DNA of 64,000 nt, taken from Verrucomicrobiia bacterium. GTDB lineage: Bacteria > Verrucomicrobiota > Verrucomicrobiia > Verrucomicrobiales > DEV007. How positions within the stretch are numbered: the stretch's first letter is position 1; each line of letters starts with the position of its first letter. Where the stretch lies: assembly GCA_030427505.1 (NCBI GenBank), contig JAUICH010000012.1, positions 62,001 to 126,000 of the forward strand, in the 5' to 3' direction. Of this stretch, positions 1 to 64,000 are shown piece after piece. The notes under the pieces were generated by a model. That model saw nothing but the letters and a program-made list of their open reading frames with translations. It made no database searches and had not been told where the DNA came from. The position numbers and the translations under genes were made by a program.

Positions 1-411
1 AACCAACTCCAGCCCCTCCGCATACCCAGGTCTCGCCAGGATTTCGGGCTCAGCCAGCACGACAATCCCATCCTCCGGTTCGTGAACCACCCCAAGCACG
101 CGAATCAAGGGCGTGAAGGGTTGCAGCGCGTCGGAGGCACTCAGTTGCGCGACCTGCTGATTCAACTGGCGAACCGCCTCCTCATCGACCGGTTCGGTCC
201 CGAGCGTTGCCGCCACCCGCGATACCACGGAGGCATCCAGAGACGCCGCTGCCGCGCTGACCGTCGACTCCAGCCGCTCCGACACGGCGGTCAACTCATG
301 CTCCCGAAGGCGGAAATAGACGAAGTACGCACTGACACAGACGCCCATTATCAAGGCAGCCGCGGTCATGATAAGCAATCTCAGCGATATCGAGAAACTT
401 GGGAGCGCCAT
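1..411 (-). CDS. Membrane-anchored sensor protein, N-terminal part (cut by window edge)
   Basis: An open frame runs leftward from an ATG at 411 to the window edge (137 codons) with no stop, so the 3' end lies outside. The product starts MALPSFSISLRLLIMTAAAL, a short cytoplasmic tail plus one hydrophobic segment (about residues 8-33), followed by a polar, partly helical extracytoplasmic stretch (FRLREHELTAVSERLES...). This is the usual N-terminal layout of sensor histidine kinases, diguanylate cyclases or chemoreceptors, but the output domain is not visible, so the class cannot be decided. It is divergent from the isomerase-like gene at 613 across a 200 bp AT-rich spacer. The open frame and the membrane segment are seen; the sensor role is inferred. 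Confidence 0.6.
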   Translation of the reverse strand, partial: MALPSFSISLRLLIMTAAALIMGVCVSAYFVYFRLREHELTAVSERLESTVSAAAASLDASVVSRVAATLGTEPVDEEAVRQLNQQVAQLSASDALQPFTPLIRVLGVVHEPEDGIVVLAEPEILARPGYAEGLELV

Positions 412-612
412 ATTCCCGTGAACAATAGATCAGGTATGATAGACCCAAATTTTACCATAATTTCTATTTTTTTAAAATTTATTATAGTAAAGGAATTGTA
501 AATCCGGGGGCAGCTACCGCAGGTCTGCCATTCCTAATTCGTTGATCCCCAAGGGCATTTTCTGGCTTCTTCCTGTTCCTCTTGCCTGAACGATCCCGTC
601 TGGTGTATCCGA
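412..612. promoter_or_regulatory. AT-rich divergent intergenic region
   Basis: This spacer separates a leftward and a rightward gene, so it should carry promoters for both. The stretch at about 440-500 is strikingly AT-rich compared with the GC-rich surroundings. On the plus strand there is a TATGAT at 435-440 and on the minus strand a perfect TATAAT (481-486), but neither has a convincing -35 box at the usual distance. Treated as a promoter island without assigning exact boxes. Confidence 0.35.
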
Positions 613-1512
613 ATGAAGGCCAAACACCCCACCATGACCGAAATCCCCCATTCTTCCCGCCGCGCCTTTCTCAGATCGTGCGCGTTCACCGCCACCGCCG
701 CCGTCATCTCCCCCTGCTTCGGGGCATCCGATTCTTCATCTGGCATGCGTATGGGCCTGGTCACTTACCTGTGGGGACAGCACTGGGACCTGGAGACCCT
801 CATCAAGAACTGCGAAGCTTCCGGCCTTCTGGGTGTCGAGCTTCGCACCACGCATGCCCACGGCGTGGAGCCGGAACTTTCCAAGGCCCAACGGGAAGAG
901 GTGAAAAAGCGCTTCGCGGACAGTTCCGTGGAATGTCTGGGACCCGGCAGCAATGAAAACTTCGACAGCCCGGACCCCGCCAAGCTGAAGGAAGCCATCC
1001 GCCACGCGAAGGATTTCCTCCAGCTCAGTCATGACATTGGCGCCAGCGGCGTCAAAGTGAAGCCCAACAGTTTTCACAAGGAAGTCCCCAAAGAGAAAAC
1101 GCTCGAACAGATCGGGCTTTCCTTGAAAGAGCTGGCCGGCTTTGCCGGCGGCCTGGGTCAGGAAGTGCGCTTGGAAGTTCACGGCCAATGCGCCGAACTC
1201 CCCTACATCCGGACCATCATGGAGATCGCGGACCATCCGAGAGCACGTGTCTGCTGGAACTCAAACGACCAGGATTTGCTGGGTGAAGGTCTGGAGGCGA
1301 ATTTCCGGATGGTGCGTCCCTGGTTTGGTCAAACGGCCCACGTCCGCGAGTTGAACATCGGCGACTACCCCTATCCCCAGCTCATGAAGCTGATGGCGGA
1401 AACCCACTACGAGGGCTGGGTACTCCTGGAAGCCCGCACCGATCCCGCCAAACCCGTGGAGGCCATGATCGAACAGCGGGAAGTATTCGAGAGTCTTACC
1501 CAATCATCCTGA
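613..1512 (+). CDS. Exported sugar phosphate isomerase/epimerase-like protein (xylose isomerase-like TIM barrel)
   Basis: A 299-residue protein with a Tat-type signal (SSRRAFLRSCAF, about residues 13-24) followed by a TIM-barrel domain of the AP endonuclease 2/xylose isomerase-like superfamily. Visible hallmarks are the opening strand MGLVTYLWG, the LLGVELRTTHAHG segment, the central LEVHG strand, VCWNSND, and the late YEGWVLLEAR strand, matching the metal-ligand Glu/His/Asp/Glu pattern of this fold. The real start may be the ATG at 634 (MTEIPHS). The substrate cannot be read from sequence. It is followed by a Gfo/Idh/MocA oxidoreductase, a frequent partner in sugar or inositol-like catabolism in this phylum, so the two probably act on the same class of compound. 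Confidence 0.85.
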   Translation: MKAKHPTMTEIPHSSRRAFLRSCAFTATAAVISPCFGASDSSSGMRMGLVTYLWGQHWDLETLIKNCEASGLLGVELRTTHAHGVEPELSKAQREEVKKRFADSSVECLGPGSNENFDSPDPAKLKEAIRHAKDFLQLSHDIGASGVKVKPNSFHKEVPKEKTLEQIGLSLKELAGFAGGLGQEVRLEVHGQCAELPYIRTIMEIADHPRARVCWNSNDQDLLGEGLEANFRMVRPWFGQTAHVRELNIGDYPYPQLMKLMAETHYEGWVLLEARTDPAKPVEAMIEQREVFESLTQSS

Positions 1513-1623
1513 TTACCCCCAGAGTTTTCCTCAGAGGAACTTCAGCCCACCACCTTCGATCAAATTTTCCCGCCAACCCAATGAGGCCGGGGCTAAGCCT
1601 TGGCCAGATGTTTCCATAGCCTT

Positions 1624-2700
1624 ATGACGACCCGCCGAACCTCCCTGAAAACCCTCGCCGTGGCCGGTGCCTCACTGGTTCCAGCGGCCCGCCTGCTGGC
1701 CCAAGCCGGCAAACCAAAAATCAAGATCGGCCAGATAGGCGTGGGCCACGCCCATGCCGCCGGAAAAATGAAGGTCTACCGGAGCTCGGAAGACTACGAA
1801 GTGGTGGGCGTATTCGAGCCGGACGATCAGCGCTGGGAGTCCGCCAGCCAAAGCGATACCTACCAGGGCCTGAAACGCCTTTCCCAAGACGACCTGCTTT
1901 CCACCCCGGGGCTCCAGGCCGTGGCGGTGGAGACGGAGGTCAAGGACCTGCTCGGCTACGCGGAAACCTGTGTCGACGCAGGCTTCCACATCCACCTCGA
2001 CAAACCGGCGGGCGAATCGCTCCCCACCTTCAAGCGCATCCTCGACAAGGCGGACGCCCGGGGCCTGACCGTCCAGATGGGCTACATGTATCGCTACAAT
2101 CCAGCCGTGGTCCTCATGCGCGACCTACTCCAGAAGGGCTGGCTGGGCGAGCCTTTCGAGGTGCACACCGTCATGAGCAAGGTTATCGACGCCTCTGGCC
2201 GGAAGGGCCTGGACGACTATCCCGGCGGCATCATGTTCGAACTGGGCTGCCATATTATCGATCTGGTGGTAGGTGTGTTAGGGGCTCCTGACAAGGTCAC
2301 CCCCTACCCCCGGCGGACGCTGGACTCGGCGGACGACACGCTGGTGGACAACATGCTGGCCGTCTTCGAATACCCCCGCGCCACAGCCTCCGTGAAGTCC
2401 GCCGCCCTGGAGGTGGAGGGCTTCTCCCGCCGCCATTTTTTGGTGGCTGGCACGGAAGGCACCTGCCACATCCAACCCCTGGACCGCCCCGCCATGCGGC
2501 TGGCTCTTTCCCAGACACGCGGTTCTTATAAGAAAGGGTACCAGGACATTGCGTTCGAGCCCCCCTATCACCGCTACGAAGGAGATGCCGCCGACCTGGC
2601 CGCCATTATCCGGGGCGAAAAAGAAAGCGACTACCCTAGTAGTCACGACTACGCCGTGCAGAAAGCCGTCCTGGAAGCCTCCGCCGTGCCCATCACCTGA
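1624..2700 (+). CDS. Gfo/Idh/MocA family oxidoreductase, exported by Tat
   Basis: Starting at the ATG at 1624 the product is 358 residues and begins MTTRRTSLKTLAVAGASLVP, a Tat-like signal; an in-frame ATG at 1600 would add eight non-signal residues and is less likely. An N-terminal Rossmann-type segment follows (IKIGQIGVGHAHA, YEVVGVFEPD). The family's catalytic lysine motif appears as HIHLDKPAGE, and the C-terminal alpha/beta domain has DYPGGIMFELGCHIID, with the conserved HxxD-type histidine. These proteins are NAD(P)-dependent sugar or cyclitol dehydrogenases, but exported members are common in this phylum and their cofactor supply is unclear. It lies 111 bp after the TIM-barrel gene and 71 bp before a beta-helix gene, in the same direction. 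Confidence 0.88.
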   Translation: MTTRRTSLKTLAVAGASLVPAARLLAQAGKPKIKIGQIGVGHAHAAGKMKVYRSSEDYEVVGVFEPDDQRWESASQSDTYQGLKRLSQDDLLSTPGLQAVAVETEVKDLLGYAETCVDAGFHIHLDKPAGESLPTFKRILDKADARGLTVQMGYMYRYNPAVVLMRDLLQKGWLGEPFEVHTVMSKVIDASGRKGLDDYPGGIMFELGCHIIDLVVGVLGAPDKVTPYPRRTLDSADDTLVDNMLAVFEYPRATASVKSAALEVEGFSRRHFLVAGTEGTCHIQPLDRPAMRLALSQTRGSYKKGYQDIAFEPPYHRYEGDAADLAAIIRGEKESDYPSSHDYAVQKAVLEASAVPIT

Positions 2701-2771
2701 CAGGCGGGAAGTTCCTTTCCTTCCCTGCTGTCCTCCTTATTTCTCGCCAGTTTCCAAAACACCCCCTATCC

Positions 2772-4190
2772 ATGAAACCGCGCCTTCCAATCTTCTTTTT
2801 CGTCACCACCAGCGCCGCCGCCCTTTTCGCCTCCCCCATCCTTCATTCAGGTGCTTGCCTGGCCCAGGACAGTGGAGAGAAATCCGCCAGCCCTCCGGCG
2901 GATTTCAAAAAACTCCCCGACCGGTCCGCGAAGCTCCAGCAACTGATCGACTCCAACAACGGGAATCTCACGCTGGCCAACGGCAAATACCGCCTGACGC
3001 AGCCGCTCGTCTTCGACCTTACCAAGCACGGCGCGGTGCGGGTCACCGCCACGGGCGGTACCACGCTGATCATGGATGGCCCGGGCCCCGCCCTGAAATT
3101 CATCGGCGGCCACGAAGGCACCGCCGCTCCCAAGAGTTTCAAACCGGAAACCTGGGAAGAGCGCATGCCCCTCATCGAGGGCTTGGAAATCCTGGGCATC
3201 CATCCGGAAGCGGACGGCATCGAGCTTTTTCAAACCGTCCAGCCCACCATCTCTCATGTGGCCATTCGTGGCTGCCGCCACGGCATTCACCTCGTCACCC
3301 GCAACCGGAACGTCGTCATCTCAGACTGCCATCTCTACGAGAACTCGGGCATCGGCGTTTACCTGGATGATGTGAATCTGCACCAGATCAACATTTCCAA
3401 CTGCCACGTCAGCTACAACCGCCAGGGCGGCATCGTGGTCCGCGACGGCAACGTGCGGAACCTCCAGGTCAGCAACTGCGACCTGGAGGGCAACATGCCC
3501 GAGGATGACACCCCCACCAATGCCGCGAACTTCCTGATCGACGTGTCTCAGTCGGACGAGTCACGCTCCGTGGCGGAAGTGGCCCTAACTGGCTGCACCA
3601 TCCAGCACAGCGCCAATTACTCGGGAAAAGACTATGACGTCCTGGCTCCCGGCGGCGCGAACATCCGCATCCTGGGCAAGGAAGCCTACCCGGTGAACAT
3701 GGTCACCATTACCGGCAACGTCATCAGCGACACGACGTTGAACACCCACATTTCCTGGACTGACGACCTGACCCTCCAGGGAAACGTGTTCTTCGCGCCC
3801 CAGCCGGACAATCTTCTGGTGGAAAATTCTTCCCGCATTGTCGCCACCGGCAATGTCTTCAATCCCCGCCAGTTTGAGCGGGAAGGCACCCTGCGCTTCC
3901 GCCATTGTAGCGACGTGGTGTTCGCGGACACCTCTCTACACGCCCTGCTGGCCCCGGAAGGCTCGCTCGTGCTGGAAGACTGCGCCGGTTTCACCCTTTC
4001 CGGCCTGTCCTTTACGGACTGCGTCTCCGGCATCGTCCTGAAAAGGACCCAAGACGTGCTGGTCAGCGGTTGCCGGGCCGCCCGCCTGCCGGACGGGACA
4101 CCCGCTCTGTCCGCGGACGCGGAAAGTGGTGGCATTGTCCTGAACGCCAATCGCTTCCCCACCGGCACCCAGCTTCCAGCCGGCCAGTAA
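2772..4190 (+). CDS. Secreted right-handed parallel beta-helix protein
   Basis: A 472-residue protein with a Sec-type signal peptide (MKPRLPIFFFVTTSAAALFA). After about residue 45 it has the pattern of a right-handed parallel beta-helix: repeated short strands with Asn/Cys ladders such as ISNCHVSYN, VSNCDLEGN, LTGCTIQHS and VTITGNVIS, typical of NosD/pectate-lyase-type helices. No catalytic Asp/Lys set of a particular lyase or hydrolase family could be picked out, so the activity is open: polysaccharide lyase, epimerase or a binding protein. Its place after the isomerase and oxidoreductase genes suggests polysaccharide processing. Confidence 0.8.
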   Translation: MKPRLPIFFFVTTSAAALFASPILHSGACLAQDSGEKSASPPADFKKLPDRSAKLQQLIDSNNGNLTLANGKYRLTQPLVFDLTKHGAVRVTATGGTTLIMDGPGPALKFIGGHEGTAAPKSFKPETWEERMPLIEGLEILGIHPEADGIELFQTVQPTISHVAIRGCRHGIHLVTRNRNVVISDCHLYENSGIGVYLDDVNLHQINISNCHVSYNRQGGIVVRDGNVRNLQVSNCDLEGNMPEDDTPTNAANFLIDVSQSDESRSVAEVALTGCTIQHSANYSGKDYDVLAPGGANIRILGKEAYPVNMVTITGNVISDTTLNTHISWTDDLTLQGNVFFAPQPDNLLVENSSRIVATGNVFNPRQFEREGTLRFRHCSDVVFADTSLHALLAPEGSLVLEDCAGFTLSGLSFTDCVSGIVLKRTQDVLVSGCRAARLPDGTPALSADAESGGIVLNANRFPTGTQLPAGQ

Positions 4191-4232
4191 GGACCATGGC
4201 GCGGTTCTCCATTCTTGATTTCTGGCCTCCTC

Positions 4233-4277
4233 CCTTCCCCGGGGAAGGCCTATACTGTTGTCCGGAAACGGTCCGGA
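4233..4277 (+). promoter_or_regulatory. Candidate control region of the ECF sigma factor gene
   Basis: A perfect 16 bp palindrome (CCTTCCCCGGGGAAGG, 4233-4248) is followed at once by a TATACT (4251-4256) that resembles a -10 box, and then by two copies of GTCCGGA (4260-4266 and 4271-4277) spaced 11 bp, one helical turn. There is no good -35 box, the palindrome occupying that position. This could be an activator-dependent or repressed promoter. The arrangement is seen; regulation is inferred. Confidence 0.35.
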
Positions 4278-4348
4278 TAACGAGGACCGCCCTGCTTGTT
4301 TCGCCCGAAAGTTTGTCACCAACACGGCGCTGAACCCCACCGGAAGGC

Positions 4349-6091
4349 ATGATGAACAGCAAAAACGATTCAACCGCGCCTTCCGACACCCTCCTTTTGG
4401 AAACCTGCCTCCGGAAACGGGACGGCCAAGCCTTCTCCGTTCTGGTGGATCGCTACAAGAATCTGGTTTGTTCCGTCGCCTACGGCATCGTCGGCGACCT
4501 GGGCCAGAGCGAAGACGTCGCCCAGGAAACCTTTGTGACAGCCTGGAAAAAACTGGAGACTCTTCGCGAACCGGAAAAGCTGAAGTCCTGGCTCTGCGGA
4601 ATCGCCCGGCACCTCGCCCTGAGTTCGGTCCGCAAGCGGAAGCCCGATCAAGACAGGCCAGACACACTGGCGGCGGAAACTCCGGACGAAAACTCGCCTG
4701 ACCGGATCGCTGTCACGAACGAAGAACAGACCCTGATCTGGAATGCCCTGGAAGCTCTGCCGGAAACCTACCGGGAGCCCCTCATTCTCTACTACCGGGA
4801 AGACCAGTCGGTGGCCCGCGTGGCGGAGGACCTTGGCCTCAGCGAGGACGCCGTCAAACAACGCCTCTTCCGCGGCCGCACCATGCTGCGCGACAACGTC
4901 CTGGAGCTGGTGGAGGGAACCCTCATCCGGACCCGTCCCGGCGCTACCTTCACCCTGGCGGTCCTGGGTGCTCTACCCGGCCTACTCGCGACTTCCGCGA
5001 AGGCCGCGACTCTTGGCGCCGCCGGAAAGGCGGGAAGCAGCGCGGTCGCCGCCAGCGGCACAGCGGCGGGCGGTGCCTTGGCGGGACTCTTGGGCGGAGT
5101 CTTCGGCTGCCTGGCCGGATGGTGGGTCAGCGATCAAACGGTCCGCTACGCCGAACAGCGGCAGGTGATTCGGCGGGGAATGATCCGTTTCTTTGTCGTC
5201 CTCTCGATCTTTCAGACTCCGTGGCTCACCATGTGGCTGGGCTGGTGGAGCGCGGCGGACCTGGGACCTCAGGGGTATATGATCTTTTGGTTTGGCTGGA
5301 TGATTTCTTTCTTCCTATTCCTTTCCTTCTTTTCCTGGCGGATGGGGAAAGAAAGCCGGCGAATCTGCGAGGAAAGCGAGAAATCCAGTGCAGCCGCGCT
5401 ACCCGCTTCTCCCTTGCGCCAGTTTCTGCAAAGCTGGGAAGGCCGCCGCTGGGAAAGCCGCGCCCGGCTTCTCGGGCTGCCTCTGGTATCCATCGCCTTC
5501 TCAGATCCCGACCGGGACTTCAGTGGCTACGGCCACTCCGGGCGAAAAGCGCAATGCACCGCCAAAGGCTGGATCGCCCTGGGAGACAAGGCTATCGGGC
5601 TGGTCGCGTTCGGGAATCTCGCGGCGGGCGGCTTTGCGGTGGGCTCCGTCGCCTGCGGCCTGGTTTCCTTCGGAGGGATCGCCACGGGGGGAATCGCGTT
5701 CGGTGGTCTGACCCTGGCACTGCTTTCCTTCGGAGGGCTGGCTCTCGGGGTTGGCGCGCTGGGTGGCCTGGCGGTGGGTTGGATGGCCTTTGGCGGAGCC
5801 GCGATTGCGTGGAAAGCGGCCATGGGAGGTTTCGCCCTGGCTCATGACGTTGCCTCGGGCGGCAGCGCCATGGCCGCGGAAGCCAATACCGAAGCCGCCC
5901 GCGCGGCTCTGGAGGGGCATTCATTTTTCAACCTGGGTCAAGCGTATCTGGAGACCGTGCAGAGCCCCTGGTTCCTTCCGGTGTTCCTGGCAGCCACCGG
6001 TTGTTGGATCGCTGGCATCCTGATGGTGGGCTTTCGGAAACGGAAATCTGGTGACGACTCCGAATCAGTTGAAAAGCCGCTTCCGTCTTGA
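4349..6091 (+). CDS. ECF sigma factor fused to a membrane domain and a pentad repeat
   Basis: A 580-residue protein. Residues about 28-98 form sigma region 2 (VDRYKNLVCSVAYGIVGD, then the EDVAQETFVTAWK motif) and about 125-182 form region 4 (ALPETYREPLILYYRED, then a helix-turn-helix ending AVKQRLFRGRTMLR). Family ECF factors usually end near residue 190, but this one continues for nearly 400 residues: hydrophobic segments at about 240-262, 278-300, 309-330 and 541-562, and at about 416-490 a strict five-residue repeat of the type A-x-G-x-hydrophobic (AFGNL, AVGSV, SFGGI, AFGGL, SFGGL). No anti-sigma gene is adjacent, so the tail may anchor the factor to the membrane and act as its own sensor or anti-sigma module. 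ECF factors with C-terminal extensions are known in this superphylum; the repeat is not one I can name. Confidence 0.85.
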   Translation: MMNSKNDSTAPSDTLLLETCLRKRDGQAFSVLVDRYKNLVCSVAYGIVGDLGQSEDVAQETFVTAWKKLETLREPEKLKSWLCGIARHLALSSVRKRKPDQDRPDTLAAETPDENSPDRIAVTNEEQTLIWNALEALPETYREPLILYYREDQSVARVAEDLGLSEDAVKQRLFRGRTMLRDNVLELVEGTLIRTRPGATFTLAVLGALPGLLATSAKAATLGAAGKAGSSAVAASGTAAGGALAGLLGGVFGCLAGWWVSDQTVRYAEQRQVIRRGMIRFFVVLSIFQTPWLTMWLGWWSAADLGPQGYMIFWFGWMISFFLFLSFFSWRMGKESRRICEESEKSSAAALPASPLRQFLQSWEGRRWESRARLLGLPLVSIAFSDPDRDFSGYGHSGRKAQCTAKGWIALGDKAIGLVAFGNLAAGGFAVGSVACGLVSFGGIATGGIAFGGLTLALLSFGGLALGVGALGGLAVGWMAFGGAAIAWKAAMGGFALAHDVASGGSAMAAEANTEAARAALEGHSFFNLGQAYLETVQSPWFLPVFLAATGCWIAGILMVGFRKRKSGDDSESVEKPLPS

Positions 6092-6204
6092 CACCAGAGG
6101 GCAGGCTCCTTTCGATGGTCCCGGTCAGTCGCTCCTTCCCCCCCTTTTACTATCTGACTCACAGACAGATGAATCCCCCAAGCCGGACCAGCGTAAACAA
6201 ACGG

Positions 6205-7671
6205 ATGCCCGATTTTCCTAAGCAATGGCATGTCTTTGGGCTCGCCGCCTTCTTTTCGATGACGATGAGCCAGATCGTCGCCGCGCCTCGTGTGTGGACT
6301 TCGGCTGACGGCAAGAGCATTGAAGCTGAGTTTGTACGCGCCAACGCGGAGTCGGTGACCGTCAGGAGAAGCGATGGCAAGACCTATACCATCCCCTTTT
6401 CCCGCCTCTCGCCAGCCGACCGGCAATGGGTCGACGAGAATGCCTTGGTGGCCTCGGGACAAGCCGTCTACTCCAAGCTCTGGGGCGAAAACGGCGAACT
6501 ATGGAATCCGGAAGACGGCACCCTGATCGACTTCTCCCGCGCCGGTTATCACGAGGGTAAGAATGACTTTCCCAGTTGGGAAACCGGGGTGGACGTTACA
6601 GAGTTTGGAGCCGTGGGTGATGGCGTCACGGATGATACCGAAGCCTTTCGCCGGGCAATCGCCGCCTGTCCTGACAACCGGGCCGTATTCGTTCCCAATG
6701 GAACCTACAAGCTAATGGACTGGCTGGGCGCGGACCGGATGGTGGACAAGTGGGTCCAGCCCATGGCAAAGAATCACTTCGTCCTGCGTGGCGAAAGCCG
6801 TCAGGGAACAGTCCTGCTGCTCGGCACGGGATTACAGGAAATTCATCCATGGGACCAGACCACCGGCAATGGCAGACCCACCAGCCAGTGGTCTTGGTCG
6901 GGCGGATTCCTCTGGTTCCAAGATTGCACCGAGACCGGGGTGGAAAACCTGACAATCCAGGGAAAAAGCACTCCCTACGGCGTCCACTGGCAGGAACCCG
7001 GCTGCAACGGAATATACTTTCGTAATGTGGAACACGGGTGGGTCCGGAACGTGACCTTCGTGGATGTGGACTCAGGAGTCCTGATCAACAGTGGGACATT
7101 CATCACCCTAGAAGACCTTATCTTCGAGAGCACTCCAGAGCGCCCCAGCAAGAGTTCGTTTGAAGACAACGAAGGCATTTCCGGCCATCACGCGATTCTG
7201 TTCGGCAACGGTTCCGCCTGGTGCGTAGCGGACGGCATTGTCTTTAAGAACCGTTTCCATCACGAACTGGGAATCAATCCGGGAGCCAACCATTGTGTCT
7301 TCTCAAATTGCTCCGGCCCCAGTCTCCACTTCGACTTTCATACCGAGGAAGATGACATTCCGAACATCCTTTTCACCGAGATCGACGCTGGAGAGGGCGA
7401 TCTGATCTGGAGAAACAATTTCTATGGCTCCTGCTCGGGAGGCGTTTTTTGGAATATCAAAGGCGAACACCTGACTCTTCCGGAGCAGAAATCCTGGGTC
7501 CAGCATTCGGTGCTGGCCGAAGACCGGAAAACGCTGTTCGCCGGATGGCCGGAACGGCTTCCGAACCATCAGGAGATCGGACGTCCGTGGTTTGAAGAGT
7601 TGGACCCAGATCGCTTGTACCCGAAAAATATTTATCACGCGCAACGAAAGAAGCGTTTGAACCCGGAATGA
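6205..7671 (+). CDS. Secreted SLA1-like plus pectate-lyase-superfamily beta-helix protein
   Basis: The start is taken as the ATG at 6205, which gives a plausible signal peptide (FGLAAFFSMTMSQIVA); an in-frame TTG at 6088 overlapping the sigma gene and an ATG at 6169 give poorer N-termini. Residues about 28-78 resemble the SLA1 homology domain 1 seen in many Planctomycetes/Verrucomicrobia exported proteins (RVWTSADGKSIEAEF, then YTIPFSRLSPADRQWV). From about residue 120 it has the N-terminal signature of pectate-lyase-3/GH28-like helices (VTEFGAVGDGVTDDTEAFRR) and then beta-helix turns to the end. Likely a lyase or glycosidase acting on an extracellular polysaccharide; the substrate is unknown. 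Confidence 0.78.
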   Translation: MPDFPKQWHVFGLAAFFSMTMSQIVAAPRVWTSADGKSIEAEFVRANAESVTVRRSDGKTYTIPFSRLSPADRQWVDENALVASGQAVYSKLWGENGELWNPEDGTLIDFSRAGYHEGKNDFPSWETGVDVTEFGAVGDGVTDDTEAFRRAIAACPDNRAVFVPNGTYKLMDWLGADRMVDKWVQPMAKNHFVLRGESRQGTVLLLGTGLQEIHPWDQTTGNGRPTSQWSWSGGFLWFQDCTETGVENLTIQGKSTPYGVHWQEPGCNGIYFRNVEHGWVRNVTFVDVDSGVLINSGTFITLEDLIFESTPERPSKSSFEDNEGISGHHAILFGNGSAWCVADGIVFKNRFHHELGINPGANHCVFSNCSGPSLHFDFHTEEDDIPNILFTEIDAGEGDLIWRNNFYGSCSGGVFWNIKGEHLTLPEQKSWVQHSVLAEDRKTLFAGWPERLPNHQEIGRPWFEELDPDRLYPKNIYHAQRKKRLNPE

Positions 7672-7991
7672 CACGCGGGTTCCGCGGGCAGGCTTCCATC
7701 AAACCATCGCGCGAAATTTACGGAGTAAGATCTGAGAAACCTCCCTCACAGACCGTTCAGATAGGTAGTACCTGATTCTACCGAACACCGGCTGGCTCAC
7801 CGGAAACGTCCCCCTCCCGTTGCATACCTCGCGTATCCCGGTTTGCCCACCCGCTAGATCAGATTCCATTCTTGCCGGGGCGGCCCCATTGCCAACCTTG
7901 ATTTCCCGCCGAGAGCACCGATGTTTCATATTTCCAAAACGCCTCCGGTGGCTCATGTGCCGGAAAACCTGACCACGCACCACAGCGCCGT
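7672..7991. other. Intergenic region without recognised features
   Basis: This 320 bp stretch between the beta-helix gene and the toxin-like gene holds no convincing gene. A minus-strand frame over most of it encodes a basic sequence with no recognisable fold and was not accepted. I see no clear promoter boxes or terminator hairpin. Confidence 0.5.
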
Positions 7992-8270
7992 ATGGAGTTT
8001 GATTGGCTCGATGTAAATTTCGACCTTAAGAAGTACACGCCCAAGGAGATAGAAGAGTCTTTCGAAGATCCCTTCTCTATCCGGCTGCTTCCCGATACGG
8101 ACGACGAAGACGCGGAGTCCCGTTACTTTTGCCTCGGCAAATCCGTCGCCAACCGGCCCCTTCTCTCAGTTTTCTGGACAGATGGGAAAAACTACCGGGT
8201 GATTGCCTGTAGGGAAATGACCGAAGACGAACTAAGTTTTTACGATCGGAAGAACGCCGAACTTCAGTAA
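7992..8270 (+). CDS. brnT: BrnT-like toxin of a type II toxin-antitoxin pair
   Basis: A 92-residue protein matching the BrnT toxin layout: the opening FDWLDVNFDLKKY corresponds to the family's F-W-D-x-x-K start, SFEDPF to the V-F-D-D-P segment, SRYFCLGKS to the arginine-containing R-x-x-x-I-G strand, and YRVIACREMTEDELSFY to the closing I-I-S-A-R-x-A-x-x-x-E motif. BrnT is an RNase with a RelE-like fold in its characterised member. The usual K-H-G-V motif is missing (KYTPKE instead), so this is a divergent copy and its activity is uncertain. A CopG-type partner starts 36 bp downstream. Confidence 0.72.
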   Translation: MEFDWLDVNFDLKKYTPKEIEESFEDPFSIRLLPDTDDEDAESRYFCLGKSVANRPLLSVFWTDGKNYRVIACREMTEDELSFYDRKNAELQ

Positions 8271-8306
8271 CCGAGATACCCACCTTTTTCTTTTTATTTT
8301 CCCGCC

Positions 8307-8588
8307 GTGAAAACCATCCATACCTGGTCTGATATCCCGGACTTTGAAGACGAGAAGGAAGAGGCGGAGTTCTGGTCTGCCCACAGCCTGGACCCCCGGC
8401 TGATGAACAACTCCCTCCATAAACCCAATGTGCGGGAGTCCACCACCATCACTCTGCGGTTCGATCCCCGCATGCTGGCCAGAATCAAGCGCATCGCCCG
8501 GGCTCGCTACCTGAACTACCAGAGCATGATGAAGCAATGGCTCAGCGAGCGCCTGGAGCAGGAGTTGGGTGGCCGGAATGACCTGTAA
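8307..8588 (+). CDS. brnA: BrnA/CopG-family antitoxin-like protein
   Basis: A 93-residue protein with a GTG start, 36 bp after the BrnT-like gene. The N-terminus carries the signature of CopG-family antitoxins (DIPDFEDEKEEAEFWSAHSL), and the C-terminal half has a ribbon-helix-helix pattern: the strand TTITLRFDP followed by helices MLARIKRIARARYL and YQSMMKQWLSERLEQE. In known pairs the antitoxin neutralises the toxin and represses the shared promoter. Together with the upstream gene it forms a compact two-gene module. Confidence 0.78.
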   Translation: MKTIHTWSDIPDFEDEKEEAEFWSAHSLDPRLMNNSLHKPNVRESTTITLRFDPRMLARIKRIARARYLNYQSMMKQWLSERLEQELGGRNDL

Positions 8589-8713
8589 GCCGCCCTCCCC
8601 GGCATATTCTTTCTAGATTGCGACCGAGTCTCACTTGCGGCTCCTCGCACATGGGGTTAGAGCTGACTGTCACCGGACGCGCCAGCCGGTTTTTACGGAA
8701 CTTTCAATGGTTT

Positions 8714-8743
8714 TTGACACGTAGCCCCTTTAAATGGGATAAC
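8714..8743 (+). promoter_or_regulatory. Putative sigma70-type promoter of the histidine kinase gene
   Basis: A perfect TTGACA (8714-8719) is followed after 18 bp by GATAAC (8738-8743), four of six matches to TATAAT, and lies 24 bp before the ATG of the kinase gene. It is the best housekeeping promoter match noticed in the window. Confidence 0.55.
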
Positions 8744-8766
8744 GTTTACTTCCGAAGAGTCCCGCG

Positions 8767-9951
8767 ATGACCGATTTCTTCCGCAACATCCTCAATACGG
8801 ATGGCTTTCCCCCACGGTGGCATTGTGGGGACTGGTCCGCTGGCCACGGCTGGCTGCACATCATCTCGGACTCCCTGATCTTCGCCGCCTACTTCACGAT
8901 TTCCGGCGCGCTGGGCTATTTTCTCTGGAAGAAACGCAAGGAAGTTTCCTTTCCCTTCATTCTCTGGCTGTTTGGCATGTTCATTTTGGCATGCGGCATT
9001 ACCCACCTCATTGAGGTGACACTGTTCTGGACCCCCTGGTACCGTCTGTCTGGAATTTCCAAACTGATCACCGCTTTAGTTTCCTGGGGCACGGTATGGG
9101 CCATTCTACGCGCCGCTCCCAAAGCCCTGAAATTTCCTGGAATGGCCAAACTCAACCGCGAACTGGAAGCCACTCTCCAGGCCCAGAAGGAGACGGAAGA
9201 AAAGCTGGCGCATTCCAACCGCGAACTGGAACAGTTCGCCACCATCGTTTCTCACGACCTCCGCACGCCCATTTTCTCCTCCATTCTCATGGCGGAAAAA
9301 GCCCAGGAAGCCCAACAGCAAGGGGATCGTGCCACCGCCGAGCGGCAACTCCAGGAGCTTTGCCGCACCCTCACCCGTTCTTCCCGTCTGGTGAAGGATC
9401 TGCATCACTACGCCCTGCTGGGCAGCAACGGAAACTCCCTGGGCCCAGTGGCCCTGGCCAGCACGATGGATGAGGTGCTTTCCTGTCTGAGGCACCCCAT
9501 CGAAACGACGGGCGCCAAGATCACCATTGGCAAACTGCCCACGGTCATGGGAGAGGACATCGCGTTGACTCAGGTCTTTAACAACCTGCTGGAAAACGCC
9601 CTGAAATACGCGGGAGACAAACCGCCCCAAGTCACCATTTCCGCCGAACCGGATGGGGACTATTGGGACATAGACATCAATGACGAGGGCGTCGGTATCA
9701 AGCCGGACGGCATCGATACCATCTTCGAACCGTTCGTCCGCCTGAACGAAGACAAGAGCATTCCCGGCAGCGGCCTGGGTCTGGCGGTCTGCGCCAAACT
9801 GCTCGAGAAGATCGGCGGTTCCATCTCAGTCACTTCCGAACTGAATCACGGCACTACCTTTACGATCCGGCTTCAGGATGCCTCCAACGTAATGACGGCT
9901 GGCCAAGTAGCCCCGGGCCGTGACAGTAAGTCCCCCGTCCTGGCGTCTTAG
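8767..9951 (+). CDS. Histidine kinase with ethylene-receptor-like membrane sensor domain
   Basis: A 394-residue membrane kinase. Residues 1-115 closely follow the ethylene-binding domain of plant ETR1 and bacterial relatives: HIISDSLIFAAYFTIS aligns with the first helix and ILACGITHLIEV with the second, keeping Asp35, Tyr42 and the copper-ligand pair Cys76 and His80; the residue equivalent to ETR1 Pro36 is Ser46. A coiled-coil linker (about 128-157) leads to a HisKA domain with the H-box VSHDLRTPIF (His163), and a HATPase domain with NNLLENALKYA (N box), DINDEGVGI (G1), IFEPFVRL (F box) and GSGLGLAVC (G2). No receiver domain or adjacent response regulator is present. The kinase assignment is firm; ligand binding is inferred from the conserved residues. 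Confidence 0.9.
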   Translation: MTDFFRNILNTDGFPPRWHCGDWSAGHGWLHIISDSLIFAAYFTISGALGYFLWKKRKEVSFPFILWLFGMFILACGITHLIEVTLFWTPWYRLSGISKLITALVSWGTVWAILRAAPKALKFPGMAKLNRELEATLQAQKETEEKLAHSNRELEQFATIVSHDLRTPIFSSILMAEKAQEAQQQGDRATAERQLQELCRTLTRSSRLVKDLHHYALLGSNGNSLGPVALASTMDEVLSCLRHPIETTGAKITIGKLPTVMGEDIALTQVFNNLLENALKYAGDKPPQVTISAEPDGDYWDIDINDEGVGIKPDGIDTIFEPFVRLNEDKSIPGSGLGLAVCAKLLEKIGGSISVTSELNHGTTFTIRLQDASNVMTAGQVAPGRDSKSPVLAS

Positions 9952-9982
9952 CCACAGTCGCCCGCGGCAGGTCCGGAGGAAG

Positions 9983-11086
9983 TCACGGTTCCAGCAGGTC
10001 CAAGCTCAGCAGGGTGTCCGCCGGAATATCACGAAGGGCGCGGCGGCCGATCGCGAGACTCCTGGCTTGATCTGGGGAGATACCGGAATGAGGGGACTTG
10101 GCGGTCAGCATTTCGCGAACGATGACGGTTCCGGCGGGAATGGCCACGGTCGTGACCAGAGACTTCCGTTTCTCTCTGTAAACCTGTTGTTCGCATGGTA
10201 AAACATCGCGGGTGAGCGGTTCCGCCACCTTGCCGGTCCGGTGGTCAGCTTCACCCACGGACTCCACGGAACGAATGCCAGCAATGACCTGTTTCAGCGA
10301 CTCGGGATCCAGGCTGAAATGGTGATCGAACCCCGGCAGCTGGCGATCGAGCGTGAAATGTTTTTCCACTATCTTCGCCCCCATGGCCACCGCCTTCGGC
10401 GCCAAAGTGATCCCATCCTCATGGTCGCTCCAGCCGACCGGATAGCCGAAACCTTCCAACCACCTGATGAAGGGAAAATTCGCATCCTCCACTCTCATCG
10501 GATATGAAGACACACAATGCAGCAGAGCCAGGTCTGCGTGCTCCAGAATTTTCAAGGCTTCCCGGAACTCCCCTTCCGTACAGGCGCCCACGGACATCAC
10601 CACGGGACGGTTTGTGGCGGCCAAGGTCTCCAACAGCCAAACATCCGTCAGGCAAAAGGCCGCCACTTTGTACGCATCCACCCCTACCTCTTCCATCTGA
10701 GCCACGGAAGGCAGGTCGAACGGAGTGACCAGAAAATCGATTCGCCCCGCGCAGTAGGCTTTCAGTTCGGCAAAAGCTTCCGGAGACAGTTCTATCTTTT
10801 CCCTGACTTGCCGGTAAGTCGTCCCCCACTCCGGGGCGCCGGAGATCTGAAAGGGACGGTCCAACACAGAAGCAACCGCCATTTGGGGAATGTCTCGCTT
10901 TTGAAATTTGATGGCGTCCGCCCCTGCTTCGACGGCCAGGTCCACCATTTCCCGGGCCAGCTCCACGTTACCATTGTGATTGTTCCCCGCTTCCGCAATG
11001 AAATAGGTGTGTCCTGACGGAAGCGCCTTCCATCCGCCAGCGAGGACTCCAGCCCGTTTCTTTTTGACTCCCGGGGACTCACTCAT
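9983..11086 (-). CDS. neuB: N-acetylneuraminate/legionaminate synthase family protein
   Basis: A 367-residue NeuB-family enzyme. These condense phosphoenolpyruvate with a six-carbon amino sugar to make a nine-carbon nonulosonic acid in the cytoplasm. The N-terminal TIM barrel opens with YFIAEAGNNHNGN and has DAIKFQKRD; the metal-binding region is seen in GWSDHEDGITLAPKAVAMGA and EKHFTLDR. The C-terminal part (from about residue 300) is the SAF/antifreeze-like domain (VTTVAIPAGTVIVREMLTAK). The start overlaps the end of the NeuA-like gene by 8 bp, so the two are translated together. Whether the product is sialic, legionaminic or pseudaminic acid cannot be read from sequence, and the sugar epimerase or aminotransferase genes are not nearby. 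Confidence 0.88.
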   Translation of the reverse strand: MSESPGVKKKRAGVLAGGWKALPSGHTYFIAEAGNNHNGNVELAREMVDLAVEAGADAIKFQKRDIPQMAVASVLDRPFQISGAPEWGTTYRQVREKIELSPEAFAELKAYCAGRIDFLVTPFDLPSVAQMEEVGVDAYKVAAFCLTDVWLLETLAATNRPVVMSVGACTEGEFREALKILEHADLALLHCVSSYPMRVEDANFPFIRWLEGFGYPVGWSDHEDGITLAPKAVAMGAKIVEKHFTLDRQLPGFDHHFSLDPESLKQVIAGIRSVESVGEADHRTGKVAEPLTRDVLPCEQQVYREKRKSLVTTVAIPAGTVIVREMLTAKSPHSGISPDQARSLAIGRRALRDIPADTLLSLDLLEP

Positions 11087-11795
11087 TGGGCAGCAACCCG
11101 TGACGTTCGATCAAGTCATTGGCAATCAGCAGGTCTAGCTCTGAATGAATATCGATGAAGCTCCCCGGATGCACATGAGGAATGATATCCACCCGGTCGC
11201 CAATTCGCTTGCCAGCACGGATTACATCCGCCCGGGTGGCCAGCGCGACTCCAGTGTCCTCCCGGTATACCGGTTCCTTCTTCTGACGGGGTGCATAGTT
11301 TCGCCGTCCCAGAGGAATCCATCCCTCGTCGCCACGTTGCCAAAAATTCTTGAGGGAAGGCTTGGCCGCGAAAACGGAATCCACCTCTGGCAGGTTTGGG
11401 TCAAGCAGGCGATCGATCACGGCATCCACAATGCCTGGCCGCCGGAAAGGGTCCGTCACCTGCAGGTAGACCACCACGTCCGGGTGCCAGGCATCGGACT
11501 CGTCCAGCCACTTCACCGCATGTTGCAGGGCAACCTCGCTGGTCGCGGCGTCTCCGGAAAGTTCCGCTGGCCGCCGGAACGGCACCTCCGCGCCACACTC
11601 GGCCGCCACGGCGGCGATTTCGTCATCGTCTGTGGAAACGATGGTACGCCGCACCCGCCGCGAAGCCAAGGCGGCTTCAATGGTCCAAGCAATCAGAGGC
11701 TTTCCCCCTAAGAGGGCCACGTTCTTTCTTGGCAGTTCCTTTGACCCGCCACGGGCAAGGATCAGCGCCACCACCCTGTAGTCGAGATTCTTCAC
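11079..11795 (-). CDS. neuA: CMP-nonulosonate cytidylyltransferase (NeuA family)
   Basis: A 238-residue enzyme of the acylneuraminate cytidylyltransferase family, which activates nonulosonic acids with CTP. It has the nucleotide-binding signature LARGGSKELPRKN (residues 13-25), the PLIAWTIEAA helix, the IVSTDDDEIAAVA motif, RRPAELSGD and the VVYLQVTDPFRR segment that corresponds to the family's L-Q-P-T-S/D-P motif. It precedes and overlaps neuB. Downstream use of the CMP-sugar requires a transferase; the DUF115-like gene upstream is a candidate. The 200 bp mobile element lies 13 bp upstream of its start and could alter its expression. Confidence 0.9.
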   Translation of the reverse strand: MKNLDYRVVALILARGGSKELPRKNVALLGGKPLIAWTIEAALASRRVRRTIVSTDDDEIAAVAAECGAEVPFRRPAELSGDAATSEVALQHAVKWLDESDAWHPDVVVYLQVTDPFRRPGIVDAVIDRLLDPNLPEVDSVFAAKPSLKNFWQRGDEGWIPLGRRNYAPRQKKEPVYREDTGVALATRADVIRAGKRIGDRVDIIPHVHPGSFIDIHSELDLLIANDLIERHGLLPNE

Positions 11796-11808
11796 GCAAT
11801 TCGGGCCC

Positions 11809-12008
11809 TAGTGCTCTGACCGCCTTAAGATGATGGGTGATTGGCGAGGATTCTTGGCTGGGGGCAAGGCGCGATGAAGGAGGCTATGTGAATCATGACT
11901 GACTGAAGAGCCACGAAGACCCCAGCCAAAAAGACCGGTTAACGCCCTGTCGCCAGCGGCTCTTTGTTCAGACCAAGCGCTCATCATTTTAAGGCGGGCA
12001 GTGCACTA
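11809..12008. mobile_element. TA-flanked miniature inverted-repeat element (MITE)
   Basis: The ends are 27 bp inverted repeats: 11809-11835 reads TAGTGCTCTGACCGCCTTAA (continuing GATGATG) and the reverse complement of 11982-12008 reads TAGTGCACTGCCCGCCTTAA (continuing AATGATG), with three mismatches. Both ends begin with TA, fitting the target duplication of the IS630/Tc1-mariner type. Inside, TTGGCTGGGG (11854-11863) and CCCCAGCCAA (11920-11929) form a second perfect inverted repeat. There is no transposase gene, so it is non-autonomous. The right end supplies the stop codon of the upstream DUF115-like gene. Confidence 0.75.
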
Positions 12009-12920
12009 GCGACTTTCGAAGAAGGATTCAAAAGGTCTCTCCTGGTAAACGTCCAACTGGCTGCCTGCCGTCGCGTTCCAGACTGTGGTTCCTTGCTTCT
12101 CCGCCAACTCTCTCAGGCTAATGTGGGATCGCCACAGATTCCACGCCATCCAGTACAGATCGCCCTGAGAACTCCTTTTTCGAACCTCTAGAACCTTTCC
12201 GGTCTTTTTACCAAATGCGTAATCGTAGACTTTCTTCTGAAGAAAATCGTAGTCCGCGCCCAGGAGGATGACTTCTTTGAAACCCATGTAGAGCGCCACC
12301 AGGATCGGCCACTGAAGAGCATTGAGAACCTGAGGAATTCCGGACGCCAACTCCAGGTCACCACTGACGCCGTGGCATAATCCCCGCGGTAAGTTTTTTA
12401 GATACCATGCCTGATCCTCGGGCAGCTTTCGCCAAGGTCCCTCCCGGGTCGCCTGTTCGCGCGGCATGAAATAGATGGACCCGGGACACTTGGCTAAAAC
12501 TCCGTCCCAAAAGATCTCAACTTCCTCATCCGTACTGCGGGCGCCGGACTGGAAAAACGTGGCCGGAGACAGACAGTAATACCGGATGGAGGGCACCCCC
12601 TCCACCTTCCAAGCGCGACTGATTCCAAAGACCGTCTCGCCCTCCAGCTTCGAGAGGTCCAACGCACTCAGGGAAGGCCCCAATCCCAACACAAAGCAGC
12701 GCTCGCCCGCGTGGTAGTCCTTCCATTTCCGGTTCCTCTGCAGGACAGGATCGGTCTGGCTTTGGCGTATCGCGATGTCTTGATCCAGTGCATCGGCATA
12801 ACGGATGGTCTCTTCCATCACCCCACGCAGGCGGGTCAACTCACGGCGCAGACTCAGCACGGATTCATCCGCAACCAGGCCTTCCACAAAGTAGTCTTCG
12901 GTGTCGTGAATGTGATTCAT
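12006..12920 (-). CDS. DUF115/MptE-like Rossmann-fold protein, possibly a surface-glycan transferase
   Basis: A 304-residue protein. Residues about 74-100 (ERCFVLGLGPSLSALDL, then GETVFGISR) match the G-x-G-P-S-L motif of the DUF115/6-hydroxymethylpterin diphosphokinase MptE-like family, which also contains the Maf flagellin glycosyltransferases that use nonulosonic acids. A later segment (ALYMGFKEVILLGADYDF) matches the conserved I-x-L-x-G-x-D-x strand of these proteins. Placed next to neuA and neuB, a role in transferring or handling the nonulosonic acid is a reasonable inference, not shown. The TAG stop lies inside the MITE end, so the original C-terminus may have been longer or different. 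Confidence 0.6.
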   Translation of the reverse strand: MNHIHDTEDYFVEGLVADESVLSLRRELTRLRGVMEETIRYADALDQDIAIRQSQTDPVLQRNRKWKDYHAGERCFVLGLGPSLSALDLSKLEGETVFGISRAWKVEGVPSIRYYCLSPATFFQSGARSTDEEVEIFWDGVLAKCPGSIYFMPREQATREGPWRKLPEDQAWYLKNLPRGLCHGVSGDLELASGIPQVLNALQWPILVALYMGFKEVILLGADYDFLQKKVYDYAFGKKTGKVLEVRKRSSQGDLYWMAWNLWRSHISLRELAEKQGTTVWNATAGSQLDVYQERPFESFFESR

Positions 12921-12940
12921 GGGGACCTGTGCTCTGACCG

Positions 12941-13837
12941 CTACGCCAGATAAACGATAACCTCCCGTTGGAGCCGATCCATCCGGATGTTCGCGTTCCT
13001 TTCCGCGAGCCAGTCCTCAACCGCCTCGTGCAGAGTTTCCAGCACCGGCTCCACTTCTCCGGCTTCTGGACGAAACACGACTACATGAGATCGAGGATTC
13101 TCTTCCAAGATGGTTTGCAGGACCGCAAGGACTTGATCTCGCCACGCCCCTTCTTCTATTTCTCCCTTTCCGGCTCCCACGAGAAAAAGCCCCGGCTTTG
13201 TCACTTCACCCAATACATCCCGGAGGGACGGAAGGTCTCCGCTTCCTTCGATTCCTCCATGGAGACGCGTCTTCTCCAGCTTTGACAATTCGTCCCACTG
13301 AGCTGCTTCCGGATTCTCCCTGGGCAGGTTCATCAGGATCTGTCTGAACTGAGGCGCTAGTTCTTTCGCGACACCGGCCTCCTTCCAATCGCACAGCACC
13401 AGAAAGCGGTGCAGGCCTCCAGCTCGTACCAGGGACTCGTACAGCCGTAGCGAAGACGGCGTTTGTGAATTCCCGCCGTCTTCGGCACTGCCTTCTCTCC
13501 ATCGTCCGTCCAGATCTTCCAGGCCGCGTAACAGTCGCGCCCGGACCAAGGCCACGCTGTCCCCAATCTCCGCCGTTGCCAGCGCCAACAGGTTCGGCGC
13601 CGCCCCTTTGCCGTTTTCCATTTCTTCCACGCGCTGGCGCAGAGTTCTTAGTTCCTCCGCACCCTTCGCGCGTTTTTCCTCCAACCGCTTCAGCCGCTCT
13701 TTCGCTTGGTTGGTCTTTCTCTCTTGTTCCGCCAGGCGCCGTTTCAAGTGACGAACCTGCGTTCTAAAATACCGCAGAACGATAACCTGAAAGATCAGCA
13801 GCAGACCGGCCAATAGCCACATCACCAAGGCATTCAT
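12941..13837 (-). CDS. Membrane-anchored coiled-coil protein of unknown function
   Basis: A 298-residue protein I do not recognise. It starts with one hydrophobic segment (about residues 3-22), then a long charged helix rich in Lys, Arg and Glu (about 25-72) that should form a coiled coil. The rest (about 80-298) looks like a mixed alpha/beta domain with strands such as HRFLVLCDW, GLFLVGAGK and SHVVVFRPE. It is 20 bp upstream of the DUF115-like gene and 31 bp after the methyltransferase gene, so it belongs to the same transcript. Confidence 0.65.
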   Translation of the reverse strand: MNALVMWLLAGLLLIFQVIVLRYFRTQVRHLKRRLAEQERKTNQAKERLKRLEEKRAKGAEELRTLRQRVEEMENGKGAAPNLLALATAEIGDSVALVRARLLRGLEDLDGRWREGSAEDGGNSQTPSSLRLYESLVRAGGLHRFLVLCDWKEAGVAKELAPQFRQILMNLPRENPEAAQWDELSKLEKTRLHGGIEGSGDLPSLRDVLGEVTKPGLFLVGAGKGEIEEGAWRDQVLAVLQTILEENPRSHVVVFRPEAGEVEPVLETLHEAVEDWLAERNANIRMDRLQREVIVYLA

Positions 13838-13868
13838 CTCCTGCCCTCTTGTTGTTTCTGCCTGTGTC

Positions 13869-14603
13869 TCAGGAAACCTTCCGCAACCGCAGCGTTTCCA
13901 TCAGGCCCAGGAAATAGCGTTTTCCACCCGTGACTTCGAATCCCGCCTTGGCAATGCGTTCCCGGAGGTCGTCCTCTTTCGGAAACCGCGCCAGGCTGGC
14001 CGGGATGTATTGGTATATCCAAGGTCTCCCGTGCATGATCAGGCCGCACAGCCCTCCCCAGAAATGCAACATTCCCTGGTGCAGGACCCTCCGGAACGGA
14101 GATGAGGAATTTACAAAGTCCAGGAAGCCCGCCACGCCGCCCGGTTTCAGCACCCGGTTTATTTCGCGCAAGGCCAGGTCCAGATCCGGCACGTTGCGCA
14201 GAGCGTACCCACCGGTTACCACGTCGGCGAACCCGTCTTCAAACGGCAGTTCGCAAATGTCTCCGCAGTGGAACTCGAACCCTTTCTCCTCATGGTTCCG
14301 CTTCGCTATGGCGATCATTTCTTCGCTCAGATCCAGCCCCACGATCCGGGCTTCTGGGTAGCGCTGTGCCAGCAAAACCGCCAAGTCTCCCGGCCCGGTG
14401 GCCAGGTCCAGGCAAACCAGGGGCTTCTCCGCGTCCAGTCCGGAGATCAGCTCATTCTTCCAGACTTCATCCCGCCCCAGGGACAGCGCGCGCGTGGTGA
14501 TGTGGTACTTCGGCGCGATAATGTCAAACATGAAGCGATTCAGCTTCCGCTTGGACTCCGGATCGGCCAGTTCGGTGTTTAGTTGAGGACGAAAGAGGGA
14601 CAT
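13869..14603 (-). CDS. menG: Demethylmenaquinone/ubiquinone methyltransferase (MenG/UbiE)
   Basis: Starting at the ATG at 14603 (MSLFRPQLN) the product is 244 residues, the normal size for this SAM-dependent methyltransferase; an upstream ATG at 14645 would add 14 residues with no homology. Family hallmarks are FDIIAPKYHITTRALSLGRD near the start, the SAM site LDLATGPGDLA, VGLDLSEEMI, and the MenG/UbiE signature VTGGYALRNVPDLDLALRE. It performs the last step of menaquinone synthesis, probably at the membrane. Menaquinone rather than ubiquinone is assumed from the likely phylum. Confidence 0.88.
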   Translation of the reverse strand: MSLFRPQLNTELADPESKRKLNRFMFDIIAPKYHITTRALSLGRDEVWKNELISGLDAEKPLVCLDLATGPGDLAVLLAQRYPEARIVGLDLSEEMIAIAKRNHEEKGFEFHCGDICELPFEDGFADVVTGGYALRNVPDLDLALREINRVLKPGGVAGFLDFVNSSSPFRRVLHQGMLHFWGGLCGLIMHGRPWIYQYIPASLARFPKEDDLRERIAKAGFEVTGGKRYFLGLMETLRLRKVS

Positions 14604-14681
14604 GAGACTCGAGTATTCTGCGCCCCGATACCATGGCGAAACCACGCCGCGCGAAAAGGAGAATATTGCGGTTTCTCCAGA

Positions 14682-15164
14682 TCACTCGCGACCGCCACTC
14701 TCCCCAGAAACCTCCGCGTCCCCTTCTTCGGAGCCGCACAGGTAGGTCACAATCCGTTCGATCTCTTCTTCGGTGAACACCTCCCGCCACCGCGGCATGA
14801 CTTTACTGCGTCCCACGGAAGTACCACCGTCTCGAATGATCAGGGTCAAATACTCCGGCCCCATCGCCGCCATGCGAATGTGATCTTCCAGCAGTGGCAC
14901 ATAACTGTGTGTAATCCTCGGCCAGACGGATTCCGGATTCTCGGCGTGGCACTTTACGCAGTGGGTCCGGTAGAGTTCCTCGCCCGTGGGCTCGCCCGCT
15001 GGCTTGATTCGCCGATGCCCCAGTACCGCCAAGGCATGACAACCAGGCAAGCCTGAGACTAACAAGACCACCAAAAATACCGCAAGCAGCCGGTGGCGGC
15101 GCTTTCTTTCGCCTTCGCTAGTCTTATCCGGCCGGCCGTTTGAATGTATTGGGGAAATCCTCAC
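14682..15164 (-). CDS. Small monohaem c-type cytochrome, probable lipoprotein
   Basis: A 160-residue protein with a GTG start, a hydrophobic export segment (LLAVFLVVLLVSGLPGC) ending in a possible lipobox cysteine at residue 42, and one haem-binding CVKCH at 69-73. The later VMPRW (Met123) is a likely axial ligand, and ERIVTYLCG is the usual C-terminal helix of class I cytochromes. It should carry electrons on the outer face of the cytoplasmic membrane. It sits upstream of menG in the same direction, so a respiratory role fits, but the partner oxidase or dehydrogenase is not present here. Confidence 0.82.
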   Translation of the reverse strand: MRISPIHSNGRPDKTSEGERKRRHRLLAVFLVVLLVSGLPGCHALAVLGHRRIKPAGEPTGEELYRTHCVKCHAENPESVWPRITHSYVPLLEDHIRMAAMGPEYLTLIIRDGGTSVGRSKVMPRWREVFTEEEIERIVTYLCGSEEGDAEVSGESGGRE

Positions 15165-15253
15165 ACCGCCACATTCTCCGGATCAATGACGGCACGTCAA
15201 GCCGGTTAGGCCCTAATGAGGCCTTTCAGACGGAACGGAAATCTTCACCGCTT

Positions 15254-16855
15254 TCACGGCAGAGGCACAATGTCCCACTGGTAGGAAGGGTCATCCAGAT
15301 CCTCTTCCTCCACAAACAGTGGGTACTGCGCGAAGACAAAGATACAGACTTCGCAACCTTCCAGGATCTCCGGCCCCTCCCGAAGCAGGTTGCGCATGGT
15401 CTTTGAGGCGCTACCGGCGACCCCGAGATCTCGCGCCAAGACGCCACTCTGCCACGCAAGGTGTTCCCGCAAGCTGGCTCCAAAGACATTGTAAAGGGCG
15501 GGCACTCTGGTGAAGCTGTCGCCAGCCAGGAGCACTGGCGAGTCCGGTGCTTCTTTCGGCAGTATGTCTCCATCTGGAGTAATGACCAGACGCGCCGGAT
15601 ACTCGGCATGCTTCGGCATGTTGGGAAATCGTTTCCGGAAGGATTCCGGCATGGTGAACTGAGTGTCCCGCAGCTTCAACCCCCGCCATTCCCTGGGAAA
15701 ATCATAACGCTCCAGCCTCTCGGCCAATACCCCGGCCGCCACTTCTATCCCGTCCCGTGCCGGGTGCAGTTCTCCATAGTCATAGTAGAGCCACTCCGCC
15801 TTTCCCTCGTCGGCGGCCTGCTTCAAGGCGGGCGCCAGATCGACCACTTCCACATCGTGTGCCAGCAGCCAGTCGACGAACCGCAGCCGCTGCGGCGAAA
15901 GATGACCGTCTTTCGGAGCCAATGGGCTAAACCGGTCCGCCGTTATTTCTTCTTTGAATGGGAACGGCACCACGATCAAATCAATCCCTCGCTCCGCCAA
16001 GGCCCGGTCAAAAGCCAAGATCATGTCCAAAGCGGGAGAGGTCTCCGGTGACTTCATCAGCTCCTGAAACCGGTGATCGTAGGTCCGGGAAAAGAAGTAC
16101 CGCCCCTTTCGCACTCCCCCTTCGCTCGGAACCGATTGGGAACGAAGCTCCCGGTAAAACGGAAGCAGCCCGTTCGACCACTGATCCCAGTCGCCCCCGT
16201 GAGCCGACAAGGCCGCGCCGATGCGGCGCCGCCCGGCTTCGATTCCCGCTTCGCGCGCCTCAGAGTGAAGCGTCTTTGTCCTCGCCCCCCACTCACCGTG
16301 GGACTTTACGATGCGTTTGGCGGTATTTCCCCCGTTGTTGCCCCGCGCCTTTGCTGGCTGGGCCAGGATGTCTACCGACAGGGCGTAGTACAACGGTGCC
16401 ACGAAGTTCTCCACCGTGTCCGCCCGCTGCATGGTCCGTATTTCCTTTGGTGCTTCCGCGAAGGGAATGACCCGCACCGACACATCCGCCTCCTCCGCCA
16501 AGCTCGCCACCGGCAACAGCTTCCGGTCATCAAAAGCCAACCAGGCCACCAAGATCGTCTCCGGAAGCGGCCGCGCCACGGCATCAACGGCTCTAGAGTC
16601 CGGGCTCACCGCCAGTTCCACGATCTGCAGACAGTCTGGGTAAGGCGCTTTCCCAGGGTCCGGAATCTGAGAGACTTCCAGGAGTTTTCCTGAAACTTTC
16701 CGACCCACGGCAGGACCAGTCACCAAGGGGTCCGCCCTTTCTTCCGCGGCCAAGGCTGTCGCCGCCATCATGAACCACATGCCAAGAAGAAGGAAGCGTA
16801 GCCGGAGACCTGGTAGCAGGTCTCCAGACACGCCAGGTATTGGACAGCCGGTCAT
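15254..16855 (-). CDS. Exported AlgX/AlgJ-like SGNH hydrolase-fold protein
   Basis: A 533-residue protein with an N-terminal hydrophobic signal (LRLRFLLLGMWFMMAATALA). The C-terminal half resembles the SGNH domain of AlgJ/AlgX polysaccharide O-acetyltransferases: a strand GIDLIVVPFPFKEEI, a His-containing motif YYDYGELHPARDG near residue 360, and the catalytic serine block VLLAGDSFTRVP near residue 443. The family attaches acetyl groups to exopolysaccharide in the periplasm, normally together with a membrane-bound O-acyltransferase; no such partner is seen in this window. Its clustering with nonulosonic acid genes suggests surface polysaccharide modification, as inference. Confidence 0.7.
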   Translation of the reverse strand: MTGCPIPGVSGDLLPGLRLRFLLLGMWFMMAATALAAEERADPLVTGPAVGRKVSGKLLEVSQIPDPGKAPYPDCLQIVELAVSPDSRAVDAVARPLPETILVAWLAFDDRKLLPVASLAEEADVSVRVIPFAEAPKEIRTMQRADTVENFVAPLYYALSVDILAQPAKARGNNGGNTAKRIVKSHGEWGARTKTLHSEAREAGIEAGRRRIGAALSAHGGDWDQWSNGLLPFYRELRSQSVPSEGGVRKGRYFFSRTYDHRFQELMKSPETSPALDMILAFDRALAERGIDLIVVPFPFKEEITADRFSPLAPKDGHLSPQRLRFVDWLLAHDVEVVDLAPALKQAADEGKAEWLYYDYGELHPARDGIEVAAGVLAERLERYDFPREWRGLKLRDTQFTMPESFRKRFPNMPKHAEYPARLVITPDGDILPKEAPDSPVLLAGDSFTRVPALYNVFGASLREHLAWQSGVLARDLGVAGSASKTMRNLLREGPEILEGCEVCIFVFAQYPLFVEEEDLDDPSYQWDIVPLP

Positions 16856-17077
16856 GGAAGGGAAAAAGCGGCGGAATCGGAAAGAGGGGTCTCATCATAA
16901 TGCGTTTCCCTTTTACACGCCAGGGGGATTCACAATCCAACCCGCGGCATGCAATGGCCTCGTCCCAGGGGCAATTCCGGGACGCAGTTTCTCCGCCGGA
17001 CTACCCGGCGCTGGCATCAGCCCCGAATTCAGCTATGGTCTGCGTCTTTCCGAAAATTTCCCGAGGAGCCGAGCCCC

Positions 17078-17533
17078 ATGAGTAAGAAATCTTCCCAGCC
17101 CAAAAAAGAGGCCAAGCCTTCCTCCGCAGCGGCGCTGAACCTTTTGGGACGTTCTGAAAACCGGCTTCCTGCTTCTCCGGAAGAGGCCTCCCTGGAGACA
17201 TTTCCCAACCGGAGCCCGGACCGGGACTACTGGATCGAATTGAGCTACCCGGAGTTTTCCTCCATCTGCCCGGTGACCGGTCAGCCCGACTCCGCGCGCC
17301 TCTTCATCCGCTACGTGCCGGACCAGCTATGCGTGGAGACCAAGTCCCTGAAATTTTACCTGGCCTCCTACCGGAACCACGCCGCCTTCAATGAAGAAGT
17401 GGTGAACCGCATTTTGGATGACTTGGCGGGCGCCTGCCAACCGCGAAAGATGACGGTTCGCGGAGAGTTCTCTCCGCGCGGAGGTATTCACCTGTCGGTG
17501 GAAGTGGACTATCCCAAGGCCAGCCGACCCTGA
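17078..17533 (+). CDS. queF: NADPH-dependent 7-cyano-7-deazaguanine reductase QueF
   Basis: A 151-residue enzyme, the short single-domain QueF type, which reduces preQ0 to preQ1 in queuosine synthesis. The start at 17078 is supported by a GAGGAG ribosome binding site about 10 bp upstream. The catalytic cysteine lies in SSICPVTGQPD (Cys64, Asp71), the NADPH-binding QueF motif is ETKSLKFYLASYRN (residues 88-101), and HAAFNEE supplies the substrate-side His/Glu. The remaining queuosine genes are not in the window and no preQ1 riboswitch was recognised upstream. It converges on the caspase-like gene with a 25 bp gap. Confidence 0.93.
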   Translation: MSKKSSQPKKEAKPSSAAALNLLGRSENRLPASPEEASLETFPNRSPDRDYWIELSYPEFSSICPVTGQPDSARLFIRYVPDQLCVETKSLKFYLASYRNHAAFNEEVVNRILDDLAGACQPRKMTVRGEFSPRGGIHLSVEVDYPKASRP

Positions 17534-17558
17534 GCCGAAAGGGCCGCGACCGCCACTC

Positions 17559-19253
17559 TCAATCCGAGATTTCCTTTTTCAACTCGGCGGCCTTGGTACG
17601 GGCGTCGTTCATTTCCGAGGCACTCATGACTCCTGAGAAAGCCTTTAAGTTTCCTGGGGCGGTTCCGTTGCCGTATGAGTCCGCGATCAGAGTCCACGCG
17701 TAGCCCAAGACACGATCTTTCGTAAAGCCCTGAAGGCCGTTGAAATACAGGTATCCCAACTGAAGCTGTGACGCATCGTATCCCGCCTCGGCGGAACGGA
17801 GATAAAGCTCCTCCGCTTTTGCCGTGTTCTGAGTAACGCCATGTCCTTCCGCGTATAGATCGGCTAAGTTGTCGATTGCCATGCTATAGCCCTCATCCGC
17901 GGCCTGCTTGAACAGCGAAAAGGCCTTGGAGTAGTCCTGTTTGACGCCCTGGCCGTGTTCGTAAAGAACCCCCAGATTGTTCATCGCGCTCACTTCGCCG
18001 TCTTCGATCGCCTTCTCCATCAGCTCGACGGCTTTTTCGTAGTCTTGCTCCACCCCGTAGCCTTCCTTGTAAAGGTAACCTAAGTTACCGATCGCCTCGG
18101 TATTTCCCTGGTCCGCGGCCATCTGAATCCACTTGGCGGCTTCCTTGTAGTCCCGATCCACGCCCAACCCATAGAGGTACTTTTTCCCGAGATTGTTCTG
18201 AGCGTGCATGTTTCCCTGCTCGGCACTGGCTTTATACCAGCGAATGGCTCTTTCCACGTCTTTCTTAACTCCATTGCCGGAGTAATACATGACGCCCAAA
18301 AAGTTTTGAGCCGAGTCGTGATTCAGATCCGCGGCGCGCTGGAACCATGACAAAGCCTTGATGTAGTCCTGTTCCACTCCATCGTCGCCATAGTAGTATT
18401 TCCTACCTTGCTTATAATACTCGTCTGCCTTGTCCGCGGAGTTTCCCGAGTCATTCATTTCCGGCCGGCTCACCGCGCCATTCGCGCCGGGGACCACCGC
18501 GAACAGACCGTTAAAGTTACTGTTGCGCCACGGGTTCTGAGCGCCGCTGGTAGTGGACTGCACCTCCGTGCCCGCGCGGCGCAAAGCCATATCGATATCC
18601 AGCCCCGGGGTGAAGAGATGTTTCAGCAGGCCTTCGGTATAGGGGCTGTTGGACGAGGCGCCATCTGACGCCACGGACCCGGGATCCGTCGCAAAACAAA
18701 GTACCGTGCCCTTCGGCGTACTGGTGGGCGCGGCCAGGCCCGTCTGACTGGCGGCGCTCCGGGAGCCACGCCAACCGCGACCGAAAGGATCGTCCCGACA
18801 GCAATCCAGGATCACGATCTTCAAGCTCGCGCCTTTTCCGCCCCGGTCCAGGAGATCCAGTACCATGTCCAGGGGCACGGCCTCATACTTCAGCGTTTCC
18901 GCGGCGTCCGCCTCCGCGTCCACGGGCAACAGGTAGCTCACTCCGTTTACCTGCACCCCATGCCCGGCATAGAAAATCAGTGCCGTGTCCGATGGCGAAA
19001 GCTCACGGCTGAAATCCTTCATCGCCTGCTCGATCTCTTCCTGCACGGCGTCCTTCAGCAGGGTCACCTTGAAGCCCGCGGACCGTAAATTGGCCCCCAT
19101 CTTTTCCGCGTCATTGGTGGGGTTGGCCAGTTTCCGGCTGAACTGATAGTCTCCGTTTCCAATGACCAAGGCCAGACGCTGACCGGCATCCGCCTGGTTC
19201 GCCAACAGGATAAGCAGGCAACCGAATATCGTTAAGAAAGGCAGTTTTCTCAT
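17559..19253 (-). CDS. Exported caspase-like peptidase with Sel1 repeat array
   Basis: A 564-residue protein with a signal peptide (FLTIFGCLLILLANQADA). Residues about 26-255 are a C14 caspase/metacaspase domain: LALVIGNGDYQF opens it, ALIFYAGHGVQ holds the catalytic His98, and KIVILDCCRDDPF the catalytic cysteine (Cys152 by comparison with D-A-C-R-N-N-P-F). Residues about 275-540 are roughly seven Sel1-like repeats (YYSGNGVKKDVERAIRWYK, YLYGLGVDRDYKEAAKWIQ and so on), a protein-binding solenoid. Bacterial caspase homologues (orthocaspases) usually cut after Arg or Lys. It is the last gene of a tight three-gene operon, 39 bp after a second Sel1 protein with a nearly collinear repeat array. 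The peptidase call is firm; the target is unknown. Confidence 0.88.
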   Translation of the reverse strand: MRKLPFLTIFGCLLILLANQADAGQRLALVIGNGDYQFSRKLANPTNDAEKMGANLRSAGFKVTLLKDAVQEEIEQAMKDFSRELSPSDTALIFYAGHGVQVNGVSYLLPVDAEADAAETLKYEAVPLDMVLDLLDRGGKGASLKIVILDCCRDDPFGRGWRGSRSAASQTGLAAPTSTPKGTVLCFATDPGSVASDGASSNSPYTEGLLKHLFTPGLDIDMALRRAGTEVQSTTSGAQNPWRNSNFNGLFAVVPGANGAVSRPEMNDSGNSADKADEYYKQGRKYYYGDDGVEQDYIKALSWFQRAADLNHDSAQNFLGVMYYSGNGVKKDVERAIRWYKASAEQGNMHAQNNLGKKYLYGLGVDRDYKEAAKWIQMAADQGNTEAIGNLGYLYKEGYGVEQDYEKAVELMEKAIEDGEVSAMNNLGVLYEHGQGVKQDYSKAFSLFKQAADEGYSMAIDNLADLYAEGHGVTQNTAKAEELYLRSAEAGYDASQLQLGYLYFNGLQGFTKDRVLGYAWTLIADSYGNGTAPGNLKAFSGVMSASEMNDARTKAAELKKEISD

Positions 19254-19292
19254 GAGCTTACCTCCGTTGCAACAGGTTTGGTTTTCTCAATC

Positions 19293-20597
19293 TCACTTCA
19301 TCAAAGTCTGCGCCATGGCCTGGGCCGAAGCCACCTCAGCTCCGCTCATACGGCTGGCAAAGGCTTCCAAGTTCTTCTTCGCGGTGGCGCTCCCATTGTT
19401 CGCCGCGACAAAGGTCCAGGCATAGCCGGCTACCCTGTCCTTTTTGAAGCCACTCAACCCATTGAAATACAAGTAGCCCAGCTTGAGTTGTGAGGCGGTA
19501 TAGTTCGCTTTCGCGGCCTTGAGAAACAGTTCCTCCGCTTTTTGGGCATCTTTCTCCACTCCCTTTCCATCCAGGTAGCACTCCGCCAACTTGTGTATTC
19601 CCATGTCCAAATCTTTGGCCGCCGCCTGCTTGTAGAGTGACGAGGCTTTGGCAAGGTCCTCTGGCACGCCATCCCCATTTTCATAGACGATCCCCAAGTT
19701 GTACATCGCGGTCTTCTCACCCTTCTCGACCGCCTGGTTCATCAATTCAATGGCTTTGTCGATGTCTCTTTCCACCCCGAATCCTCTCCGGTACAGGTAA
19801 CCGAGATTCCCAATGGCCTCGATATTCCCCTGCTCGGCGGACAATCCGATCCACCAGGCCGCTTTCTGATAGTCTTTTTCTATACCAATTCCGTAGAGGT
19901 ATTTTTTGCCCAGATTATTCTGCGCGAAGGAGTGACCCAATTCGGCGCTTTTCAGGTACCACTCATTGGCTTTCTCCACGTCTTTTTGCACGCCCTGCCC
20001 GGAATAGTACATGACACCCAGATAATTTTGGGCGGAAGGATGGTCGAGTTCCGCCGCGCGCTGGAACCAGGTGAGCGCTTCCGCGTAGTCCTGCTCCACA
20101 CCGTCTCCCTTGTAGAACTTCCTGCCTTTTTGGAAATACTCCTCCGCTTCCGCGCTGGGCGGCGCGGGTGATGGCGGAGAAGGGGTCATGGCGGATGAAC
20201 CCGGCTCCGGCTTGGGGTCCGGAACAGACGTCGAGGGAGTCGCGGCGCCATCCGCCATTCCAGGTGTGTCGCCGGACTCAAGAAGTGCCACCAGATCGCC
20301 GGGGGCCACTTCCCCGGTCTGGCCTTCCGCGTCCAGCTTGATAAGGAAACTGGATTTCTCCGAGTTGGAAACTTTTCCCGTGGCTTTGCGGGCCTTTTCG
20401 CCCAAGCCTTCGATAACGAAAAAGATTTCCACCTTGCTGCCCACCGCCGGGGAAGCTTCTCCCGAAGAAGACTCCGCCTTCACCTCTCCGGATGGCGTGA
20501 CTTCCGCCACCTTCCACTCGCACCACGCCACGCCTGGCAGCAGCCCAACCAGCCAAACGGTAAGCCATCCTGAGAGGAATTTTGAGAATCGTTTCAT
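19293..20597 (-). CDS. Exported Sel1-repeat protein with N-terminal beta domain
   Basis: The ATG at 20597 (MKRFSKFLSGWLTVWLVGLL) gives a signal peptide and 434 residues; the frame continues upstream but without a signal. After the signal comes a small domain of beta character (about 27-110; GSKVEIFFVIEG and GEVAPGDLVALLES), reminiscent of SH3-like or carboxypeptidase-regulatory-like folds, then a Pro/Ser-rich linker (about 112-155), then about seven Sel1-like repeats to residue 400. The repeats align one for one with those of the downstream caspase protein (YYSGQGVQKDVEKANEWYL beside YYSGNGVKKDVERAIRWYK), so the two arose by duplication with exchange of the N-terminal domain. Probably an adaptor binding the same partner as the peptidase. 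Confidence 0.82.
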   Translation of the reverse strand: MKRFSKFLSGWLTVWLVGLLPGVAWCEWKVAEVTPSGEVKAESSSGEASPAVGSKVEIFFVIEGLGEKARKATGKVSNSEKSSFLIKLDAEGQTGEVAPGDLVALLESGDTPGMADGAATPSTSVPDPKPEPGSSAMTPSPPSPAPPSAEAEEYFQKGRKFYKGDGVEQDYAEALTWFQRAAELDHPSAQNYLGVMYYSGQGVQKDVEKANEWYLKSAELGHSFAQNNLGKKYLYGIGIEKDYQKAAWWIGLSAEQGNIEAIGNLGYLYRRGFGVERDIDKAIELMNQAVEKGEKTAMYNLGIVYENGDGVPEDLAKASSLYKQAAAKDLDMGIHKLAECYLDGKGVEKDAQKAEELFLKAAKANYTASQLKLGYLYFNGLSGFKKDRVAGYAWTFVAANNGSATAKKNLEAFASRMSGAEVASAQAMAQTLMK

Positions 20598-20635
20598 CAC
20601 CCGAGTCGAATTGGAAAAAAGCATTCTGAAATCCA

Positions 20636-23600
20636 TCAATCTTTGTCGCGAACGTCCGCCACCATTTCTTCTATCGACTGGGAGGCCTCGTTTTCTTTCA
20701 ACAAACCACCGGAAACCGCCACCCCGGCCTTCCAGAGATTTTCGGTAACCGGATTTCCCTTCTCGATCTGCTGCACGCCACCGGCCAGGCGGTCGAACCC
20801 ATGCCGGAAAATTCCGCGGCTCCACGGGTGGTCCCGCATGACATCCTGGGCCCAGGGGCTGAACTTCCCGTAATAGAATTCAATCACCGCATGGCCTTCC
20901 TCGGACTTCATGAGCACCTCGTCCCGGAACCGCCGGAGGAGCGCGATTTTCTCCGTGCCAAACTCGGTCCCCTCATAGGCCGTCTGCATGGAGCACATCA
21001 TGGCCATCATGTCCATGAAGGCGCGCTTCATCTCCACCGGCCACCCCTCCACAAAGGGTCCTCCCGTCATGACTCCCTGGCCTGACGCATCCTGATTTTT
21101 CATCGTAAAGGTCCCGTCTTTGCTTTCTATTTTGGAAAGGCCCATCCCCTCACCCGTGGACTCCGCCAGGCTGTCCGTCACCTTTTTACCCGGATAGGCC
21201 GCCTTCACTTCTTCCAGGGTGTTAAAGGTCCGGACACACTGGAACAGAAACGCGCCGCTGAAATCGATACTCTGGCCATTCGAAACGCCTGAGAATCTAA
21301 TGGGGCAGGAAAACTTCCGGCCTTCGGTAAACATCTCCCGCGGATACGTCTTCACTCCTTCGCCTCCGATATAAAACAGCATGGGCGAATCTGGCAGTGC
21401 CTCGAAGCGTAGCTGGTTCACGTTCACTTTCTTCAACGCCTCCTGGAACCTGGCGGTATCGGCCTCGTCGTCTCCAAAGTCCGTCAGATCGGCCATCAGC
21501 TCTCCGAGACTCGAAGGCTTCTCGGAGTCCGGGGTCGCCGGTGTCTGGGGCTCTGGCTCGTCCTCCAAGAGAGGCCCCATCACCTCCTCCAGATTGGCCG
21601 GAAAGGCGATGTTGAATACGACCAGGTAGGGCTTCCCTTCCTCCTCTCCCGCGGGCGGCCCGGTCATGGCGGGCGGCTCCGGCCGCGTGGGCACGGGGCT
21701 CGTCATGGCGGCTTTGGAATAGATGACGGCCTTCACGGCGGATCCCGGTTTGCTCTCCGTTCCGGGCGCGGGAAACTGCGAATAGACCACGCCTTCCTTT
21801 TCCGCCGACGGCGCCGGATCGCCCCCGGCAAAGGTGGCCTGGAAGCCCGCCCCCGTAATCGCGGCTTTGGCCTCGGCGGCTTTCAGGCCGACCACCGCCG
21901 GCACCCTCGTCATGGAAGGCTCATACTTCCCGTAGACGATGAAGGCTACGGGTGCCCCCGGCTCGGCCATTTCGCCCGCGGGGGGATTTTGGCTGAAGAC
22001 CCGGAAGCTCAGCTCTTCCGAGGGCGCGGCGTCTCCCCCCTGTAGCGCGGGCTGAAAGCCAGCCCCGGCAACCGCCGCGCGCGCGGCCGCCACATCCAGG
22101 CCCACTACGCGGGGCACGGCGGTCATGGCGGGTTTGTATTTTCCGTATACCGCAAAGGTTACTTCCGTGCCGGGATTCACCGTTTCGCCGGGTCCGGGAC
22201 TTTGGGAAGCCACCATGAAACTCTGCGCCTCCGTGGGCGCCGGGTCTCCCCCTTGTAAGACGGGCACCAGTCCCGCCGCCGTGATTCGTGAACGGGCATC
22301 CGCCGCGGGCAGCCCCGTCACGGACGGCACCACCGCCGTGGGTTTCCCGTAAACCCGCACGGTGACGGTGGACCCGATGGCGGCCTGGGAACCGGGCGCC
22401 GGGTCCTGCCCCTGAACGTGGAAGGCCAGATCCATGCTGGGGGCCGAGTCTCCTCCGGCCAGAGCCACTTCGAACCGCGCCGCCGCGAGCAGCCCCCGCG
22501 CGTCTTCCACGGACTGATTGAGAACATCGGGCACTGCGGTCATCAGCGGCTCCAGGGCGATGCGTTCCGCCAGCCCCAGGCAATGCCGTGCCTGAGCCAG
22601 ATAATCGCGAATGGACTCAATGAAAATGTCCGCCACGGCTTCCGTGGCTTCGGTGTCTTTCAGCACCGCCGCGACCTTGGCGGGCAGATCGCCGTCCCCG
22701 CCCTCCAGCCCCAAGGCTCCGATCCGCTGTTCCATCGCGTCGATGAGCGGGGGCAGTTCTTCGTAGCTGGTCTTGGCCTTACCCGCGCCTTCCGTGAGGG
22801 ATACCACGCAGGTTTCCACCCGCTTTTCAGCGGCGGAGATTCTGCCCAGGTAGGCGTCCACTTGATCCTGCACGCCGGGGTCCGGGTTCGTGGCGGCCAG
22901 GGCGTCCGCCTGGCCGTGAAGGCCCTGAATGGTTCCCAAGCTGCCGCTCACCGCGGCCTGGGCCTCCTCCGCAATGGCCAGAAGGCCGTCGCCGGAGGCG
23001 AACTCGCTCCTCATCTCTTCCACCCGGGCCATTACCTCTCCCACGCCGAGTGCCGTCATTTCCTGGTGCAAGCCGCGGACCTTAGCCGCCTCCGCCTTGA
23101 GTTCGGCGTAAACTTCCTCCGCCTTTTGCGCGCCCTTTTCGGTTTCTTCGAAAGCCACCCGCACTTCCGCCAGCAGAGTCTTCCTTTCCTCCGGATCTTT
23201 GGAAATCTGCATGGCCCGCGTGGTTTCGCAGGTCTTCAGCGCCGCCTGACCCACGGAGTCGCGGAGCGCGGCCAGTTCCTCCGCCAGCTTCCGAACCTTC
23301 GCCTGACCCGCTTCGGCATCGTCCAGGGCGGTCGACAGAGCCGCCGCGCGCTGTTCCAAATCCGCCACCAGGGCTTCAATTTCGGCCAAGCCGGACTTCA
23401 CATTTCCGATCACGCCAGTCAGCGTGCCCAGCGCTTCCTGACCGCGCGCGCACTCCGCCGCGGCCACGGAGCCCTCCGCCTCCGCGCGTTCGGTCAGCTC
23501 GCGCAGTTGCTCCAGGATGCTCCAGCCCATGTTCTCATCTTCCGTGCTGGTGCCGTCTCTATCCGGATCGTCTCCTTCGTTTTCCGCCTCTTCCTTGTCC

Positions 23601-26600
23601 GGGTCGGCATAGGCCAACCAATAGAGGCGAGCCGTGTCTTCCAGGCGCAGGCCCGGCACGGAGGGAGACGTGGCGGTAATGACCGCATCGTGCGTCACGA
23701 CCCGGAGTTCCTCATCTTTCAGATCCACCCGGAAGAAGGTCCGGATGTCGTCTTTCAGCACTGCCTCCGGGCGCCGGCCCGTTTCGTCGGACACCTTCCG
23801 GTAATTCACCGTGACCTGAATGTCGTCCGGTATTTCGTTAGGGTCTCCGGTAATCACGAAGCCCAGCGGGATCTCCTGCCCCAGGCGGGCCACGGGCCTC
23901 GGCACCTGGGCACTCAGGGCCGGTTTCTCAGGTTTGAAGTCAGGCTGCCGTTCGGCGGCCTGTTCCATGGCCTTGAGAATCTTTTCCTGGATAGCGGGAT
24001 GCCAGAAGAGCTTCTCCATGGCTTCCATCCGTTCCTGAGCTTCCTGGCCAGCTTCGTTGGCGATCTCTTTGACCAGGTCTCCTTCCAGGTTCTTCATGGC
24101 CTGTTCGTGAGCCGCCGCCGCTTGTTTCTGGTGAGCGTCCAGCCCATCGGGCTGATTATTGTAGAAAGCCTCGCCCTCCAAATAGTAGCGGATGAGTTCG
24201 TCCACGACCGCCTTCCGCCAGTCCCCGGCAATGAAGGAGCCATCCATCAGCATGAAGAACTCACCGTGATCCTGATTGGCGGCTTCCCAGGCTTTTTCCC
24301 AATCGATCAGCCAGCCCTGGAAATAGCGCCGGAGCCAAACCCGCTCGTGATCCCAGTAGCCACCGTCTTGCGTTCGGGTAAAGGCATCCCCATACTCGGC
24401 CAGGAGTTGGGACTGCGTGGCGCCCTCCAGGACAGACGGTGGCTGGTTGTCGATGGCCTGCCAGTTCGTGTTCCCCACCCGCTGACTCATGGACCGGAAC
24501 AGGTCCAGGTGCACTTCGTGATAAAAATACAGCCGCTGGAACCAGTAGCGCCAGTTCTGGTAATACTTGTCCCGCAAGTGTTCGTCCCGCGCTGCTTCCC
24601 AAGTGCGGACGTAACCGATATCGAGCCCCTGGCCGGAAGTCACATGCTGGTTCGCTTCCCGGAGGAAGAAATTCTTAAGCACCTCTTCCCGGTAATCCCT
24701 CGGCAAATCCATGACCGGCACATGCTGATCCAGCAGGGCGTTGGCCTTCAGCAGGTCCCAAGTCCGCTGGTCCTCGAAAGCGGGCAGCCGGCTTTGCGAA
24801 CCCATCGTGGGCACCACCCCCGGCTTCCCGGTCAGCACCAGGGAAACGACGTCGCTCTGAGTGGGCTGCCCGTAAAAGTACCAGCCCACGTCATAGAGCG
24901 TATTGGCCAAGCTGTAGTAGACCATGACGTGACCCAGCATGGCGCTGTAGGGGCCGCCATTGGGGAAAAGCTTCAGCCCCTGGGTGGATATCTGCGCGGC
25001 CAGGGGAAACACAGCCCCCTGGTCCTGGTAGGCCTTCAGATTCTTGGCGAAGTTGAACAACTGCCCCCCGATCGGCACTCCGCCCAACACCGAGTCGCGA
25101 ATCTCCTGACGCATGGCCTCCGGTTTTCCCGTGGCATAAGCCGCCGCGATCTTGGCGGCGGAATCGACCGTCCCAATGTCTTTGAAACTTTTCAGGTATT
25201 CGGTCCCAAATAGGCCAAGCTTCATCTCAGCCCGGAACTCGAACATGGCGGGCAGCGTCGTTTTGAAGAACTCGCCTGTCTGGTGGACGTTGAACACGTA
25301 AGTCTCCAGAGCGAAATCCCGCGCCGTGCCGGTGGGATCCGCTATCATCTGCCCCACGGTTCGAGACTGAATGGTCTGCCCGTCTCCATAACCGTCGATC
25401 ACGGCTTGCAGCAGGATGTCGGTCATCTTCCGGTGTACCCAGGAGCGGTCATCGGTATGGACGGAAGTGGCGAAGCGCGTCAGTCCCGGCACGTTGGGCA
25501 CCTGGCGGGTCTCCGCGATCAGGGTCTTTTCGGAGTTCGGAATGTCCAGCTGCTTCAGCAGGTCCAGCAGCACCCCGTTGCTGGCTTTCAACTCACCCGC
25601 CTCGATCGTTTCCACCGCGCCGCGCCGGCCGATGATCTCCAGCCGCTGCGCCCGCGCGATGGCTTCCAACTGCTCGAAGGCCGCGCGGGTTTCCTCCGGC
25701 GCGTTGTCGATCACCACCCGGATCAGGTCCGGATCGTCGATGAAGACCATGGCGGCGTGAAGTCCCCGGACCTGTTCGGCCAGCAGTCTCCGGGCGGGTT
25801 CGGCGCCATGCAGATATTTCTGCCGCGCGAAACCCTCCCGCGTAAACACGTCCGCCAGGACCTTCTGGGCCGTCTTCACGGCGGCCAGGTGGCCCACGGT
25901 GCGGAGCTTGTCCTGGTAACTTCCCTCCGCCATATCGGCCACCCGCGCCCGGGTCTCCGGGTCGTTCATGTCGATGTCCGCTTCGAACCGCCTCAGCGTC
26001 TCGAGAATCTCTTTCACCTCTACCGCGTAGTAATCGAGCTTGGTATCCGTATCGTTGATATTCTTAACCTGGTAACTCTGCCACTTGTCCGCCCAGGTAG
26101 TGGGCCGTTCGCCTGGTGGCGGCGAGCCTTTGATGATCTTATCCAGCTCGATGCGCTGCTGGATTTCCAGGATGCGCTGGATGTCGTCCAAACTTTCGAT
26201 ACCGGGCGGCAATTCGCCTTCAAAGTCGCTAAAAATCTTCTCAATGAAGTAAGCCCTGGCGCCGTCCCGCCCCTCCAGGAGCAACTGCTGAAAGTCCACC
26301 TCCAGATTCGTCAGGTGCACCAGCGCGGTGTTCACTTCCCGGCCTTCATACTTGGCTTGCTTGGTCTTGTTCGTCTTCTGGTGGTCCGCGTGATAGGAAT
26401 TCTCCAGTAGCGAGCCCAGAGCGCCGGTGCGGTCCACTTCTCCGGGAACGCCCTTGTAGAGCTTGGAAAGCTTCCGGGTCAGGCCGTATTGCAAGGCCAC
26501 GCCGTCCCGCAGCGGCACGTCCCCGTAGCCGGGAATCTTCATCGTTTTCCCCTCCCCCTTGGCCAGGGCCTGCGGCTCCAGCACGATGGTCCGCCCTTCG

Positions 26601-27310
26601 CTCAGATACCGGGTGTAAACCTGGGTCTTGTAAGCGCCGGGAATGAAGTAGGCCCCCTCGGTCTTGGTCAGCGCCTCGATGGAATTGTCCAACTCCACCA
26701 GGAACTGCGCCCACTTGGAATCCGACAGCCGCCAGTCCGCCATCATCCCGTCCCCGGCGAAGTGCATCATGTCGTAGCCTTTGCCCGGGTCCTTCCCCAT
26801 TTCAGCGGTGAAACGGGTGGTGAACTCTTTCAAGAGGAACTGATGCACGGCCTGGGAGCCTTCGGCGAGAACCTTCCCGTCCGCGTCCACGATCTGGTTG
26901 GCGTCCGTGAAGTGGGTCTGATCAAGGTCGCTGATGGCCCCGTTCATCTTGCCCGCGTTGTTGAACTCAACGCGGATGCCGTACTTCTGCACGATGTCCA
27001 TCCAGATCCGGACGTTGGCCCGGTTCCGGATTTCGCCGATCCGCATGTTGATGTCCCAGTAATTGCGGTCCGCCAGGATGTGGGCGAGCGCGTCCACGGC
27101 CCCGTCCTGGGAGTAAAGTTGCTTAACGAAGTCTTCGTTAATGTCGTCCAGCGAAATGCCCGGGCTGTTGTGAGAAGACTCGTTGAAATGATCCTGCCGG
27201 AGATCGGCAATCAAGGCATCCAGATCCTGCGCCTCCAAACGGGCCAGACCGAATGCCTGGACCGCAACGCACGCCGCGAAGATCGCGCCGAATATGGACG
27301 GTCGCTCCAT
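20636..27310 (-). CDS. Giant exported protein with four PASTA repeats and a degenerate CFI-box C-terminus
   Basis: A 2224-residue protein, first gene of the operon with the Sel1 and caspase-Sel1 genes (38 bp before the next start). It has a signal peptide (IFGAIFAACVAVQAFGLA). Residues about 30-1150 are unrecognised and mainly helical, with many Trp/Tyr-rich segments (KYYQNWRYWFQRLYFY); a short SDLDQT at 127-132 recalls nucleotidyltransferases but without enough context. About 1260-1585 is Ala/Glu-rich and should be coiled coil. About 1590-1865 holds four PASTA-like repeats (VPSVTGLPAADARSRI, VPRVVGLDVAAARAAV, VPAVVGLKAAEAKAAI and a first, more divergent one). Near the end CSMQTAYEGTEF, LLRRFRDEVL and FYYGKFSPWAQDVM match, with changes, the CFI-box-CTERM domain. 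PASTA repeats usually bind peptidoglycan fragments. Function unknown. Confidence 0.8.
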   Translation of the reverse strand: MERPSIFGAIFAACVAVQAFGLARLEAQDLDALIADLRQDHFNESSHNSPGISLDDINEDFVKQLYSQDGAVDALAHILADRNYWDINMRIGEIRNRANVRIWMDIVQKYGIRVEFNNAGKMNGAISDLDQTHFTDANQIVDADGKVLAEGSQAVHQFLLKEFTTRFTAEMGKDPGKGYDMMHFAGDGMMADWRLSDSKWAQFLVELDNSIEALTKTEGAYFIPGAYKTQVYTRYLSEGRTIVLEPQALAKGEGKTMKIPGYGDVPLRDGVALQYGLTRKLSKLYKGVPGEVDRTGALGSLLENSYHADHQKTNKTKQAKYEGREVNTALVHLTNLEVDFQQLLLEGRDGARAYFIEKIFSDFEGELPPGIESLDDIQRILEIQQRIELDKIIKGSPPPGERPTTWADKWQSYQVKNINDTDTKLDYYAVEVKEILETLRRFEADIDMNDPETRARVADMAEGSYQDKLRTVGHLAAVKTAQKVLADVFTREGFARQKYLHGAEPARRLLAEQVRGLHAAMVFIDDPDLIRVVIDNAPEETRAAFEQLEAIARAQRLEIIGRRGAVETIEAGELKASNGVLLDLLKQLDIPNSEKTLIAETRQVPNVPGLTRFATSVHTDDRSWVHRKMTDILLQAVIDGYGDGQTIQSRTVGQMIADPTGTARDFALETYVFNVHQTGEFFKTTLPAMFEFRAEMKLGLFGTEYLKSFKDIGTVDSAAKIAAAYATGKPEAMRQEIRDSVLGGVPIGGQLFNFAKNLKAYQDQGAVFPLAAQISTQGLKLFPNGGPYSAMLGHVMVYYSLANTLYDVGWYFYGQPTQSDVVSLVLTGKPGVVPTMGSQSRLPAFEDQRTWDLLKANALLDQHVPVMDLPRDYREEVLKNFFLREANQHVTSGQGLDIGYVRTWEAARDEHLRDKYYQNWRYWFQRLYFYHEVHLDLFRSMSQRVGNTNWQAIDNQPPSVLEGATQSQLLAEYGDAFTRTQDGGYWDHERVWLRRYFQGWLIDWEKAWEAANQDHGEFFMLMDGSFIAGDWRKAVVDELIRYYLEGEAFYNNQPDGLDAHQKQAAAAHEQAMKNLEGDLVKEIANEAGQEAQERMEAMEKLFWHPAIQEKILKAMEQAAERQPDFKPEKPALSAQVPRPVARLGQEIPLGFVITGDPNEIPDDIQVTVNYRKVSDETGRRPEAVLKDDIRTFFRVDLKDEELRVVTHDAVITATSPSVPGLRLEDTARLYWLAYADPDKEEAENEGDDPDRDGTSTEDENMGWSILEQLRELTERAEAEGSVAAAECARGQEALGTLTGVIGNVKSGLAEIEALVADLEQRAAALSTALDDAEAGQAKVRKLAEELAALRDSVGQAALKTCETTRAMQISKDPEERKTLLAEVRVAFEETEKGAQKAEEVYAELKAEAAKVRGLHQEMTALGVGEVMARVEEMRSEFASGDGLLAIAEEAQAAVSGSLGTIQGLHGQADALAATNPDPGVQDQVDAYLGRISAAEKRVETCVVSLTEGAGKAKTSYEELPPLIDAMEQRIGALGLEGGDGDLPAKVAAVLKDTEATEAVADIFIESIRDYLAQARHCLGLAERIALEPLMTAVPDVLNQSVEDARGLLAAARFEVALAGGDSAPSMDLAFHVQGQDPAPGSQAAIGSTVTVRVYGKPTAVVPSVTGLPAADARSRITAAGLVPVLQGGDPAPTEAQSFMVASQSPGPGETVNPGTEVTFAVYGKYKPAMTAVPRVVGLDVAAARAAVAGAGFQPALQGGDAAPSEELSFRVFSQNPPAGEMAEPGAPVAFIVYGKYEPSMTRVPAVVGLKAAEAKAAITGAGFQATFAGGDPAPSAEKEGVVYSQFPAPGTESKPGSAVKAVIYSKAAMTSPVPTRPEPPAMTGPPAGEEEGKPYLVVFNIAFPANLEEVMGPLLEDEPEPQTPATPDSEKPSSLGELMADLTDFGDDEADTARFQEALKKVNVNQLRFEALPDSPMLFYIGGEGVKTYPREMFTEGRKFSCPIRFSGVSNGQSIDFSGAFLFQCVRTFNTLEEVKAAYPGKKVTDSLAESTGEGMGLSKIESKDGTFTMKNQDASGQGVMTGGPFVEGWPVEMKRAFMDMMAMMCSMQTAYEGTEFGTEKIALLRRFRDEVLMKSEEGHAVIEFYYGKFSPWAQDVMRDHPWSRGIFRHGFDRLAGGVQQIEKGNPVTENLWKAGVAVSGGLLKENEASQSIEEMVADVRDKD

Positions 27311-27354
27311 AGCTGGGAGATTTCCAGATACCTGGACTCTGAAAGCTAAGTGCG

Positions 27355-27384
27355 ATACTAGGGAACAAACTTCGCCTCTGGCAA
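27355..27384 (-). promoter_or_regulatory. Putative promoter of the giant protein/Sel1/caspase operon
   Basis: Reading leftward, TTGCCA (27384-27379) is followed after 18 bp by TAGTAT (27360-27355), giving five and four of six matches to the sigma70 boxes. It lies 45 bp upstream of the ATG at 27310 and is the only plausible promoter in the 144 bp spacer before the operon. Confidence 0.4.
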
Positions 27385-27454
27385 GGCGTAGTTGGTGAAG
27401 TTTTCCGCCAGGCCAAATATCCGGTTAAGACTGCCCTGACACGACCAGACTCTC

Positions 27455-28873
27455 TCAGGCGACCGTCTTGTGCCACGGTCCGGTAATGGCAAGAGTCAGT
27501 CCGGCCTTCTGCATGTTCACGAACAGCCAGTCTCCCTCCGGGCTGAAACAGGAACCGGCAAACTCCGTACCGTCCACCGCATTCCGGCCCAGGGTGTAAA
27601 ATTCGCCAAACGGAGTCACCCCTCGGATGCAGCAGGTGTTTTTGGTGTCCTCACAAATAATCAAGTCCCCCCAGGGCGCGATGGTAATGTTGTCCCCGTT
27701 TTGCAGGAGAGCCGAGTCATTCGGTTCCAAATACAATTCAACAAACCCCGGCTTGTCTTTTTCGCCAGGCTGACCTTCCGCCTCGCTGGGCAGGTACCGG
27801 AAAATCTGCCCTTGCTGCGCGGCGCCGCCGTCCGTGCAGCACCAGTAGATGGCGCACTCTCCCTCCCGGTCGTGACTGCCATACCACATGCCTTCGCCCC
27901 GGGAAAAACAGGCGGCGCCGGCCTGGACGCCCTTTGCTCTCAAGTCGTCGTTGGGAGATTCGATCTCTTCCAGGTCCATCCAGTCCACCGCGAGCAACTG
28001 GCGGCCCGGAAATGTCTTCTTATCGTCGGGCCAATTCCGGGTGCTCGCGGACTCCTGACCGCGAACTTTCAGCGCCTGGAGCTTTCCGCCCGCCGACAAT
28101 TTCCCAGGCTCGTTCGGGAGGAAGCGGTAGATCATGCCATCGTTTCTGTCCTCCGTTAAATAGACGATGCCGGAAGGCTCGTGGACCGCGATGGCTTCGT
28201 GCCGGAACCGGCCCATGTCTTTGAGTGGGAGCGGAGCAGTGATTTGGAGCTTTGGTAGGGCTGGCACTTCGAAACAATAGCCGTGCCTCTTGCCCCGTTC
28301 GCTGGTCATGTCGCCCGGCTCTTCGCAGGAAATCCAGGAACCACCCGGCGTGGGACCGCCCGCGCAGTTCCGGTCGGTTCCCACCAAACTGACAAACTGG
28401 CGCTCCAGCCGCTCACGGCCGGGATGGAAGACCAGGGTCGTGGTACCGCCGACAAACGGCGGGACGCCTTCTTTCTCACCCGGATCGTAGCAGAGGGAAC
28501 GGTCAAAATCCTTCGGCAAGGACAGATCGTCTTTGAAAGGCCCCACGCTGTAGTCCTCGATTCCCATGGGATTCAGTCCCAGTTCATGGTTCCGGACCAG
28601 AACCACCCGGCCATTCTTTCCCGGAAACGCCGCCATGCCATCCGGAGCGGCGGGAACGCGGAGACCGTCATCCATCTTATCTCCCTGGCGGGAAAGCACC
28701 ACGTAACGGAAGCCCTTGGGCAGATCCAGAATGCGGTGCGGATCGGACCGGAGGGGGCCATAGCGACCGGCCTTCGGCACGGGCGCGCCCGCTAAAAGAT
28801 AACGGTCCAGGCCGAAGAAACCAGTGGAGACAGCGGCGGCCTGACGGAGAAACGAACGGCGGCGGAGGTTCAT
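27455..28873 (-). CDS. PhoX-family (DUF839) phosphatase, Tat-exported
   Basis: A 472-residue protein with a Tat signal (MNLRRRSFLRQAAAVSTGFF). The body follows the PhoX/DUF839 family: ILDLPKGFRYVVLSRQGD, VVLVRNHELGLNP, a GGTTTLVF strand, GSWISCEEP, AIAVHEPSGIVYLTEDRNDG and NITIAPWGDLIICEDT. Characterised PhoX enzymes are periplasmic calcium- and iron-dependent alkaline phosphatases; the HEL and EDRND segments are the expected metal-ligand areas. No pho box or phosphate genes are adjacent, and many family members in this phylum are not biochemically tested, so the substrate is tentative. Confidence 0.83.
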   Translation of the reverse strand: MNLRRRSFLRQAAAVSTGFFGLDRYLLAGAPVPKAGRYGPLRSDPHRILDLPKGFRYVVLSRQGDKMDDGLRVPAAPDGMAAFPGKNGRVVLVRNHELGLNPMGIEDYSVGPFKDDLSLPKDFDRSLCYDPGEKEGVPPFVGGTTTLVFHPGRERLERQFVSLVGTDRNCAGGPTPGGSWISCEEPGDMTSERGKRHGYCFEVPALPKLQITAPLPLKDMGRFRHEAIAVHEPSGIVYLTEDRNDGMIYRFLPNEPGKLSAGGKLQALKVRGQESASTRNWPDDKKTFPGRQLLAVDWMDLEEIESPNDDLRAKGVQAGAACFSRGEGMWYGSHDREGECAIYWCCTDGGAAQQGQIFRYLPSEAEGQPGEKDKPGFVELYLEPNDSALLQNGDNITIAPWGDLIICEDTKNTCCIRGVTPFGEFYTLGRNAVDGTEFAGSCFSPEGDWLFVNMQKAGLTLAITGPWHKTVA

Positions 28874-28961
28874 GGTGTCATTCCTACTACAAATCGCCCC
28901 GGATGTGATCCAAATTTTCCGTCACAAGGCGCTTGACGGCGCCCGCCGAATCGGATCTTGT

Positions 28962-29066
28962 ATGCCCTTGTCAATGAACAGTGTAGCCCGCATCACCCAA
29001 ATGGACTCCATCGGCGCGATTATCCGCGTCCCGATGAAGCCGCGGGTCATGCCGGTGCGCGGATAG
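28962..29066 (+). CDS. Possible small protein gene ahead of a terminator
   Basis: A short plus-strand frame with two in-frame ATGs (28962 and 28974) encodes 34 or 30 residues, ending ITQMDSIGAIIRVPMKPRVM then PVRG. A TTGACG lies at 28933-28938, though the matching -10 box is poor, and a strong terminator hairpin follows 37 bp after the stop. The combination suggests a short transcript, either a small protein or a noncoding RNA. Codon use alone cannot decide. It lies in the 383 bp spacer between the PhoX-like and MATE genes, where nothing else is recognised. Confidence 0.3.
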   Translation: MPLSMNSVARITQMDSIGAIIRVPMKPRVMPVRG

Positions 29067-29103
29067 TTCTTCTTTCCAAAACTATCTGACTGTTCCATCC
29101 GGC

Positions 29104-29136
29104 GCCCGCGGGACTCCTTACCCGGCGGGCTTTTTT
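29104..29136 (+). terminator. Rho-independent terminator
   Basis: GCCCGCGGG (29104-29112) pairs with CCCGGCGGGC (29121-29130) to give a nine-pair stem with one bulged G, an eight-base loop, and a run of six T (29131-29136). It is on the plus strand upstream of the MATE gene, so it either ends the short transcript at 28962-29066 or acts as an attenuator within the MATE leader. Confidence 0.7.
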
Positions 29137-29256
29137 CTGCCCGCGCACTTCAGGCGAGAAGTCTCCAGGCAGCGGCGCGACCCCTCGATTTTCCTCCCCT
29201 CTTTCTGTTTCTACGACAGTCCCTTTGTCTCCAGTTTTTCCATCCCACCTATCCCT

Positions 29257-30639
29257 ATGTCTTCTCTTTCACGAATCTACTCCGAGACTCGCCTGACGGC
29301 GGCTCTCGCCATTCCCCTCATCGTCGGACAACTCAGCCAGATGCTGATGTTCGTGACGGACACTGTCATGATCGGACGCCTGGGCGTCGTGCCGCTGGCG
29401 GCTTCCACCTTTGCAAACAGCCTGCTGCACCTGCCTTTCATGTTTATCATCGGCATGACGATGGCCGTGTCCATCCGGGTGTCGCAGGCTCGGGGCGCTC
29501 AGGATCCTGCGGCGGCACGCGCCGCGCTCCGGCACGGTCTCTACCTGGCGCTGGGTTTCGGCCTGCTGACCCTATTGGGCGCCTTCGCGGTCTTGCCCTT
29601 TCTGCCCGTCTTTCAGCAAAAGACGGAGGTGGTCCAGGCAGTGCCCGGCTTTTTCCTTCTCGTCGCGGCTTCCATGATTCCTGCGGCGGGTTCGCTGGCC
29701 GCGAAGAGCCACAACGATGCGATGAATCAACCCTGGCCAGCCTTCTGGATCATGCTGGGCGGCGTGCTCCTGAATATCCTGCTGAACTGGATCTTCATCT
29801 ACGGAAACTGGGGAGCGCCCGCGCTGAACCTGGAAGGCGCCGGACTGGCGACCCTGCTGTCCCGAACGGTTTCCCTGGCGGGCATCCTGGCCTGGTGCAT
29901 CCATGCGCGCTCCCTGCGCGACTGGGTACCGCACCACTGGTTCCGGAAGCCGGACTGGGCCGAACTGCGGCACCTTCTCAAGGTGGGCTTTCCGGCCAGC
30001 CTCCAACTCTTGGCGGAAGTTAGCGCTTTTGTATTCGGCATCATGATGATCGGCACGCTGGGACCCGAGGCTTTGGCCGCCCACCAGGTGGCGATCAGCT
30101 GTGCCGCCACGGTTTTCATGGTACCGCTGGGCCTTTCCATGGCCATGACGGTGCGCGTGGGCGAGGCCTGGGGCGCGAAGGATTGGCAGCGGATGCGCCC
30201 CATTCTACAAGGCGGTTGGCTCCTGGCCGTTTCCTTTGCCCTGCTCAGCGGTCAGGCTTTTCTGTTTCTGAACGAGACCATTGCCAGTTGGTTCCTCCCG
30301 GAGGGCGAAACGCTCGCGGTGGCGGCCGGCCTGCTCCTGGTGGCGGCCGCGTTCCAGATAGCCGATGCCCTGCAAATCGTTTCCGCCGGAGCCTTGCGTG
30401 GCCTGAACGACGTGACGAAACCCGCCTGGATTTCCTTCCTGGCGTTTTGGGTCCTGGCTCTGCCCGTGGGCTGGTACCTGACTTTTCGCCTGGGCATGGG
30501 GGTCAACGGTGTCTGGTGGGGATTCACTGCCGGACTCGTGGTAACCGCCAGTGCCTTTGGCTATCGCATCTGGAGGAAAACACACCACGTCCTGGCGGCC
30601 AAAGCTTCCACACCGGACACACTGGAACCCGCCCTCTAA
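29257..30639 (+). CDS. MATE family multidrug/cation efflux transporter
   Basis: A 460-residue inner-membrane protein with about 12 hydrophobic segments. The N-terminal half has the MATE pattern TAALAIPLIVGQLSQMLM followed by VTDTVMIGRLGVVPLAA, and the second half repeats it in ASLQLLAEVSAFVFGIMMIG with TLGPEALAAHQVA. The family exports organic cations and drugs in exchange for Na+ or H+. It is monocistronic as far as can be seen, with a strong terminator about 120 bp upstream of its start. The substrate cannot be predicted. Confidence 0.93.
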   Translation: MSSLSRIYSETRLTAALAIPLIVGQLSQMLMFVTDTVMIGRLGVVPLAASTFANSLLHLPFMFIIGMTMAVSIRVSQARGAQDPAAARAALRHGLYLALGFGLLTLLGAFAVLPFLPVFQQKTEVVQAVPGFFLLVAASMIPAAGSLAAKSHNDAMNQPWPAFWIMLGGVLLNILLNWIFIYGNWGAPALNLEGAGLATLLSRTVSLAGILAWCIHARSLRDWVPHHWFRKPDWAELRHLLKVGFPASLQLLAEVSAFVFGIMMIGTLGPEALAAHQVAISCAATVFMVPLGLSMAMTVRVGEAWGAKDWQRMRPILQGGWLLAVSFALLSGQAFLFLNETIASWFLPEGETLAVAAGLLLVAAAFQIADALQIVSAGALRGLNDVTKPAWISFLAFWVLALPVGWYLTFRLGMGVNGVWWGFTAGLVVTASAFGYRIWRKTHHVLAAKASTPDTLEPAL

Positions 30640-30651
30640 CCGGAGGGCGGG
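30628..30651 (+). terminator. Hairpin at the end of the MATE gene
   Basis: CCCGCCCTC (30628-30636) and GAGGGCGGG (30643-30651) form a perfect nine-pair stem whose loop contains the MATE stop codon. No T run follows, so it may stabilise the mRNA end rather than terminate on its own. It lies between two convergent genes. Confidence 0.4.
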
Positions 30652-30685
30652 CCAAGCTCAAAAAACGCCACCCCTCAAGCTCCGC

Positions 30686-32182
30686 TCACCCCTCTTTCTT
30701 TTCCTCCGTGAGGAGTGGATCTCCCATCTCTTTCCGCCATGCCTCCAGCTTCCGGCTCAACTCCTCCATCTTTGCCTGGTACACTTCCTCACCGGTTTCC
30801 GACAAATCCCGCATCTCCAGCGGGTCCTCTGTCAGGTGGAACAACTGGTATCGCTCCAGGTGCGGGTAGTAGATCAGTTTCCACCCGTCCGCCGTCCGGA
30901 TCATCCGCTGGGTATCCGTGTAATATCCAAAGATGGTGTCATGATGAGCCGCTCTCTTTCCCATCAAAACCGGCGCGAAACTCTCTGACGTCTCCGTGGC
31001 TGAGGCTGGCGTGGGAACCCCTGCCAGCTCACAAGCCGTCGCATACAGCTCCCTCAGATACACTTGCGCGTCTGACTTCGATCCCGGCTCTATTCCCGGT
31101 CCCGCCACGATCAGAGGAACGTTGATGGTATGCTCGTACTGGTTCTGCTTCCCCCGCAGGCCATGACTGCCCACGGACATGCCGTGATCGCTGGAAAAAA
31201 TAACCAGCGTATTGTCAGCCTGTCCGCTGGCTTCCAGCGTGGCCAGAATACGGCCAATCTGCCGGTCCATGTCATCGATGACGCTGTAGTACACTCGCAG
31301 CACGTCCTTCACCGCTTCCCGGGTGCGTGGCCAGTGCATCAGCGCCTCATCCCGGCCGCTGAAGTTCCCATGATCGAAGGGATGCTCTGGCAGGAAATTT
31401 CCCGGCACCTCCATGTCTTCCGCCCGGTACTTGCCCTCGTACCCCGGCGGCATCATCAACGGATCGTGCGGCGAGGTGAAGCTCACATGAAGGAAAAACG
31501 GTTTCTCCGGTTTACGCTCGATCAACTCGATGGCCGCGTCCGCGAAGCGCGAGGTGATCTCCGGCGTCAGGCCCACCCCCAGTTCCGGGTACTTCGTTTT
31601 CCCGTCCTCGCTTTGAAACACCCACCCCGTGTAGCCGGTAATGGGGAAGCCTTTCCAGTCCGTTTGTGGCTTCGCCCACTTTCCGCCGCCACTGGAAAAC
31701 AGACCATTCACATCCGTGAAGCCTCGCGCGCTGGGCCGCCCGCTGGTGTGCCACTTGCCTACATACCACGTCTCGTAACCCGCATCCCGCAACGTCTCGC
31801 TCCAAAACGTCACGCCTGACTTCAGCTTACCGCCCCGAAAGCCATTCACTCCGTTTTTCCACCCATGCTGGCCCGTGAGAATCTCCGCCCGGCTAACCAC
31901 ACAGATAGGATATGAACAGGTTGCCCGGCTGAAGGTCATCCCCCGCGCCATCAACGCATCCAAATTCGGCGTCTCAATCCGCGCATTGCCCAGAGCCGCA
32001 ATCGCATCCGGCCGCATGTCATCCGCCAGCAGAAACAGGATGTTCGGCTTCGTTCCCTCTTTGTCTCCCCGCGGCGCCGCATCCAGACGGCCCGCGAAAA
32101 AAGAAGTCATCAGGCTGGCGAAACCAAGGAGTAAGAGAAAAGCCAAGGGCTTCCGCATCAGGAGGGGTCGGGGGTCCTTCAT
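30686..32182 (-). CDS. Exported sulfatase with atypical C-V-V-S-R active-site motif
   Basis: A 498-residue S1-type sulfatase with an N-terminal signal (PLAFLLLLGFASLMTSFFAG). The metal site is set by ILFLLADDMRPD, and the active site that normally reads C-x-P-S-R is here CVVSRAEILTG (Cys94, Arg98), with Val in place of Pro. Later motifs are normal: FFLHVSFTSPHDP, VIFSSDHGMSVGSHGLRGK. Sulfatases need conversion of the Cys to formylglycine by a maturase, for which the Pro is favourable; the maturase gene is not in this window. Probably acts on sulfated polysaccharide in the periplasm or outside. It is 94 bp downstream of a second sulfatase gene in the same direction. Confidence 0.88.
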   Translation of the reverse strand: MKDPRPLLMRKPLAFLLLLGFASLMTSFFAGRLDAAPRGDKEGTKPNILFLLADDMRPDAIAALGNARIETPNLDALMARGMTFSRATCSYPICVVSRAEILTGQHGWKNGVNGFRGGKLKSGVTFWSETLRDAGYETWYVGKWHTSGRPSARGFTDVNGLFSSGGGKWAKPQTDWKGFPITGYTGWVFQSEDGKTKYPELGVGLTPEITSRFADAAIELIERKPEKPFFLHVSFTSPHDPLMMPPGYEGKYRAEDMEVPGNFLPEHPFDHGNFSGRDEALMHWPRTREAVKDVLRVYYSVIDDMDRQIGRILATLEASGQADNTLVIFSSDHGMSVGSHGLRGKQNQYEHTINVPLIVAGPGIEPGSKSDAQVYLRELYATACELAGVPTPASATETSESFAPVLMGKRAAHHDTIFGYYTDTQRMIRTADGWKLIYYPHLERYQLFHLTEDPLEMRDLSETGEEVYQAKMEELSRKLEAWRKEMGDPLLTEEKKEG

Positions 32183-32276
32183 AGCGTCACCACAGAATCA
32201 TGAAACATCCGCCGGGTGAAGGACGGAAACCGATTTCTTGCCCCTCCCTGTTCGCTGCTGGAACGGCCCCGTCCGC

Positions 32277-33716
32277 TCACTCCTTCACGTATTGCGACAC
32301 CCAGGAGGTCAGGCCCTCGGCTTCCCGCAATGGATCGTCCGTCTCCCGCTGCCACGCGGCCAACTCGCTTTTCAGCCGGGCTTCTTCCTCCCGCAGTTCG
32401 GGCAGTCCGGCCAGGTTGTGAAACTCAATCGGGTCCGCTTCCAAGTCGTAGAGTTCGAACTCCGGCGGATTCGCAAAAGTCTCAAAGGCGGCCCGCACAT
32501 CCGTCCCGTTGTAGGGTTCGGTCAGGGAGGCGGCGTAAGCCTTATCCCCGTCGACGCCGGTGCTGGGCCGGGCTTCGCCCGCGCGCAGGTTGTGGATCAG
32601 CTTGAAACGTCCGTCCCGGATCGCCCGGCGCGGATAAAAGGGCTCGCCTCCGTGAAACTGGAACTCGCCCACCAGATAGTCCCGCCAAGGGGCATCGTTC
32701 TTCGCCAGAACGGGCCGCAGGGACTCTCCGTGCAGCCCCTCTGGAAGCGGCGCGCCCACGGCGTCCAGCACCGTGGGAAGAATGTCCACCGTGCTCACCA
32801 GCGCGGAACTGACCGTTCCTTTCTTCGACACTCCCGGCCAGCGGACCAGGAAGGGCACGCGCAGCCCAGCCTCATAGCAGGTGGTCTTGCCCCGCGCAAA
32901 TGGCGGCCCGTGGTCGCCAATGAAGATCACCAGCGTATCATTGTGGCGCCCGGACTTCTTCAACTCGTCCAGCAACATCCCCACGCCGATGTCCACGCGC
33001 ATCACGCAATTGTAGTAGTTCGCGATGTTCTCCAGCGTCTCCGGTTCTTCGATGCCTTGGAACGGCCACGGCGGCGCTTCGCCCGGCTCCAGCGGATTGT
33101 CCGGCAACCCCTCCACCTGACGCTCGAAAAACCAGTCACCGCTCTTCTTATCCAGCCGGGAAGCATGCGGATCGGAATAGTTCACCATCAGGAAAAAGGG
33201 CTCCTTCCCTTTCTGCCTGAAAAACTTGGACGCACTCTGCGCCACCTCTTTCACAAAGCGTGTCCGCGCGCCCGGCACCCCTTTGTAGTCAAAAGGGAAA
33301 CACTTCTCCGGCGCCACATGCAGCTTGCCGATGATGCCTGTGCGATAGCCTTGCTTTTTCAGCAACGCCGGCAGCGTCTGCTCCCGGTATTCCTCATGCA
33401 GCGCAAAGCCCTTCCCCGCATTGGTCAGCCCATACTGCCCGTTGGCGTGCGGATAGAGACCGGTAAACATCGCCGACCGCGAAGGACTGCACGAAGCCTG
33501 CGCCACGTAAGCCACCTCAAACCGCGCCCCGGAAGCCGCCAACGCGTCCAGGTGCGGCGTTTTGATAACCTTGTCCCCATAGCAACTCAACTGCAGGCCA
33601 AGGTCGTCGGTCGTGATGAAAAGCACGTTCAAGGGCAGGCGCTTTTCCGCGCCTTCCCCTATCATTCCCACCCCTAACCACAGGACAAAGCCCAGACACC
33701 ACCAGAAAATTTTCAT
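32277..33716 (-). CDS. Exported sulfatase
   Basis: From the ATG at 33716 (MKIFWWCLGFVLWLGVGMIG) the product is 479 residues with a signal peptide; an ATG at 33737 adds seven charged residues before it. The metal-binding start is NVLFITTDDLG and the active site is a canonical CSPSRSAMFTG (Cys76, Arg80), followed by LYPHANGQYGL. FFLMVNYSDPHASR and VIFIGDHGPPFARGK are the other conserved blocks. The pattern is like heparan N-sulfatase/sulfamidase-type members, but the substrate is not certain. It is transcribed ahead of the second sulfatase and divergently from the PHP-type hydrolase gene. Confidence 0.92.
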   Translation of the reverse strand: MKIFWWCLGFVLWLGVGMIGEGAEKRLPLNVLFITTDDLGLQLSCYGDKVIKTPHLDALAASGARFEVAYVAQASCSPSRSAMFTGLYPHANGQYGLTNAGKGFALHEEYREQTLPALLKKQGYRTGIIGKLHVAPEKCFPFDYKGVPGARTRFVKEVAQSASKFFRQKGKEPFFLMVNYSDPHASRLDKKSGDWFFERQVEGLPDNPLEPGEAPPWPFQGIEEPETLENIANYYNCVMRVDIGVGMLLDELKKSGRHNDTLVIFIGDHGPPFARGKTTCYEAGLRVPFLVRWPGVSKKGTVSSALVSTVDILPTVLDAVGAPLPEGLHGESLRPVLAKNDAPWRDYLVGEFQFHGGEPFYPRRAIRDGRFKLIHNLRAGEARPSTGVDGDKAYAASLTEPYNGTDVRAAFETFANPPEFELYDLEADPIEFHNLAGLPELREEEARLKSELAAWQRETDDPLREAEGLTSWVSQYVKE

Positions 33717-33822
33717 TTTCGAATCATACCGTCCCACGGCCTCAACAGCAAAGGCGCGAACACGTTATGGAACGGGCCGCACGGCTTTCCGGACGCGGTC
33801 CCAAACACTCTGATTTTTCCAA

Positions 33823-33840
33823 TGTTACAGAATTGTCACA
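33823..33840. promoter_or_regulatory. Candidate operator between the sulfatase and PHP genes
   Basis: TGTTACA (33823-33829) and TGTCACA (33834-33840) are spaced by four bases, giving a TGTnACA-N4-TGTnACA dyad 28 bp before the ATG of the PHP-type gene and in the divergent spacer with the sulfatase gene. Such spaced inverted boxes are typical of dimeric repressors, but no matching regulator is identified. Confidence 0.3.
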
Positions 33841-33868
33841 TTCCAAGAAAGCCGTTAAGCTCCTCGCC

Positions 33869-35170
33869 ATGAGGCATTCACCCCCACTCTACTGGTCTTT
33901 TTGGCTCTTGGTTTTCCTGACCACCAGTTTCACGGCTACCCCAAAAACGGCTGCTCAATACACACCCCGCGCCGCTTCGGAGGTCACTCACTGGTACCGC
34001 GGAAATACCCATACCCACTCCCTCTGGTCGGACGGAAACGACTTCCCCGAAATGATCACGGAATGGTACGTCAAAGCCGGCTACGATTTTATGGGCCTCA
34101 GCGATCACAACATCCTCGCCGAAGGCGACAAGTGGGTTTCCGCTGACTACATCCTCAAGAAGCAGCGCGCCGTTAGGAAAGGCGCTCTGGAAAAGTACCT
34201 GCACCGCTTTGGCCCGGACTGGGTAGAGCAGCGTACTGGCAAAGACGGTGGCCAGGAGGTCCGCCTCAAGACCCTGGCCGAATACCGCTCCCTCTTTGAG
34301 AAACCCGGCCAGTTCCTCATTCTCCAGGCAGAAGAAATCTCCGCTTCCTACTACCCCGAAGAAGGCAAGGCTCTGCCCATTCACATCAATGCCGTGAACG
34401 TCAAAGAAGTGGTGCCCCCTATCAAAGGCACCAAAGGCGGCGCCTCCGCCAGCGAGATCATTGGCGCCAATTTCCAGGCCATCGCCCGCCAGGAAGCCGC
34501 CACCGGCCAGCCGATTCTGGCCCACCTGAACCACCCGAACTTTCAATGGTCCCTCACCGCCCAGGACCTCGCCGCCGTGGTGGAAGACCAGTTCTTCGAA
34601 GTCTACAACGGCCACCCCGGCATCAATCACCTTGGCGACGATACCCGCCCGGGTGACGAAGCCATCTGGGACATCGCCAACACCATCCGCATCGCCGAAA
34701 TGGGCGAAGCGCCCCTCTTTGGCCTCGGCACGGACGACTCCCACACCTACCACGGCGGTGACGTTTCACCTGGCAAGGGGTGGATCATGGTCCGCGCCGA
34801 AAAGCTGGAGCCCGCCGCCCTCATTCACGCCATGCGCCGCGGCGATTTCTATGCCTCCTCTGGCGTGTTTCTGGAAGACATTGCCTACGACCCTCTGACC
34901 CGCCAGATCGCCCTGATCATCTCTCCGGATGGGGACGCCACCTTCACCTCTGAACTCATCGGCACCCGGAAAGGTTACAACGCCACTGGTGCAGAAACCG
35001 GCATCGGCGAAGTCTTTGCCACCGCCGAAGGCCGCGAGGTCACCTTTACCCTTCCCGAAGACGCCCTCTACGCCCGCGTCACCATCACCGCCAGCGTCCG
35101 TCCCGAAAACCCGTCCCACGAAGGCCAAATGAAACAGGCCTGGACCCAACCCGTGGGCTGGAGAAATTAG
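33869..35170 (+). CDS. Exported PHP-domain metallohydrolase (CehA/McbA-like)
   Basis: From the ATG at 33869 the product is 433 residues with a signal peptide (YWSFWLLVFLTTSFTATP). The metal-binding motifs of a PHP domain are clear: WYRGNTHTHSLWSDG (His48, His50), FMGLSDHN, ILAHLNHPNFQW and FGLGTDDSHTYH. CehA and McbA are PHP-type ester/carbamate hydrolases, while other members are phosphoesterases, so only the metallohydrolase class is secure. The last 90 residues look like a beta-rich accessory region. Its divergent arrangement with a sulfatase gene suggests joint regulation. Confidence 0.85.
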   Translation: MRHSPPLYWSFWLLVFLTTSFTATPKTAAQYTPRAASEVTHWYRGNTHTHSLWSDGNDFPEMITEWYVKAGYDFMGLSDHNILAEGDKWVSADYILKKQRAVRKGALEKYLHRFGPDWVEQRTGKDGGQEVRLKTLAEYRSLFEKPGQFLILQAEEISASYYPEEGKALPIHINAVNVKEVVPPIKGTKGGASASEIIGANFQAIARQEAATGQPILAHLNHPNFQWSLTAQDLAAVVEDQFFEVYNGHPGINHLGDDTRPGDEAIWDIANTIRIAEMGEAPLFGLGTDDSHTYHGGDVSPGKGWIMVRAEKLEPAALIHAMRRGDFYASSGVFLEDIAYDPLTRQIALIISPDGDATFTSELIGTRKGYNATGAETGIGEVFATAEGREVTFTLPEDALYARVTITASVRPENPSHEGQMKQAWTQPVGWRN

Positions 35171-35773
35171 CCGCCGCGCCGGTCCCGCGAGGTACGCCGT
35201 GGTTCTCTGTGGCCGGTCCTCCGCTGAGTTGCCACTCTCCCCAGACAAGGAGAGGGGGAGATGGGGAGACAAGGAGAAGAAGAGATCGAGTCAGCGAACG
35301 GTTGCCGGGGAGAGCGACAAGATGGAAGGGCGCGATCTCTGAGCGCGTTCGCGACGGCATTCACGGTTACCTACTCACCCAGTTAGCCAGCTTTCCCACT
35401 CAGCAACCAAATCTCTCTCTCACACTCCTTCCTCCAAACCACCGGCCGCCGTCACTCTCCAGCCCGGTTCGCGCGTTCCTCGCCCGGAGGTCGAGGACCA
35501 CCTTCCGCCGCGAATATTTCTCTTTTTGCTCGGTGTCCTTCCTGATCTCGGTGGGTTCAGTCCCCTGCTTCCCCTGCCAACAAGGTGGAACGTGATCTCT
35601 GAGCGCGTTCGCGAAGGCATTTCCAGGCGCCCCCCACCCTCCGAAAGGGCCCAAATTTCCCCGCTCCTTGTCTCCTTGTCTCCTTGTCTCCTTGTCTCCA
35701 CGGCTGTCGCCAACCGCCGCCGTGCCCCAACGCGCCCCCAAACGCTCTCTCAATCCACGCCCCAACGCTCTCC
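35171..35773. repeat. Intergenic region with direct repeats
   Basis: No gene is convincing in these 603 bp. Two direct repeats, 35334-35361 and 35594-35621, share 27 of 28 bases around GAGCGCGTTCGCGA, and the similarity extends upstream with small gaps (ACAAGATGGAA and ACAAGGTGGAA). The stretch 35664-35699 is four and a half copies of CTCCTTGT, and the complementary ACAAGGAG occurs at 35245-35252 and 35269-35276. This looks like a small family of dispersed repeats, not coding sequence. Confidence 0.6.
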
Positions 35774-37792
35774 TCAAAACGGAGGCTCAAACACATCAAA
35801 CGCCCGCACCCTTACCGGTCCGTCGTCCTGGTTCACCAGGGTGACCTTGTGCGGGCCGTTTTCCAATTGGTCCGCCAGCGTTACGGAGAACACCGCACCC
35901 CCGTCTCCGCCCGCGAATGACACCTCTCCCAGTGTCGCGCGGTAGACCGAAAACGTAAACGTGTCGCCGGTGCGATTCGAATAGGTGCCGTCTTTCTCTT
36001 GCCGCCTCCGCCACAGTTCCGTTGGTATGGTGATCTGGCCGGAGCCGCTCGTGAAGTCCGCGCCATTGTTGCCCACGCCGTCCGGCCCCGTCACGCTGCC
36101 CACCAGTTCGTAGTCCCCGGTGTCGCTGATCATGCGGATGGTCCAGTCCTGCGGTATCAGGTTCTTACCCAGTAACACCATGTGGGGCGACCGGTCCGCC
36201 GTCATGCCGCGTTCCGGCCGGTGATTCTTTGCTCCCGGCACGATCAACGTGGTGAGGAAGGCCGGGTAGCGTCCCGCCGGTTTGCCATCGATCAGCACAT
36301 CCGCCACTCCGCCATTGGCCGCCCACACCCCCACCAGGTCCAGCCGGTTCCCCTGGAAGCTCACCGTAATTTTCGCTCCTGCGTCTTCCAGGACAATATC
36401 GCCCTCCTTCTTGTCAAAGCCGCCTTCCACCACGACGTCTTCGCCGTCGCGAATGCTTTCCGGTTTCAATGCCATCAGCCTACGCTCCCGTTCCTGGGGC
36501 CGGTAGGCCGGCTTCGCGTTCGGTACGAGGTGACGCGCGATGTTTTCATTGATCACCAGCGCCCCGTGATCGCTCTGGTGCACCGCGTCTTTCAGCAGCC
36601 ACTTGATCCCCTCCCCATGCTCCGTGACATAGGCCGCCCACTCCTGGCGGCTTTCCACGAACTCGCAGCCGTACTTTTGCGCCACGGCGCGAATCTCATC
36701 CCACTCCGGCGCGTGAATCGTCTCTTCAGTGATCTCCTTGTCCACCTCTCGCAGGTGCAGGCTGGCGACGATGACATCCGCCGTCGAATGAGCGCGGAAA
36801 TCCGACAGCAGTTTTTCCAGATTCGCCGCGTCACCTCCGCTGTATAGAATCACCAGATCCGGCTGCCGCCCCAGCACCATCTGCCGCATCCAGCCCCGGG
36901 TGAAATCATAGTTCACCGAAGAGCCCACATGCTTCACGTATTCGATGGGTGGCGTGCCCGGAAACGTTTCCAAGAGGTGCTGCCGCAGGGTCTCCCCATT
37001 GCCCAGCATGTTCGTGTAGCTGGAGCCAATCCCCATGACCAGCAACGGCTCCACCGGTTCTTTCGGGTGTTGCAGCTTGGAGACAAAGAGGGACAAGTGC
37101 TTCCCGTCCCCCGGCCGCGTGCTCAAATCCCGCTTCGGGTACTGTGCCCGCCAACCCGCGTAAGCCGCGGAGAATTCCGCCTCCGTCGCCGGGCGCAACC
37201 GCAGATCGTCCACCGCCAAGCGCGCGCCGCCTTTCCCGGGCAACCGGAACGCGATCCGCCCGCCTGTCGCCTGCGGCGAGCTTCGAAAATAGAAGCCTAC
37301 CCGCTTCCATTCTCCCCGTGTGTCCGGAAAGGGCAGCGGGGTGTGCTTCCCAAAATAGGAAGCCTCCGACTCCGATTGATACGAGCCGGTTACGGCTCCA
37401 TCCGACTTCAGCCACAGCGAAAACAGGTAGGGCTGGTTTCCGTCCGCCAGGTGTTCCAGAGAGAAATTGAAAACCTGATCTTCCTTGGAGGCGGCGTATT
37501 GCGTCCCCTCCGGCGCGCCATCCGTGCGCAGTTCGTAGCCGCCCACCTTCAAGTCTTCCGTATTCGTGAAATCCCCTTCGAAATCCCCCCGCTCGACGCT
37601 GCCCGCGTCTGAGTATTCTGGCGGCAACGGAAAATACGTTTTTCCAATAGAAACCAGCCCAACCTCTTCAGGTTCTTCAGCTTTCGCCATCTTTTGAGCT
37701 TGAGCCTCCGGTGGGCCAAAGCTCCAGACCGTGAGCCAAACAGCCGCCACGGAAGCGGAAAATACGATGCCAGACAGCCGGAAGGTTTTCAT
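35774..37792 (-). CDS. Exported SGNH-hydrolase-like protein with beta-sandwich flanks
   Basis: A 672-residue protein with a signal peptide (SGIVFSASVAAVWLTVWS). Residues about 50-220 look like a carbohydrate-binding beta-sandwich (FSLWLKSDGAVTGSYQS, RIAFRLPGKGGARLAVDD). About 250-415 is an SGNH/GDSL-type core, with VMGIGSSYTNMLGNG carrying the likely nucleophile, LVILYSGGDAANLEK, and a closing KDAVHQSDHGALV with the Asp/His pair. The C-terminal 230 residues again form a beta region. It is probably an esterase or deacetylase acting on polysaccharide; the serine is not in a standard G-D-S-L motif, so catalysis is inferred. A perfect 15 bp palindrome lies 20 bp upstream of the start. Confidence 0.65.
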   Translation of the reverse strand: MKTFRLSGIVFSASVAAVWLTVWSFGPPEAQAQKMAKAEEPEEVGLVSIGKTYFPLPPEYSDAGSVERGDFEGDFTNTEDLKVGGYELRTDGAPEGTQYAASKEDQVFNFSLEHLADGNQPYLFSLWLKSDGAVTGSYQSESEASYFGKHTPLPFPDTRGEWKRVGFYFRSSPQATGGRIAFRLPGKGGARLAVDDLRLRPATEAEFSAAYAGWRAQYPKRDLSTRPGDGKHLSLFVSKLQHPKEPVEPLLVMGIGSSYTNMLGNGETLRQHLLETFPGTPPIEYVKHVGSSVNYDFTRGWMRQMVLGRQPDLVILYSGGDAANLEKLLSDFRAHSTADVIVASLHLREVDKEITEETIHAPEWDEIRAVAQKYGCEFVESRQEWAAYVTEHGEGIKWLLKDAVHQSDHGALVINENIARHLVPNAKPAYRPQERERRLMALKPESIRDGEDVVVEGGFDKKEGDIVLEDAGAKITVSFQGNRLDLVGVWAANGGVADVLIDGKPAGRYPAFLTTLIVPGAKNHRPERGMTADRSPHMVLLGKNLIPQDWTIRMISDTGDYELVGSVTGPDGVGNNGADFTSGSGQITIPTELWRRRQEKDGTYSNRTGDTFTFSVYRATLGEVSFAGGDGGAVFSVTLADQLENGPHKVTLVNQDDGPVRVRAFDVFEPPF

Positions 37793-37812
37793 CGGGGAAC
37801 CAGGGGGATATT

Positions 37813-37827
37813 GGACTGAATCAGTCC
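37813..37827. promoter_or_regulatory. Palindrome upstream of the SGNH gene
   Basis: GGACTGAATCAGTCC is a perfect palindrome with a single central base, placed 21-35 bp before the ATG at 37792, where an operator overlapping the promoter or leader would be expected. The rest of the 270 bp spacer to 38062 shows nothing clear. Confidence 0.3.
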
Positions 37828-38062
37828 GGGGTTAAAGGTGTTCTAAGCGTCAGAGGTCGAATGAGATAGAGGAAAGACTCAGCCATTCTCCACCAAGGAA
37901 AAGCCTACCGGCTCGTCATTCCCGGTCAACTCCCCTTCTCATGCCGGATCGCGCTATTCCCGGCACGCTTTCCCCCGTCAGCACGCGCGATGACAGGGAA
38001 ACCGAACGGCTCCCTTTTATTGAGGAGCCCGAACGTTCCAGCTCCCACGAAGGGCCCTCTCC

Positions 38063-38464
38063 TTACACCTCCTTCGAGGCCACGTATTCCACCAGCGCCG
38101 GTTCCACCAGGCTCAGGCAGATCCGGAACACCGCCGCGTCATCGGCGAAGCCGATGGTCTCGATGACGTCCGGAATCACGTCGATCGGTTTGATCAGATA
38201 GGCAAACCCAAACACCGCCACCGCCACGACGTTGAAGGGCACGTCCACGTATTTTCCTTCCTGGTACTCTTTCAGCAGCGCCAACATCAGAGCCGCTTCG
38301 TCCGCGAAGGGCACCAGAAATTCATTCCCCGAAAAGTCTTTACGGATTTCGTCTTCTTTCTCCAGCACGTCGTTCAAGTCCCGCGGCGTCATCTCCCCCG
38401 CGTGACGAGTCACGAATGCCTCGTCAAATTGCAGATCTTTGGCGGAAAGTTTGTTGGTGCTCAT
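38063..38464 (-). CDS. YkvA-like (DUF1232) membrane protein
   Basis: From the ATG at 38464 (MSTNKLSAKD) the product is 133 residues. The C-terminal part contains the DUF1232 signature YLIKPIDVIPDVIETIGFAD, a short hydrophobic segment with the conserved P-x-D-x-I-P-D motif. The N-terminal half is charged and helical. Function of this family is not established; members are often membrane-associated. An upstream in-frame extension exists but has no homology or signal. Its neighbour at 38594 runs in the same direction. Confidence 0.75.
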   Translation of the reverse strand: MSTNKLSAKDLQFDEAFVTRHAGEMTPRDLNDVLEKEDEIRKDFSGNEFLVPFADEAALMLALLKEYQEGKYVDVPFNVVAVAVFGFAYLIKPIDVIPDVIETIGFADDAAVFRICLSLVEPALVEYVASKEV

Positions 38465-38593
38465 GGTGAGAGTTTGGGCAGCGAGTGGTTGAGTCCGTGA
38501 GGCTTGGAAGGCCGAATTTCTATTCAACACCTGCCGCGAACGGATTCCAAGCCTTTGCGAAAAGTTTCGGCTCCCGGCCACGTCCCGGATGCT

Positions 38594-39007
38594 TCAAAGT
38601 TCCGCTTCGATCAGTGCCGCCATGTACTTTCCGATCGCCACATCACTCTTTTCATCCGGGTCGATCCCATACTTTCGGGCCTCCACCCTGTCCGGGAACC
38701 GTTCTGCCTCAGGCAGCGCCGCATTCTCCGAAAGATAGAGAACACTGTCTTCCAGCCGCCGCACCTGCCGGTAGACCACTGGCCCCACGGGGTAGAAAAG
38801 TGTCAGCCGCTGTTTGATGGTTTCCAGGCCGTAGGCATTGAGAGATTCCTTCAGCAGCTCCGGGTCTTTCAGCGTCTCGTCGCCCACGGTCCGCACCATG
38901 TCGCGCATCTTCGTGACGAACTGCTTCTTGTAGTACCGGGACAAGCCGTACTCGATCGCCAAGATGGCCAGGATGACGTAGATCGTGGTCTGAATGCGGC
39001 GGCCCAT
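38594..39007 (-). CDS. Small single-span membrane protein of unknown function
   Basis: From the ATG at 39007 (MGRRIQTTIYVILAILAIEY) the product is 137 residues with one membrane segment near the N-terminus, followed by a charged helical region (KKQFVTKMRDMVRTVGDE) that should be outside or in the cytoplasm depending on topology. I do not recognise it. It is divergent from mgtE and precedes the YkvA-like gene by about 130 bp. Confidence 0.6.
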   Translation of the reverse strand: MGRRIQTTIYVILAILAIEYGLSRYYKKQFVTKMRDMVRTVGDETLKDPELLKESLNAYGLETIKQRLTLFYPVGPVVYRQVRRLEDSVLYLSENAALPEAERFPDRVEARKYGIDPDEKSDVAIGKYMAALIEAEL

Positions 39008-39147
39008 GGGTCTCCAGAGTTGACCACTTACCGCCCGCCCGCAAGTCCTCCCTGCACCTTCCTTGCATGGGTTTTTACAATTTCCCGTCCGGCGCGGCTC
39101 CAGGGTTTGCATCCGGCGAAAGGCTCGTGTTTCCTTGGGCCGCCACC

Positions 39148-40551
39148 ATGGGGAAAAAGTTGAAACACAAGCGCCGGGAAATCGTCGCCCGGCTCCGTAT
39201 TCAAGCCGCGTTCGACAGCGGCCTGCCGGAGCTCATCCAGCGCATCGCCGAAAAGGCGCATCCGGCCGACGTCGCCGCCTATCTCTACGAACTGGACCCC
39301 GATGCCCGCGACCAGCGCCTCCAGAACGTCCCCGCCGCCGTCCTCGTGCGGCTCGCCGAGTTCCTCCCCATGGAGGATACCCTGCGCAGCCTCGGTCACC
39401 TGGAAGCCGAAGCCCGCACCAGCGTCCTGGACCAACTGCCAGACGACTACCTGGTGGATCTGCTCCAGGCCCTGCCCCAAGACGAGCGAGACGCCTGGGT
39501 GCAGGCCCTCCCCCCCGCCAAACGCACCCTCTCCAACAGCCTGCTCCAGTACCCGGAGAGTACCGCCGGCGGCCGCATGACCACCGCCTTTGCCAAGCTG
39601 AAGGCCGACATGACCATCCGGGACGCCATCGAACACCTGAATTCGCTGAAGGAGCGCACCGAGATCCTTTCCCGCATCTTCGTGGTGGATGAAGCCGGCC
39701 GCATTCTCGGCAAAGTCCGCCTGCGCGACCTGACCTTCAATTCCCGCCGCAACCTCATCAGCGAGGTGATGGACTCCGACACCCTCTCCATCGAGGCTCA
39801 CGCCGACCAGGAAGAGGCCGCCCAGATGATCACGAAATACGATCTTCTGGCCCTGCCCGTGGTGAACGAAGATCTGCGGCTGCTAGGCGTCATCACTTAT
39901 GACGACGCCATGGACATCCTGGAAGAGGAGATCACCGAGGACATGGAACTCATTTCCGGGATCGGTGGCGAGCGCGGCGATCAGAGCTATCTGAATACCC
40001 CCGTCCTGCGACACTTCCGCCGCCGCTTTCTCTGGGTGCTGGTGCTGGCATTTACCGGCCTGTTCTCCGGCTCGGTCCTCCTGCATTCGGAAGACGTCAT
40101 TAAGGACTTCTACATCCTCTCCCTCTACCTGCCCATGGTGGTGGCCGCGGGCGGCAACACCGGTTCCCAGGCGGCCACCATGGTCATCCGCGCCATGTCC
40201 ACGGATGAGATGTCGCCCGGCTCCTTCCTCCGGGTAGTCTGGAAGGAACTGCGCATTGGCCTTCTCATGGGCAGCTTGCTGGGGCTCTGCGTGGCCTTGC
40301 AGATCCGTTTCCTCCTGCCCGCTTCCGCGAACCCGGAAGCCATCTCCGTCCTCACGGTGGCCAAGGTCGTGGGTGTGGCGCTTACCATGCAGGTTTCTTC
40401 CTCCACCATGACCGGCGCCATCCTGCCCCTGGCCGCCAAGGCCGCCCGCCTCGATCCCGCCGTGGTGGCTTCTCCCGCCATCACCACCCTGGTGGACGTA
40501 ACGGGAATGCTCATCTACTTCAACCTCGCCCGCCTGCTGATGGCGGTCTGA
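39148..40551 (+). CDS. mgtE: MgtE-type magnesium transporter
   Basis: From the ATG at 39148 (MGKKLKHKRREIV) the product is 467 residues, the normal length; an upstream ATG at 39067 adds 27 residues without support. The N domain with helical repeats is seen in PADVAAYLYELDPDARDQRL, then two CBS domains (about 135-255; ESTAGGRMTTAFAKLKADMT, VMDSDTLSIEAHADQEEA), then five membrane helices with the signature LPMVVAAGGNTGSQAATMVI. MgtE is a Mg2+ channel closed by Mg2+ binding to its cytosolic domains. It is monocistronic here. Confidence 0.95.
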   Translation: MGKKLKHKRREIVARLRIQAAFDSGLPELIQRIAEKAHPADVAAYLYELDPDARDQRLQNVPAAVLVRLAEFLPMEDTLRSLGHLEAEARTSVLDQLPDDYLVDLLQALPQDERDAWVQALPPAKRTLSNSLLQYPESTAGGRMTTAFAKLKADMTIRDAIEHLNSLKERTEILSRIFVVDEAGRILGKVRLRDLTFNSRRNLISEVMDSDTLSIEAHADQEEAAQMITKYDLLALPVVNEDLRLLGVITYDDAMDILEEEITEDMELISGIGGERGDQSYLNTPVLRHFRRRFLWVLVLAFTGLFSGSVLLHSEDVIKDFYILSLYLPMVVAAGGNTGSQAATMVIRAMSTDEMSPGSFLRVVWKELRIGLLMGSLLGLCVALQIRFLLPASANPEAISVLTVAKVVGVALTMQVSSSTMTGAILPLAAKAARLDPAVVASPAITTLVDVTGMLIYFNLARLLMAV

Positions 40552-40613
40552 CGCTCATGCCGCTCACGCTACGCTCATCCAGCGGGCGCGGCGGACGGAA
40601 GAAGACTTACTTC

Positions 40614-41276
40614 TCAGCTCTCCTTTTCTTCCGGCAACTTCAGGGCGGCGATCTCTTCCATGATCTTCTCAGAGATCCGCGCGTTCAGTTCCTTCCCTTT
40701 CAGGCCGGACTCTTCGATGAAGGCATTCATGTCGATGGGTTCGCCCACCACCAGCGTAATGGGCGAGCGTGAGAGACGGCTCGACCCCCGCGGCAGGGCC
40801 TCATAGGTACCAAACAGCCGCACCGGCAGCACGGGCACGCGGCTCTTCATGACAATCAGGCCCACTCCCGGCTGTCCGGGTCCGAGCTGACCGTCCCAGG
40901 TACGCTGGCCTTCGGGAAAGATCAGCAGCCTTCCACCGTCCTTCAGTACCTGGATGACTTTCCGCAGGCTGGATATCTCCGGCCGCTCCTGATCGATGGG
41001 AATGGTGTTCCACCTTGGCAGCAGCCACTTGCCCACCGAACTGTTCATTAATGTCTTCCGGCCCAGGTAGGTGATGGCATCGTCATAGGCAATACCCACC
41101 ATCGGCGGATCCAGGAAGCTGGCGTGGTTGGCCGCGATGAGGCAGCCACCCGAGACATCCAGGTTTTCCCGGCCTATCACCCGATAGCGAAACAGGAGTT
41201 TGGCCGTCAGTTTGAAAAAGCTGTATCCGAGCCAGTAGGTAAACTTCATGATCGGGAGAGAAAGATATTTCTTCAA
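40614..41276 (-). CDS. plsC: 1-acyl-sn-glycerol-3-phosphate acyltransferase (PlsC family)
   Basis: A 220-residue membrane-associated acyltransferase. The catalytic H-x4-D is ANHASFLDPP (His51, Asp56), and the glycerol phosphate-binding block is FPEGQRT (residues 120-126). This family converts lysophosphatidic acid to phosphatidic acid in phospholipid synthesis. Its start overlaps the end of cmk by four bases (ATGA), so it is translationally coupled to it as the last gene of tyrA-aroA-cmk-plsC. Confidence 0.9.
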   Translation of the reverse strand: MKKYLSLPIMKFTYWLGYSFFKLTAKLLFRYRVIGRENLDVSGGCLIAANHASFLDPPMVGIAYDDAITYLGRKTLMNSSVGKWLLPRWNTIPIDQERPEISSLRKVIQVLKDGGRLLIFPEGQRTWDGQLGPGQPGVGLIVMKSRVPVLPVRLFGTYEALPRGSSRLSRSPITLVVGEPIDMNAFIEESGLKGKELNARISEKIMEEIAALKLPEEKES

Positions 41277-41977
41277 GCGCCTGACGCTGCCGCCAAGCCC
41301 TTCTCTTTCAGCAGGCGAAGCACTTTCCCGACCACTTCACCCAGGGTCAAGTCCGAGCTGTCGATGACCGCGGCGTCTTCCGCCTGCCGCAGCGGAGCGG
41401 TTTCCCGGCTGGAGTCCTGCTTGTCTCGCTCCAGCACGGAGTCCTCGATGCCTTGCGCCCGGCGCCGCGCCTGGCGGACCTCCGGGGAGGCGTCCACGTA
41501 AAATTTATAGGGAGTGTCCGGGAACACTACCGTGCCGATGTCCCGCCCTTCCATCACCACGCCCGTGCCCACATGGGCAAAACCCCGCTGTTCCACCAGC
41601 AGGGCCTTCCGCACTTCCGGGTAGGCCGCCACGGTCGAAACGTTTGCATTTACCTCTCCCGTGTGCGCCGCCTCCCCCGGGTCGGCGCCATTGACCAAAA
41701 TGGTGGCGGCTCCATCGGAGGTTGCGCACTGGAAACCGGTCTCCCCCAAGACGGAGAGCACCGCGTCCCTGTCTCCGCTATTCGCTCCACGCCGCAGCAC
41801 TTCCCAGGTAAAAGCCCGGTACATCGCGCCTGAACTGACAAAGACGAAACCCAGCGCTTTGGCTACTTCCCGCGCCACGCTGCTCTTTCCGGAAGCCGCC
41901 GGACCATCAATCGCCACTACCGGGTTACTTTCCGGGGATTCGTTGTCTGAGGGTCCGCCTGCGTGCGCTTCCATCAT
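41273..41977 (-). CDS. cmk: Cytidylate kinase
   Basis: A 234-residue CMP/dCMP kinase. The P-loop is VVAIDGPAASGKSS, followed by GFVFVSSGAMYRA; VMEGRDIGTVVFPD and FYVDASPEVRQARR are the other conserved blocks, and DSSDLTLGEV lies near the end. It supplies CDP for nucleotide pools. The aroA-cmk pairing is common in bacteria. There is a 29 bp gap after aroA and an overlap with plsC. Confidence 0.95.
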   Translation of the reverse strand: MMEAHAGGPSDNESPESNPVVAIDGPAASGKSSVAREVAKALGFVFVSSGAMYRAFTWEVLRRGANSGDRDAVLSVLGETGFQCATSDGAATILVNGADPGEAAHTGEVNANVSTVAAYPEVRKALLVEQRGFAHVGTGVVMEGRDIGTVVFPDTPYKFYVDASPEVRQARRRAQGIEDSVLERDKQDSSRETAPLRQAEDAAVIDSSDLTLGEVVGKVLRLLKEKGLAAASGA

Positions 41978-42006
41978 TCATTCTGCATCCGGGCCGTATT
42001 GCGCCC

Positions 42007-43410
42007 TCAACGGCCGTCCTTCCGGCCGCCAGATTCCATTTCGCCATAGTCATCCCCACTATCAAAGGTGGAGATGGTCTGGGTGACCAAGTCCTCTGAA
42101 ACCTTGGGACTCATGAAGCGCCGCAGTTCCGCCTCGAATCCGGGATAAGAAGTACGGATGCACTCGACGCCCTTCACCACGGTCTCGGCTGAGGCCAGCA
42201 AGCCCGCGATGGAGAAGGCCATGGCAATGCGGTGATCGCCCAGGCTCTCCAGCATGGCGCCTTTCAACTGCTTCACGCCTTCGATCTCCATGCCATCGAC
42301 AAACTCTTCCACCTGCACCCCCATCTGCCGAAGGTTATGGGCCACGGTATTGATGCGGTCGGACTCTTTGACCCGCAGCTCACTCGCGTCGCGGATGCTG
42401 GTACGGCCTTTGGCGCAAGCAGCGGCCACGGCCAGAATCGGGATCTCATCGATCACGTTCGGGATCTCGTCGCCAAAGATTTCGGTGCCGCGCAATTCGC
42501 TGCCGCGGACTTCGATAAATCCGGAAGGCTCGCCCTCTCCGTCATTCACGGTTTCGTTGATCTGCGCGCCCATGCGGAGCAGGATCTTCAACAGACCGGT
42601 GCGCGTCTTATTCAGGCCCACGTTGTGAATCAGGAGGTGTGAACCCGGCTGGGCCGCGGCGGCCACGATCCAGAAGGCGGCGCTAGAGATGTCTCCCGGC
42701 ACCACGAAGTCGCGCGACTCCGCCGGCAACTGCCCGCCCCAGGTGGAAATGCGGTTGCCTTCCTTCACGACTTTCAGCAGGAAGTAGCGAAGCATCTGCT
42801 CGGTGTGGTCCCGCGACACCGCCGGCTCTATCACCGTGGTCTTGCCGGAGGCAAATAGACCGGCCAGCAGAATAGCGCTTTTCACCTGAGCGCTGGCCAC
42901 GGGAAGTTCGTATTCCATGGCCTTGACCTCGTTCGTGCCGGTCACCTGAAGGGGGGCCGTCCGGGCCCGGCCCGTGGCCTTGAACTTCGCACCCATCAGG
43001 CCGAGGGGTTCGGTCACGCGGCCCATGGGCCGTCGGGAAAGGGATTCGTCGCCAGTCAGGTTGACCGTAAACGGCTGCCCCGCCAAGAGACCCGTCAGCA
43101 AGCGCATGGTGGTACCGGAGTTCCCACAATCGATGGGGCCGGAGGGTTCCTCGAACTTGCCGCGAACGCCGTGCACCCGCAGGCTCACCGGCCCGAATTC
43201 GTTCTCTTCCAAGACCTCGATCTTCACGCCCAGCGCCCGCATGGCGGACACGGTGGAAAGACAATCTTCGCTCGGCAAAAAACCCGTGATGTCACAGGGC
43301 CCGTTGGTCAGCGAAGCAAACATCACCGAACGGTGAGAGATACTCTTGTCCCCGGGCACCGTCACTTCAGCCGCAATCGGTTTGGCGCGTTTGACTTTGA
43401 ATTCAGCCAT
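42007..43410 (-). CDS. aroA: 3-phosphoshikimate 1-carboxyvinyltransferase (EPSP synthase)
   Basis: A 467-residue enzyme of the shikimate pathway that joins shikimate-3-phosphate with phosphoenolpyruvate. Near the N-terminus VPGDKSISHRSVMFASL is the PEP/shikimate-binding motif; DCGNSGTTMRLLTGLLAG, the signature RESDRI-type motif (here KESDRINTVA) and a catalytic DHRIAMAFSIAG are all present. The length is slightly over the usual 430, due to a C-terminal tail rich in Gly and Asp. It is 27 bp after tyrA. Confidence 0.96.
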   Translation of the reverse strand: MAEFKVKRAKPIAAEVTVPGDKSISHRSVMFASLTNGPCDITGFLPSEDCLSTVSAMRALGVKIEVLEENEFGPVSLRVHGVRGKFEEPSGPIDCGNSGTTMRLLTGLLAGQPFTVNLTGDESLSRRPMGRVTEPLGLMGAKFKATGRARTAPLQVTGTNEVKAMEYELPVASAQVKSAILLAGLFASGKTTVIEPAVSRDHTEQMLRYFLLKVVKEGNRISTWGGQLPAESRDFVVPGDISSAAFWIVAAAAQPGSHLLIHNVGLNKTRTGLLKILLRMGAQINETVNDGEGEPSGFIEVRGSELRGTEIFGDEIPNVIDEIPILAVAAACAKGRTSIRDASELRVKESDRINTVAHNLRQMGVQVEEFVDGMEIEGVKQLKGAMLESLGDHRIAMAFSIAGLLASAETVVKGVECIRTSYPGFEAELRRFMSPKVSEDLVTQTISTFDSGDDYGEMESGGRKDGR

Positions 43411-43437
43411 GTGGGAATTGGAAATTTTCGGAGGGGC

Positions 43438-44334
43438 TCAAAGCAATCGCCGCTTCTGGCGGGCATCCTCCAGGAAGCGGCGAAGTCCTTCATCGTCCAC
43501 ATCTCTTAAGAACGCAAGCACTTCGAAAAGTTTCCCCTGGTATATGTCCAGCATCTCCAGGAGGGCCTCCCGGTTTTCCAGCAAGATCTCGGTCCACATG
43601 GGCGGCGGACCGGCGGAAATCCGGGTGGAATCCCGTAAACCGCCCCCCGCAAAACGCGCCGTCTCCGGACCGCCATCCAGCGCCACGTTGGAAAGCAAAG
43701 CGGCCAGTAAATGTGGCATGTGACTGATGCGCGCGACCAACCGGTCATGCGCCGGGGCATCGATTCGCTCGGTCCAACACCCCAGGGCGCGCCAGAAAGC
43801 TTCCACCCGCACCACGGACCCATCTTCCGGCGCCACACCGGGCGTGATGAAGCAGGCGGCATTCACGAACAGATTCGCCTTGGCGTGCTCCATTCCCGTT
43901 TTCTCCGAACCGGCCATGGGGTGGCTGCCCACGAATGTATGGCCCGCGCCCTCGACAATGGGCGCGGTCTCTTCCATGACCATTCGCTTCACGCTGCCCA
44001 CGTCGGTCACGATGGCTCCAGGTCTCAACCCGGCTGTCACCATCTCTTCGGCCAGGCTTTTCATGACGCCCACCGGCGTAGCCAGGATGATGAGATCCGC
44101 TCCGCCAATGACTTCGGACAGAGAGCCAGACACCACGTCCGCCACGGCCCGCTGGGAAAGCTCTTCCACCACTTCCGCCCGGCGCGCCCACAACGTCACC
44201 CGCACCCCAGGAATGCGCTCGCGTAGCGCCAAGGCGACCGACCCTCCCAAGAGTCCGGGTCCAATGATGGCTACGCGCTCAAAATCCACGGTGAAGGCTT
44301 CGCTGAGAAAAGATAGAGCCGTTGCCGGTTCCAT
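43438..44334 (-). CDS. tyrA: Prephenate dehydrogenase
   Basis: A 298-residue NAD(P)-dependent dehydrogenase for tyrosine synthesis. The Rossmann motif is RVAIIGPGLLGGSVALAL, then DLIILATPVGVM, VTDVGSVK, and the substrate-binding FVGSHPMAGSEKTG. The ATG at 44334 is used; a GTG at 44289 immediately before the nucleotide-binding motif is another possibility. It is the first gene of the operon with aroA, cmk and plsC, joining aromatic amino acid synthesis with nucleotide and lipid genes. Confidence 0.93.
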   Translation of the reverse strand: MEPATALSFLSEAFTVDFERVAIIGPGLLGGSVALALRERIPGVRVTLWARRAEVVEELSQRAVADVVSGSLSEVIGGADLIILATPVGVMKSLAEEMVTAGLRPGAIVTDVGSVKRMVMEETAPIVEGAGHTFVGSHPMAGSEKTGMEHAKANLFVNAACFITPGVAPEDGSVVRVEAFWRALGCWTERIDAPAHDRLVARISHMPHLLAALLSNVALDGGPETARFAGGGLRDSTRISAGPPPMWTEILLENREALLEMLDIYQGKLFEVLAFLRDVDDEGLRRFLEDARQKRRLL

Positions 44335-44442
44335 GCGGCCGCACCTCAACCCCTTGCCTCAGGACCACGGAGCCTTTGCTTCGTGACTTGGGCTTTGTGA
44401 CGAATGGAGAAGGAAGGAGGCGCCCGGCCCGGCTCCCGGCGA

Positions 44443-45126
44443 TCAGGGAACCCGGAAATAGATCTTTTTACCCGGCGTGCGTGGGTCGTCGATTTCCACC
44501 GGAGTTCCCGGCGGGATGTCCCGGACGTCCACCTCGCCCAGGCCCGCGTACGGAGCTGGCAGAGTCACGAAACCCACCTTTCCGGGCACTGGAATACCCA
44601 GTGGATATTTAGTCACGTCCGCCGGTGGCTTACTCGCGGCACCGCCACCCGTATTGGTACCGCCCGCGTTGCCACTGCCACCGGATCTGGGCTTTTCAGA
44701 TTCACCCGCATTGCTGGCAGTACGGTTATCCGCCGGAGGAGTGGTACCGCCCGCGTTTGCCTGGGTATCCGGCATGGGAGTTTCTTCCGAACCGTCCGTG
44801 GCGCCGCCGGGGGCCCCGGCTTCGGGATTGGCGTTCGCCAACTGGTTGTCTCCGGACGCAGGCGGAAATTGCTCCTGCGGCGGACGATCCGGCCGCTGCC
44901 GCGCGGTTCTCTCTTCCCGCGGATCATACCCATAGCGGTTGGCGCCCCTCCGCTCCTGCGGGGGATCCATGGGAGCCACTTCCCCATTTTCCGTGCCGCC
45001 ATGTCCATAACGGTGGGGCGGACTCCAAATCGCTGCGTCATCGGGCGCGTATGGCGGCGGCGAGACACATGCACCCAACATCAAAAGGGCGCCCGCAAGG
45101 GCGAAAAAACCGATAGAGAGCTTCAT
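44443..45126 (-). CDS. Proline- and glycine-rich lipoprotein
   Basis: A 227-residue protein with a type II signal peptide (FFALAGALLMLGACVSPPP; lipidated Cys at about residue 20). Most of it is a disordered Pro/Gly/Asn-rich stretch. The last 55 residues are ordered (YPLGIPVPGKVGFVTLPAPY, then GEVDVRDIPPGTPVEIDDP) and end in KKIYFRVP, like a small beta domain found at the C-terminus of many Verrucomicrobiota lipoproteins. The role is unknown, perhaps an outer-membrane or peptidoglycan-associated component. Confidence 0.75.
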   Translation of the reverse strand: MKLSIGFFALAGALLMLGACVSPPPYAPDDAAIWSPPHRYGHGGTENGEVAPMDPPQERRGANRYGYDPREERTARQRPDRPPQEQFPPASGDNQLANANPEAGAPGGATDGSEETPMPDTQANAGGTTPPADNRTASNAGESEKPRSGGSGNAGGTNTGGGAASKPPADVTKYPLGIPVPGKVGFVTLPAPYAGLGEVDVRDIPPGTPVEIDDPRTPGKKIYFRVP

Positions 45127-45450
45127 TCGTTCGTGAGTTTCTTGTTTCAGTTGGCGCCTCAGATCTTTGTTGAAACCGTAAATCTAAGAAACCGAAGCTG
45201 TAATCTCAAGCGATATCTCATCACCAGTTCTTCCCGCCTGACAACCAGCTGCTTACGCATGGGCCCGCCACTCCCTCAGCCCGAAGAGGAAAGGCAGGTG
45301 CCGAGGATTGTCAGCCTGAGCATGCGGAGCATCCTAACGGAGAAAGAAAAGTTCGTCTTCTCCGTCCCCCCAGGAGCAACTCCCGGACAGCGTGACGCCC
45401 CAGACCGGAATTCCCGGACCACTTCCGCCGCCTTTGGCTCGACCTGAAGC
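45127..45450. other. Intergenic region between the lipoprotein and gspK genes
   Basis: These 324 bp hold the promoter of the lipoprotein gene near one end; the other 240 bp show no convincing gene or terminator hairpin. Confidence 0.45.
45181..45209 (-). promoter_or_regulatory. Putative promoter of the lipoprotein gene
   Basis: Reading leftward, TTGAGA (45209-45204) is followed after 17 bp by TAGATT (45186-45181), five and four matches to the sigma70 boxes, 55 bp before the ATG at 45126. Confidence 0.45.
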
Positions 45451-46404
45451 TCAAAACAGGTTTCCGCGCTCGTCCATCACCCGAAACACCACCAGCCGGC
45501 CTCCGTCCCGGCGCAATATCACCGTTCGCCGCAAGACGGCGTTTCCAGCTCGACCAGTGCTCTCAATTCTCTCCACCGGCTCCACAAAGCTCACCCGTAG
45601 CGGCACGCCGGGCTCCAGGCCGCTTTCTCCACCCAGGCTCAGTTCCAACGCCAGTTCTTCCAGGCTCCGGACCGGAATGTCATCCCGGGTATTCTCACGC
45701 CCGTCCGCGCCACGCCGGTACTTCACCAAACTCGCCGCCGCCTCCACGGAACACCCGCAAGCCATCGCGATCAGGTCCGCCTCCGCCTCGTTGACATCCA
45801 GCTTTCCACTGCTCCACACCGTGAAATAGTTTCGCCAGTCCGGCACCCGCGCCTCTACCTGCTCCATTCCCGCCACCAGCACCACCTCGTCCAGGGATTG
45901 AAACGGCCGGTTGAAAGGCAGTCCCGGCTGGCCCCGCCCCGCGTAGGTCCCGGCTTCGGCTCCGTTCAGCCGCTCCTGGCTGTCCGCATCCACCCAGTCC
46001 AGAAGCGCTCCCAGCAGCGCGTCCCCCTCCGCTGGGTCCAATCCCCATTTCGCAAAGAGTCTTTTCAGCACCACCCGGTCTTCCCGCAGAAGCAAGGTGT
46101 TAAGGTTAAACCGCGCTCCTTCGCTCAAGACCCGCGCCTCATACCCTTCACCGGTCTCCGCGTCTCTCCGCTGGAGGATCGGGTCCCACGGCTCCACCAG
46201 GGGGTTCGCCGCCAGGGCAATTCCCTTGTCCGCCTCCCGCTCCGCCGCCAGTAGCTCCTTTCGGCTCAGGATGGCGTCCACATCCGACCGCACCAGCAGC
46301 GCTCCGGTGAACACCGCAAATCCCAGCACCGCCACAACCCAGAAGACCGCGATGAGCGCTGAGCCATGCCGTTTGCTGTTTCCTCTGTGTGAGAGCGCGA
46401 TCAC
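45451..46404 (-). CDS. gspK: Type II secretion minor pseudopilin GspK-like
   Basis: A 317-residue protein with an N-terminal hydrophobic helix (SALIAVFWVVAVLGFAVFTG) and the large globular domain typical of GspK, which caps the pseudopilus tip. Recognisable parts are RFNLNTLLLRED, LGALLDWVDADSQERLNG and KLDVNEAEADLIAMACG, the latter resembling the helix-hairpin-helix-like region of the family. The usual prepilin Glu5 is not obvious after the cleavage region, which is also true of GspK. It is the last of five consecutive pseudopilin genes, 13 bp after gspJ. Confidence 0.8.
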   Translation of the reverse strand: MIALSHRGNSKRHGSALIAVFWVVAVLGFAVFTGALLVRSDVDAILSRKELLAAEREADKGIALAANPLVEPWDPILQRRDAETGEGYEARVLSEGARFNLNTLLLREDRVVLKRLFAKWGLDPAEGDALLGALLDWVDADSQERLNGAEAGTYAGRGQPGLPFNRPFQSLDEVVLVAGMEQVEARVPDWRNYFTVWSSGKLDVNEAEADLIAMACGCSVEAAASLVKYRRGADGRENTRDDIPVRSLEELALELSLGGESGLEPGVPLRVSFVEPVERIESTGRAGNAVLRRTVILRRDGGRLVVFRVMDERGNLF

Positions 46405-46417
46405 TCAAAAAGCTATC

Positions 46418-47167
46418 TTAAGATCCCGCCGGCGCGGAGGTACTTCCCATCCCCTCCAGCGTCCCGGACGATGCAGGCTGGCCGCCCGATTCCAACACCG
46501 GCATCGCCCCTGGAGCAATGGCTGGCGGCAGCCAAAACACATGCCGCCGCGGGGCTTCATCCGCGAACCCCAGAATCATCTCGACCATCCCCGGCCGTCC
46601 CCGGCCCGGCTCCCAACGGTTCACCCAGTTCCCCGCCGCGGCATCCCACAGCCGCAACTCAAAAACACCAACTTCGCTTAGCAGAGGCAGCACCGTCTCC
46701 GCTTCCCCGGCGCCATCGCCCCCTCCTCCGGCGCCGGCACGGATGCTCTCTTCGCCATAGTACCGCAGCCCCACCTCCAACAGGCCCTTTCCTCCCGCTT
46801 CCTCTTCCGCGTACAGCACCACCCGCCGCGCCCCTCCGGCCCCCGGCCCAAAGGCGAACGCCAGCGGATCTCCCTCCAGCTCCAGGTAGGTGTGGTAGCT
46901 CTCGTTGGCCGCCTCCTCCACCCGCAATGACAAGCGCCCCTGACCGGAATACCCCAGAAAATTCCGGCGGCACAGTTCCACAAAGGCCTGCCGCGTCATC
47001 TCCCTCTCCTGCCGCTGCCCCACCTCCGCGTTCAACTCAAAGGCCCCAGACGCCACCCCGAATACCCCCGCGATCACCCCCGCCGTCAGCGCCACGGCCA
47101 ACAACACTTCCAAGAGGGTGAAGCCCTCAGACCTGGCCCGGCTAACGTGTTTCCTCATTTCCTTCAT
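46418..47167 (-). CDS. gspJ: Type II secretion minor pseudopilin GspJ-like
   Basis: From the ATG at 47167, which overlaps the gspI stop in an ATGA, the product is 249 residues. The prepilin motif is GFTLLEVLLAVALTAGVIAG with the conserved Glu at +5. The rest is a beta-rich domain with a Gly-rich loop (GAGGGGDGAGEA). Order in the operon, the motif and the size support GspJ; sequence similarity to other pseudopilins is weak outside the N-terminus. Confidence 0.78.
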   Translation of the reverse strand: MKEMRKHVSRARSEGFTLLEVLLAVALTAGVIAGVFGVASGAFELNAEVGQRQEREMTRQAFVELCRRNFLGYSGQGRLSLRVEEAANESYHTYLELEGDPLAFAFGPGAGGARRVVLYAEEEAGGKGLLEVGLRYYGEESIRAGAGGGGDGAGEAETVLPLLSEVGVFELRLWDAAAGNWVNRWEPGRGRPGMVEMILGFADEAPRRHVFWLPPAIAPGAMPVLESGGQPASSGTLEGMGSTSAPAGS

Positions 47168-47586
47168 CCCCCGTACAAAAGTGAATACCGGTATGTCTCC
47201 GCTGCCACCACCTGTTCCAGCGCCCCATCCGTCCACGCCGCCTCCACCGACACGCGCAGCATGCCCGGCAGGGTGGCCCCGGCTTCGTTTTTCAACGTCA
47301 ACGGCTCCACACGCACCGTGTAGGTGACCCCCTTCTCGTCCGGCCCCGCCGTGGTCACCCCTGCCTGGATCCCCGGCGCCTTACTGCGTTCCTCCAGGTA
47401 GGAGCGGACCTGCTCAGCCACATAAGCCTCCATCCGCGCCTCCGCCGCGAGCACGCCAATGCGGTTCAACGCCACCGTCAGGGCAATCGCCACCAGGCTG
47501 AAGACGGCCATCGCCAGCAACACCTCCAGCAGCACAATGCCCCGGGTCTCCCTAACCGAACCACCCCTCTGGCTATCGTGTCTCAT
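47164..47586 (-). CDS. gspI: Type II secretion minor pseudopilin GspI-like
   Basis: A 140-residue protein whose ATG at 47586 overlaps the gspH stop by four bases. The prepilin segment is GIVLLEVLLAMAVFSLVAIA with Glu at +5, and the body is a short alpha/beta domain. GspI starts the minor pseudopilin tip complex with J and K. An upstream extension of 37 residues in the same frame has no homology and is rejected. Confidence 0.78.
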   Translation of the reverse strand: MRHDSQRGGSVRETRGIVLLEVLLAMAVFSLVAIALTVALNRIGVLAAEARMEAYVAEQVRSYLEERSKAPGIQAGVTTAGPDEKGVTYTVRVEPLTLKNEAGATLPGMLRVSVEAAWTDGALEQVVAAETYRYSLLYGG

Positions 47587-48086
47587 GGGGCCGCCTGAAT
47601 AGAACTGCGTTCGTCCGCCACCCCGCCGGTCAATGGATGAAAGTCCACCTCCACATACGAACCACCCCTCTCCAGCCGCAGGCTCAGCGGTTCGCAAAAC
47701 CCTCCCGGCTCAAACTCCCACCGGTACCCGCCCTTGCCAGGCTCCCGCCACTTCTCAGACCGCCACGGACGGACCAGCAGGCTTACCTCATCCGGCAGCG
47801 CATACTCGGCCGCGACCTCACCCCGGCCCAGGTCGCCAGCGGAATACCACCGCACCCCTCCTGGCTCTATCAAAAGCACCGATTCGCGCCCCAAAGACAC
47901 TGCCGACCGCTGGGCCTTCCGCGCCAGCGCCTGGATCTTCGCCATCGGCTCTTCCAGGCTCTTCTCTCCGAACACGCCACCCATATACGTGGCAGCCACG
48001 CCCAGCAGGATTCCAATGACCGCCAGCACCACCACCATTTCCAGGAGGGTGAATGCTCCTTTCGAATCACGGCAAATAGACTTCAC
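47583..48086 (-). CDS. gspH: Type II secretion minor pseudopilin GspH-like
   Basis: A 167-residue protein with the prepilin motif AFTLLEMVVVLAVIGILLGV and the usual GspH-type beta domain (SVLLIEPGGVRWYSAGD). It follows gspG by 12 bp and overlaps gspI by four bases, so all five pseudopilin genes appear to be one transcript. Confidence 0.8.
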   Translation of the reverse strand: MKSICRDSKGAFTLLEMVVVLAVIGILLGVAATYMGGVFGEKSLEEPMAKIQALARKAQRSAVSLGRESVLLIEPGGVRWYSAGDLGRGEVAAEYALPDEVSLLVRPWRSEKWREPGKGGYRWEFEPGGFCEPLSLRLERGGSYVEVDFHPLTGGVADERSSIQAAP

Positions 48087-48098
48087 CGGCGATGCTCC

Positions 48099-48530
48099 TC
48101 ACCAGTTCCCGACATCGTCTTCCGTCCCATCCTGCCCGTCCAGGCCCGCGGACCAGATATCGAAACCGTCCTGATTTATCTTGCCTGGAATCCGATAGCG
48201 GAACGGGTTGCCCCAGGGGTCGATCAAGGCCTTTGCCTCCATCTTCTGACTCCAGCGCTTTGGTTGCGGATTGCTGCCGGGCTTGGTCACCAGCGCCTCC
48301 AGCCCCTGTTGCTCCGTTGGAAAATGCTCTGCCTGAGTCTTGTACCGCACCAACGCGGTATCCAACTGGTTGATCATCGCCTCTGCCTGCTGCACATGCG
48401 CGTCCCCCAGCACATTCTTCATCAACCCCACCCCCATGCCCAGGATGATGGCTATGATGGCCAACACCATGACCATTTCCATCAGGGTAAAGGCCCGGGG
48501 CCGGCCCGGTCGGTTGGTGGAAAACATCAT
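48099..48530 (-). CDS. gspG: Type II secretion major pseudopilin GspG-like
   Basis: From the ATG at 48530 (MMFSTNRPGRPRAFTLMEMV) the product is 143 residues, the normal length. The N-terminal helix has Glu at +5, and the C-terminal domain carries the GspG signature DTALVRYKTQAEHFPTEQQG, then LIDPWGNPFRY and the calcium-site region FDIWSAGLDGQDGTEDDVGN. An upstream 59-residue extension is not credible. It is the first gene of the pseudopilin operon; the ATPase and inner-membrane genes are elsewhere. Confidence 0.92.
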   Translation of the reverse strand: MMFSTNRPGRPRAFTLMEMVMVLAIIAIILGMGVGLMKNVLGDAHVQQAEAMINQLDTALVRYKTQAEHFPTEQQGLEALVTKPGSNPQPKRWSQKMEAKALIDPWGNPFRYRIPGKINQDGFDIWSAGLDGQDGTEDDVGNW

Positions 48531-48741
48531 GGCTTGGAAGGCGCCTCCACCCTGCGAAAACGCGGTGAAGCAGGTAGTATGTTTCAGAAACAGGGGGAAA
48601 CGGTACGCGATTCCCCTCCCCCGGTCAACCGGAGCGCTCAGCTGAGACCAAACAGCAAACCATCTTGTCCACGCCCAAGAACCGGCCCGTTTCCCAACCA
48701 GTCCCAATACAACGCGGACCGCGCCGGAAACGCCGCATCTC

Positions 48742-50475
48742 TCACTTCTCTATCTTCATCGTCCGCACCACCCGCCGGTCCATAAGGTGAAAAGCAGCCC
48801 CATCAAAGAAGGTCCGCTCGAACTCGAACTCCACCGACTGCACCGGCTTGTCTCCCTGGTAAACCTCCAGGAGTGGCGCGCCGCCGTCTTCTTCGTCCTC
48901 CTCATCCACGCCATTGGTCCCGTGTCCCCGGCCGGGGAAAGCCAAGGCATGCGGTGGCGGGTGCATCACACGGAAAAACTTCACCCAGAAGCTGTCTTTC
49001 TGCTCCCGGTAGTTTTGGAACCAGCGCTGAATGAACTCATCCAATTCCCCGGACATCTTCTCACTGTATTGCTCTTTACCCCACTTATCGATCAATCGCC
49101 GCGCTTCTTCCGGCGTGTACGCTTTGCGAAACTCCCGCGCCGCTTCCTCGTCGTGGATGGCTCCATAGGTACGTGTCAGGATCTTATCGTCCCGCACCGT
49201 GAAGTGGAACTTCGACTGGATGAACAGGAAGTCGAAGGGCTCGAAAAAAAACGGCGTAATCAGTTCCCGCTCCCCCCCCTCTGTCACCGCCACCACGTTG
49301 TAGCGTTCGGACAGGCGGCTGTCCCACCAGCCCAGGGGGTTTGCGTTGTGAGAGTGCGCCGTCGCGATCACATACACCGCGGAGGCCGCCATCTGCCGCC
49401 AGCCAAAGACAAAGACGTCCCCCCGGCTCGGCCAGAGAAAGGCCGCCAGCAGCCCCACTTGCAGGAGATTCCAGTTCCAGAAGGTGTCCCCGGAGAAAAA
49501 CAGGATGCCCGCGTGGAGCAAGATGCGCCCCGCCGTGAAGGCCAGGAACACCGGCCGGCGCCAAAAGCTGATCACCAGGGCCATCTCCACCACGATGACG
49601 AAAGCCTTCAGCGGGACCTCCGCGAAGGACATGCTCTGATAGACCGACACCACCCCGGCCTGGTCCCAAAACACGTTCCACCCCAGCGTGAAGGCCGCGA
49701 TCATCATGTTCAGGGCCCGGTTCTCCAACAGCCACTCCATGGGCTTGGAACTGATGTCGAACTTCTCCTGCCCGGGTATCCAATAGTGGATGAACACCAC
49801 GGACACCACCGCCAGCACCACGGCGGGACGCGGGAACCATTTCCAGCGCCACAGCAACAGCGCGCCGTTCAGTGTCAGCAACGCGTCAACGATCAACTTC
49901 CGGTTGGTGTTCTCCGGATCCCCCAGCGGTACCCGCCATTGCCAGTATGAAATGGCCATCGCGATGGTGAACACCGGCAGCACCCCCGGAAAGCGAAAGC
50001 ACAACACTCCCAGTACCAGGATAATAAGCCGGTCCGCCAGGTGGGCGTGGCCCCAGTAAAAATTGTAGGGGTAAAACGCCGCCGTCCAGATACCGATGAA
50101 GATGAGCACCCACGCCGCGTAGTGAAAGCGCGTCCCGCAACCCAGGTCGCTCCAACGCACGCCTTTCAAATTGACTACAAAAATCGCCACCGCCGCCACG
50201 ACAAAGGCCCAAAAACCCAGCCGGTCCGCGCTTTTCGCCACCGCGGAAAACAGGAATAGCGGGTCTTCATAGTCCCCTGGGACAAAGCCGTCCTCCATCC
50301 AGCGAAAAGCGCGATACGCCACAAAGACCAGCCCCATGCCAAACAGCAGGTGCACCAGTCCCCGCCACCCAGAGGGGATGCCCGGATCTCCCGGAGGTTC
50401 GCTGATGGCCTCCGGCAACGGCCGGACCACGGGCGACTTCACGTTCTCGCTGACTGAATCGGTTCCTTTTTTCAT
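48742..50475 (-). CDS. Multi-pass membrane protein, possibly HTTM-related
   Basis: A 577-residue protein. Residues about 40-380 contain at least ten hydrophobic segments (LVHLLFGMGLVFVAYRAFRW, WAFVVAAVAIFVVN, AWVLIFIGIWTAAF and so on), then a soluble C-terminal region of about 190 residues with many charged helices (EEAAREFRKAYTPEEARRLI). The pattern of membrane segments and the Trp/His-rich motif YPYNFYWGHAHLADR recall HTTM (vitamin K-dependent carboxylase-like) proteins, but I could not match a catalytic motif. It is divergent from the DUF1549/1553 gene and upstream of gspG in the same direction. Confidence 0.6.
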   Translation of the reverse strand: MKKGTDSVSENVKSPVVRPLPEAISEPPGDPGIPSGWRGLVHLLFGMGLVFVAYRAFRWMEDGFVPGDYEDPLFLFSAVAKSADRLGFWAFVVAAVAIFVVNLKGVRWSDLGCGTRFHYAAWVLIFIGIWTAAFYPYNFYWGHAHLADRLIILVLGVLCFRFPGVLPVFTIAMAISYWQWRVPLGDPENTNRKLIVDALLTLNGALLLWRWKWFPRPAVVLAVVSVVFIHYWIPGQEKFDISSKPMEWLLENRALNMMIAAFTLGWNVFWDQAGVVSVYQSMSFAEVPLKAFVIVVEMALVISFWRRPVFLAFTAGRILLHAGILFFSGDTFWNWNLLQVGLLAAFLWPSRGDVFVFGWRQMAASAVYVIATAHSHNANPLGWWDSRLSERYNVVAVTEGGERELITPFFFEPFDFLFIQSKFHFTVRDDKILTRTYGAIHDEEAAREFRKAYTPEEARRLIDKWGKEQYSEKMSGELDEFIQRWFQNYREQKDSFWVKFFRVMHPPPHALAFPGRGHGTNGVDEEDEEDGGAPLLEVYQGDKPVQSVEFEFERTFFDGAAFHLMDRRVVRTMKIEK

Positions 50476-50732
50476 CCATTCACATCAAGAGAACCCCGCG
50501 CATCCCTGCTCTCCTTTAACGGAAATGCTCCTGAGCCGGAGTAAGAGAAACGCCTCGCCCCGATCTCGTTCAAACTCTAAGGTAAATCAAGCTAGCCTTC
50601 ACTCAGGATAAATTTCAACGCTTCCCCAGTACCGTTGTCCAATGACGGCTAGGAATTCCCCCCTTCCGCTCCCCACGGAGACAAGTCTCCTCACGGCTTG
50701 CCTCCGGAAACGAAAATTGAGACACTTTCCCG

Positions 50733-53700
50733 ATGGAGAAACTTCCGGCCTCCCCAATCGCGGTAATCTCCCTCTGCTTAGGCGTGGGAATCTTCATCGC
50801 GGCGCCCCAACTTTCCCGCGCGGCGGAGTTTGAGAAAGACATCCGCCCCCTTCTGGAGGCCCGCTGCCTGAAGTGCCATGGCAAAGACGCCCAAAAAAGC
50901 GGTCTCCGCCTGGACAGCATGACCGGCGCCCTGCGCGGTGGCGACTCCGGCGAAAAAGCCATCGTCCCCGGCGACAGCACCGCCAGCCACTTGATCGAAT
51001 TGGTCACGACCCAGGACGAAGAACACCGCATGCCGCCGAAAGGCGACGCCCTTACCCCCGCTGAAGTGGCCGCGCTCCAGGCATGGATCGACGACTCGCC
51101 CCAATGGCAACCCGCCCTGGCCGAGGTGGAGGCCACCACCGTCCGCCACTGGTCTTTCAAACCCGTCACCCGCCCGGAGCCGCCCCAAAGCGCCCTTCTG
51201 GCTCAAACGGGTTCAGAAAATCCCATCGATGCCTTCATCGCCGCCCGTCTCGAAACCGCCGGTCTGTCTTTCAACCCGCTCGCGGACCGCGCCACCCTCA
51301 TCCGGCGGCTTTACCTGGACATGACGGGACTGCTGCCCTCGCCAGAGGCGGTCGCGTCCTTTGTCGCGGACGAGTCGCCCCTCGCCTGGGAACACCTGGT
51401 GGACGAAATCCTGGCCAGCCCCCACTACGGCGAGCGCTGGGCCCGCCACTGGCTGGACGTGGTGCGCTACGCGGACAGCCACGGCTTCGAGACCAACTGG
51501 GAACGCCCCAACGCCTACCCCTACCGGGACTACGTCATCCGCGCCTTCAATGACGACAAGCCCTACGACCGCTTCGTGTTCGAGCAACTCGCCGGAGACA
51601 CCGTGGGCGAAGATGCCGCCACCGGCTTCCTTGTGGCCGGACCCTGGGACCGGGTAAAGGGGAAAGACCCGCTCCTGCGGCTCCAGCAGCGTTCGGATGA
51701 ACTGAATGACATCGTCGGCACCACCGGGACCGCTTTCCTGGGCCTGACCATGGCGTGCGCGCGTTGCCACAATCATAAGTTCGATCCCGTTTCCCAGAAG
51801 GACTACTACTCCATGGTGTCCGTTTTCGAAGGCGTCACTCACGCCGAGCGTCCCCTGCGCGACGCGGAACGGGACGCGGAGCGGAAACAGCAGATCAAAG
51901 ACCTGAGCCGCGAACTCTCCCCCGTGCTCGACCAGCTTAGCCGCTACCAACCGAAGGCCCGGCTCACCCGCACCTTCCTGGTGGACGACTCCGGGCCCTT
52001 CGCCGAAACGCCGGACCAGCGCGGCGTCATTGTCCTCACCCCAACCAAAAGCTCCAAACCGCTGGATTACGAACCCGGAAAAAACCGGGGCGAGTTTGAC
52101 GACCCCGGCGATACCCGCCGCCTGCCGAACGTGGGCCAAAGCTATCAGCACTGGGCCGGCGTGGCGGAGCCGGGACAGGACCTCCTGGCCTGGCAGCCCG
52201 CCACCGCGGGCCGCTACCGCGTCTGGCTTTCCTGGGGCCGCTACTCCAGCCACGCCAAAGACGCCCGCTACATTCTGGACCGCGATGGCGACCTGAACAC
52301 ACGGGATGATCAGAAAGAAATCGCCTCAGTCGATCAACGCTACTTCTCGGACGGCACGGGCGATTTGGAGACGCGAAAGCTCTGGAGCGGGTTCCACAAC
52401 GCGGGCGTCCATGAACTGACTGCCGCCTCCCGGATCGTCCTCCGCCAAGGGGACAAAGGCGGCGCCACCACGGCAGACACCCTGCTCTTCGAGGAAGTGC
52501 CCACCGCCGGCGAAAGCGGAAAAGACACCTCGCCTCCGCACGCGCCCCACCTCCGCTCGCCCGTTACCCACCTCGCGAACGAGGAAAGCTTTGCTCCCGT
52601 GGAAGCCCGCTTCGTGCGCTTTACCGCCACTGAAGTGACCCGCGGCATGGAGCCCTGCCTGGACGAGTTGGAAATCTATTCCCCGGATCACCCCGCCCGG
52701 AACCTCGCTCTCGCTTCCGGCGGCGCCGTCGCCACGGCTTCCAGCGAATACCCTAACAATACCAAACACCGTGTCTCCCACATCAACGACGGCGTCTATG
52801 GGAACGAACACTCGTGGATCTCCCGCGAGAAAAACGGCGGCTGGATCCAGATCGAACTCCCCCGGACCGAGCGGATCGGCCGCATCCTCTGGGGCCGCGA
52901 CCGGGGTGGCGAAGAAAAGGAATACAACGACCGCCTGGCCCTCGCCTACCGCGTGGAAGTCTCAACCGACGGGAAAGCCTGGCAGACCGTGGCCCATTCT
53001 GGGGATCGCCTTGCCGATGCCTTCCGGGAACGGTTTCCCACCGTCCTCACCGTCGCCAATCTGGCGGATCAAGATGGACCGCTCCTCAGCGAGTTGATCG
53101 AAAGGCAGGCCCGCCTTGAAAAACAGATCGCCGAGCTGAGCCGCAAACCCATGGTCTACGCCGGCAAGTTCCAAGAACCGGAACCCACTAAGCGTCTCTT
53201 CCGTGGCGACGTCACCCAGCCCCGCGAAATCGTCGCCCCGGAGGCCATCGAATTCATGGCGGACGACTTGGACGCTTTCCACCTCCCCCCGGACGCGCCA
53301 GAGCAGGAACGCCGCGTGGCTTTGGCAAACTGGATCATCCAGCCGGACCATCCCCTCACCGCCCGCGTCATGGTGAACCGGCTCTGGCACTACCACTTCG
53401 GACGCGGCATCGTGGCCACGCCCTCGGACTTCGGCGCCATGGGCTTTGCCCCCACCCACCCGGAACTGCTCGACTGGCTGACCAGCGAGTTCACCGCCCA
53501 GGGCTGGTCCGTAAAGCACCTGCAACGGCTCATCCTCACCTCCCACACCTACCAACAGTCCAGCCGCCCGGAAAAAGACGGCATGGCCCAGGACGCCCAG
53601 GGTCTGCTCCTCTGGCGTTTCCCGCCGCGCCGCCTGGAAGCCGAAGCCATCCGGGACAACATCCTGCTCGTCAGCGGTTCACTGGACCAGACCATGTATG

Positions 53701-54143
53701 GCCCCGGCTTCCTCCTCTTCGAGCCCAATGACAACTACTCTCGCAACTGGGTGCCCAAAGACAGCTTCGAGCCCAGCGACATGCGCCGCATGATCTACAC
53801 CCTGAAGCTGCGGATGGAAAACGACGCCGTATTCGGCGCCTTCGACTGCCCCGACGCCGGGCAGATCGCCCCCGCCCGCAGCCGTTCCACCACCCCCATC
53901 CAGGCCCTGAACCTGTATAACAGCGGCTTCATGATCGACCAGGCCGAAGCCTTCGCCTCCCGCGTGGAAAACGAAACCGGGCCCTCCCCTTCTGCCCAGG
54001 CCGCGCGGTGTTTTGAACTCACCCTCGGTCGCACGCCCAGCCCGGAAGAAAGCATCGAAGCCGCCTCCCTCGTCGAAGAACACGGCCTCGTCAGTCTCTG
54101 CCGCGCCCTCTACAACGCGAATGGGTTTCTGTTCATCGAATGA
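50733..54143 (+). CDS. Planctomycete-type cytochrome c, DUF1549 and DUF1553 protein with discoidin-like insert
   Basis: A 1136-residue exported protein. Residues about 31-110 are a Planctomycete-type cytochrome c domain with CLKCHG (45-50) and a later RMPPKGDALTPAEV. DUF1549 spans about 145-350 (FIAARLETAGLSFNPLADRA, WLDVVRYADSHGFE). An insert from about 400 to 790 holds a beta-sandwich (WQPATAGRYRVWLSWGRY) and then an F5/8 discoidin-like domain (NLALASGGAVATASSEYPNN, WIQIELPRTERIGRILWG). DUF1553 occupies about 855-1110 (ARVMVNRLWHYHFGRGIVAT, FDCPDAGQIAPARSRSTTPI). These proteins come with DUF1501 partners, as here. The natural substrate of the pair is not known. Confidence 0.9.
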   Translation: MEKLPASPIAVISLCLGVGIFIAAPQLSRAAEFEKDIRPLLEARCLKCHGKDAQKSGLRLDSMTGALRGGDSGEKAIVPGDSTASHLIELVTTQDEEHRMPPKGDALTPAEVAALQAWIDDSPQWQPALAEVEATTVRHWSFKPVTRPEPPQSALLAQTGSENPIDAFIAARLETAGLSFNPLADRATLIRRLYLDMTGLLPSPEAVASFVADESPLAWEHLVDEILASPHYGERWARHWLDVVRYADSHGFETNWERPNAYPYRDYVIRAFNDDKPYDRFVFEQLAGDTVGEDAATGFLVAGPWDRVKGKDPLLRLQQRSDELNDIVGTTGTAFLGLTMACARCHNHKFDPVSQKDYYSMVSVFEGVTHAERPLRDAERDAERKQQIKDLSRELSPVLDQLSRYQPKARLTRTFLVDDSGPFAETPDQRGVIVLTPTKSSKPLDYEPGKNRGEFDDPGDTRRLPNVGQSYQHWAGVAEPGQDLLAWQPATAGRYRVWLSWGRYSSHAKDARYILDRDGDLNTRDDQKEIASVDQRYFSDGTGDLETRKLWSGFHNAGVHELTAASRIVLRQGDKGGATTADTLLFEEVPTAGESGKDTSPPHAPHLRSPVTHLANEESFAPVEARFVRFTATEVTRGMEPCLDELEIYSPDHPARNLALASGGAVATASSEYPNNTKHRVSHINDGVYGNEHSWISREKNGGWIQIELPRTERIGRILWGRDRGGEEKEYNDRLALAYRVEVSTDGKAWQTVAHSGDRLADAFRERFPTVLTVANLADQDGPLLSELIERQARLEKQIAELSRKPMVYAGKFQEPEPTKRLFRGDVTQPREIVAPEAIEFMADDLDAFHLPPDAPEQERRVALANWIIQPDHPLTARVMVNRLWHYHFGRGIVATPSDFGAMGFAPTHPELLDWLTSEFTAQGWSVKHLQRLILTSHTYQQSSRPEKDGMAQDAQGLLLWRFPPRRLEAEAIRDNILLVSGSLDQTMYGPGFLLFEPNDNYSRNWVPKDSFEPSDMRRMIYTLKLRMENDAVFGAFDCPDAGQIAPARSRSTTPIQALNLYNSGFMIDQAEAFASRVENETGPSPSAQAARCFELTLGRTPSPEESIEAASLVEEHGLVSLCRALYNANGFLFIE

Positions 54144-54239
54144 TTTAACGAGTTGTCTTTTTTGGTGCCGGAAACCTCCCCCCTCCGCTCTCCAACTTTC
54201 ACTCCGGATGCCCCTAACATTGACACTACTCCCAGTTTC

Positions 54240-54484
54240 CCGGGCTGAAAGCCCGGCAGCACAAAGCACAGGGTTTCAACCCTGTGTTTGCTCCTCCCGC
54301 TCCATTTTGCGGGCTGAAGGCCCGCTCGCGAACGCCCTCACCCCTCTTGCGGTGTCCTTCCACCAAACCGCACTCGTCATACCCGGAGAACGTCCGCTCG
54401 CGGACCTTCAGTCCGCAATCAATTGGGAAAACCTTTTCCAAGGGTTGAAACCCTTGGCTCTGTGCTCCAGGGCCTTCAGCCCTG
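54240..54484. repeat. Six-hairpin palindromic element, copy 1
   Basis: A 245 bp unit built of six short hairpins: CCGGGCTGAAAGCCCGG (54240-54256), CACAGGGTTTCAACCCTGTG (54267-54286), GCGGGCTGAAGGCCCGC (54309-54325), GCGGACCTTCAGTCCGC (54400-54416), CCAAGGGTTGAAACCCTTGG (54438-54457) and CAGGGCCTTCAGCCCTG (54468-54484). Every loop carries TGAA or TTCA. The first and last pairs are inverted copies of each other across the unit centre, making a palindrome of palindromes. It resembles REP/BIME-like elements and is not coding. Confidence 0.75.
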
Positions 54485-54530
54485 CTCTTTCACTCAACGC
54501 ATTGCTAACCTCAATATTCGCGATTTCTCA

Positions 54531-54775
54531 CCGGGCTGAAAGCCCGGCAGCACAAAGCACAGGGTTTCAACCCTGTGTTTGCTCCTCCCGCTCCATTTTG
54601 CGGGCTGAAGGCCCGCTCGCGAAGGCCCTCTTTCCTCTTGCGGTATCCTCCCACCAAACCGCCCCCGTCATACCCGGCGAACGCCTGCTCGCGGACCTTC
54701 AGCCCGCAACCAAATTGGATCACTTTTTCCAAGGGTTGAACCCCTTGGCTCTGTGCTCCAGGGCCTTCAGCCCTG
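54531..54775. repeat. Six-hairpin palindromic element, copy 2
   Basis: A second copy of the preceding element, also 245 bp, with each hairpin at a constant offset of 291 bp and only scattered base differences, some of them within the stems. The two copies are separated by 46 bp. Together they fill most of the 691 bp between the DUF1549/1553 and DUF1501 genes. Confidence 0.75.
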
Positions 54776-54834
54776 TATTTAACTAACATTTTCCCACCAC
54801 CGGCGCTGACCGTCCCACCCAACCCAATCAAAGG

Positions 54835-56343
54835 ATGAAATCCAAAGACCCGGCCCCCCATCCCGAAAACCTTTCCTCCCCAGGACGTTCGCTGCTAAAC
54901 CGGCGCGGCTTCCTGCGCCACACCGCCACCGGGCTGGGCGGCATCGCCCTGACCAATCTCCTCACCGGCGACGGCCTGCTCCACGCCTCCGGGAAAACGC
55001 CCATCCGCCCGGCCATCGATGCCGAACACCCCTTCGCCCCGCGCCGACCCCATTTCGCGCCCAAGGCGAAAAACGTCATCGTCATCTTCTGCTCCGGCGC
55101 CGTCTCCCATGTCGATACCTGGGACTACAAACCCGAACTCATCAAACGGCATGACACCCCCATGCCCGGCTCGGACAAGATCGTCACCTTCCAGGGCGAA
55201 AACGGGAACCTCATCAAGCCCCTCTACGACTTCCGCCCGCGCGGCCAGTGCGGTAAGATGACCAGCGACCTCCTCCCCCAGCTCGGCGAGCTGGCGGACG
55301 ACATCTGCTTCTTCCACTCCCTGACCAGCAAGACCAACACCCACGGTCCCGGCGAAAACTACATGTCCACCGGCTTCACCCTGGAAGGCTTCCCCTCCAT
55401 GGGCGCGTGGACGACTTACGCGTTAGGCACGGAGAACCAGAACCTGCCCTCCTACGTCGCCATCCCCGATCCGCGTGGCAATCCCCAGGCCGCCGGGAAC
55501 AACTGGGGCTCCGCCTTCCTGCCCGCCCAGTACCAGGGCACCCCCTTCTCCGGCCAGCGGCCCATCCGTTACTTGAAGACGCCCGCCAAGTTCTCCGGCG
55601 AAGCCAACCGCGACACCAGCGACTTCCTGAAGCGGCTCAACGCCCGCCATCTGGAGCAGTACCCCGGCGATACCGAACTGGCCGCCCGCATCTCCAGCTA
55701 CGAACTCGCCGCCCGCATGCAGCTTTCCATCCCCGAAGTCGCCGACCTCTCGGACGAGCCCGCCTATATCCGCCAGATGTACGGCGCCGACGATACCCAG
55801 AACGACACCCGCGCCGGTTTCGCCAAAAACTGCATCCTCGCCCGCCGCCTCATCGAACGCGGCGTGCGCTTTGTCCAGCTCTTCAACGGCGCCTACGCCA
55901 TGGGCGAAGGCGTCGGCAACTGGGACAGCCACAAGACCATCGCCGATCAGTATCCCGGCCACGGCCACGTCCTCGACCAGCCCGCCGCCGCCCTCATCAA
56001 AGACCTCAAGCAGCGCGGCCTGCTCAAGGAAACCCTCGTCGTCTGGTGCACCGAATTCGGCCGCATGCCCACCTTCCAGAAAGGCGCCTCCGGCCGCGAC
56101 CACAACCCCGCCGGCTTCACCTGCTGGATGACCGGCGCCGGCGTCCGCGCCCCCTTCACCTACGGCGCCACCGACGAGTTCGGCTGGAAAGCCCAGGAAA
56201 ACCCTCTGGAAGTGTACGACTTCCACGCCACCATTCTCCACCTCCTGGGCCTAGATCACGAACGCCTCAGTTTCTACCACAACGGCATCGAGCGCAGACT
56301 CACCAACGTCCACGGGCATGTGATTAAGGAGGCGGTGGCGTAG
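54835..56343 (+). CDS. DUF1501 protein, Tat-exported
   Basis: A 502-residue protein with a Tat-like signal ([18 protein letters not shown]). Family features are [20 protein letters not shown] near the N-terminus, [39 protein letters not shown], and the C-terminal [20 protein letters not shown] with [13 protein letters not shown]. The family belongs to the alkaline phosphatase/sulfatase superfamily by fold, but its reaction is unproven. It is encoded next to the DUF1549/1553 protein in most genomes of this superphylum and the two are assumed to work together. Confidence 0.92.
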
Positions 56344-56491
56344 CTGCTTTCGCACAGCCACCCCGCTTAAAGCTTCAGGCGAAGAAAGAAGGTCCGCCAA
56401 GCCGCCTTGGTACCCTTTACTACACAGCAGACCATGTCGAAATCAGCCCTTTAGCCCTAACTCTTTTATTGGCTATGACCTACGAAACATC

Positions 56492-56872
56492 ATGAATCCA
56501 AGACTTCTGCTGCTGTTATTGACATTCCTCCTGGTTTCCTGCTCGCGATCCGATTCGTTTCAGAACAAGTGCATCGTGGCATTAGAAGGTGAGATTAGAA
56601 ACCATACCAGCGGCTTGACCGCAATTCTGGAAGCACTGGAAGAAGAAGACTTCGAAAAGGCCCGGCTGTTCGCGGTTATTTTACTCCAAGGCCTTCAAGA
56701 AGAAGCCGAACTCATCAAAGAATTGAGAGGCAACGATTCGTTTAGGAATTCGCAAACTTACAAAGAGGCCCAAGCGATGCTCGAGAAGAATGAATATGTT
56801 CTCAAAACGCTGGAAAACACCGGCCAGCCCTCCTACCAACGGAAAATCGTCGTTCCACAGGTTCGCCCGTAG
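56492..56872 (+). CDS. Small helical lipoprotein
   Basis: A 126-residue protein with a lipoprotein signal (MNPRLLLLLLTFLLVSC; lipidated Cys17). The rest is charged and mostly helical (GLTAILEALEEEDFEKARLF, LLQGLQEEAELIKELRG). I do not recognise a family. It lies 148 bp after the DUF1501 gene in the same direction. Confidence 0.65.
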   Translation: MNPRLLLLLLTFLLVSCSRSDSFQNKCIVALEGEIRNHTSGLTAILEALEEEDFEKARLFAVILLQGLQEEAELIKELRGNDSFRNSQTYKEAQAMLEKNEYVLKTLENTGQPSYQRKIVVPQVRP

Positions 56873-57031
56873 CCAACCTCCATCTTCTGTGATTTTACAA
56901 ACACTACCGGACTCCCTACGCAGTTACCGGTCAATCCCACACATGCCGTTCGTCATACGAAACGCGGTATTTTTCTGGTAGCCAAGGGAGATCTTCTTGA
57001 GCCCATCTTCCGCAAGCCACCCCCCGCCGCC

Positions 57032-57316
57032 GTGAGCGAAGAACCCTCCCCCACCCGGGCAAAGCCCTTGCTCAACAGCCTGGCCACCATCCTCGTCCTG
57101 GCTCTCCTCTACCTAGTGGCCTACCTGGTCATGCTCGCGCCGGCCTTTATCGTCAACCCCGCCGGAAAGGTCGTCCCCATTCCCGCCTACCGTGTGGATC
57201 ACCCCGTCATTGAAGCGGTCTTCGCTCCCGCAAACTATCTGGACCAGCACCTGTTTCGCCATCAGCAATGGACTCGCGAAAGCCCGGCCCCTGTTTTCGA
57301 CCTTCAATTGTTCTAA
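57032..57316 (+). CDS. Small membrane protein of unknown function
   Basis: A 94-residue protein with a GTG start, a polar N-terminus with Pro and Arg, and one long hydrophobic stretch (LATILVLALLYLVAYLVMLA) with a probable extracytoplasmic C-terminal part (VDHPVIEAVFAPANYLD). No family is recognised. Confidence 0.55.
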   Translation: MSEEPSPTRAKPLLNSLATILVLALLYLVAYLVMLAPAFIVNPAGKVVPIPAYRVDHPVIEAVFAPANYLDQHLFRHQQWTRESPAPVFDLQLF

Positions 57317-57470
57317 GCGTTCGGATTCCTCCTCACCGATTCCTTCAACAGCTATCCTCACAAGCCCGCCAGCTTGACCATATAGGTCCCAAAAACGAGA
57401 AGCGCCCCACCCGTCAGGGTGAGACGCCGCTCTTGGCTAACGCTTTCTTTCAGGCTACCAGACACCCGGG

Positions 57471-59138
57471 CTACAGCCCAGGCTGACACAGGCACGAAGC
57501 TTTGAGCGTCAGGTCCGCCTTGGACCAGATCTCTTCAAAGCGTGTCGAGAAAGGGACCGAATCTTCCGCCCGGCCCTGGTGTTTCAGGCTTTCCGCCAGG
57601 CCAAAGAGCGCCCAGCCATTTTCCGGACGGTGGATCAGGTCTTCCCTGTAAACTGCTTCCGCTTCCTCAAAGCGCCGCTCCTGCATGAGCGTGGCGCCCA
57701 GGGCATGCCGCACCGGCAGAATCCAGCCCGGCGGTTCGTCATACCTCAGTTGATCTTCCAGGACCACGGCGGCGCGCAGTTCGGACAGGCCGGCTTCCAC
57801 TCTGCCCTCGCGATAGGAGATCTCGCCCTCCACCATGTGCGTCACCAGGGCCAGGACATCCGCGCAGGTGTTGTTTCCCAGGATCCATTCCTCTGGCACG
57901 GCATCCCGCGCGGCCAGGAAGAGCTGCTGCTCCTCTCGGGCCGCCACCGCGTCTCCCTGAGCCGCCAGCGCAATCGCCCGGGCCGCGTGACGCAGGGCCT
58001 TGCTGAACGGCAGGTAGTCCTCCGGCTCCGGCATTTCCAGGATCTCTTCCCACCGGCCAAACCGCACCATCACTTCATACGGCATGGCGGCAAAGCCATC
58101 CGCGAAGAAGGCATTCTCCCGCAGCCAGTCCTCCGGCATTTCAGAAACCATTGCCTGGATGTGCGTCAGGGCCATTTCGCTCTGCCCCGTCATCATGGCG
58201 GCATAGGCCAGCATGTGCCGATTGTGCGCCATGTAGAGCCGGTAAAAATCCGGCTTCTGTCCCGTGGCTTCGCGGTAGGCCAGGTCAGCGCGAATGGCTT
58301 TTTCGTTCGCTGTCACGGCCTCGTGCCAGCGTCCCCGCAACACATCAATGTGGGACGGCATGTGCGTGTTGTGACCCATTCCTGGCTGCAGATTGCGAAG
58401 CCGGTCCGCCGCCGCGTCCGCCAGTTCCGGATGGGGCCCGGCTTCCACGGTGTGGATGTAGAGGTGATTCGCCAGCGGATGATCCGGGTTCAGGTTCAAG
58501 ACCGCTTCATGAACGGCGATAATCTCTTCCGTTCCCGGCTGAGGTTTCAGGTCAGCCGTCCACAGGTCCCAGGGTCGCAGGTCCATGAGCGCCTCCGCGA
58601 ACAGGGCTCCCACGTCCGCGTCTTCTGGGTAGGCTTGCCACACCTTTCTCATCGCGTCCGCGTAGGCCTGGTCCAGGGGCACCCGGTCCTCCGGCTGAGG
58701 ATTCGCGTAACGCTCGCCCAGCGCCTGGATCAGAGCCTGTTCCACGGGCTTGGACTTGGCCGCGTGCTCCCGGGCCAGGTTCAACTCCGCCCAGGCCAAT
58801 TCGGCTCGCGCCTCCGGCACCATGGGGTTGTTGATATGCGGACCGCAAGCCAGCGCAATCGCCCAGTGCGCCATGGCGCAGGACGGGTCCAGGCGAGCCG
58901 CTTCCTGGAAGGAGCGGATGGCTTCGTCGTGGTTGAACGCGTACAGAAACGCCAGCCCCTGGTCAAAGTAGCGCTGCGCTTCCGCCGAGCCCGTGGTCAC
59001 GGGCCGTGAATAGTTCCCGGTCCCCTCAAACAGAGGAACCGTCTTTTCGCCGCCCCATAACAGGCCGGAAGCCATGGGAGAAAATAAGGTCGCGCCCAGG
59101 GTCAGGACGCTCACCATGCTTCGAATCGTCTTTTTCAT
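57471..59138 (-). CDS. Exported TPR-repeat protein
   Basis: A 555-residue protein with a signal peptide (MVSVLTLGATLFSPMASGLL). It has several helical repeats of TPR type: AQRYFDQGLAFLYAFNHDEA and LRTFQ-type repeats at the start (IRSFQEAARLDPSCAMAHWA) and ERRFEEAEAVYREDLIHRPE near the end, with a long less regular middle that includes two conserved His-rich segments (GMGHNTHMPSHIDVLRG, YMAHNRHMLAYAAMM). The His segments recur in exported TPR proteins of this kind; the function is not known. Confidence 0.75.
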   Translation of the reverse strand: MKKTIRSMVSVLTLGATLFSPMASGLLWGGEKTVPLFEGTGNYSRPVTTGSAEAQRYFDQGLAFLYAFNHDEAIRSFQEAARLDPSCAMAHWAIALACGPHINNPMVPEARAELAWAELNLAREHAAKSKPVEQALIQALGERYANPQPEDRVPLDQAYADAMRKVWQAYPEDADVGALFAEALMDLRPWDLWTADLKPQPGTEEIIAVHEAVLNLNPDHPLANHLYIHTVEAGPHPELADAAADRLRNLQPGMGHNTHMPSHIDVLRGRWHEAVTANEKAIRADLAYREATGQKPDFYRLYMAHNRHMLAYAAMMTGQSEMALTHIQAMVSEMPEDWLRENAFFADGFAAMPYEVMVRFGRWEEILEMPEPEDYLPFSKALRHAARAIALAAQGDAVAAREEQQLFLAARDAVPEEWILGNNTCADVLALVTHMVEGEISYREGRVEAGLSELRAAVVLEDQLRYDEPPGWILPVRHALGATLMQERRFEEAEAVYREDLIHRPENGWALFGLAESLKHQGRAEDSVPFSTRFEEIWSKADLTLKASCLCQPGL

Positions 59139-59174
59139 GTCGTCTATACGGTGGTCAATTCTTACAACAGTTCT

Positions 59175-59241
59175 CAGTGGGAGCCGCCGCGTTGCGCGGT
59201 TTCTCCACTGCCACCCCCATAGGCGTGAGGCTCCGCCTCAC
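59175..59241. promoter_or_regulatory. Structured region upstream of the TPR gene
   Basis: CAGTGG (59175-59180) and CCACTG (59205-59210) enclose an inner hairpin CCGCG-TTG-CGCGG, and GTGAGGCTCCGCCTCAC (59225-59241) is a second perfect hairpin. Both lie 37-103 bp before the ATG at 59138, in its leader. They may be an mRNA leader structure, a binding site or small repeats. The rest of the 291 bp spacer (59139-59429) shows nothing else. Confidence 0.35.
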
Positions 59242-59429
59242 ATCGTAAGTTCGGACATTTTTCCACCGTAAGACCCAGGACCGTTACGAGTCCCATAAAG
59301 CGTAGCGGAACCACGAAAACCCAGTCTCAGCAGGGCAGACACCTTGAGGTTGTGTCCGATCACGCTGTAGGCGTGCTGGAAACGAAGAAGGTCAAAACCG
59401 CTCTCTCGCCCGCCGCGCCAACGGACGCA

Positions 59430-59993
59430 CTACATCGCCAGGAAATTCTTCAGCAACTTCTTCCCTTCCGTCGTCAAAATCGACTCCGGGTGAAACTGCA
59501 CGCCGTGAATGGGCAGCTCTTTATGGTGCAGGCCCATGATCTCTTTCTCCTCCGTCTCGGCATTGATCTCCAGGCAATCCGGTACCGTGTCGCGCTTCAC
59601 GATCAGGGAATGGTAGCGTGTCGCCTCAAACGGGTCGGGCAGCCCGGTAAATACCCCGCCGCCCTGGTGATGAATCTGGGAGGTCTTCCCGTGCATGAGC
59701 CGGTCCGCGCGCACTACTTCGCCGCCAAAGACATGCCCGATGCACTGGTGCCCCAGGCACACCCCCAGCAGGGGCGTCGTGGGGCCCAGTTGTTTGATCA
59801 CTTCGTTACTGATGCCCGCCTCCAGCGGCGTGCAGGGTCCGGGAGAAATGCAGATCCTTTCCGGCTTCTTCTTCCGGATCTCCTCCACGGTGATTTCGTC
59901 GTTCCGATAGATCTCCATCACCGCGCCCAGTTCGCCGAAGTACTGGACTAGGTTATAGGTAAACGAGTCGTAATTATCGATGATGAGGAGCAT
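59430..59993 (-). CDS. trpG: Anthranilate synthase component II / PabA (glutamine amidotransferase)
   Basis: A 187-residue class I glutamine amidotransferase, which delivers ammonia to the TrpE or PabB subunit. It opens with [20 protein letters not shown] and has the oxyanion motif ISPGPCTP, the catalytic cysteine [13 protein letters not shown] (Cys79), and the His/Glu pair in [13 protein letters not shown]. It is 101 bp downstream of trpE and in the same direction. Since no pabB gene is seen, it may serve both tryptophan and folate synthesis. Confidence 0.95.
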
Positions 59994-60094
59994 CGCCCGC
60001 CGTGGTGAAAAGAGTGAGAGATCAGTAAAGATTAGTCGAAAAGCCGGATTCGGAAATTACACATCGCCGCGCGCCCACGGCGTGAATGTCGAGT

Positions 60095-61606
60095 TCAGCC
60101 TTCCTCGCCCAGTTGCTTCGCCCGCGCGATCGCCCGCATCATGCCGCGCGCCTTGTTCACGGTTTCGTCGTACTCGGCGGAGGGCACGGAGTCCGCGACG
60201 ATACCCGCGCCCGCCTGCACGTAGGCTTTGCCGCCTTTCAGCACCACGGTGCGCAGTGCGATGCAGGAGTCGTGATTCCCGTCGAAGCCGAAATACCCCA
60301 CCGCGCCGCTATAGGCGCAGCGTTTATTCTTCTCCAACTCGTTGATAATCTGCATGGCTCGCACCTTCGGGCTGCCTGACACCGTGCCCGCCGGGAAGGT
60401 CGCCCGCATGACGTCATAGGCACTGTGGTCTTCCGCCAGTTTCCCCTCCACGTTGGAGACGATGTGCATGACGTGGCTGTATTTTTCGATGATCTCGAAG
60501 TCCGTGACCTTCACCGTGTCGTACTCCGCCACGCGGCCCACGTCGTTCCGGGCCAGGTCCACCAGCATGATGTGCTCCGCCAGTTCCTTCGGATCGTTCA
60601 AAAGATCCGCCGCCAGCGCGTCGTCTTCCTCCGGTGTCTTCCCCCTCCAGCGCGTGCCCGCGATGGGCCGGATCTCGATCTTTCCCCGGATGGAGCGCAC
60701 ATGCACCTCTGGGGAACTTCCCACCAGCGCGAACTCGTCTCCGAACTGGAGGCAGAACATGTAGGGCGAGGGATTTACGTGCCGCAGCGCCCGATAAAGG
60801 TCCAGCGGGCTGCCGGCGTAGTCCACCTCGAACCGTTGGGAAGGCACCACCTGGAAAATGTCCCCCGCGTAAATGTATTCCTTCGCCGCCGTCACCATGC
60901 CCTCGTACTCCTCACGGGTGGTGTTGCTGCGCGGTTCCAATTCTTCCGCTGGTTCCAGCGCCGTCAGCGGCCGGACTTTCAAGGGCTGTGACAGCAGCTC
61001 GATGATGGAGTCGATCTTCTTCCGCGCTGCCTCGTAGCCCGCGTCCGGACTCACGTAGTCTTCGGTGTGCACGTTGGCGATCACCTGGATGCGGCGGAAG
61101 CGGTGGTCGAACACCACCAGCGTGTCCGTGATCATGAAAAGCATGTCCGGCAGCCCCAGCGCGTCCGGCGGCGGCGGCGGCACCGTGGGCTCGAAAAAGC
61201 GCACCATGTCATAGGCCAGGAACCCCACGGCTCCGCCTGTCAGCAGGGGCAGTCCCTCCACCTCCACGGCCTTGTAGCGAGACATCAGGTGCTCCAGCTC
61301 GTTCAGTGGATCGCCCTGGTCTTCCGGCAACTCATAGCGGCGGGACGAACCGTTTTCCCGCACCTCGATGCTCCGCCCGGAGGCCCGGATCACCAGCCGC
61401 GGTCCCGCGCCCATGAACGAGTAGCGCCCCAGTTGCTCGCTGTTCTCCGCGCTTTCCAGCAGGAAACAGTCGCCCCCGTCATTCAGCTTCTGAAAGGCGG
61501 ACACCGGCGTTTCGTAGTCCGCCACCAGCTCCGTGTACACGGGAATCAGGTTTCCCCGCGAACACAGGGAACGGAATTCCTCCAGGGACGGTTTCAGCGG
61601 TGTCAT
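60095..61606 (-). CDS. trpE: Anthranilate synthase component I
   Basis: From the ATG at 61606 (MTPLKPSLEEFRSLC) the product is 503 residues, normal for TrpE. The N-terminal tryptophan-feedback site is represented by LLESAENSEQLGRYSFMGAG, and the catalytic part by RPIAGTRWRGKTPEEDDALA, AEHIMLVDLARNDVGRVAEY and FPAGTVSGSPKVRAMQIINE, then YSGAVGYFGFDGNHDSCIAL. It makes anthranilate from chorismate with ammonia from TrpG. No leader peptide rich in Trp was found upstream. Confidence 0.96.
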   Translation of the reverse strand: MTPLKPSLEEFRSLCSRGNLIPVYTELVADYETPVSAFQKLNDGGDCFLLESAENSEQLGRYSFMGAGPRLVIRASGRSIEVRENGSSRRYELPEDQGDPLNELEHLMSRYKAVEVEGLPLLTGGAVGFLAYDMVRFFEPTVPPPPPDALGLPDMLFMITDTLVVFDHRFRRIQVIANVHTEDYVSPDAGYEAARKKIDSIIELLSQPLKVRPLTALEPAEELEPRSNTTREEYEGMVTAAKEYIYAGDIFQVVPSQRFEVDYAGSPLDLYRALRHVNPSPYMFCLQFGDEFALVGSSPEVHVRSIRGKIEIRPIAGTRWRGKTPEEDDALAADLLNDPKELAEHIMLVDLARNDVGRVAEYDTVKVTDFEIIEKYSHVMHIVSNVEGKLAEDHSAYDVMRATFPAGTVSGSPKVRAMQIINELEKNKRCAYSGAVGYFGFDGNHDSCIALRTVVLKGGKAYVQAGAGIVADSVPSAEYDETVNKARGMMRAIARAKQLGEEG

Positions 61607-61795
61607 GTCTATTCGATCGAAGGGCGGACCAAGGGACCCCGAACATGCACGCCCCCCCACCCCTTTGCAACCGGCCAGAAATTGACATTCCCCACCTGTT
61701 TTGCTGAACTCGGCTTCTGGTTCCCCCGCGAAAGATCGATCCCGGCCACGTCACGCCAGCGGAGTGGAGCCTCCCCCATTTCACCCCTCAATGTC

Positions 61796-63349
61796 ATGAG
61801 CGATTCCCCCAGCCCCTCCAAGAACTCTTTCGCGGTCCCCGCCGTGACCCTCGTTATCGGCCTGGTCGTGGGCGCTTTGGCGGGGCGTTTCCTGCTGGCG
61901 GCTCCCTCACCCCCTATCCGGGATCCCGGCGCGACCGCCGGGTCCGGCCATTATTCCGGAAGCGCCTCCAGCGCGGATGGCGAACCGGGCGCTCCCTCTG
62001 ACTCCGGCCCTCCCGATTCGGCATCCGCCGCCTCGTCCTCCGGGAATGCCACCGCTTCCAAAGGCAAAAGCACGGCCGGAAAACCGGATAAGGACGAAAA
62101 ACTCAGCGCGGCGGAACTCATCCCCCTGCTCGAAGATCAGACCAAGACCAACCTGAACTCCATTCTGTTCTATACCGATCTGGCCGCCGCCATCGCCCGG
62201 CTGGATCCAAACGATATTCCGGAAGTGCTGGACTACGTGGCAAACTCCAGCAATCTGCAAATGAAGATGGCCGTTACGTCCATCGTCTTCGCCAATTGGG
62301 CAGCCGATTCCCCGGAAGAGGCCCTGCGCTACGCGGAAGGGATCACCTCACCCCAAGTGAAGTCCATGGCCATGCAGGGCGTTCTGTCCACCTGGATAGG
62401 AAGCGATCCGGACGCCGCCTTCCGCTACCTGGAAACCCTGGAGCCCAGCCGCCAGAAGACTCAGTCGCTCCAGCAGGCCATCATGTCCCTGGCCATGACC
62501 GAACCCGAAGCCGCCGCCGCGCGCGCCCTCGCTCAGGAGGACGTCATGATGCGCTCTCAATTGGTAAGCTCCGTCGGCCAAGTCTGGGCCATGAACGATC
62601 CCAAGGCCGCCATGCGCTGGATCGATCAGATCGAAGACCCCTCCCTGGCCCATCAAGTGAACGAATCCGTCTACACTGGCTGGGCCTATAACGATCCTCA
62701 GTCGGCCCTGGAATACGCCTCCACTCTGGACGATCCCACCCGCCAAAAGCAGATCCTCCAGCAGGCCCTCCAAGCCTGGATCCAGCAAGACCCGGACGCC
62801 GGCACGGAGTACCTTCTGGCCCTGCCCGAGGAAACCCGCACCGACGAATTGATCAACAACATTTCCTGGTCCCTCAGCCAGCTCCCCTTGGAAAAACTGA
62901 GGTCCGTCCTGAACTCCCTGCCCGAAAGTCAGCGCTCCACCGCCATGCGAAACCTGGCGGCCAGCCGCGCTAACGCCTCCCCCCGCGAAGCCATCCAATT
63001 GGTCGAGGAAATGGCAGACGAAAAAACTCAGGGGCTGGCCTTCGGGAACATCGCCTCCACCTGGGCCCGCAGCGATCCCTATGGCGCCGCACAGTGGCTC
63101 AACGAACTCCCCGACGGCACCCCTCGGGACCAGGCCATTGGCGGCTTCGCCCGCCAGCTCGTCGAAATCAGCCCTCGAGACGCCCTCAATTGGGTAGAGT
63201 CCATCCAGGACGAAAACTATCGCACGTCCCAGGCCCAAAGCCTCCTCCGCCAGTGGCTCACCCGCGACCGTGCCGCCGCCGAAGGATACATCCAGCAAAC
63301 CGGCCTAATCGATCAAGCCGCCAAAGACCGCCTGTTGAATAGGCAGTAG
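61796..63349 (+). CDS. Membrane-anchored alpha-solenoid repeat protein
   Basis: From the ATG at 61796 the product is 517 residues: one N-terminal membrane helix (VTLVIGLVVGALAGRFLLAA), a Gly/Ser/Pro/Ala-rich linker (about 40-100), then about ten helical repeats of roughly 30 residues with the pattern W-a-x-x-D-P-x-x-A-x-x-y (STWIGSDPDAAFRYLETL, AWIQQDPDAGTEYLLALP, TWARSDPYGAAQWLNELP). The repeats are like HEAT/TPR solenoids and are frequent in Verrucomicrobiota proteins of unknown role. A longer open frame upstream is antisense to trpE and rejected. A paralogue follows 37 bp downstream. Confidence 0.75.
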   Translation: MSDSPSPSKNSFAVPAVTLVIGLVVGALAGRFLLAAPSPPIRDPGATAGSGHYSGSASSADGEPGAPSDSGPPDSASAASSSGNATASKGKSTAGKPDKDEKLSAAELIPLLEDQTKTNLNSILFYTDLAAAIARLDPNDIPEVLDYVANSSNLQMKMAVTSIVFANWAADSPEEALRYAEGITSPQVKSMAMQGVLSTWIGSDPDAAFRYLETLEPSRQKTQSLQQAIMSLAMTEPEAAAARALAQEDVMMRSQLVSSVGQVWAMNDPKAAMRWIDQIEDPSLAHQVNESVYTGWAYNDPQSALEYASTLDDPTRQKQILQQALQAWIQQDPDAGTEYLLALPEETRTDELINNISWSLSQLPLEKLRSVLNSLPESQRSTAMRNLAASRANASPREAIQLVEEMADEKTQGLAFGNIASTWARSDPYGAAQWLNELPDGTPRDQAIGGFARQLVEISPRDALNWVESIQDENYRTSQAQSLLRQWLTRDRAAAEGYIQQTGLIDQAAKDRLLNRQ

Positions 63350-63386
63350 CGCGGGATTACACGCTCTGAACAGGTAAAGCGATTCC

Positions 63387-64000
63387 ATGGAAACATTGTC
63401 CCTTTCCTCTGGCCGATACCTGATTCCCGCCGTGACCCTGATCATGGGCCTGACCCTCGGCATCCTGGTGGACCGGTTTCTCATCGCCTCCACCTTGGAG
63501 CCAGCACCAGGGGCCGGCCACCCGTCCGGCACAGGGAACGGGTTGGCAGCCCATGGCTCCGGCGGAGCCTACTCCGCGGACAGCAGCAGTACCTCTGGCG
63601 CCGCTTCCGGGAAGGACGAGGCCCCCACCACACCCGGAACCTCCACCACCAGCCTCTCCCTCGGTACCCTGCCGGAAGCGGAAAAAGTCAACGCGGACGA
63701 ACTGATCCTCTACCTGGAAGACCTGAAGGAAAGCACCAACCGGATCCGCTATTTCACCCAGATAGACCTGGCAGTTTCCCGCCTGCCTCCGGAGCAGATC
63801 CCGGATGCCATGGCCCACCTGATGGGGAGCAACCGCCTCGGCCCCCAGAAAAAGGAAGCCATTGCCTCCATTGCCTTCGCTGCTTGGGCCACCGATTCCC
63901 CGGAGCAGGCCCTGCGCTTCGCCGAAGGAATCGAAGATCTGCAAGTGCGTTACGCGGCCATACAGGGCGTCTTCTCCACCTGGATGGAGCAGGATGCCGA
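63387..64000 (+). CDS. Paralogue of the alpha-solenoid protein (cut by window edge)
   Basis: The ATG at 63387 opens a frame that runs off the window (204 complete codons). The product repeats the upstream protein's layout: a membrane helix (YLIPAVTLIMGLTLGILVDR), a Gly/Ser/Thr-rich linker, and the first repeats (FAAWATDSPEQALRFAEGIE, IQGVFSTWMEQDA beside MQGVLSTWIGSDPDA). The two genes arose by tandem duplication and are probably cotranscribed; more copies may follow outside the window. Confidence 0.75.
   Translation, partial: METLSLSSGRYLIPAVTLIMGLTLGILVDRFLIASTLEPAPGAGHPSGTGNGLAAHGSGGAYSADSSSTSGAASGKDEAPTTPGTSTTSLSLGTLPEAEKVNADELILYLEDLKESTNRIRYFTQIDLAVSRLPPEQIPDAMAHLMGSNRLGPQKKEAIASIAFAAWATDSPEQALRFAEGIEDLQVRYAAIQGVFSTWMEQDA

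Follow-up and report, generated by a model that had tools for sequence, protein, structure and literature searches.

A likely operon encoding a giant PASTA protein, a Sel1 protein and a caspase with a collinear Sel1 array in a Verrucomicrobiia bacterium

In this bacterium, three genes encode head to tail a giant protein with PASTA repeats, a Sel1 protein and a caspase-like peptidase with a Sel1 array of its own, and on sequence alignment the two Sel1 arrays are collinear beyond chance. We tentatively propose an envelope operon specific to this lineage. Its caspase would be guided by the attached Sel1 array to whatever the non-catalytic twin binds, which may be the PASTA giant.

Organization of the locus

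The genes lie on the minus strand of the window (i.e. the whole stretch of 64,000 nucleotides analysed), in the order giant, Sel1 protein, caspase-Sel1 protein, with gaps of 38 and 39 bp between consecutive ORFs. This geometry, described in an earlier sequence-only reading, was observed directly and holds; that the products act together is what we infer. The following features were retained:

20636..27310, minus strand: giant protein, 2224 aa (ORF, translation, hydropathy, codon usage)
19293..20597, minus strand: Sel1 protein, 434 aa (ORF, translation, Pfam)
17559..19253, minus strand: caspase-Sel1 protein, 564 aa (translation, Pfam, catalytic residues read)
27355..27384, minus strand: weak promoter-like site, TTGCCA-18-TAGTAT, within the 144 bp that precede the giant
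23861..27229, minus strand: orphan part of the giant spanning residues 28-1150 (nothing above the Pfam cut-off; no relatives found in the searches)
22556..23527, minus strand: Ala/Glu-rich zone of the giant, residues 1262-1585 (composition; weak Rad50/SMC-like and similar matches)
21731..22537, minus strand: four PASTA repeats (PF03793, each above the Pfam cut-off)
22349-22537, 22148-22333, 21935-22120 and 21731-21907, minus strand: the individual PASTA repeats (PF03793)
20789..20986, minus strand: degenerate CFI_box_CTERM domain (NF041770, above cut-off)
18516..19178, minus strand: caspase (Peptidase_C14) domain (PF00656 match; His98 and Cys152 read)
17778..18398, minus strand: Sel1 repeats of the caspase protein (outer limits of six listed repeats; Pfam counts seven)

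Hydropathy revealed a single hydrophobic segment in each of the three proteins, N-terminal (within residues 4-27 in the giant), and no further one. Judged from this segment, all three look exported, in line with the earlier reading, which called them exported.

The Sel1 gene has alternative in-frame starts, among which an ATG at 20636 overlaps the TGA of the giant by one base, a possible TGATG coupling of the two genes, and an SD-like GGAGGT precedes the start of the caspase-Sel1 gene. No promoter-like site was detected by the promoter scan inside the two gaps separating the genes, and the stretch scanned gave 2 sites versus 2.3 expected by chance. The three genes likely form an operon.

Architecture of the giant protein

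GC3 ranged from 0.75 to 0.84 across the seven full 300-codon blocks of the giant and was 0.76 in the short last block, and the frame reads as coding over its whole length. Its codon usage correlated at 0.937 with that of 14 other window genes pooled, the same pool giving 0.842 for the Sel1 gene and 0.90 for the caspase gene (reference range 0.843-0.937, from seven of the 14 genes tested singly). The codon usage of the giant is native; a recent foreign origin was considered and is disfavoured, as its codon usage and its GC at each codon position fit the neighbourhood.

The four PASTA-like repeats recognised in the sequence-only reading were confirmed by Pfam (E 3.4e-38), and the giant is the sole PASTA match of its genome. 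When 150-residue pieces of the protein were compared with each other, these repeats were the only strong internal ones; a weak pair was found in the coil zone (E 0.083) and none in residues 1-1200. A sequence search against solved structures matched this block to the PASTA domains of PknB. PASTA repeats of the PknB kind can bind muropeptides. The Ala/Glu-rich zone that precedes them is probably a coiled coil.

Residues 2110-2174 match CFI_box_CTERM (NCBIfam NF041770) with 43.1 bits versus a cut-off of 40, the only such match in the genome. The CFI-box-like end noted earlier was thus borne out as a domain and less well as an end: the box reads C-S-M where the name motif is C-F-I, and 50 residues follow the domain, C-F-I being expected at the extreme C-terminus by a definition taken from the name of the NF041770 model. 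Literature searches found no paper under the name 'CFI-box', and nothing related, judging by title, on giant PASTA-domain proteins of Verrucomicrobiota.

The N-terminal half had been described as resembling nothing known, and this description stands: residues 28-1150 matched nothing in Pfam, NCBIfam, PADLOC or PDB sequences, and no relatives were found in the genomes searched. When Pfam was searched at E up to 10 with seven segments of the giant, of which four came from the N-terminal half, the only two hits fell far short of the cut-off: one to GatB_N (0.088), the other to a poxvirus poly(A) polymerase domain (0.14). A PHROG tail tape measure protein matched residues 1061-1540 weakly (E 0.033), mostly in the coil zone. 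The likeness of ISDLDQ to a nucleotidyltransferase motif was seen by eye, without support from any tool, and is not claimed. The structure prediction suggested for the orphan region was carried out with AF2 on the single sequence and proved uninformative (pLDDT 36, pTM 0.24).

Twin Sel1 arrays and the origin of the caspase-Sel1 protein

Pfam counts seven Sel1 repeats in each of the two smaller proteins (E 4.3e-58 and 1.3e-61). Aligned in register, the arrays are identical at 172 of 289 residues (59.5%), versus no more than 31% once one array is shifted against the other by one to four repeats, which substantiates the near collinearity reported from the sequence. A dN/dS estimate for the arrays was set aside, as synonymous sites were saturated and the alignment took in non-homologous columns preceding the array.

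In the Sel1 protein, a small N-terminal domain without Pfam match precedes the repeats. The AF2 model of this protein is confident only over the Sel1 array (pLDDT at least 90 in 257 of 434 residues) and has Sel1 folds as its nearest solved folds, among them PA5087 and PA5088, both titled immunity proteins, and PA5086, adjacent in number; as modelled, the repeats form an alpha superhelix. A second full-length Sel1 paralogue, 55% identical and sharing the N-terminal domain, is encoded on contig C47, with neither giant nor caspase beside it in an 18-kb stretch, so genes of this Sel1 type also occur without a caspase.

The third protein belongs to Peptidase_C14 (E 1.1e-41; 143.6 bits versus a curated cut-off of 21.4), and its catalytic dyad, previously described as intact, was read as H98 within YAGHG and C152 within LDCCR. 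Orthocaspases are described as cleaving after positively charged residues (PMC6426788). The genome holds about 20 caspases of export type. Of the 19 caspase ORFs that were read (one being a fragment), 12 are FGE-tailed and only that of the caspase-Sel1 protein has a Sel1 tail, which makes the C-terminal module look exchangeable; FGE was confirmed by Pfam in three of the six caspases given to it. A literature search on secreted bacterial caspases with FGE-sulfatase gave nothing useful among the matches listed.

The caspase domain is 44-48% identical to several FGE-tailed caspases of the same genome, and 46 and 49% identical to its two best matches in relatives. The best match of the Sel1 array in the genomes searched is the adjacent gene (59%, versus 48% for the next), which argues that the array formed from this gene type. 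By these comparisons, the caspase-Sel1 gene appears chimeric, combining a caspase of the exported type found elsewhere in the genome with a neighbour-type Sel1 array. A tree of 36 caspase domains leaves the branching place of the caspase-Sel1 protein (P0003) unsettled.

Distribution in other genomes

Apart from one weak PASTA-only match, the giant was found in none of the 73 other genomes of the family. Relatives of its N-terminal half were detected, at the sensitivity used, in none of 386 other genomes of the phylum nor in plasmids, phages or contig collections; residues 1590-2224 were unmatched in plasmids. In a table of 141 genomes, limited to matches with E no higher than 1e-30 and to no more than 9 scored candidates for each genome, the window's own gene was the only one covering both the caspase and the Sel1 half. 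A profile of the Sel1 pair matched 12 other of the 141 genomes at 1e-40, in the repeats only and never in the N-terminal domain. Scans of genome contigs and viral sequences with the Sel1 pair or the giant gave no relatives, both patterns of the Sel1 pair lying in the N-terminal domain and the scan thus covering proteins with that domain rather than plain Sel1 proteins. Caspases of the same type occur without the giant, both in this genome and in relatives.

A conserved three-gene system is therefore not supported, the absence of conserved synteny having been named in the earlier reading as grounds for refutation. The operon interpretation keeps its spacing, its domains and the Sel1 twin relationship, and loses conserved synteny. 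As a one-lineage gene cannot have conserved neighbours, the missing synteny does not show a lack of cooperation in this organism; found in just one searched genome, the operon appears to be an invention of a single lineage and not a widely distributed system.

Comparison with known systems

The pairing of caspase and Sel1 domains is already known elsewhere: according to PMC3501461, Sel1 occurs in 6.0% (40) of prokaryotic metacaspase sequences, i.e. metacaspases/orthocaspases (Peptidase_C14) with the same domain pair as here. Of the 492 plasmid records that match the caspase-Sel1 query, 40 cover at least 80% of it, and the 20 matches listed are all from Rhizobium (33-35% identity). Two Rhizobium loci contain three caspase genes with Sel1 tails (phmmer), whose products have N-termini that look export-type by eye. 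What differs here is that the array is a close paralogue of that of the adjacent gene and that a PASTA giant lies upstream; pieces of the giant matched none of the 102 ORFs of the two Rhizobium loci. One of these loci carries an unrelated 1730-aa ORF. The closest caspase domains are those of the caspase-FGE proteins of the genome and family, which carry FGE in the position of the Sel1 array.

Like the Ser/Thr kinases Stk1/PknB, the giant has four tandem PASTA repeats, but it lacks their kinase domain: NF033483 scored 94 versus 450 bits, with its best stretch in the PASTA part, and Pfam found no kinase. The Sel1 superhelix, here with an export-type N-terminus, is shared with the regulator PA3978 and the immunity proteins PA5087/PA5088, whereas the arrays differ.

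Proposed function and alternatives

In the proposed envelope operon, the giant would be exported and its PASTA repeats would tether it to the cell wall. As collinear paralogues, both Sel1 arrays may bind the same or an overlapping partner, so that the caspase-borne array would bring the protease to it, and the non-catalytic twin would anchor, shield or compete with it. The giant encoded alongside them would be the most likely common partner, either as a substrate cleaved in flexible parts or as a docking site; a different envelope protein is the alternative. This proposal draws on the gene spacing, the possible TGATG coupling, the three export-type N-termini, the identity of the arrays in register, the C47 paralogue, the seemingly exchangeable caspase tails and the giant being the sole PASTA gene of its genome. 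It further draws on PMC7159879, where PASTA and Sel1 are both counted among peptidoglycan-associating domains, and on PA3978, a predicted periplasmic Sel1-like protein of Pseudomonas aeruginosa reported in PMC10746161 to bind the catalytic domain of MltF and inhibit MltF. Against it stand such caspases without a giant, the C47 paralogue standing alone, the caspase gene's own SD-like site, a promoter scan at chance level, the unsettled caspase tree, and a giant that is a singleton in the searched genomes, so that conserved linkage cannot be shown.

It is quite possible, if short of probable, that the genes are incidental neighbours, an export-type caspase with a general role in the envelope or outside the cell and an unrelated surface giant on a common transcript with no common mechanism. 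The abundance of caspase genes, their presence in relatives lacking the giant, the lone C47 paralogue and the synteny not found in the family fit this explanation; the tight spacing, the possible coupling and the best match of the caspase's array being the adjacent gene speak against it. Unlikely, in our view, is a role in cell-wall enzyme control, with the Sel1 proteins as regulators of a peptidoglycan enzyme from another locus, the PASTA giant placing these Sel1 proteins at the wall and the caspase removing the inhibitor or a regulator: PA3978 is a precedent and the likeness to PknB PASTA structures agrees, but no peptidoglycan enzyme domain was found in the three proteins or in ten other window proteins scanned. 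A contact-dependent system, with the giant as secreted effector and the Sel1 genes behind it as immunity-like, is very improbable: although the fold matches include PA5086-PA5088, no relatives were found for the front half of the giant and PMC3482391 describes caspases as releasing peptidases inside polymorphic toxins, just upstream of the C-terminal toxin domain, here the caspase is a separate protein, the unique part of the giant is N-terminal rather than C-terminal, the tape measure match is weak, Pfam and NCBIfam recognised no toxin domain in the three proteins, and scans of the giant and of ten other window proteins showed no effector or secretion-system domain.

Implications

Taken further, the envelope-operon proposal would become a dedicated extracellular proteolytic circuit put together recently in one lineage, in which the caspase would have gained its neighbour's array by domain swap and would specifically process the new, wall-bound giant while the twin competes; we regard this version as unlikely. 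If the caspase does process the giant, an exported bacterial caspase would have a defined substrate. Processing of this kind would also illustrate how these caspases acquire specificity, through exchange of the binding module at the C-terminus (FGE, YARHG or Sel1) inside a single genome, and would provide an enzyme/twin pair with a common binding array.

Architecture and predicted export of the proteins of a likely operon

The three genes and the paralogue discussed below are as follows.

27310-20636, minus strand: giant protein of 2224 residues, with four PASTA repeats, followed by a CFI_box_CTERM match that narrowly exceeds its cut-off
20597-19293, minus strand: middle gene, 434 residues, with a small N-terminal domain and seven Sel1 repeats
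19253-17559, minus strand: P0003, 564 residues, with a caspase domain followed by seven Sel1 repeats
L082:8581-9915 (contig C47 of the same genome): stand-alone Sel1 paralogue, hereafter the C47 gene

Re-reading placed the three ORFs and their gaps (38 and 39 bp) where the sequence-only reading had put them, and domain searches recovered the PASTA repeats, both Sel1 arrays and the caspase that it had named, the latter with His98 and Cys152 both intact. Its CFI-box-like end of the giant was borne out in part: the domain match stands, but the box is degenerate (C-S-M in place of the name motif C-F-I) and is followed by a further 50 residues. By hydropathy, each protein carries a single N-terminal hydrophobic segment and none elsewhere, which fits the export of all three that had been proposed. 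In the giant, ISDLDQ (residues 126-131, window 26918-26935) looks by eye like a nucleotidyltransferase active-site motif, a likeness that no tool bore out. Elsewhere in the window, positions 50733-54143 encode a PSCyt1/PSCyt2/PSD1 protein of 1136 residues with an F5/8-type C domain.

The 38-bp gap presupposes a later ATG of the middle gene; an in-frame ATG also lies at 20636, its A being the last base of the TGA stop of the giant (TGATG), so translation of the middle gene may be coupled to that of the giant. GC3 of the giant remains steady (0.75-0.84 across seven complete blocks of 300 codons, 0.76 in the shorter final block) and its codon usage correlates at 0.937 with that of fourteen other window genes; it therefore reads as a genuine gene. 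Plus-strand ORFs antisense to it (window 20188-27349, up to 931 residues) were rejected as by-products of its GC-rich third positions. The three genes are real and likely form an operon.

Distribution of the giant protein

Within its own genome (6.4 Mb, 56 contigs, 96.5% complete), the giant alone has PASTA repeats or a CFI box, and no paralogue of it was found. The three proteins had been thought to act together; of co-occurrence of their genes in relatives there was no sign, the giant having no match at 1e-10 among 113 other related genomes. A weak, PASTA-only match (3.5e-4) was obtained in one of 73 other genomes of the family. The N-terminal half (residues 28-1150), described earlier as matching nothing, indeed found no relative among the 386 other phylum genomes searched, nor in plasmids, phages, genome contigs or viral contigs. 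These genome samples overlap one another and few candidates were scored per genome, while the contig scans detect close relatives only. CFI-box matches occurred in 10 of the 386 genomes, 7 of them above the cut-off. In the loci fetched for these matches (most about 3 kb), phmmer matched the tail region of the giant with its CFI domain in three ORFs, and found no match to the orphan half, coil zone or PASTA block. There is thus no sign of a conserved three-gene system; the locus appears instead as a lineage-specific combination of an orphan with two modules of familiar kinds.

Caspases of the genome and of other bacteria

Pfam identified 21 caspase matches in the genome, one a short fragment. 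Nineteen caspase ORFs (one a 102-residue fragment) were retrieved by phmmer in the stretches read, a set without two divergent Pfam matches; FGE, a domain like that of sulfatase-modifying factors, was present in 12 and Sel1 in P0003 only. Of six other caspases of the genome analysed with Pfam, three have FGE, one has a weak TPR and two gave no tail domain; a seventh bore three YARHG stretches. The approximately 20 genes lie on contigs C9, C21, C22, C33, C39 and C50, several arranged in tandem as pairs or as a triplet, with N-termini mostly of export type by eye. The 102-residue N-terminal fragment (L019:6621-6929) directly adjoins a full caspase gene and is probably what is left of a tandem duplicate.

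Sel1 was found in none of 17 caspase loci read from relatives, some cut by the locus end; four of these caspases analysed with Pfam had FGE (two), HEAT repeats (one) or no known tail (one). In a table of 141 genomes, limited to 1e-30 and nine scored candidates per genome and hence missing weaker Sel1 tails or further candidates, only P0003 itself spanned the caspase and Sel1 halves.

Sel1-bearing prokaryotic caspases are already known: one survey gives Sel1 for 6.0% (40) of prokaryotic metacaspases (PMC3501461). P0003 matched 492 plasmid records, 40 with at least 80% query coverage, and the best 20 were all Rhizobium caspase-Sel1 genes (33-35% identity). Two Rhizobium plasmid loci contain, between them, three Sel1-tailed caspase genes; no piece of the giant finds a match among the 102 ORFs of these loci. 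One locus (L110:3364-17384) carries two such genes within 6.5 kb; nearby ORFs of 632 and 1730 residues resemble by eye a penicillin-binding protein and an alpha-2-macroglobulin, the latter being unlike the giant. The N-terminal half of the giant and the three-gene arrangement were not matched by anything found here.

Proposed working and origin of the caspase-Sel1 gene

Sel1 repeats in the genome are confined to the two operon genes and the C47 gene. The near collinearity noted earlier is marked: 172 of 289 residues of the P0003 array are identical to the middle gene in register, but no more than 31% once the arrays are shifted by repeats. Two such paralogous arrays would likely bind the same or an overlapping partner, one carrying a protease and the other a small domain (model confidence below 50 over most of it), as an enzyme and a non-catalytic competitor or anchor. 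Since it is co-encoded with them, the giant is an economical guess for a putative partner or substrate; a Sel1-only paralogue and many caspases, all without a giant, speak against strict dependence on it. In Pseudomonas aeruginosa, the Sel1-like PA3978 binds and inhibits a lytic transglycosylase catalytic domain (PMC10746161), and PASTA and Sel1 have been classed together as peptidoglycan-associating (PMC7159879).

The P0003 array matches the adjacent middle gene best (59%; C47 gene, 48%), and the C47 gene is paralogous to the middle gene over its full length (55%), small N-terminal domain included. The simplest history is therefore that the Sel1-only type came first and a caspase later joined an array of that type, the direction being inferred. 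The C47 gene has urea/amide-type transport and amidase genes on one side and phage-like genes on the other, as named from their translations. The P0003 caspase domain shares 44-48% identity with several FGE-tailed caspases of the genome, and the caspase tree does not place it. For Microcystis, it has been proposed that caspases within a strain swap domains (PMC5756287). The interest of this locus lies in the orphan half of the giant and in the apparent Sel1 array swap.
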